From an uncultured Treponema sp. (GTDB taxonomy: Bacteria; Spirochaetota; Spirochaetia; Treponematales; Treponemataceae): a DNA stretch of 8,186 nt. Where the stretch lies: contig CAMJAJ010000043.1 of NCBI GenBank assembly GCA_946403565.1, forward strand, positions 1 through 8,186. The letters are read 5' to 3'. This document shows, in pieces, positions 1 to 8,186 of this stretch. Position 1 is the first letter of the stretch. The number at the start of each line of letters is the position of its first letter. The notes under the pieces were generated by a model, which saw only the letters and a list, made by a program, of their open reading frames with translations, searched no databases and was not told where the DNA came from. The translations under genes were made by a program, and so were the position numbers.

Positions 1-401
1 TACTCCATGAGCTGCGCGTTGGCCACGGTGTCGTTCGCTCGGTCCACCAGGTGCACGGAGTCCTGCATGCTGGACAGCTTGAGCTCGCGGTCATAATACA
101 TCTCCGCGCAGGTGAAGTCTATCTTCTCCTTTACGTTCGTGCCGCTCACGTTCCCTACGGCCTTGATGTAGCGGTAGTCCTTGCCCGAAAGCTCGATGGT
201 GTCGGCGAAGATCTCCACCCGCTCCGTCGTGATGCTCGCGTTCCCGGTCAGCCGGGCGAAGTCCCCCAACTTGCCGGAGCTGCCGGTCATGCTGTCCGCA
301 CGGAACATCACGGTCTCGCCAAAGGCCGGAAGCAGGAACAGGAAAAAAGCCAGAACGCGGGAGGCAAGGACGGAAGGACGGCAACGGTTCAGCTCATTCA
401 T
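1..401 (-). CDS. lptA: LptA/OstA-like periplasmic envelope-export protein (partial, C-terminus off left edge)
   Basis: The frame starts at the ATG at 401-399 and stays open to base 1, giving 133 residues. A signal peptide is visible: an Arg-containing N-terminus, a hydrophobic stretch LAFFLFLLPAFG (residues 17-28) and likely cleavage before Glu29. The mature part has the OstA pattern of short amphipathic beta strands: 'FRADSMTGSSGK', then 'LTGNASITTERVEIFADTIEL', then 'IKAVGNVSGT', then 'LVDRANDTVANAQLMEY'. In the family, LptA forms the periplasmic bridge that carries lipopolysaccharide or a similar glycolipid from the LptBFGC complex to LptD. It overlaps the end of the lptC-like gene by 8 nt. 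A strong AGGAGG (416-411) lies 9 nt before the ATG and supports this start. Confidence in the fold is high. The cargo is unknown, especially if the host is a spirochaete without classical LPS. An lptB gene may follow to the left, but it is not visible. Confidence 0.85.
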   Translation of the reverse strand, partial: MNELNRCRPSVLASRVLAFFLFLLPAFGETVMFRADSMTGSSGKLGDFARLTGNASITTERVEIFADTIELSGKDYRYIKAVGNVSGTNVKEKIDFTCAEMYYDRELKLSSMQDSVHLVDRANDTVANAQLME

Positions 402-1008
402 GCAGGCCGTCCTCCTCATCCGTGATGATGAAGCCGCTTACGCCGGAGGCAAAGGAGAACTCAGACCCCTTCTCCTGGGCAGAAAAGCCCCTTCCCTCCA
501 GGGTCAGCCCCCCCTTCGTAACCGTGGTCAGCCCCGACGAGGCGATCCGGCCCGTCAAGGTGCTCCACTTTATCGCCTCGCCTTCCAGGGTGAGCCCCTC
601 GTCCGGCTTCTCCATCACGACCGAGCCGTAGAAGGTGAGCCTGGCACGGCCCTGCCTGCCCAGTTGCTCTATGCCCAGGAGCTCGCAGCTTCCCTGGGCC
701 TCGACAGCGCCATCGGCAGAATAGGAGGAGAACTCCGCGTCCTCCACGAAGGTGACCGGCGGCGAGGCATACTGCTCGATCCTCGGCGAGTCCAAGGAAA
801 ATGAGATGGCGTTGTCCTCGTATCTGAAGAAGCTTGCGGACCTGAGCGTAAACTCAGGCGATGACGAACCCACCGCCGCATTCTGCGCGTAGTTGAGGGA
901 GCAGGATGCGACGAGCGGAAGGAAAAGCAGGACTGCAGCATGAGCGCAGCCCGAAAAGACCGAACGGGCGGCCTTTCCGGGCCTTTTCTCAGTTGAACAG
1001 GCTTCCAT
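394..1008 (-). CDS. lptC: LptC-like lipoprotein (LPS-export periplasmic component family)
   Basis: This 204-residue protein starts with a charged N-terminus and a hydrophobic stretch (about residues 22-33) ending in V33-A34-S35-C36. That is a good lipobox, so the mature protein is probably lipidated at Cys36. The rest is beta-rich. Its C-terminal part 'LTLEGEAIKWSTLTGRIAS', followed by 'LTLEGRGFSAQEKGSEFSF', matches the LptC pattern (threshold strand, 'L.W....~~~S', 'G.G~~a'). In the family, LptC accepts the glycolipid from LptF/G and passes it to LptA. Enterobacterial LptC is held by a transmembrane helix, whereas this one looks like a lipoprotein. The start overlaps the pyrG 3' end by 20 nt. 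An AGGGAG (1018-1013) sits 4 nt upstream of the ATG, inside pyrG. The stop overlaps the lptA start. An alternative start further in would damage the signal peptide. Assignment rests on the C-terminal motif and the neighbour, since LptC sequences diverge strongly. Confidence 0.78.
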   Translation of the reverse strand: MEACSTEKRPGKAARSVFSGCAHAAVLLFLPLVASCSLNYAQNAAVGSSSPEFTLRSASFFRYEDNAISFSLDSPRIEQYASPPVTFVEDAEFSSYSADGAVEAQGSCELLGIEQLGRQGRARLTFYGSVVMEKPDEGLTLEGEAIKWSTLTGRIASSGLTTVTKGGLTLEGRGFSAQEKGSEFSFASGVSGFIITDEEDGLHE

Positions 1009-2617
1009 CTTTCTCCCTGTTCAAGATTGCCGCCTGTATGAACGAGTCAAAGAGGGGGTGGGGCTTGGTCGGGCGGCTGACGAACTCGGGGTGGTACTGC
1101 ACGCCGATGCCCCAGGGATGGTCGGTCCACTCAAACGCCTCCACCTGGGAGTCCTCGGTGGAGCTGGCGGAGATGGCCAGGCCGTGCTCCTCCATGTCCT
1201 TGGCGTAGCGGCGGTCAAAGCTGTACTTGGACCGGTGCCGCTCGGTTATCTCGTCCGCATTGTATATGGAATAGAGCCTGGTGTCCTTCCGTATGGAGAC
1301 GGAGCTGGCCCCCAGCTTCATCACGTGGGAGGACGGCTCGGACTGCTCCTCCGGCAGGCTTATCACCGGGTGCTTGGAGTTCTGGATGAACTCGGTCGTG
1401 TCCGCATCCTCCCAGCCGCAGAGGTCGCGGGCGGTGTCGATCGCCATGAGCTGCATGCCCAGGTCTATCCCCAGGTAGGGAATCCTGTTCCTGCGGGCAT
1501 AGCGGACCGTGGCGAGGAGGCCCAAAAAGCCCCGCTGCCCGTAGTTCCCCGGAATCACGATGCCGTCCACCCCCTCAAAGAAGGAGGAAACGTCGTCCGT
1601 GTTCGCATTCTCCAGGGTCTCCGCGTCTATCTTGCGTATCTTTATCTCGGCGTCGTTGCCCGTCACGGCAGCATGGAACAGGGACTCCTGCACGGACTTG
1701 TAGCAGTTGTCCAGGTAGTCCTTCTTGCCCACCATGCCGATGCAGACCTTCTTGGAGGGGTGGCTGAGCCGGTCGATGAACGACGACCACTGCCTGATGT
1801 CCGTCGTCCTGTTGCCGAGCGAGAGCTTGTCCAGAATCAGCCTGTCCAGGCCCTGTCCATGGAAGATCTGAGGCAGCTCGTAGATGGACTTCTCCACGTC
1901 CGGGGAGACGAACACCGCCTCGGGGGAGACGTTGCAGAACAGGGCTATCTTCTTCTTGAGCGACTCGTCCACGGGGGCCTCGCAGCGGCAGAGCAGGATG
2001 TCCGGCTGGATTCCCACCTCCTGCAGCTGCTTCACGGAGTGCTGGGTCGGCTTGGACTTGAGCTCGCCTCCGGTGATGACGGGGATGAAGGTCAGGTGCA
2101 CGCTGATGGCGTTGCTCCTGCCCAGCTCCCGGACCAGCTGCCTGGCCGCCTCAAGGTAAGGCACGGCCTCTATGTCGCCGACCGTCCCCCCGATCTCCAC
2201 GACGACCACGTCCGCCTTGGACTTTTCCCCCAGGTGGCGGATGCAGCGCTTTATCTCGTCCGTTATGTGGGGAATCACCTGCACGGTCCTGCCGTTGTAG
2301 CGGCCGGCCCGCTCGTTCCTTATTACGTTCTCATAGACCTTGCCGATCGAGATGCAGTTCTCGTTCGTCAGGTTCACGCTGGTGAAGCGGCTGAAGTTGC
2401 CCAGGTCCAGGTCGGTCTCGGCCCCGTCCTCGGTGACGTAGACCTCGCCGTGCTGGTAGGGGCTTATGTTGCCCGCGTCCACGTTTATGTAGGGGTCGCA
2501 CTTCAACATTGAAATCTTAAGGGAGCTGCACTCAAGGAGGCTTCCAATCGTGCTGGAGGCAACTCCTTTGCCCAAGCTGGAGCAGACCCCGCTGGTAACA
2601 AGGATGTACTTACTCAT
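989..2617 (-). CDS. pyrG: CTP synthase with a degenerate glutaminase site
   Basis: This is a full-length 542-residue CTP synthase (E. coli PyrG has 545). The family makes CTP from UTP, ATP and glutamine-derived ammonia in the cytoplasm. The N-terminal synthase domain looks complete: P-loop SSLGKG (13-18, Lys17), 'KCDPYINVDAG' (39-49), 'VTEDGAETDLDLG' (61-73, Asp71), 'VEIGGTVGDIE' (140-150, Glu141), and 'GELKSKPTQHSVKQL' (184-198). The C-terminal class I glutamine amidotransferase domain (from about 290) keeps the HPE motif (His509, Glu511) and Gln388 and Glu409. The nucleophile motif, normally GICLGMQ, reads GIDLGMQ, with Asp385 encoded by GAC. The oxyanion loop GGFG is GNYG (357-360), and RHRHRYE is RHRSKYS. 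The enzyme therefore probably uses free ammonia. The ATG start matches the conserved family N-terminus, although its ribosome site (AGGCG) is weak. It heads an operon with the lptC- and lptA-like genes. CTP also feeds phospholipid and glycolipid precursors, which fits envelope neighbours. Confidence 0.97.
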   Translation of the reverse strand: MSKYILVTSGVCSSLGKGVASSTIGSLLECSSLKISMLKCDPYINVDAGNISPYQHGEVYVTEDGAETDLDLGNFSRFTSVNLTNENCISIGKVYENVIRNERAGRYNGRTVQVIPHITDEIKRCIRHLGEKSKADVVVVEIGGTVGDIEAVPYLEAARQLVRELGRSNAISVHLTFIPVITGGELKSKPTQHSVKQLQEVGIQPDILLCRCEAPVDESLKKKIALFCNVSPEAVFVSPDVEKSIYELPQIFHGQGLDRLILDKLSLGNRTTDIRQWSSFIDRLSHPSKKVCIGMVGKKDYLDNCYKSVQESLFHAAVTGNDAEIKIRKIDAETLENANTDDVSSFFEGVDGIVIPGNYGQRGFLGLLATVRYARRNRIPYLGIDLGMQLMAIDTARDLCGWEDADTTEFIQNSKHPVISLPEEQSEPSSHVMKLGASSVSIRKDTRLYSIYNADEITERHRSKYSFDRRYAKDMEEHGLAISASSTEDSQVEAFEWTDHPWGIGVQYHPEFVSRPTKPHPLFDSFIQAAILNREKDGSLFN

Positions 2618-2626
2618 TTCGCCTGT

Positions 2627-2655
2627 ATTCTCACATTATTCGCCCTTTTGGTCAA
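2627..2655 (-). promoter_or_regulatory. Candidate sigma-70 promoter of pyrG
   Basis: Reading the minus strand, TTGACC (2655-2650) is separated by 17 nt from GAGAAT (2632-2627), a -35/-10 pair matching the consensus at 5/6 and 4/6. The -10 ends only 9 nt before the pyrG ATG, so the transcript would have a leader of a few bases or none. That agrees with the weak ribosome site. The match was found by eye, and a start further upstream is possible. Confidence 0.35.
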
Positions 2656-2701
2656 GGCATGCGGGTGGACTTGCGGCATGTGGATGCCCCGGCCCCAGAG
2701 A

Positions 2702-2725
2702 GGCGGCCCGCCCCCCCCTGCGGGC
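2702..2725. repeat. GC hairpin with a C-tract loop in the divergent intergenic region
   Basis: The arms GCCCGC (2706-2711) and GCGGGC (2720-2725) pair over 6 bp around a loop of seven C and one T. The whole C-run, 2711-2718, is 8 long and reads as a G-run on the pyrG strand. It overlaps the 11-base palindrome GGCGGCCCGCC (2702-2712). It lies just upstream of the candidate -35 of the zinc-ribbon gene and about 50 bp upstream of the pyrG -35. The structure could act as an operator or a slippage-prone tract, but no function is shown. Confidence 0.4.
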
Positions 2726-2729
2726 GAGC

Positions 2730-2758
2730 TTGAACAAACGCCCCCTTTCTGATAGGCT
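2730..2758 (+). promoter_or_regulatory. Candidate promoter of the zinc-ribbon/TPM operon
   Basis: TTGAAC (2730-2735) is followed after 17 nt by TAGGCT (2753-2758). The -35 is good (5/6) and the -10 is poor (3/6). The 8-mer GCTTGAAC occurs twice, at 2728-2735 and 2756-2763. The position suits the ATG at 2782, and would exclude the TTG at 2758 as a start because it would lie within the -10 element. Confidence 0.25.
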
Positions 2759-2765
2759 TGAACCC

Positions 2766-2771
2766 AGGAGG
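2766..2771 (+). promoter_or_regulatory. Shine-Dalgarno that sets the zinc-ribbon gene start
   Basis: A perfect AGGAGG lies 10 nt before the ATG at 2782. The in-frame TTG at 2758 would place this site inside the coding sequence and add eight residues ahead of the first zinc knuckle, so ATG 2782 is preferred. Confidence 0.7.
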
Positions 2772-2781
2772 ATACGCACCA

Positions 2782-4236
2782 ATGGCAAACAGGTGTCCAA
2801 GCTGCGGAGGAACGCTCCACTTTGACATACAGAAGCAGAAGCTGGTCTGCGACTACTGCGACAGCGCGTTCGACGCAGACAGCATAGCCCAGATGGGCGG
2901 AGCCGGCGAAAGCCAGGCATTCGGGCAGGAGGAGCCGGGCCAGCAGGACGGCGATACCATCGACGCCACGATATTCACCTGCCCCAACTGCGGGGCCGAG
3001 GTGTTCGCGACGGACCTGGACGCGGTGGAGTACTGCTCCTACTGCGGCACCTTCGTGACACTGGAAAGCCGCCTCGCCAAGCTGCAGAAGCCGTCCTACA
3101 TCCTTCCCTTCACGGTTACGAAGGAAAAATGCCTGGAGCTCTACCGGGAAAAGCTCAAGAAGGCCCGCTTCCTGCCCAAGGACATGAGCGTGGAAAAGGC
3201 GGAGAGCAGCTTCCGCAGGATCTACATCCCCTACTGGACCTACGACCTGGAATTTGACCCGAACAACCTGGTCAGCGTGGACACGCAGGAAAGCTGGACG
3301 AGCGGCAACAAGGAGTATACCCAGCACTACACGATACAGGCACGGGCGCAGGGCAGGTTGGACAACCTGTTCTTCGACGCGTCCGCGACCCTGGAGGACC
3401 GGATTGGCGAGGACATACGGAACTATCCCATGGACTCGCTCCAGCCCTACAACAGCTCCCTCATGGCAGGCTCCTACGCGGACATCGCGGACGTGGGCAA
3501 GGAGACGTATGAGGAGGACGTATACGAGGAGGGCAAGGAGGCCCTGATGGACCAGATCAGGTCCGACCTGTCGCAGAACGGCGGCCGGGGGGCTTCGGGA
3601 GCGTCCGTGCGCAAGACAGGCTCCCTGTCCAGCTTCAAATCATCCCAGGACGTGCGGTCGTACGGCAAGGTCACCGCCAAGCTCGCCATGCTCCCGGTCT
3701 GGTTCATGACCTGGAAGAACAAGAACAGGCTCTGCTACGCCGTCGTCAACGGCAGCACGGGCAAGATGTTCACGGAGATTCCGTCCGACCTCAAGAAGTA
3801 CACGCTTTCTTCCTTTATATTGGCCGTACCCATCTTCCTCCTGCTGGAATGCTTCCTGACCCTCATGCCCAAGACCCTGCTCATCGCGACGGCAGCCCTG
3901 TCGCTGATCATCCTGATCTGCTACTGGCGCGTCAGCAAGAGGCTCAAGCGGCAGGAGAACAGGACCGACGACAAGGGCTACCAGAAGGTCTACGGAACGC
4001 AGAAGGAGGCGTCCGGCGGCAACTCGTTCGGACTCGGCGCACTGCTTTCCATCCTTTCGCTCGTAGCCGCGGCGGGCCTCGTGTACCTGAACCCGGTGAA
4101 CGACCTCCTGTATTACGGCGGCGCTTTCCTCTGCATAGCAGGGGTGTTCGTGGCGATAGCCTCGATGGTCAAGGCGCACAACCTCGCCTGTTCCCGCCCA
4201 ATCCCGCACTTCTTTGACAAGAAGAAGGAGGCCTGA
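2782..4236 (+). CDS. Double zinc-ribbon membrane protein, function unknown
   Basis: The protein has 484 residues from the preferred ATG. Two zinc ribbons open it: Cys5-x2-Cys8 with Cys23-x2-Cys26, and Cys67-x2-Cys70 with Cys85-x2-Cys88, joined by a Gln/Gly/Glu-rich linker. A soluble middle part (about 95-335) contains 'RRIYIPYWTYDLEF', typical of bacterial 'TFIIB-type zinc ribbon' proteins of unknown role. Near the end of that part come 'KLAMLPVWFMTWKNKNRLCYAVVNG' features (cited by region 306-330). Four hydrophobic segments follow, at about 342-361, 365-382, 418-436 and 442-462, with a Lys/Arg-rich loop between the second and third, and a basic tail. The zinc ribbons are most likely cytoplasmic. 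The next gene, a TPM-domain protein, begins 2 nt after the stop, with its AAGGAGG inside this gene, so the two are co-translated. I recall similar zinc-ribbon/TPM neighbours in other bacteria, but no biochemical function is known to me. It is not an RNA polymerase or TFIIB subunit in spite of the usual label. Confidence 0.85.
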   Translation: MANRCPSCGGTLHFDIQKQKLVCDYCDSAFDADSIAQMGGAGESQAFGQEEPGQQDGDTIDATIFTCPNCGAEVFATDLDAVEYCSYCGTFVTLESRLAKLQKPSYILPFTVTKEKCLELYREKLKKARFLPKDMSVEKAESSFRRIYIPYWTYDLEFDPNNLVSVDTQESWTSGNKEYTQHYTIQARAQGRLDNLFFDASATLEDRIGEDIRNYPMDSLQPYNSSLMAGSYADIADVGKETYEEDVYEEGKEALMDQIRSDLSQNGGRGASGASVRKTGSLSSFKSSQDVRSYGKVTAKLAMLPVWFMTWKNKNRLCYAVVNGSTGKMFTEIPSDLKKYTLSSFILAVPIFLLLECFLTLMPKTLLIATAALSLIILICYWRVSKRLKRQENRTDDKGYQKVYGTQKEASGGNSFGLGALLSILSLVAAAGLVYLNPVNDLLYYGGAFLCIAGVFVAIASMVKAHNLACSRPIPHFFDKKKEA

Positions 4237-4238
4237 CG

Positions 4239-5108
4239 ATGAAGAAAATCACTGCGATTGCCCTTGCGGCGGCCCTGGCGGCCCTGGTTCCGCTTTCGGC
4301 CCAGGACGAAGTCCTCCCCATCGGGGACGGATACGAGAGCTACGAGTACGAGGATGACGGATACGAAGCGGCCCAGGACGACGGGCTGGAGGACTACGGA
4401 AGCGGTTCCCTCGCCGACGGCCCGAACTACATAAACGAGGACACCGGCTACGTCGCTGCGGTGCTGGACTGGTCAGACCTGCTGTCTGACGAGGAGGAGG
4501 AGCAGCTCATCGACGGCATGTATGCCATGACGGAATGGGGCAACGCCATCTTCTGCACGTGCGAGTCGGCACAGGGCAGCTCCGCCCAGGACCTTGCGGC
4601 CAGCATCTACGAAGGGATGTTCGGCCATGGGGCGAGCGGAAGCATCTTCTTCATAGACATGTACCGGCGCAGGCTGGAGATACACAGCGACGGCGAGGTC
4701 TACGAGACCATAACCGTCGATTACGCCCAGACCATCACGGACAACATCTACCGGATGGCAAGCGAAGGGGACTACTATTCCTGCGCGGCGGAAGCCTTCA
4801 GGCAGATGGAGACCCTGCTCGCCGGCGGACGGATCCGGCAGCCGATGAAGCACGCGAGCAATGCCCTGCTCGCCCTCGCGCTCGCCCTGTTCATCTGCTA
4901 CCTCTACATGGCCGGCAGCTCCAGGACCGCAAGCGAGAAGGCACAGCCCAAGGCCGACCCGGTGTTCAAGGGCAGCATCTCCGGGCTCGACGTCATCCCC
5001 GGACGCCTTACGTCCCGCGTCATACAAAGCTCCTCCAGCGGCAGGAGCGGATTCTCCGGCGGCGGTGGCGGCGGCCATTCCGGCGGTGGCGGCGGCCACA
5101 GCTTCTGA
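4239..5108 (+). CDS. Secreted, membrane-anchored TPM-domain protein with Gly-rich tail
   Basis: The protein has 289 residues. A signal peptide (Lys2-Lys3, hydrophobic 5-19) is likely cleaved after Ala21 (PLSA|Q). A strongly acidic, Tyr-rich stretch follows (24-63). A TPM domain covers about 70-195: 'YVAAVLDWSDLLSDEEEEQL', then 'GSIFFIDMYRRRLEIHSDGE', then 'DNIYRMASEGDYYSCAAEAF'. This matches the family pattern in which the domain lies outside the membrane. A transmembrane helix (208-225) precedes a basic, Ser-rich segment, and the protein ends in GGGGGGHSGGGGGHSF, a tail common in this family. TPM domains occur as phosphatases in plants and near membrane-repair or photosystem-repair proteins, but the bacterial role is mostly unclear. 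An AAGGAGG lies 7 nt before the ATG, inside the previous gene. The pair probably works together at the inner membrane, with this protein exposing its TPM domain to the periplasm. Confidence 0.85.
   Translation: MKKITAIALAAALAALVPLSAQDEVLPIGDGYESYEYEDDGYEAAQDDGLEDYGSGSLADGPNYINEDTGYVAAVLDWSDLLSDEEEEQLIDGMYAMTEWGNAIFCTCESAQGSSAQDLAASIYEGMFGHGASGSIFFIDMYRRRLEIHSDGEVYETITVDYAQTITDNIYRMASEGDYYSCAAEAFRQMETLLAGGRIRQPMKHASNALLALALALFICYLYMAGSSRTASEKAQPKADPVFKGSISGLDVIPGRLTSRVIQSSSSGRSGFSGGGGGGHSGGGGGHSF
5060..5098 (+). repeat. 18-bp direct repeat encoding the Gly-rich tail
   Basis: The 18-mer CGGCGGTGGCGGCGGCCA occurs at 5060-5077 and again at 5081-5098, separated by three bases. Each copy encodes a run of five or six Gly followed by His. 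The exact match at DNA level suggests a recent duplication or a slippage-prone site. Changes in copy number by multiples of 21 would only lengthen the tail. Confidence 0.75.
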
Positions 5109-5146
5109 CGGGCGGCATTTCCTGACGGGCGGCCCCTCAGGAAATG
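5105..5146 (+). terminator. Hairpin after the TPM gene, no U-tract
   Basis: CATTTCCTGA (5116-5125) and TCAGGAAATG (5137-5146) form a perfect 10-bp stem with an 11-nt GC-rich loop, starting 7 nt after the TPM stop. The 12-mer CTGACGGGCGGC is repeated at 5105-5116 and 5122-5133, the second copy spanning the stem and loop. No run of T follows on either strand, so it is not a classical intrinsic terminator. It may protect the mRNA 3' end, give weak termination or bind a protein. Confidence 0.45.
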
Positions 5147-5203
5147 TGTTCCTGTCAAAAGAAAAACCGGCTGGTTAATGGCGAACTTGCAAAAAACTGC
5201 CGA

Positions 5204-5209
5204 TATACT
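5204..5209 (+). promoter_or_regulatory. Candidate -10 element of the binding-protein/symporter operon
   Basis: TATACT fits the -10 consensus at 5/6 and stands out in a GC-rich context, 52 nt before the ATG at 5261. No good -35 lies at 16-18 nt; the nearest, TTGCAA (5187-5192), is only 11 nt away. The promoter may need an activator, or it may be a chance match. Confidence 0.35.
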
Positions 5210-5229
5210 CCTAGATAAGGGGAACTGTA

Positions 5230-5238
5230 TTTTTTTTT
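5230..5238 (+). repeat. T9 homopolymer in the leader of the binding-protein gene
   Basis: Nine consecutive T lie between the candidate -10 and the ribosome site. This is the longest homopolymer I noticed in the window. It is non-coding if the ATG at 5261 is the start. Confidence 0.7.
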
Positions 5239-5248
5239 GCAGCTTCTC

Positions 5249-5254
5249 GGGGAG
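5249..5254 (+). promoter_or_regulatory. Shine-Dalgarno that sets the binding-protein start
   Basis: GGGGAG lies 6 nt before the ATG at 5261. The in-frame TTG at 5237 has no ribosome site (it follows the T-run), and it would put this site in the coding sequence. The ATG also gives a clean signal peptide. Confidence 0.65.
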
Positions 5255-5260
5255 TCCTTT

Positions 5261-6073
5261 ATGAAGTTCATGCGAATCTTGGCAGCGGCCCTGCTCCTGC
5301 CGCTCATCCAGCCGGCCGTCGCACAGGTGTACGCAACCCGCGACGGCGACATGGCCCAGATACTGAAAAAAGGGGAGCTTAAGGTCGCCATCACGGCCGT
5401 AGACCAGCCTCCCTTCTACTTCACGCGCAAAGACGGCCTGCTCGCAGGCTACGACATAGACCTCGCCAACAAGATGGCGGAGGAGCTGGGGGTCAAGCTC
5501 GTGATAACCCGTGAAGCCCCCGCCTTCAACGACCTGGTCACGCTTGTCTCCGCAGGCAAGGCGGACCTGGCGATCTCAAAGCTGAGCCGCACCCTCACCC
5601 GCTCACGCTCCATCAAGTTCTCCACCCCCTACATGACCTTCAAGCAGGGAATCCTGTTCAACCGCCTGCAGCTGGCCAAGGTCGCCAGCGACAGCGAGGT
5701 CCACAAGTTCGTCAGGAACTACAAGGGCACGCTCGGCGTCATAGCGAACTCCTCGTATGCAAACTACGCCAAGGACAACTTCCCCGGCGCGACCATAAAG
5801 GAATACCCGACCTGGGATGCGGCGGTGCAGGCCCTGACCAACGGCGAGGTCCTTTCCTTATATAGGGACGAGCTTGAAATCAAGCGGGTGCTGGCCTCCA
5901 CTCCCAACAGCTCCCTGCTCTTCAAGCCCATCTACTTCACCGACCTGACCGACCCCATCGCGGTCGCGGTCAAGACCGAGAACACCCAGCTCCTCTACTG
6001 GGTCAACATCTTCCTGGAGAACCAGCCCAAGATGACGGCGGACGAGGTCCTCAAGAAATATTCCGGCCAATAG
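5261..6073 (+). CDS. Periplasmic amino-acid-type solute-binding protein (SBP family 3)
   Basis: The protein has 270 residues. A signal peptide (basic start, hydrophobic 6-17) is likely cleaved after Ala21 (PAVA|Q). The mature protein shows the family 3 pattern: 'GELKVAITAVDQPPFYF' (38-54), 'GYDIDLANKMAEELGVKL' (63-80), 'FNDLVTLVSAGKADLAIS' (89-106), then 'SRTLTRSRSIKFSTPYM' (109-125), where the Arg of the ligand alpha-carboxylate clamp normally lies. 'GVIANSSY' (159-166) and 'YRDEL' (201-205) belong to the second lobe, where an Asp usually holds the ligand amino group. Binding of an amino acid or a similar small ligand is therefore likely; which one cannot be told. Such proteins normally serve ABC permeases or receptors. 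Here the next gene, 14 nt downstream, is a symporter-like/Cache fusion and no ABC component follows. There is no lipobox, so it is probably soluble in the periplasm. Confidence 0.9.
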   Translation: MKFMRILAAALLLPLIQPAVAQVYATRDGDMAQILKKGELKVAITAVDQPPFYFTRKDGLLAGYDIDLANKMAEELGVKLVITREAPAFNDLVTLVSAGKADLAISKLSRTLTRSRSIKFSTPYMTFKQGILFNRLQLAKVASDSEVHKFVRNYKGTLGVIANSSYANYAKDNFPGATIKEYPTWDAAVQALTNGEVLSLYRDELEIKRVLASTPNSSLLFKPIYFTDLTDPIAVAVKTENTQLLYWVNIFLENQPKMTADEVLKKYSGQ

Positions 6074-6087
6074 GAGAGCCAGGCAGC

Positions 6088-8186
6088 ATGATAGGCAAGA
6101 TACTCAAGAACCCCATAACCATACTGATTTCCGTAGTCCTTGGAATCGTGTTCGGATTCTACGAGAAGGAGGCCGCCCTTTCCTGGGGTGTCCTCGGAGA
6201 CGTATACCTGAACCTCTTCCAGATGACGGTCATCCCCATCCTGGTCACGTCCATCGTGGCCAGCCTGGCCCAGCTGATGAAGGACGCGAACGCCCGGTCG
6301 CACATCGCGAAGATCCTCATCGTGTTCATGATAATGCTCGCAGCCACGTCGGTGTTCGGCACGCTGGTGGGGACGATGGCCCGCCCCGGCAAGGACCTGG
6401 GCGACGCGACGACGGCGGTCCTGGACAAGATCATCAAGTCCTCGGCGGACACGAGCAAGGACGAGATGGCCCTCTACGACCCGTCCCAGGATTCAGGCCA
6501 GAACAAGTCCTCCCTGGTGGACTTCTTCGTCAACATCATACCGTCCAACATCTTCAAGTCATTCAGCAACGGATCGATCCTGCAGCTGGTCTTCTTCTCG
6601 ATCATATTCGGTGTGGCCATAGGATTCCTGCGGGAGGACATGTCGGCCAGCCTAATACACGGGGTCATGTCGCTCAAGGACTCCTTCCAGAAGCTCATAA
6701 GCTGGACGATGTACGGCCTCCCCATCGGCCTCGTGTTCCTGATGGGCAAGCAGATAGCCCAGGTCGGCGTGGAGATACTGCTGGCGATGGTCAAGTTCAT
6801 CGTCGTGTTCTACATAGCCGGCCTCATCGCCATGCTGATCTGTACCGTCATCATCTGGATCCGTTCCGGCATAAAGAACCCCGTCAGCGTCCTGCAGAAG
6901 GTGATGGATCCGGTGATAATCTGTTTTGCGACGCGCAACAGCTTCGCCGCCATGCCTTCGTCGATTTCCGCACTCAAGCATCTTGGCTTCGGCGAGAACA
7001 TGGTGGACCTGGTGTTTCCGCTCGGCCTCACCGTGCTGCGCTTCGGCAACATCATGTATTTTGCATTGGCCTCGTGCTTCGTCGCGCAGGTGTATGACGC
7101 AAGCCTGCCGCTTTCGTCGCTCATGCTCATCATCGTGGGCTCCCTGCTCGCCGGAACGGCAACGGCAGGAGCTTCCGGCCTGCTCACGCTCCCGATGATT
7201 TCCCTCATACTGGATCCGATCGGCCTGCCGGTCGAATCCATCCTCGTCGTGTTCATGGCGATTGACTCCCTCATAGACCCCATGCGCACGCTGCTCATCG
7301 TCTACATGAACATAGCGACCACCTCGCTCGTCGCCCCCAAGGAGACAGCGGAGGAGCGGGCCGCGAACGCCCAGCTCCGGGAGGCCGCCGCGGAAGGAAG
7401 CAACATCTTCACGCTGGAGCCGGCCAGGATGGACGCCGTGGAAGCGCGGCAGGAGCCTGTCCAGCAGGAGCTGGCCATGTCCGCCCCAGTCGCCATGGCT
7501 GCTGCCCCCGTAGCGGCGGCAAGCACGCAGCCCCGGACGGTTCCCGTCAGCACGGGGTCCGGAGGCAGTACGGTAAAGTCACATTCAAGCGGCATGAAGA
7601 TCAGGATCCGCGATGCCCTCGTCCTCCTGAACACGGTGCTGCTCGTCACGACGGCGGCGGTCATCATACGGATAAACTCCCACGGAACCCAGGACTCGGT
7701 CTACTCGGTCTCAACCAAGCTCGTCACGGAGATCCTCAAGTCCGTGGACACCAAGCTCGAGGCCTATTACACGCCCGCCGACCAGGCAATCCACAACATC
7801 GCATTCCATTACTGGAATGATGACAAGTACAACTTCAGGGCGGACAAGGAAAAGGCCCTGGACTACTTCATGGAGCTGCTCAAGACACACAGCGAGTTCG
7901 CAATGGTCTACTTCGGTGACACGGAGGGCAACCTGATCATGGGCCGCCGCATGCCGGACGGCTCGCTGACGCGGCGCTACATCAACCGGACCAGTTCGTC
8001 GGTCATCACCCGCTACGTCCACGAGAACAAGCAGTACAATGCAATCTTCCCGACGACGGAAGAGGCGCTGGAAAACGGCTACGACCCCCGTACCCGCGGC
8101 TGGTACAAGAAGGCGGTGGAAAACAAGAAGACCGTCTGGACCAACGTCTACATCTTCGCGACCGACAACATGCCGGGCTTCTCCTG
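6088..8186 (+). CDS. DAACS symporter-like domain fused to dCache sensor (partial, C-terminus off right edge)
   Basis: One frame runs from the ATG at 6088 to the window end, 699 residues without a stop. Residues 1 to about 415 have the SDF (glutamate/dicarboxylate:cation symporter) fold. Recognisable parts are 'MTVIPILVTSIVASL' (46-60), the HP1 loop with 'TRNSFAAMPSS' (282-292), TM7 'PLGLTVLRFGN' (311-321), the HP2 loop 'GTATAGASGLLTLPM' (356-370), and TM8 with Asp393, Asp397, Arg400 and Thr401. An Ala/Pro/Gln-rich linker (about 416-502) leads to basic 'MKIRIRD' and a transmembrane helix (510-529). A dCache-type extracytoplasmic sensor follows, with the hallmark 'YDPRTRGWYKKAVENKKTVW' (665-684). 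The output domain is outside the window; a cyclase, histidine kinase, diguanylate cyclase or chemoreceptor are all possible. GGAG (6073-6076) lies 11 nt before the ATG and overlaps the preceding stop. No ribosome site precedes Met503, so a separate sensor gene is unlikely. The transporter part lacks the NMDGT motif and may sense and not transport. Confidence 0.9.
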   Translation, partial: MIGKILKNPITILISVVLGIVFGFYEKEAALSWGVLGDVYLNLFQMTVIPILVTSIVASLAQLMKDANARSHIAKILIVFMIMLAATSVFGTLVGTMARPGKDLGDATTAVLDKIIKSSADTSKDEMALYDPSQDSGQNKSSLVDFFVNIIPSNIFKSFSNGSILQLVFFSIIFGVAIGFLREDMSASLIHGVMSLKDSFQKLISWTMYGLPIGLVFLMGKQIAQVGVEILLAMVKFIVVFYIAGLIAMLICTVIIWIRSGIKNPVSVLQKVMDPVIICFATRNSFAAMPSSISALKHLGFGENMVDLVFPLGLTVLRFGNIMYFALASCFVAQVYDASLPLSSLMLIIVGSLLAGTATAGASGLLTLPMISLILDPIGLPVESILVVFMAIDSLIDPMRTLLIVYMNIATTSLVAPKETAEERAANAQLREAAAEGSNIFTLEPARMDAVEARQEPVQQELAMSAPVAMAAAPVAAASTQPRTVPVSTGSGGSTVKSHSSGMKIRIRDALVLLNTVLLVTTAAVIIRINSHGTQDSVYSVSTKLVTEILKSVDTKLEAYYTPADQAIHNIAFHYWNDDKYNFRADKEKALDYFMELLKTHSEFAMVYFGDTEGNLIMGRRMPDGSLTRRYINRTSSSVITRYVHENKQYNAIFPTTEEALENGYDPRTRGWYKKAVENKKTVWTNVYIFATDNMPGFS

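What the first reader, a model, noticed from the sequence alone, without database searches (positions are those of the whole stretch)
6088..8186. Symporter fold fused in one frame to a Cache sensor: candidate transceptor
A complete DAACS transporter domain, an Ala/Pro linker, a transmembrane helix and a dCache domain lie in one uninterrupted frame. The topology is consistent: the transporter C-terminus is cytoplasmic in this family, so the helix at 510-529 would carry the Cache domain to the periplasm, and an output domain could return to the cytoplasm beyond the edge. This suggests that transport or substrate occupancy is linked to signalling in one polypeptide. I do not recall a characterised protein of this architecture.
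Basis: partly seen in the sequence, partly recalled or inferred. Interest (0 to 1): 0.8.

Follow-up and report, generated by a model that had tools for sequence, protein, structure and literature searches.

The report
Glutamate-carrier-like domain fused to cyclase
In gut spirochaetes a protein shaped like the glutamate carriers is joined in one chain to an external sensor and a predicted cyclic-AMP-making enzyme, beside genes for an amino-acid-binding protein and a racemase, which suggests a built-in amino-acid sensor rather than an ordinary carrier.

Summary
The fusion is real. The window ends inside a ~1,200-residue gene; 30 database relatives (P0002-P0031) read SDF carrier domain - linker - TM - dCache - TM - class III cyclase. 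The missing output is a predicted adenylate cyclase with catalytic residues kept.

The gene lies in a conserved set: a family-3 amino-acid-type binding protein directly upstream (20 of 20 loci with room) and an Asp/Glu-type racemase directly downstream (15 of 16 with room). Relatives carry the same parts as separate neighbours, and fusion arose at least twice.

An arginine replaces the NMDGT methionine in 144 of 146 aligned rows; the two without it are the solved reference and a DctA-like control. The main acidic-amino-acid ligands remain. Three proteobacterial plasmids show binding protein - SDF - racemase without cyclase.

Most likely a binding-protein-fed amino-acid receptor or transceptor signalling through cAMP, like E. 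coli DctA/DcuS in one chain. Ligand, transport, cAMP production and coupling are not shown; the linker (57-97 residues where measured) is predicted disordered, which speaks against rigid coupling.

The parts
5261..6073 (+). Family-3 solute-binding protein (SBP_bac_3) with a signal-peptide-like start (by eye), 14 bases before the fusion gene
   Evidence: Pfam PF00497 80.6 vs 26.4 bits; directly upstream of the fusion in 20 of 20 loci with room, 66-94% identical; Arg and Asp at the alpha-carboxylate and alpha-amino positions (roles recalled) in 39 of 40 (one gap) and 40 of 40 aligned SBPs
6088..8186 (+). Fusion gene, N-terminal part, open at the window edge (699 residues of about 1,200)
   Evidence: full-length relatives 1,176-1,218 aa, one (P0024) cut at 1,040
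6118..7335 (+). SDF (GltPh/SLC1-like) membrane domain, residues 11-416
   Evidence: Pfam PF00375 244 bits vs 27.9; Foldseek best matches GltPh (model of relative P0005)
7039..7041 (+). Codon of Arg318, in the place of the NMDGT methionine (window reads LRFGN)
   Evidence: position counted from the sequence
7264..7311 (+). TM8 ligand stretch: D393, D397, R400, T401 kept; Ile404 for Asn405 and Asn408 for Asp409 (GltTk numbers)
7336..7596 (+). Ala-rich linker, residues 417-503; predicted disordered in relative P0005
   Evidence: 57-97 aa in the 20 of 31 lineage-A rows that the pattern measured; pLDDT about 30 over P0005 429-494
7597..7674 (+). Start of the cyclase-type half (KIRIRDAL...) and first TM helix; split relatives begin their cyclase gene here
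7690..8186 (+). First part of the dCache sensor domain, cut by the window edge

Best explanation
The window holds the first half of an amino-acid receptor built on a carrier fold. Shown by sequence: a gene set binding protein - [SDF-linker-TM-dCache-TM-class III cyclase] - Asp/Glu-type racemase; an SDF without the GltPh/GltTk sodium ligands but with the main acidic-amino-acid ligands; a cyclase with its catalytic residues; split relatives with the same gene set; at least two independent fusions. Inferred: the binding protein captures an amino acid, probably acidic (Asp, Glu or an analogue), and presents it to the SDF, where the invariant Arg stands in for sodium so that binding needs no sodium gradient; the state of the SDF, together with the dCache sensor held next to it, sets the cyclase rate, so that external amino acid becomes cytoplasmic cAMP; the racemase handles the imported amino acid. 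The covalent fusion fixes a partnership that exists between separate proteins in relatives.
For: Gene set; split genes with ATGA overlap in L069 whose cyclase starts exactly at the fusion junction; two fused lineages, one origin rejected at p-AU 2e-98 on a quick 75-row tree; Arg for Met in 144 of 146 rows, D394 and R401 kept in 138 of 138 and D398 as D in 134 and E in 4; ordinary SDF paralogues of the same genomes keep NMDGT/A and have no SBP within about 1.5 kb (3 of 4 read); cyclase residues; racemase above the asp_race and PF01177 cut-offs, both Cys positions kept in 31 of 31; SBP alpha-amino-acid residues; DctA/DcuS precedent (PMC8307970 passages).
Against: No experiment. The linker is predicted disordered and its sequence varies, so a rigid lever is unlikely. 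Known SDF proteins are trimers and class III cyclases dimers (recalled), so stoichiometry is unexplained. The dCache could be the only sensor; its pocket keeps Y, R, W, Y and a later D of the amino-acid motif but has Lys at the second Asp position (that position recalled). N405, which the reference keeps, is Ile, Leu or Asn, so substrate contacts are not all kept. Five of 22 non-lineage-A loci have no cyclase nearby. pTM is only 0.39.
Confidence: 0.5

Rival explanations
1. Yoked but not talking: the SDF is a working binding-protein-fed carrier, the dCache-cyclase senses on its own, and the fusion only fixes amount and place.
For: Disordered linker of 57-97 residues; three proteobacterial plasmids have SBP-SDF-racemase with no cyclase found in about 11 kb, so the SDF part can do without it; stand-alone dCache-cyclases P0032-P0040 exist.
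Against: Independent fusions in the same order and cyclase pieces on SDF tails (L076, P0041) hint at contact.
Confidence: 0.25
2. The SDF is a non-transporting scaffold or receptor that makes the dCache-cyclase responsive, as DctA does for DcuS independent of transport.
For: PMC8307970 passages; sodium ligands lost; in L096 the SDF fused to a dCache-cyclase has lost nearly all the ligand residues looked at.
Against: In the window's clade D394, D398 (D/E) and R401 are kept in 138 of 138; binding protein and racemase suggest uptake.
Confidence: 0.2
3. Frameshift or assembly join of two neighbouring genes.
For: Two-gene forms exist (L069, L070); the named sources of fused copies are metagenome assemblies.
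Against: 30 fused relatives, contigs up to 331 kb; purifying selection through the junction, linker included; a second fused lineage.
Confidence: 0.01

Closest known systems
E. coli DctA/DcuS sensor unit (PMC8307970: abstract and passages read)
   Same: An SDF carrier paired with a sensor that has an extracytoplasmic PAS/Cache-type domain; coupling through the carrier's C-terminal end
   Different: Two proteins, histidine kinase output, C4-dicarboxylates; here one chain, cyclase output, binding protein and racemase genes
CbrA of Pseudomonas (SLC5-type carrier fused to histidine kinase; PMC7096432: abstract read)
   Same: Carrier domain and signalling enzyme in one polypeptide; CbrA transports L-histidine
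   Different: Other carrier fold, PAS and kinase; [quoted passage not shown]
Ks-Amt5 (ammonium transporter fused to histidine kinase; PMC5764959: abstract and section headings read)
   Same: Carrier recruited as sensory module; binds but does not translocate its ligand
   Different: Amt fold, kinase, no binding protein in the abstract
Class III cyclases with membrane anchors as receptors (PMC4821796: abstract read)
   Same: Membrane domain proposed to regulate a class III cyclase
   Different: Six-TM anchors; here an SDF carrier domain plus dCache
TRAP and TTT binding-protein-dependent secondary carriers (PMC5812351 search listing; PMC8276074 passages)
   Same: Periplasmic binding protein works with a membrane carrier that is not an ABC transporter
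   Different: Different membrane proteins; no SDF carrier was named in the passages seen

Membership tests
SDF family (PF00375) | Profile score above the gathering cut-off | tested here: met
   244 vs 27.9 bits
SDF family, sodium-coupled GltPh/GltTk kind | NMDGT motif and sodium-site residues Y91, T94, S95, N313, M314, D315, D409 (GltTk) | tested here: not met
   In the window's clade F, M/V/A, L, L, R, F, N (roles from passages of PMC8431971)
SDF family, sodium-coupled GltPh/GltTk kind | Acidic-amino-acid ligands D394, D398, R401 | tested here: met
   138 of 138, D398 as D in 134 and E in 4
DctA C4-dicarboxylate carrier / GltP | NCBIfam model cut-off | tested here: not met
   DctA 135 vs 513, GltP 115 vs 638 bits
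dCache sensor (PF02743, PF22673) | Profile score above the cut-off | tested here: met
   In relatives (five fused proteins); not in the window, where the domain is cut
dCache amino-acid receptor (dCache_1AA) | Pocket motif Y121, R126, W128, Y129, D131, D173 (PctA numbers, partly recalled) | tested here: inconclusive
   Y-x4-R-x-WY in 40 of 41; the D173 position aligned to Asp and D131 to Lys against PctC; R126, Y121, D173 roles from passages of PMC10104139
Class III adenylate cyclase (PF00211) | Profile cut-off and metal Asp pair, Lys/Thr base pair, Asn/Arg (roles recalled) | tested here: met
   Profile in the five fused relatives; residues in L005 against CyaB; product not testable here
Asp/Glu racemase (downstream gene, outside the window) | TIGR00035 and PF01177 cut-offs; two catalytic Cys | tested here: met
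   L003: 127.9 vs 93.1 and 78.4 vs 31; Cys in 31 of 31
Cysteate racemase CuyB | NCBIfam cut-off | tested here: not met
   147 vs 190 bits
Transceptor | Substrate transport or occupancy controls signalling | not testable with these tools
   Needs experiment
Binding-protein-dependent secondary carrier | Binding protein delivers substrate to the carrier | not testable with these tools
   Only gene neighbourhood is shown

The most novel reading that the evidence does not exclude
An unrecognised class of binding-protein-dependent SDF proteins in which an invariant arginine replaces bound sodium: sodium-independent amino-acid receptors or carriers that work with a periplasmic binding protein and a racemase, and that spirochaetes have wired, at least twice by covalent fusion, to a dCache-adenylate cyclase, so that one polypeptide turns an external, perhaps D- or L-acidic, amino acid into cAMP.
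Probability: 0.42. Interest if true: 0.87.

Novelty: new variant of a known kind. Interest (0 to 1): 0.75.

Why it matters
Few fusions of a carrier with a signalling enzyme are characterised (CbrA and Ks-Amt5 are the ones found here). This one uses the fold of the human glutamate carriers, and relatives show the pairing at every stage from separate genes to one chain. The arginine that replaces the sodium-site methionine in a whole clade is a natural experiment on ion coupling. If the binding protein feeds the SDF, a further kind of binding-protein-dependent secondary carrier would stand beside TRAP and TTT.

Tried and rejected
Assembly artefact: rejected. Ordinary sodium symporter: family matched, ion sites not. 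DctA or GltP: far under the NCBIfam cut-offs. Naming the binding protein's ligand from sequence: none of the 12 NCBIfam models listed reached its cut-off; the nearest solved chains are reconstructed ancestral binding proteins and then assorted amino-acid binders and cyclohexadienyl dehydratases. Promoter and terminator scan of 5050-6150: 0 promoters; 2 terminator-like sites against 1.3 expected. Rfam: no match at gathering score. One search used the wrong half of the L096 protein (its cyclase end) and says nothing about the SDF. Plasmid search with the Gemmobacter SDF: 4 records at E<=1e-40. Paper searches listed no paper whose title or abstract start describes an SDF-Cache-cyclase fusion; the library misses most subscription papers. 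Taxa outside Spirochaetota were not sampled evenly: one genome-contig scan was allowed, and genome searches centred on spirochaetes only. An early note (entry 1) says 31 fused relatives; the listing shows 30.

Full report
WHAT IS THERE. ORF 6088-8184(+) runs off the window. Residues 11-416 are an SDF domain; from residue 504 on it is the start of a TM-dCache-TM-cyclase protein. In the protein database P0002-P0031 (30 proteins; P0024 cut at 1,040 aa, the rest 1,176-1,218) carry SDF, dCache and Guanylate_cyc (five re-scanned). P0001 is a 739-aa partial without SDF; P0032-P0040 are dCache-cyclases of 702-711 aa. The scan of species genomes gave 21 loci, titled Treponema, Spirochaetaceae or Spirochaetales, several from rumen samples by title. 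The SDF at E<=1e-40 was found in 26 of 274 genomes of the family, 25 of 291 drawn from the order and 9 of 392 drawn from the phylum; the draws overlap.

OUTPUT DOMAIN. The part beyond the edge, read from locus L005, matches CyaB (3r5g, 3.7e-32) and a bacteriophytochrome-adenylate cyclase chain (6fht, 1.3e-28); FSDIENF, DKYIGDSIMAF and NYTVLGDNVNLASRLE keep the two metal Asp, the Lys and Thr that choose adenine and the Asn/Arg pair (roles recalled). Adenylate cyclase is the prediction; the product is untested. The AlphaFold model of P0005 (70-row alignment, mean pLDDT 72.8, pTM 0.39) shows the SDF helices, a short helix 421-431, a linker with pLDDT about 30 (429-494), a long helix 489-558, a mixed sheet-and-helix sensor region, a second long helix 819-869, the cyclase (strands and helices 928-1117) and C-terminal helices. 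The 50 Foldseek matches shown are GltPh, GltTk, the ancestral uncoupled aspartate transporters and ASCT2. SDF proteins end in the cytoplasm and the stand-alone cyclase would start there, so fusion needs no change of topology (inference).

GENE SET. In the window: SBP 5261-6073, 14 bases, fusion at 6088. The SBP is directly upstream in 20 of 20 loci with room (L004 starts inside the fusion gene), 66-94% identical; the window's genes further upstream were found in 5 of the loci only (L001, L003, L006, L018, L020). A racemase overlaps or abuts the end of the fusion in 15 of 16 loci with room; L016 has 947 bases and none; L002, L011, L013, L019 and L020 lack room. It passes TIGR00035 and PF01177; the cysteate racemase model scores higher but stays under its cut-off. 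Two Cys positions are kept in 31 of 31 racemases.

SPLIT FORMS AND ORIGINS. Among 22 further loci (L069-L086, L089, L094-L096), SBP-SDF-cyclase-racemase stand as separate neighbours in nine: L069, L070, L072, L077, L082, L083, L084, L085, L094. The SBP frame in L069 is only 154 aa, and one search counted one in-frame stop in the SDF stretch that L082 covers. L075 is the same with the SBP side cut. L076 and L080 have another order. L081 has no racemase despite room. L095 is cut in the cyclase. L073 and L078 are fused (lineage B). L096 has its cyclase on another, decayed SDF. L071, L074, L079, L086 and L089 have no cyclase nearby. In L069 SDF and cyclase overlap by ATGA and the cyclase starts MKIKIRDAL, where the fused copies continue. 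A quick tree of 75 SDF rows (14 of 31 lineage-A rows, all 20 of P0041-P0060, 24 of the 70 rows P0061-P0130, 17 locus rows; duplicates, decayed copies and the reference left out) separates lineages A and B; holding them together lowers the log-likelihood by 349, p-AU 2e-98. P0041, inside lineage A, has no dCache and a decayed cyclase tail. L096 may be a third fusion; it was not in the tree as a fused row.

THE SDF IS ODD. Sodium-site residues come from passages of PMC8431971: Na3 Y91, T94, S95, N313, D315; Na1 N313, G309, D409, N405; Na2 T311, S352, I353, T355 and the NMDGT Met. In the 31 lineage-A rows they read F, M/V/A, L, L, F at the Na3 positions, Asn at D409 and Arg at the Met. Over 138 spirochaete-side rows (31 + 20 + 82 + P0041 + P0060 + 3; some locus rows repeat database rows) Arg and Asn409 are in all, N313, D315 and an S or T at 95 in none, T94 in 2, Y91 in 1, N405 in 6. 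Of all 146 rows only the solved reference and DctA-like L090 lack the Arg. The rows were found with the window's SDF as query (120 of 174 matches listed; only 7,996 candidates scored), so this is a clade trait. Controls: ordinary SDF paralogues in L027, L029 and L030 read NMDGT or NMDGA, and no SBP was found within about 1.5 kb; the fourth, L028, was not recovered by my frame filter. Against full conservation of the pocket: N405 is mostly Ile or Leu, T317 is Asn. That a basic side chain can take a sodium's place in other carrier folds (CaiT, ApcT) is recalled, not looked up.

OUTSIDE SPIROCHAETES. The Gemmobacter (L089), Paraburkholderia (L087) and Cupriavidus (L088) plasmids have SBP, SDF, racemase and a second SDF in that order, with no cyclase found in about 11 kb. 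L089 and L087 carry the Arg (L088 was not aligned). So the core is SBP-SDF-racemase; the cyclase looks like a spirochaete addition (inference from few loci).

HOW IT MAY WORK. Shown: parts, order, residues, repeated fusion. Inferred: the binding protein hands an amino acid to the SDF; the SDF state and the dCache ligand set cyclase output; the racemase handles what enters. In E. coli, DctA makes DcuS responsive through a helix after TM8, independent of transport (passages of PMC8307970); here the pairing is in one chain with another output. The disordered linker argues for tethering plus contacts elsewhere, not a rod.

VERDICT. Observation confirmed; reading partly supported. The transceptor idea is plausible, the plain symporter label probably not. 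Class: new variant of a known kind. The boldest reading not excluded is a new class of binding-protein-dependent, sodium-free SDF proteins.

Noticed in passing
L096:3-3479 (-): A 1,159-aa protein fuses a dCache-cyclase to a second, decayed SDF domain (Pfam 60 vs 27.9 bits) that lacks the ligand residues, next to an intact SDF and an SBP gene: possibly a third fusion.
   Followed up: partly
P0084, P0110, P0062; L072:4922-6790, L084, L085: Some SDFs carry a whole or shortened SBP_bac_3 domain after the last TM helix, where it should be cytoplasmic: perhaps a sensor of internal amino acid. P0084 and P0062 pass the Pfam cut-off (51 and 33.5 vs 26.4); the L072, L084, L085 tails match below it.
   Followed up: partly
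L076:4459-6192 (-); P0041: SDF tails made of the C-terminal part of the cyclase without its metal-binding half, possibly a partner for the complete cyclase.
   Followed up: partly
L087, L088 (Paraburkholderia and Cupriavidus plasmids): The SBP-SDF-racemase-SDF set lies beside type VI secretion genes: T6SS_VasE and a ClpB-type AAA in L087, a VgrG-like hub protein in L088.
   Followed up: no
L089:6990-8330 (+); L087:6922-8373 (+): A second SDF gene follows the racemase; it has lost most ligand residues though the Arg remains. It may form mixed carriers with the first SDF.
   Followed up: no
L003:11840-13930, L006:11827-13866, L016:122-2101: Another cyclase-like gene lies within a few kb of the fusion in these loci.
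   Followed up: no
window 2785-5108 (+): Zinc-ribbon membrane protein gene and TPM-domain gene upstream of the SBP; found next to it in 5 related loci only.
   Followed up: no
window 3-2617 (-): CTP synthase and LptC-like gene, then an LptA-like frame (by eye), on the other strand.
   Followed up: no
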